From assembly GCA_021793595.1 (NCBI GenBank), contig JAJYSL010000219.1:1-7163 (forward strand): a stretch of DNA of 7,163 bases, in the 5' to 3' direction. Shown in pieces: positions 1 to 7,163 of this stretch. The stretch is from Acidobacteriota bacterium (GTDB lineage Bacteria > Acidobacteriota > Terriglobia > Terriglobales > Acidobacteriaceae). The notes under the pieces are model-generated. The model was not told the DNA's origin. It did no database searches and was given only the letters and a program-made list of their open reading frames with translations. Made by a program: the position numbers and the translations under genes. Position 1 is the first letter of the stretch. Every line of letters starts with the position of its first letter.

Positions 1-10
1 GCAGTCGCCC

Positions 11-451
11 TCAACGGACAGGTGGAAGACGCTGCTGGACTACATCGTGGCCAGAATCATTCCGCATAGGCCCCAAAAACTCCTCAAAACATCTGCGCTT
101 CTGGCTAGCAACTGCGGTTTTTAGGATAATAAGCAGAATGCGGAAATATTTACGCAGCGTGGCAAGGTCTGCGGTCGCAATCATCCTCCCGATCCTCGAC
201 CGCAATTCCTCTTCAGAATCGGCCATACCATCGCTGTTGAAGATTTCGAGGAGCGGAACGTCAAGCGCCGCCGCAATTTTTGAAAGCTGTTCAAGCGGTG
301 GCCATTCGATCTCGCCGGTTTCCACCCGGCTGATATAGCCGTTGTCCCGATCGACGCTCTCGGACAATTTAGCCTGGGTCAGACCTCTGGCATTTCGCAA
401 TTCTGCAATGCGTGCCCGAAAACCTCGTGCGTCCTTGGAATCTGAACCCAT
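11..451 (-). CDS. XRE-family helix-turn-helix transcriptional regulator
   Basis: This 146-residue protein is probably a cytoplasmic DNA-binding regulator. Residues about 11-71 form an XRE/Cro-CI-type helix-turn-helix domain: an arginine-rich first helix (FRARIAELRNARG), the LTQAKLSE helix, the recognition region DNGYISRVETGEIEWP and the closing helix LSKIAAALDVPLLEIF. The remainder (about 75-146) starts with an acidic stretch (DSEEELRSRIGRM), then a hydrophobic helix (YFRILLIILK), and I recognise no family there. It may serve dimerisation. The ATG at 449-451 is the first start and has no visible Shine-Dalgarno sequence. The gene is transcribed away from the plus-strand regulator at 689-970, from which it is separated by a gap of more than 200 nt. 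It does not resemble the two sister XRE proteins in this window beyond the generic fold. Its target and ligand are unknown. Confidence 0.85.
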   Translation of the reverse strand: MGSDSKDARGFRARIAELRNARGLTQAKLSESVDRDNGYISRVETGEIEWPPLEQLSKIAAALDVPLLEIFNSDGMADSEEELRSRIGRMIATADLATLRKYFRILLIILKTAVASQKRRCFEEFLGPMRNDSGHDVVQQRLPPVR

Positions 452-457
452 TTTTTG

Positions 458-463
458 ATATTA
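458..463 (-). promoter_or_regulatory. Possible -10 element of the 11-451 regulator (leaderless candidate)
   Basis: Read on the minus strand the hexamer is TAATAT, one base from the consensus TATAAT, and it ends 6 nt before the ATG at 449-451. Transcription would therefore start at or next to the start codon. This would give a leaderless mRNA, in agreement with the absence of a ribosome-binding site. No convincing -35 element is visible, so this is a tentative call. Confidence 0.3.
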
Positions 464-632
464 AGCAGTTATTTGTTGGACTTCTTCGAAACTCGCACAT
501 AGACCTTTTTATGCCGAACGATTAGCGGCGAGGATTTTCGGGATGCTCGCCACTTCAACTCTCCACTCTCGATAAATGCCTTATTCCTGCTTGCTTTGCA
601 ATAGAGAGATCGAATCGCAAAAACCTTCGAGA
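464..632. other. Divergent intergenic region with no gene recognised
   Basis: This stretch separates the minus-strand regulator from the operator of the plus-strand regulator. I see no supported coding region, RNA gene or terminator hairpin. A weak inverted pair, TTTGC at 595-599 and GCAAA at 617-621, is present but too short to interpret. Confidence 0.4.
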
Positions 633-660
633 CAATATAGCAACCATAGTTGCTATATTG
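633..660. promoter_or_regulatory. Operator-like 12-bp perfect inverted repeat (site O1)
   Basis: The left arm CAATATAGCAAC (633-644) and the right arm GTTGCTATATTG (649-660) are exact reverse complements around a 4-nt spacer CATA. The inner core, CAAC-CATA-GTTG at 641-652, is the same as the core of two sites in front of the sister regulator at 1741-2010, apart from one C/T change in the centre. It ends 36 nt before the GTG at 689. The site contains possible -10 hexamers for the downstream gene (CATAGT at 645-650 or TATATT at 654-659), though no good -35 is seen. A bound repressor would block transcription. The likely binder is the XRE protein made by the downstream gene, as autoregulator; this is inference from position and repetition. 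Confidence 0.75.
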
Positions 661-688
661 CTTGCGATTATCGGAAGACGATGACTAT

Positions 689-970
689 GTGGCGAAACCC
701 GTCGGAGCAGACAAAAAGCGCAAGGCTACGACGCCCAATCAGGTGTTTGGCAGGGCGGTGACAGAAAAAAGGGTGTCACACAAGCTATCGCAAACCACCT
801 TGGCTGCTGTGCTCGGGTATAGCAACTACTACTTGGGCAAAATAGAACGCGGCCAAGCAAATGTGACTTGCGATGTGATGTCTGCGATTAGCAGCTATTT
901 CCGAATGTCAATCGCGGAATTTTGGATTTTCGCGGAGTCCCTGCCGAAGAAGACGGCGGTTCAAAGGTAA
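689..970 (+). CDS. Small XRE-family regulator, sister of the protein at 1741-2010
   Basis: From the GTG at 689 the product is 93 residues. It opens with a basic segment (KPVGADKKRKATTPNQVFG), then a Cro/CI-like helix-turn-helix: LSQTTLAAVLG, the recognition region YSNYYLGKIERGQANVT, and the helix DVMSAISSYF. It ends in an EFWIFAESL motif. The protein at 1741-2010 shares all of these blocks almost without gaps. GTG is preferred because similarity between the sisters weakens upstream of it and GGAAG lies at 673-677. The in-frame TTG at 650 falls inside the operator and has no ribosome-binding site. The conserved D-x-[YF] just before the valine leaves an upstream start possible. The gene ends tail-to-tail over the PIN toxin gene, with a 10-nt overlap. 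Probable role: autoregulated repressor, perhaps cross-talking with its sister. Confidence 0.78.
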   Translation: MAKPVGADKKRKATTPNQVFGRAVTEKRVSHKLSQTTLAAVLGYSNYYLGKIERGQANVTCDVMSAISSYFRMSIAEFWIFAESLPKKTAVQR

Positions 971-1404
971 AGACCAAATCCATTTCCGCCTTGAAGTTGC
1001 ACAATGGTCAGACCGGGAATCATTTGGAAGTGCCGAAGATTTTTGGTCGCGAGGTTATACCCATAGGATAGTGCCGTTGCGCCGATCAATAGATCAATGC
1101 CGGGAATCGTGAGGCCAAGAGCGCGTTGTTCTCCATCAATCCGGCCTGCCCGAAATGCGGCATCCGTCGCAAATGGCAAGATTTCCATGTCGTTAAGTAG
1201 GTTCTGTATGAAGATTTCTCTACGATTCCGTAGCGCGTCGGTGGGCGCTCGATAGATGGCGTGAACCATTTCGGAAAGACCGACAGCAGTAAGCGTGACC
1301 CGCTGATTCCCGCACTGGCTGACGATTCCGCGAAAAAACTCTGCAACAGTTTGCCCGCTCCGCTCGGCAGCAATGACGACGCTGGAGTCGAGAACTAGTC
1401 CCAT
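961..1404 (-). CDS. vapC: PIN-domain toxin of a type II toxin-antitoxin pair (VapC-like)
   Basis: The 147-residue protein has the full pattern of a PIN-domain ribonuclease. Asp6 sits in the opening strand (GLVLDSSVVI), Glu45 in LSEMVHAI, Asp104 in IPGIDLLIGATAL, and a closing ATKNLRHF motif supplies the usual T/N position (Thr120/Asn122). These acidic residues bind Mg2+ or Mn2+ in the family, whose members cleave tRNA or other RNAs when free of antitoxin. All expected residues are present, so the toxin looks intact. The length is at the upper end of the usual 125-150. Its ATG (1402-1404) lies inside the end of the antitoxin gene with a 10-nt overlap, which fits translational coupling and co-expression. 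The RNA target cannot be told from sequence. Confidence 0.9.
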   Translation of the reverse strand: MGLVLDSSVVIAAERSGQTVAEFFRGIVSQCGNQRVTLTAVGLSEMVHAIYRAPTDALRNRREIFIQNLLNDMEILPFATDAAFRAGRIDGEQRALGLTIPGIDLLIGATALSYGYNLATKNLRHFQMIPGLTIVQLQGGNGFGLYL

Positions 1405-1676
1405 TCTGGAAGGCCCAGAGGTTCCTTTCGACTTGCAATCACATCTTCAAGATCTTTGGAAAATCCCTCGTCAAGCGTAACGTTTATTCCCCGGGCTTCA
1501 GATAAAGCGATCATCTCCGACAAGAGATGACCGGGCTCCCGATGCGCCACCGGAGAGAGCTTTGCGATTGGTCGTGCGTCCGATTCGATCACCACATCCA
1601 AGCCGTCTCGGATTTTCGCCAGCACATGCTGGAAATCTCGTACCGCCTCAGCCTCCGAAATGTGGATCGTCGCCAT
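1395..1676 (-). CDS. vapB: Antitoxin of the PIN toxin pair (Phd/YefM- or VapB-like)
   Basis: The 93-residue protein precedes and overlaps the PIN toxin gene. Its N-terminal half (MATIHISEAEAVRDF, then LAKIRDGLDVVIESD and RPIAKLSP) matches the Phd/YefM-type DNA-binding fold, with the typical strand carrying R-P-I-A-x-L. The C-terminal part (DEGFSKDLEDVIASRKEP and a final WD) is of the kind that wraps the PIN toxin and covers its active site. In this family the antitoxin neutralises the toxin by direct binding, represses its own promoter together with the toxin, and is degraded faster than the toxin. The ATG at 1674-1676 is well placed, although no strong Shine-Dalgarno sequence is visible. It lies 64 nt after the XRE gene at 1741-2010 on the same strand, so some read-through from that gene is possible. 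Confidence 0.87.
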   Translation of the reverse strand: MATIHISEAEAVRDFQHVLAKIRDGLDVVIESDARPIAKLSPVAHREPGHLLSEMIALSEARGINVTLDEGFSKDLEDVIASRKEPLGLPEWD

Positions 1677-1692
1677 ATATTTTAGGATACTT

Positions 1693-1710
1693 CATTTGCC
1701 AGGCGAAATG
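1693..1710. promoter_or_regulatory. Possible operator of the antitoxin-toxin pair
   Basis: An imperfect inverted repeat, CATTT-GCC-A-GGC-G-AAATG, lies 16 nt upstream of the antitoxin start. On the minus strand a TAAAAT hexamer (1679-1684) between the repeat and the ATG could be a -10 box. Phd/VapB-type antitoxins usually bind such repeats to control their own promoter. No poly-T run follows, so it does not look like a terminator of the preceding XRE gene. Confidence 0.35.
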
Positions 1711-1740
1711 CGGCCTATGGAGATTACTGAAAAGAATGGG

Positions 1741-2010
1741 TTAGCTTGGCGACAGACTCTCCGCGTATGCCCAAAAGTGGCTCAGAGGCAGCATCTCGTA
1801 ATACCCAACGATTGCGTACATAACGTCAAAAGAGAAATTCTCTTTGCCTTGTTCAATATTTCGTAGGTAAAACTCATCACACCCGACCTTCGCCGCAACT
1901 TCACCCTGGGAAACATTTCTGTCGACGCGGAGTCGTGTGATTGCCGCACCAAACACCTCCCGTGGAGTTGTAGATTTTCGGGTTTTATCAACGCCGATAG
2001 GCTTGGGCAC
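1741..2010 (-). CDS. Small XRE-family regulator, sister of the protein at 689-970
   Basis: From the GTG at 2008-2010 the product is 89 residues. It aligns along its whole length with the plus-strand sister: KPIGVDKTRKSTTPREVFG, the helix-turn-helix VSQGEVAAKVG and DEFYLRNIEQGKENFS, the helix DVMYAIVGYYEM and the closing FWAYAESL. One residue is inserted before the FW. The usual XRE signature (Q, A, G, Y, I-E-x-G) is kept. The alternative in-frame TTG at 2047-2049 lies within an operator palindrome and overlaps a likely -10 box, so it is unlikely to be translated. No strong ribosome-binding site is visible before the GTG. The gene is divergent from the sigma-factor gene and shares its control region, so this protein is the best candidate repressor for both itself and the sigma operon (inference). 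Confidence 0.8.
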   Translation of the reverse strand: MPKPIGVDKTRKSTTPREVFGAAITRLRVDRNVSQGEVAAKVGCDEFYLRNIEQGKENFSFDVMYAIVGYYEMLPLSHFWAYAESLSPS

Positions 2011-2046
2011 AAACCCATCGTGCGCCCGAGAATTCGATTGAAATAG

Positions 2047-2058
2047 CAACTATAGTTG
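2047..2058. promoter_or_regulatory. Operator-like perfect palindrome (site O2)
   Basis: CAACTATAGTTG is a 12-bp perfect palindrome. With its flank it reads ATAGCAAC-TATA-GTTG, which matches site O1 over 15 of 16 bases. On the minus strand it ends exactly 36 nt before the GTG of the XRE gene at 1741-2010, the same spacing as O1 to its own gene. It contains a TATAGT hexamer usable as a -10 box for the minus strand. Confidence 0.75.
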
Positions 2059-2078
2059 TGTATAGTCTGTTTTGACAA
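2049..2078 (-). promoter_or_regulatory. Candidate promoter of the XRE gene at 1741-2010
   Basis: On the minus strand TTGTCA (2078-2073) is followed after 18 bp by TATAGT (2054-2049). Both are close to the sigma-70 consensus. The -35 overlaps site O3 and the -10 lies inside site O2, so a protein on either palindrome would compete with RNA polymerase. The predicted transcript starts near 2042, about 30 nt before the GTG start. Confidence 0.5.
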
Positions 2079-2085
2079 CTATAGT
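2056..2085 (+). promoter_or_regulatory. Candidate promoter of the sigma / anti-sigma operon
   Basis: TTGTGT (2056-2061) and TATAGT (2080-2085) are separated by 18 bp. The -35 begins in site O2 and the -10 is inside site O3, a mirror image of the promoter on the other strand. The transcript would begin near 2092, leaving a leader of about 60 nt before the ATG at 2154. The -35 is weaker than on the opposite strand, so the call is tentative. An additional promoter recognised by the ECF factor itself cannot be ruled out. Confidence 0.4.
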
Positions 2086-2088
2086 TGT
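2075..2088. promoter_or_regulatory. Operator-like perfect palindrome (site O3)
   Basis: ACAACTATAGTTGT is a 14-bp perfect palindrome with the same CAAC-TATA-GTTG core as O2. Its centre is 29 bp from that of O2. It lies 65 nt upstream of the ATG of the sigma-factor gene and contains TATAGT, a possible -10 box for the plus strand. The same protein presumably binds both sites. Confidence 0.72.
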
Positions 2089-2144
2089 GCTCTGATCCCA
2101 CAATCAAACCCGTTACCGAAACGCTCTCACTTCTTGTCGGTACG

Positions 2145-2149
2145 AGGAG
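2145..2149 (+). promoter_or_regulatory. Ribosome-binding site that decides the sigma-factor start
   Basis: AGGAG lies 4 nt before the ATG at 2154. The longer in-frame reading from a TTG at 2085 has no such site and begins inside operator O3, so translation from 2154 is favoured. Confidence 0.7.
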
Positions 2150-2153
2150 AGCA

Positions 2154-2843
2154 ATGACCTCGGAAGCCGTCTCCTATTTCCCAAACGCGATAGTGCCGGA
2201 GACTGCCGATTCCGCTGTTTCCCAGAGCGTAGCGATCAAAAACGCCCCTCAACCCGTTCTCCCCATCTGCGAAATCTCAGACGAAGAATTACTCCAACGC
2301 ATAGGGCAACGGAATCGAGAATCCCTTGCACTGTTGTTCCGGCGCTACGCTCGGACAGTGCGCAACATCGGCTGCAAGATTCTGCGGAATGAGGCCGAGG
2401 CCGACGACCTGCTCCAGGATGTATTCCTCTTCATCTTCGAGAAGGCCGGCCAATTCGACCCCAGCCTGGGCAGGGCCGGAACGTGGATCGTTCAGGCAAC
2501 GTATCATCGGGCTTTCGATCGGAGACGGTATCTCAACGCCCGGCATTTCTACAGCAGCGAAGCATTGGAAGAATCAACGTTGCGGATCACCGCGCCTTAT
2601 CAGCCTCCGGTCATGGAACAGTCGATGCAGGGCATCCTGGGCAAAGTGCTGCTAAAAAGATACAACGACGCGCTCTCCATCGATCAGCGCCGGGTGATTG
2701 AACTTCATCTCATCGAGGGATACCCGCTCAAGGAAGTTGCGGAAATCACGCAGCAGTCTGTCACGAATGTACGAAGCCATTACTATCGCGGGCTGGAGCG
2801 GCTGCGGCGTTTTGTTCTACCGGGAAGTTATAGATTGAAGTGA
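2154..2843 (+). CDS. ECF-type RNA polymerase sigma factor (sigma-70 family)
   Basis: The 229-residue protein has the two conserved regions of group 4 (extracytoplasmic function) sigma factors. Region 2 spans about residues 42-127: DEELLQRIGQRNRESLALLFRRY, the core-binding helix with EAEADDLLQDVFLFIFEKAGQFD, then the GTWIVQATYHRAFDRRRYL segment that contacts the -10 element. Region 4 spans about 172-220 (LSIDQRRVIELHLIEGYPLKEVAEITQQSVTNVRSHYYRGLERLRR), a helix-turn-helix for the -35 element. An N-terminal extension of about 40 residues has no recognised motif. It would recruit core polymerase to promoters activated when the adjacent anti-sigma factor releases it. The TGA stop overlaps the GTG of that gene by 4 nt, indicating coupled translation. 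It is divergent from an XRE repressor candidate, which shares its control region. The target genes are not visible from sequence. Confidence 0.92.
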   Translation: MTSEAVSYFPNAIVPETADSAVSQSVAIKNAPQPVLPICEISDEELLQRIGQRNRESLALLFRRYARTVRNIGCKILRNEAEADDLLQDVFLFIFEKAGQFDPSLGRAGTWIVQATYHRAFDRRRYLNARHFYSSEALEESTLRITAPYQPPVMEQSMQGILGKVLLKRYNDALSIDQRRVIELHLIEGYPLKEVAEITQQSVTNVRSHYYRGLERLRRFVLPGSYRLK

Positions 2844-4144
2844 GAGATATCGATCTTATTCCCAACAGCGAAGGAGCGCCGCCGTTGCCGCCCCATCCGA
2901 GCCATGACGAGTTCATGAGACTGTGTGCCCTTTCCAGGACTGGGGAGCTGACTGCCGACGAGCAATCGCAACTCCGCGAACACCTGTTCCATTGCGATGC
3001 TTGCAGGGAAGCCCGGCGCGAGTACGAACAGGTCATCGATTCCGTTTTGCCCGCCATTGCCGCCGAAAGCGCAGCGGGGATCGGGACGGATACGGAAACT
3101 TACTCATGGTCCATCGAACAAGCGGAAGAAAGACTCCTGAGCGCTATCCACGCAGCTCCAAAGTCCACAAAGGGACGTACATCTCCTCGCTCAATCTCAT
3201 CGCTTGGAAAACGGGCGATCGGAGTCGCCGCTATTATTCTGCTCACCATTTCAGCAGCTACGATTGGATATTGGTCGGGATTTCATGTACGCAGGCCCAC
3301 GCCGCGACTCCTCACCCATGCCTCGCCAGCTTCGATAGACACTGGCACGACCGCACCGATCTCGACGTCGACCAAGGTTCCCGTTGCGAAACAATCAGAA
3401 GCGGATCTCCTGGCTGTCGCTACGCTGCGCAAACGGCTGGCTCACCAGCAGTCTCGCGTCTTTGCTCTTGAACATCAGCTCGATCAAGCCACGGAGGAAT
3501 TACACGAACAAGCGGACGTTCTGTCCGAGTTCAACTCGGACCGCGATCAACTGAATCAGCAAGTGGCCCTGGCGGACACTGAGAGAAGCGAGTTGCAGAG
3601 CAAGTTAACGGCGATGCAAACGCAGGTCCAGAACGATCCCGCCCAGTTCAGCTCATTGCACGCAGAGGTGATGGTTCTCGACTCGCTGATCGATGAGAAA
3701 AACAAAATCATCGCCCAAGACAAGGAATTACTTCAGCATGATCGTGATATTCGCAACCTGATGGGTGCCCGCAATCTTTACATCGCGGAAATCTATGACG
3801 TGGCCAAGACTGGAAACACGCGTAAACCGTTTGGCCGGATTTTCTATACGCGGAACAAATCTCTGATCTTCTATGGCTTCGATCTCGACCACCAGCGCGG
3901 GGTGAAAAACACCAGCGTGTTTCAGGCATGGGGCCGCAGTGACACGGCTCATGATATAAATCTCGGAATCTTCTATCGGGATAAAGTAAGCAACGATCGT
4001 TGGATATTGAGGTTCAACGACCCGGCGGCTCTTGCTCATCTCCAAGCCGTGTTCGTAACCATAGAACCACGGGGAGGGAGCTTAAAACCAAGCACCAAGC
4101 CCATGCTGTTTAGTTATCTGCGCCTCACGCCGAACCATCCCTAG
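2840..4144 (+). CDS. Membrane-anchored zinc-finger anti-sigma factor with RskA-like C-terminal domain
   Basis: The 434-residue protein begins with a cytoplasmic zinc-binding anti-sigma domain (about 20-70). Its H-x3-C-x2-C motif is His48, Cys52 and Cys55, in EHLFHCDACRE. One transmembrane helix follows at about 126-146 (AIGVAAIILLTISAATIGYW), after basic residues, so the rest lies outside the inner membrane. A Thr/Ser/Pro-rich linker (150-185) leads into a long predicted coiled coil (about 190-305) rich in Leu, Gln and Glu. The last 95 residues match the RskA-type C-terminal domain (FQAWGR, NLGIFYR, WILRFNDPAALAHLQAVFVTIEP, GGSLKPSTKPMLFSYL). In such proteins the N-terminal part sequesters the sigma factor and the outer part senses a signal, often ending in proteolysis. 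GTG 2840 is chosen because of the 4-nt overlap and the complete zinc-finger domain. The long coiled coil is unusual in length. Confidence 0.88.
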   Translation: MRDIDLIPNSEGAPPLPPHPSHDEFMRLCALSRTGELTADEQSQLREHLFHCDACREARREYEQVIDSVLPAIAAESAAGIGTDTETYSWSIEQAEERLLSAIHAAPKSTKGRTSPRSISSLGKRAIGVAAIILLTISAATIGYWSGFHVRRPTPRLLTHASPASIDTGTTAPISTSTKVPVAKQSEADLLAVATLRKRLAHQQSRVFALEHQLDQATEELHEQADVLSEFNSDRDQLNQQVALADTERSELQSKLTAMQTQVQNDPAQFSSLHAEVMVLDSLIDEKNKIIAQDKELLQHDRDIRNLMGARNLYIAEIYDVAKTGNTRKPFGRIFYTRNKSLIFYGFDLDHQRGVKNTSVFQAWGRSDTAHDINLGIFYRDKVSNDRWILRFNDPAALAHLQAVFVTIEPRGGSLKPSTKPMLFSYLRLTPNHP

Positions 4145-4255
4145 CTACCGGCCAAGCAACTTCTCTCCTCAATTTTATTGCTGTCACAGTCTGGCAATCC
4201 CTCGACGTATATGAGGCGAGCCCCTGCATCGCCCGATCCACCGAGGAGACCAGCC
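4145..4255 (+). other. Gap between anti-sigma and receptor genes, with ribosome-binding site
   Basis: The 111-nt gap has no clear terminator hairpin with a poly-T tail, so the receptor gene may be co-transcribed with the sigma and anti-sigma genes. AGGAG at 4244-4248 stands 7 nt before a TTG at 4256 and sets the receptor start. Longer in-frame readings from TTG 4178 or ATG 4211 lack a ribosome-binding site and would put a charged, proline-rich leader in front of the signal peptide. Confidence 0.55.
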
Positions 4256-6298
4256 TTGAAGTGTTTGTGTGCTTTTTTTCTCAGCCTGACTATGTTGTGC
4301 TTCACGTTCTCGTCATTCGCGCAATCCACCACGGCAACGATCAGCGGCCTTGTGGTTGATTCGGGCGGTGCTGTGCTTCACAACGCCGACGTGCAAATCC
4401 TGAACGAAGATACTGGCATTCAGTACGACAGCAAAACCAACAATGTCGGCATTTATGCCGTGTCGATTCTCCCACCGGGCCATTACCGGGTCCAGGTGTC
4501 TATGGACGGCTTCAAAACCATCATTAAGTCCGACATCACGTTGAATGTTCAAACCGCTCTTGCCCTGAACTTCACGCTGCCGATTGGCGCAGTCTCCGAA
4601 AGCGTGACTGTAAAGGGTGGGTCGTCGCTACTGAATACCACGAGTTCTGCTGTCAGTACCGTCGTCGACCACAAGTTCGTTCAGAACATGCCTCTGAATG
4701 GGCGTAGCTTTCAAGACCTGATCTCCATGACACCAGGCGTCGTCACGGGCAGTCCGCAGAGCGGTGAGGGTGTAGGACAACAAGGCGACTTCAGCATCAA
4801 CGGCCAACGGACAGAATCAAATATTTATTTGGTAGACGGGGTATCGGCAAACATAAATCCTGGCTATCCGAACGGATTTCCTCAAGCCGGCACAGGCGGG
4901 ACCATTGCGGCAGGAACAGCACTTGGAACGACCCAGAGTCTGATCCCGGTCGATGCTCTTCAAGAATTCCGAATCAACAGTTCGTCCTACTCCGCCGAAT
5001 TCGGACAGTCGCCGGGAGGACAGATTTCTTTTTCCACCCGGTCCGGCACCAATATTTTGCACGGAACGGTGTTTGAGTATCTCCGCAACGACGTCTTCGA
5101 TGCGAACGATTGGTTCAATGACCATAACGGAGCACCCAAAACTGCCATTCGACAAAACGACTTCGGAGGCACCTTCGGCGGCCCCATCGTAATACCGCAT
5201 CTATACGACGGCCGGGACAAGATGTTCTTCTTCGCGGCGTATGAGGGACTTCGCCTCGTCTTACCCACGGCTGCTACCACGACGGAATACGTTCCGTCCC
5301 TCGCGGTTCGCGAGAATACGCAACCGGCGCTCCAGCCGATCTTCGATGCGTTTCCACTGCCGACCGACCCGGAGGTACAAATCGCATGTAGCTCCGCACA
5401 GGCTAATTGTCCGAACGGCGCGCCTCCAGGCACGCTGGTTCCCAGTGGACTGTCTCCCTTCGTCAAAAGCTACTCCCTTCCGGCAACCATCGATAGGACC
5501 TCGATACGGATCGATGCCCACTTGTCGAGCCAGCACAGCGTTTTCTTTCGATTTGGAGACACGCCCACCTCCGCCAGCAACAGAAACCTTTCCGCGGTCA
5601 GTCAGCGGCAGGTCGACACAACGACCTATACTTTTGGCGTAAACAGTCAGCTAACTAACTTTTTAAGTAACGAATTTCGATACAACTATGCTTCCAGCCA
5701 GTCAGCGAATCCGACGGCGGTGGATGACTTCGGCGGAGCGAAGCCGGAAAACCTGGGGAACCTCTTTGGGATTCCCAACTCTTACAAAAACATTCTTCCA
5801 TACCCATACATTGATATTGTCGGGGTTGGGACGTCTTATATCTACTCCGAAGACGTGAATAACCGCCTCTCTCAACAAAACCTCACGGACACAGTTTCTC
5901 TTGCCATGGGACATCATGCTCTGCAATTGGGTATCAACTACCTCCATTTGTCCTCTCCTTTGAATCCGGCATCCATTGAGGCGCTGGGCTTCTTCTTTAC
6001 GCGGCAGCAAATGCTGTCGAATATCACTGACGAAACTCAGATCACAAAGAACGTGTCATCGATACCCGTTTTCAATCTATTTGCCGCTTTCGTCCAAGAC
6101 GAATGGCAGATCAATCCGAAATTGACGGTTTCGATGGGCCTCCGATGGGATCTTAACCCACCTCCCTCGGAGGCCAACGGCAACAATGCCTATACGCTAC
6201 GCGGAAATATCAGCGATCCCGCGTCACTTTCTGTCGCCCCTCAAGGCACCCCTCTGTGGCACACGGTATGGCATAGCTTTGCGCCTCGACTCGGGTAG
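4256..6298 (+). CDS. TonB-dependent-receptor-like outer-membrane protein, N-terminal part (frameshifted)
   Basis: From TTG 4256 this part is 680 residues. Residues 1-22 are a signal peptide (a lysine, a hydrophobic core, then SSFA before QS). A carboxypeptidase-regulatory-like beta-sandwich follows (about 26-112; TISGLVVDSGGAVLHNADVQI and LPPGHYRVQVSMDGFK). The plug domain covers about 128-270 (MPLNGRSFQDLISMTPGVV, INGQRTESNIYLVDGVSAN, EFRINSSSYSAEFGQSPGGQISFSTRSGTN). Barrel strands begin after that (FEYLRNDVFDANDWF, RQNDFGGTFGGP, FFFAAYEGLR; later FVQDEWQINPKLTVSMGLRWD). Such Oar-like proteins import large substrates through the outer membrane with TonB energy; the substrate is unknown. No STN signalling domain is seen. 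The frame breaks at 6293-6296 after HSFAPRLG, where TAG follows a GGG run and the family would continue with more barrel. TTG is supported by GAGGAGA upstream and by the clean signal peptide. Confidence 0.88.
   Translation: MKCLCAFFLSLTMLCFTFSSFAQSTTATISGLVVDSGGAVLHNADVQILNEDTGIQYDSKTNNVGIYAVSILPPGHYRVQVSMDGFKTIIKSDITLNVQTALALNFTLPIGAVSESVTVKGGSSLLNTTSSAVSTVVDHKFVQNMPLNGRSFQDLISMTPGVVTGSPQSGEGVGQQGDFSINGQRTESNIYLVDGVSANINPGYPNGFPQAGTGGTIAAGTALGTTQSLIPVDALQEFRINSSSYSAEFGQSPGGQISFSTRSGTNILHGTVFEYLRNDVFDANDWFNDHNGAPKTAIRQNDFGGTFGGPIVIPHLYDGRDKMFFFAAYEGLRLVLPTAATTTEYVPSLAVRENTQPALQPIFDAFPLPTDPEVQIACSSAQANCPNGAPPGTLVPSGLSPFVKSYSLPATIDRTSIRIDAHLSSQHSVFFRFGDTPTSASNRNLSAVSQRQVDTTTYTFGVNSQLTNFLSNEFRYNYASSQSANPTAVDDFGGAKPENLGNLFGIPNSYKNILPYPYIDIVGVGTSYIYSEDVNNRLSQQNLTDTVSLAMGHHALQLGINYLHLSSPLNPASIEALGFFFTRQQMLSNITDETQITKNVSSIPVFNLFAAFVQDEWQINPKLTVSMGLRWDLNPPPSEANGNNAYTLRGNISDPASLSVAPQGTPLWHTVWHSFAPRLG
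6293..6296 (+). other. Frameshift site in the receptor gene
   Basis: The upstream frame reads CGA CTC GGG TAG. With one more G the text becomes CGA CTC GGG GTA GCT TGG, giving R-L-G-V-A-W and then IVRSTPGWETVFRSGGGVFYD, the conserved continuation of this receptor family. One G is therefore missing from a G run relative to an intact gene. It can be a true mutation or a homopolymer sequencing error. Confidence 0.85.
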
Positions 6299-7155
6299 CT
6301 TGGATCGTTCGCTCTACGCCCGGTTGGGAAACCGTTTTTCGGAGCGGCGGGGGAGTGTTTTATGACACGAGCAACGAAAACGCGACACTCGGGTATTCGG
6401 GCATAGGATTTCAGGCGACGCAGGTTTATACATCCACACCCCTACCAGTCACAGCGTCGCAACTGAACTTCTCCGTGAACGCAAATCCGCCTTACACGGA
6501 TGATGTCGCATACGCGTTCCCATCCCACCTCCAGCCTCCGTACACACTCGAATGGAGCGCAGCCGTTCAACAAGCGCTGGGCAACGCCCAGACATTCACG
6601 CTGACCTATGTTGGATCGAACAGCAGACGTTTGCTGCAAGCCCAGATACAAAGTAATCCCAATTTCGAGCTGCTCTATTATTTCCCGAGCGGTCTCACAT
6701 CCAACTACGACGCGCTGGAAGTTGCGTTCCAGAGGGCAGTCACGAAGGGATTGCAAGCGCTCGCCAGTTATACATGGTCACACTCCCTGGATTACGGGTC
6801 CACGGCGACGTCCTTTCGCGCCATATACGGAAATTCGCATTTTGATATCAGAAATAACTTTCAGGCAGGTCTTTCATGGGATCTTCCTCAGTACCAACGG
6901 AATCGAATCGCAAAGATTTTCCTGGACGGATGGGGCTTGGACGGCAGGGTCAACGCTCGTACTCCATTTCCGATCACATTGACCGGAAACGCTCTGTATG
7001 ATGCATCCGGGAACCTGTATTACAGCGGCGTGAACTACAATCCTGGCCGCTCACCATACCTCCACGGAAAGCAATATCCAGGAGGAAAGGCCCTTAGCAG
7101 CCCGTGGTTAAAGTCGGTGGTTGATGCAGGACAAGTATGGGTAGAAAGCGTCTAA
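6295..7155 (+). CDS. TonB-dependent-receptor-like protein, C-terminal barrel part (after frameshift)
   Basis: Homology resumes at 6295 in the frame one base behind the N-terminal part, and gives 286 codons to the TAA at 7153-7155. The first usable start within it is GTG 6355 (266 residues), but no ribosome-binding site suits it, so it is a displaced fragment of the receptor rather than a gene of its own. Family landmarks are SGGGVFYDT, LQPPYTLEWSAAVQQALG, TLTYVGSNSRRLLQ, GLTSNYDALEVAFQRAVTKGLQALASYTWSHSLD, HFDIRNNFQAGLSWDLP and NPGRSPYLHGKQYPGGKAL. All are barrel strands and turns. Together the two parts make about 966 residues, and the usual last barrel strands and the closing aromatic residue are missing. 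The final segment after GGKAL (LKSVVDAGQVWVESV) does not resemble the expected family text, so a second frame problem is possible near 7100-7150. Confidence 0.82.
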   Translation, partial: VAWIVRSTPGWETVFRSGGGVFYDTSNENATLGYSGIGFQATQVYTSTPLPVTASQLNFSVNANPPYTDDVAYAFPSHLQPPYTLEWSAAVQQALGNAQTFTLTYVGSNSRRLLQAQIQSNPNFELLYYFPSGLTSNYDALEVAFQRAVTKGLQALASYTWSHSLDYGSTATSFRAIYGNSHFDIRNNFQAGLSWDLPQYQRNRIAKIFLDGWGLDGRVNARTPFPITLTGNALYDASGNLYYSGVNYNPGRSPYLHGKQYPGGKALSSPWLKSVVDAGQVWVESV

Positions 7156-7163
7156 CGAGTATG

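Follow-up and report, generated by a model that had tools for sequence, protein, structure and literature searches.

Like the repressor pairs of the phage CI/Cro type, the sister genes described here encode two related XRE proteins that probably share operators. They differ from the phage pairs in being convergent or tandem, with products that are about half identical. The controller (C) proteins of restriction-modification (R-M) systems are likewise small Cro/CI-type regulators. According to the available parts of the published descriptions, C.Esp1396I reads GAC-TATA-GTC boxes (PMC3758141) and binds upstream of its own operon at two sites, the distal one high-affinity and activating and the proximal one repressing, with a single site in front of a convergent gene (PMC4041747), while most C systems leave about 4 bp between boxes (PMC4321490). 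Known clusters for isopeptidase-type lasso peptides constantly include a GntR-like regulator, and XRE pairs are not named in the available part of the source, which describes the purpose of these peptides as enigmatic and their expression as seemingly under strict regulation (PMC9266682).

The locus considered here lies in a window of 7,163 nucleotides, that is, the whole stretch of Acidobacteriaceae DNA that was analysed. Its two XRE genes, XRE-A and XRE-B, resemble C proteins in being small and of Cro/CI type and in having an operator centre TATA with GAC/GTC-like halves, as far as the available part of PMC3758141 describes them. The 2+1 arrangement of sites also recalls the available account of C.Esp1396I (PMC4041747), as do convergent genes in the window, G001, G002 and G089 (the pair is tandem in G003 to G008 and G062). 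Unlike in C.Esp1396I, the single-site second gene encodes a sister regulator. The site spacing, 28-29 bp in class 1 (the operator class of the window) and 23-25 bp in class 2, differs from that of C systems, and the boxes read AAC-TATA-GTT in class 1, coming near GAC/GTC in locus L078 only. No type II R-M genes were found among the window genes or in a scan of 10 neighbour genes at three loci, which did show restriction genes of types I and IV near L008 and L002. The pair is regarded as C-protein-like, not as a C protein. In relatives, the surroundings resemble astexin and sphingopyxin-type lasso clusters, with B1, B2, cyclase, isopeptidase-like, receptor, sigma and anti-sigma genes. They differ from the clusters in the available part of PMC9266682 by the small XREs beyond the sigma gene and by APH-like kinase and prolyl oligopeptidase genes within the operon.

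On the preferred reading, which we consider probable, the two proteins are paired autorepressors acting on one palindromic operator type, and they also gate a sigma operon. The open-licence PMC literature, to which the search was confined (subscription papers being outside its scope), yielded neither XRE control of lasso clusters nor XRE pairs at such clusters. Autoregulatory XREs are a known kind; what appears to be new is that they occur in sister pairs at lasso clusters. An operator of their own and two named regulators would offer a direct means of waking these clusters.

Sister regulators, palindromes and predicted promoters in the window

The features of the window are collected in Table 1. 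XRE-A and XRE-B share 49% identity over 86 columns. PF01381 is over cut-off in both, and their predicted models (pLDDT 83.7 for XRE-A, 85.5 for XRE-B) match XRE structures, among them three controller proteins (C.BclI, C.AhdI and C.Esp1396I) and ClgR; ClgR and others match about as closely as the C proteins. In a profile comparison with solved relatives, C.BclI was best (8.3e-08) and C.AhdI reached 5.9e-06. The first-pass annotation did not place the family in a described group; R-M controller proteins and ClgR are described kin. The predicted recognition helices are unlike (SNYYLGKIERG in window A, DEFYLRNIEQG in window B), which bears on the first-pass suggestion that each protein could bind the site of its sister and is counted against autorepressors with a shared operator. 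A vapBC-like module lies between the two genes.

Table 1. Features of the window, with operators and promoters as predicted
Feature	Position	Strand	Basis
Putative XRE-A operator (CAACCATAGTTG)	641..652	.	36 nt upstream of GTG; same place in 26/26 class-1 genes
XRE-A, 93 aa, Cro/CI-type helix-turn-helix	689..970	+	PF01381 9.8e-09; GTG start
XRE-B, 89 aa, sister of XRE-A	1741..2010	-	PF13560 1e-06; GTG start
Predicted promoter toward sigma gene, TTGAAA-17 nt-TATAGT	2038..2066	+	consensus scan 10/12
Putative proximal XRE-B operator	2047..2058	.	36 nt upstream of GTG
Predicted promoter toward XRE-B, TTGTCA-18 nt-TATAGT	2049..2078	-	consensus scan 10/12
Putative distal XRE-B operator	2076..2087	.	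65 nt upstream of GTG
ECF-type sigma factor, likely ATG start (MTSEAV)	2154..2843	+	PF04542, PF08281; start by comparison
Anti-sigma factor	2840..4144	+	RskA_C 4.1e-06 (just under cut-off); zf-HC2 over cut-off
TonB-dependent-receptor-like gene, two ORFs	4178..7155 (4178-6298, 6355-7155)	+	PF25183 in both

The CAACNNNNGTTG pattern has 4 matches in the window against 0.11 expected, and none of 200 shuffles reached 4. Three of the matches are the CAAC-YATA-GTTG cores of the first-pass annotation, which were found again with centre CATA at 641-652 and TATA at 2047-2058 and 2076-2087. As had also been claimed, the distance from core to GTG is an identical 36 nt in both sister genes (GTG at 689, and at 2010 on the minus strand). 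The accompanying statement that the intervening stretch has diverged holds in part, as GTTGCTAT at the site and an ACGATG are kept in both genes, the ATG of the latter lying 8 nt upstream of the GTG. Read from the sequence, the symmetry around 641-652 reaches 634-661, with 12-bp arms. A fourth match, at 3991-4002, was set aside; it falls within the anti-sigma ORF and its centre is GATC, not YATA.

The putative proximal XRE-B operator overlaps the predicted -10 toward B; in the predicted promoter that faces the sigma gene, it falls in the spacer between -35 and -10. When promoters leading away from B were sought with offsets and spacers left free, a sigma-70-like candidate emerged in 12 of 12 B loci with the same -35 offset and a 17-nt spacer holding the proximal operator. 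Its consensus bases number 10/12 in nine loci, 9/12 in one and 8/12 in two; the sigma gene is not in view in three of the 12 (G006, G007 and G334). Toward B, the -10 would be the TATAGT-like centre of the proximal operator, and a -35 with 3 to 5 matching bases lies at or near the distal operator. As the proximal operator falls within both divergent promoters, a dimer bound there would block both directions. The A gene has a -10 and, at best, a weak -35, which is counted against the autorepressor reading. An earlier scheme, in which every palindrome held a -10 for either direction, was dropped, since away from B a -10 between the two sites fits better.

Close relatives and operator classes

Protein searches returned 50 homologues for XRE-A and 114 for XRE-B, and an A type and a B type are apparent in an alignment of 42 sequences that includes the two from the window. 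When genome contigs were scanned, 8 loci emerged, with A and B genes adjoining in all 8 genomes. Named carriers include Granulicella mallensis X5P3 (L002) and Granulicella sp. S156 (L004). Across the order, 21 of 397 genomes match at E 1e-12 (up to 13 candidates scored per genome); close full-length members occur in 13 of these, and more distant matches alone in 7. The pair is found in 10 of the 13, while G126, G145 and G208 have an A-type gene only. A B fragment lies at a contig end in G334, and in G089 the B reading frame is broken by an in-frame stop after 71 codons.

The class-1 gene set, chosen on protein similarity alone, comprises 26 genes: 11 A and 11 B genes in pairs (window included), three lone A genes and the B fragment. 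Every one of them has CAACTATAGTTG, with at most 2 mismatches, 36-37 nt upstream of its start. The first-pass annotation had expected homologues to keep the palindrome and treated its absence as the refuting outcome; among these close homologous genes the expectation was borne out without exception. A second copy of CAACTATAGTTG (at most 1 mismatch) stands 64-66 nt upstream in 12 of 12 B genes, none of the 11 paired A genes and 2 of the 3 lone A genes. The distal site is the best kept: 10 of 12 B genes have it in exact form, whereas the proximal site is exact in 4 of 12. The proximal and A sites vary mostly in the half distant from the gene.

Exact copies of CAACTATAGTTG number 20 in 13 of the 14 genomes searched, all 20 upstream of XRE genes (reversed-pattern control, 6). 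Nineteen precede class-1 genes, and the twentieth, in G006, lies exactly 36 nt upstream of another small XRE gene (PF01381 2.3e-13). With one mismatch allowed in a 14-mer, 7 genomes gave 19 sites, 18 of them at class-1 genes (control, 10); the remaining site, in G145, is inside a 909-codon ORF that, by eye, presumably encodes a MutS-like protein. Viral contigs gave 15 pattern matches, none encoding a relative. The confinement of exact sites to XRE upstream regions suggests that the operator serves these promoters and not a wide regulon. The idea of autoregulation, put forward in the first-pass annotation, is supported by comparison in so far as all 26 genes have the site and exact copies stand before XRE genes only, within the genomes searched.

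A second small XRE gene lies behind the one at this twentieth site, in G006.

Shared upstream motifs were examined in 35 pairs, L102 having been left out of 36 because both of its genes are read from one intergenic region. A motif is shared in 23 pairs, 2 are mixed, L100 is borderline and 9 share none, the last being counted against the preferred reading. The 23 consist of 21 pairs above the highest shuffle (11.5) together with L001 and L119, which were added on inspection. The motif score misjudged these two owing to an ORF start placed too far upstream, and also L002 and L078, whose best match fell in coding sequence; the operator is present by inspection in all four. Non-cognate comparisons also score at least 10 in 83 of 288 cases because operator classes recur between loci. 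In class 2 (L106, L109, L113, L119 and L122), GGCACTATAGTGCC occurs, with up to 2 mismatches allowed, twice upstream of the sigma-side gene and once upstream of the second gene, and all 11 exact copies in 6 genomes are at class-2-type XRE genes. Further operators are AGACTATAGTCC and GTACTATAGTCC in L078 (the second such cluster in G005), CCCGTAATCTCATTCGGTG, shared by L094 and L110, ATGATCTNGGAGNTCAT in L108 and TACTCCAAAATGGATTA in L114. L068 and L070 each combine a class-1 gene of A type, which has two class-1 sites, with an adjoining class-2-type gene, which has two class-2 sites; each gene keeps its own operator class, as autoregulation predicts.

The sigma operon and its lasso surroundings in relatives

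XRE-B is divergent from the sigma, anti-sigma and TonB-receptor genes of the window, the last of which has its reading frame interrupted between its two ORFs. The likely sigma start is 143 nt from the B start, and this distance is 123-201 nt in 9 loci. The order sigma, anti-sigma, receptor is found beyond B at 9 of 11 pair loci. One of the two exceptions, L007, begins 245 nt before B; at the other, L006, homologues of these three genes are absent within its 20 kb, where six neighbours have either unrelated Pfam matches or no match. The class-1 pair of G006 lies apart from sigma, receptor and lasso homologues, and this is counted against the gate.

In relatives, the next gene of the operon encodes a protein that NCBIfam matches best to the Atxe2-type lasso isopeptidase. 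The isopeptidase-like matches at two loci (1e-46 and 1.4e-54) are below the model cut-off and are counted against the preferred reading. At E 1e-20, 284 of 398 family genomes had a match to the isopeptidase model NF033523, but in no case over cut-off, and so the model is not specific when used alone; lasso_biosyn_B2 (NF033537) matched 110 of 398, 109 over cut-off. Opposite the operon, relatives carry lasso genes of varying completeness, namely a PqqD-like B1, lasso_biosyn_B2 and an asparagine-synthase-like cyclase. Tested as lasso clusters, they showed B2 over the NF033537 cut-off, PqqD, Asn_synthase and precursor-like ORFs. Short ORFs of this last kind, which have Y-x-x-P in the leader and finish in a YEADE-like stretch, occur in 7 of 10 regions inspected, under a filter that required G...D/E spacing.

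A B2 match lies at most about 17 kb from the XRE gene in 8 of 11 class-1 genomes (G001, G002, G004, G008, G062, G089, G126 and G208). In G006 and G145 it is elsewhere in the genome, away from the class-1 XRE; the lone A gene of G145 is about 1.4 Mb from it, which is counted against the preferred reading. No B2 match was found in G003, where the contig ends. Among the 14 genomes searched, no exact CAACTATAGTTG stands upstream of lasso biosynthetic genes, so that any control of these genes would have to be indirect, which is counted against the preferred reading. The receptor gene is the last one in the window; in a comparison of receptor, sigma and anti-sigma, the best counterpart, L128, shows 70% identity in the N-part of the receptor, 52% in sigma and 49% in anti-sigma. 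On this comparison, the window may be part of a lasso locus.

Forty further loci were gathered by an isopeptidase-model match with a B2 match within a few kb, XREs being disregarded. A sigma gene was recognised in 28 of them, and 27 of these 28 have at least one small XRE on its far side (at least two in 22; none in L129), the model for XRE calling having been widened in two rounds. At 7 of the 12 loci without a recognised sigma gene, an ORF of about 1000 codons adjoins the receptor, and between one and three small XREs lie at a further 1.2-2.6 kb; a relative of this ORF in L068 matches Sigma70_r2. The same test gave no XRE in the remaining 5 loci: L104, L107 and L133 end with their contigs, and L117 has none. 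L112 contains two XRE matches that the far-side test leaves uncounted.

Proposed gate and rival explanations

By comparison, the sites and their spacing are conserved, exact sites are confined, the gene order is syntenic and the sites overlap predicted promoters. We infer binding, repression as its sign, sharing of the sites by both proteins and a signal. XRE-A and XRE-B would be sister repressors of Cro/CI type with a common kind of palindromic operator around ACTATAGT as their binding site, each covering a -10 36-37 nt upstream of its own start and thereby repressing its own gene. On the B side, the distal operator together with the proximal operator inside the divergent promoter would allow the same proteins to shut the sigma/anti-sigma/TonB-receptor operon. 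In relatives this operon includes the isopeptidase-like gene of lasso clusters. The pair would set when lasso-peptide uptake and degradation are turned on. The signal may be the lasso peptide or its fragments.

The same sites might form a switch like that of R-M controllers, in which a dimer at the distal site would first activate the B promoter and filling of the proximal site would then repress it, the single A site serving only for repression. C.BclI, C.AhdI and C.Esp1396I are indeed among the nearest solved relatives; the available account of C.Esp1396I gives 2+1 sites with a distal activating and a proximal repressing one (PMC4041747), and it is the distal site that is best kept here. However, the spacings of 28-29 and 23-25 bp contrast with the 4 bp or so in most C systems, according to the available part of PMC4321490, and the proximal site falls on the -10 rather than on the -35, so that we regard such a switch as unlikely, although worth keeping in mind. 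We also doubt that one protein alone recognises the operator while its sister modulates it, for example in a mixed dimer or as a blunted competitor. The recognition helices do differ within pairs that have the same operators, and the changes in the proximal and A sites are concentrated in the gene-distant half, but the lone A-type genes of G126, G145 and G208 have kept the operator although they lack a B partner, and the symmetry of the operator fits homodimers.

The pair could instead be a cassette, mobile or linked to defence, that regulates itself and is no more than a neighbour of lasso clusters. Its patchy occurrence (close full-length members in 13 of 397 order genomes) would suit this, as would the class-1 genes of G006 and G145 away from lasso genes, the vapBC-like module between A and B, and the restriction genes near L008 and L002. 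Set against these are the gene order beyond B, the small XREs at nearly all sigma-bearing lasso-type loci and the position of the sites within the promoter facing the sigma gene, which leave the cassette a slim chance. That the palindromes are RNA hairpins or leftovers of common descent, and not operators, is hardly credible: 634-661 could form a stem, but the position is fixed amid differing flanks in 26 genes, the sites overlap promoters, and other pairs have the same layout with another sequence.

Beyond the gating of one sigma operon by paired autorepressors, it may be suggested tentatively that Acidobacteriaceae lasso clusters are run by paired sister C-protein-like regulators, each pair forming a two-protein, three-operator switch. 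This layout might have arisen repeatedly by separate duplications, with an own operator per pair, so that clusters in one cell would stay apart, each triggered by its own lasso peptide or breakdown products. Pairs that have different operators in one layout would provide a natural series on how repressor and site change together after duplication. Tree support for grouping A and B of one class together is only 0.44 for class 1, and 0.78 for class 2, 0.93 for L100 and L108, 0.90 for L078 and 1.00 for L114. Mean identity is 0.44 for A1-B1, 0.34 for A1-A2 and 0.24 for B1-B2. In the 9 pairs without a shared motif, A and B fall in different clades. Repeated duplication, or conversion within pairs, could account for this pattern of clades and motifs. 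In L116 and L118, the motif is shared although the clades of A and B differ.

Sites and elements upstream of XRE genes

Sites related to the predicted operator of class-1 genes (those of the XRE-A and XRE-B type) have also been found at other XRE genes. CAACTATAGTTG lies exactly 36 nt upstream of the first gene of a small tandem XRE pair (locus L082 of genome G006, 6842-7655), which belongs to a different subfamily from A and B. Sites centred on ACTATAGT are present in the upstream regions of more distant relatives (loci L035, L036, L038, and L039), and their outer bases differ (GTACTATAGTAG, GAACTATAGTTC). Lasso homologues were not seen in the fetched surroundings of distant relatives (L071, L072, L074, and L075). 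Many class-1 A and B genes carry an ACGAT element a few nucleotides upstream of the start codon, at the position normally occupied by a Shine-Dalgarno sequence.

Features of the window and of two class-1 pair loci
Feature	Location	Strand	Remark
Third XRE gene	window 11-451	-	146 aa
Leader with ACGAT element	window 680-688		
Leader with ACGAT element	window 2011-2019		
VapC-like PIN toxin gene	window 961-1404	-	
Partner of VapC-like gene	window 1395-1676	-	93 aa, no Pfam match
Type IV restriction-like gene	L002 12940-14775		near XRE pair
Type I restriction genes	L008 14323-19707		near XRE pair

Other genes of the window and of related loci

In the window, the VapC-like gene and its partner occupy the gap between the convergent A and B (961-1676). 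This module is absent from the A-B gap of the class-1 pair loci L001 and L002, where the gap is short. The TonB-dependent-receptor-like gene is broken at 6298-6355 into two ORFs corresponding to consecutive parts of PF25183, a break that reflects either decay or an assembly error. Compared by eye, the third XRE protein resembles the second XRE of the lasso-type loci L097, L128, and L101, with the apparent common pattern FRAR..LRNA...ISRVETG. Precursor-like ORFs adjoining cyclase, kinase, or isopeptidase genes were observed at relatives' loci (L083, L085, and L087-L091); their leader contains Y-x-x-P, and their end is conserved, e.g., AAYEADE.
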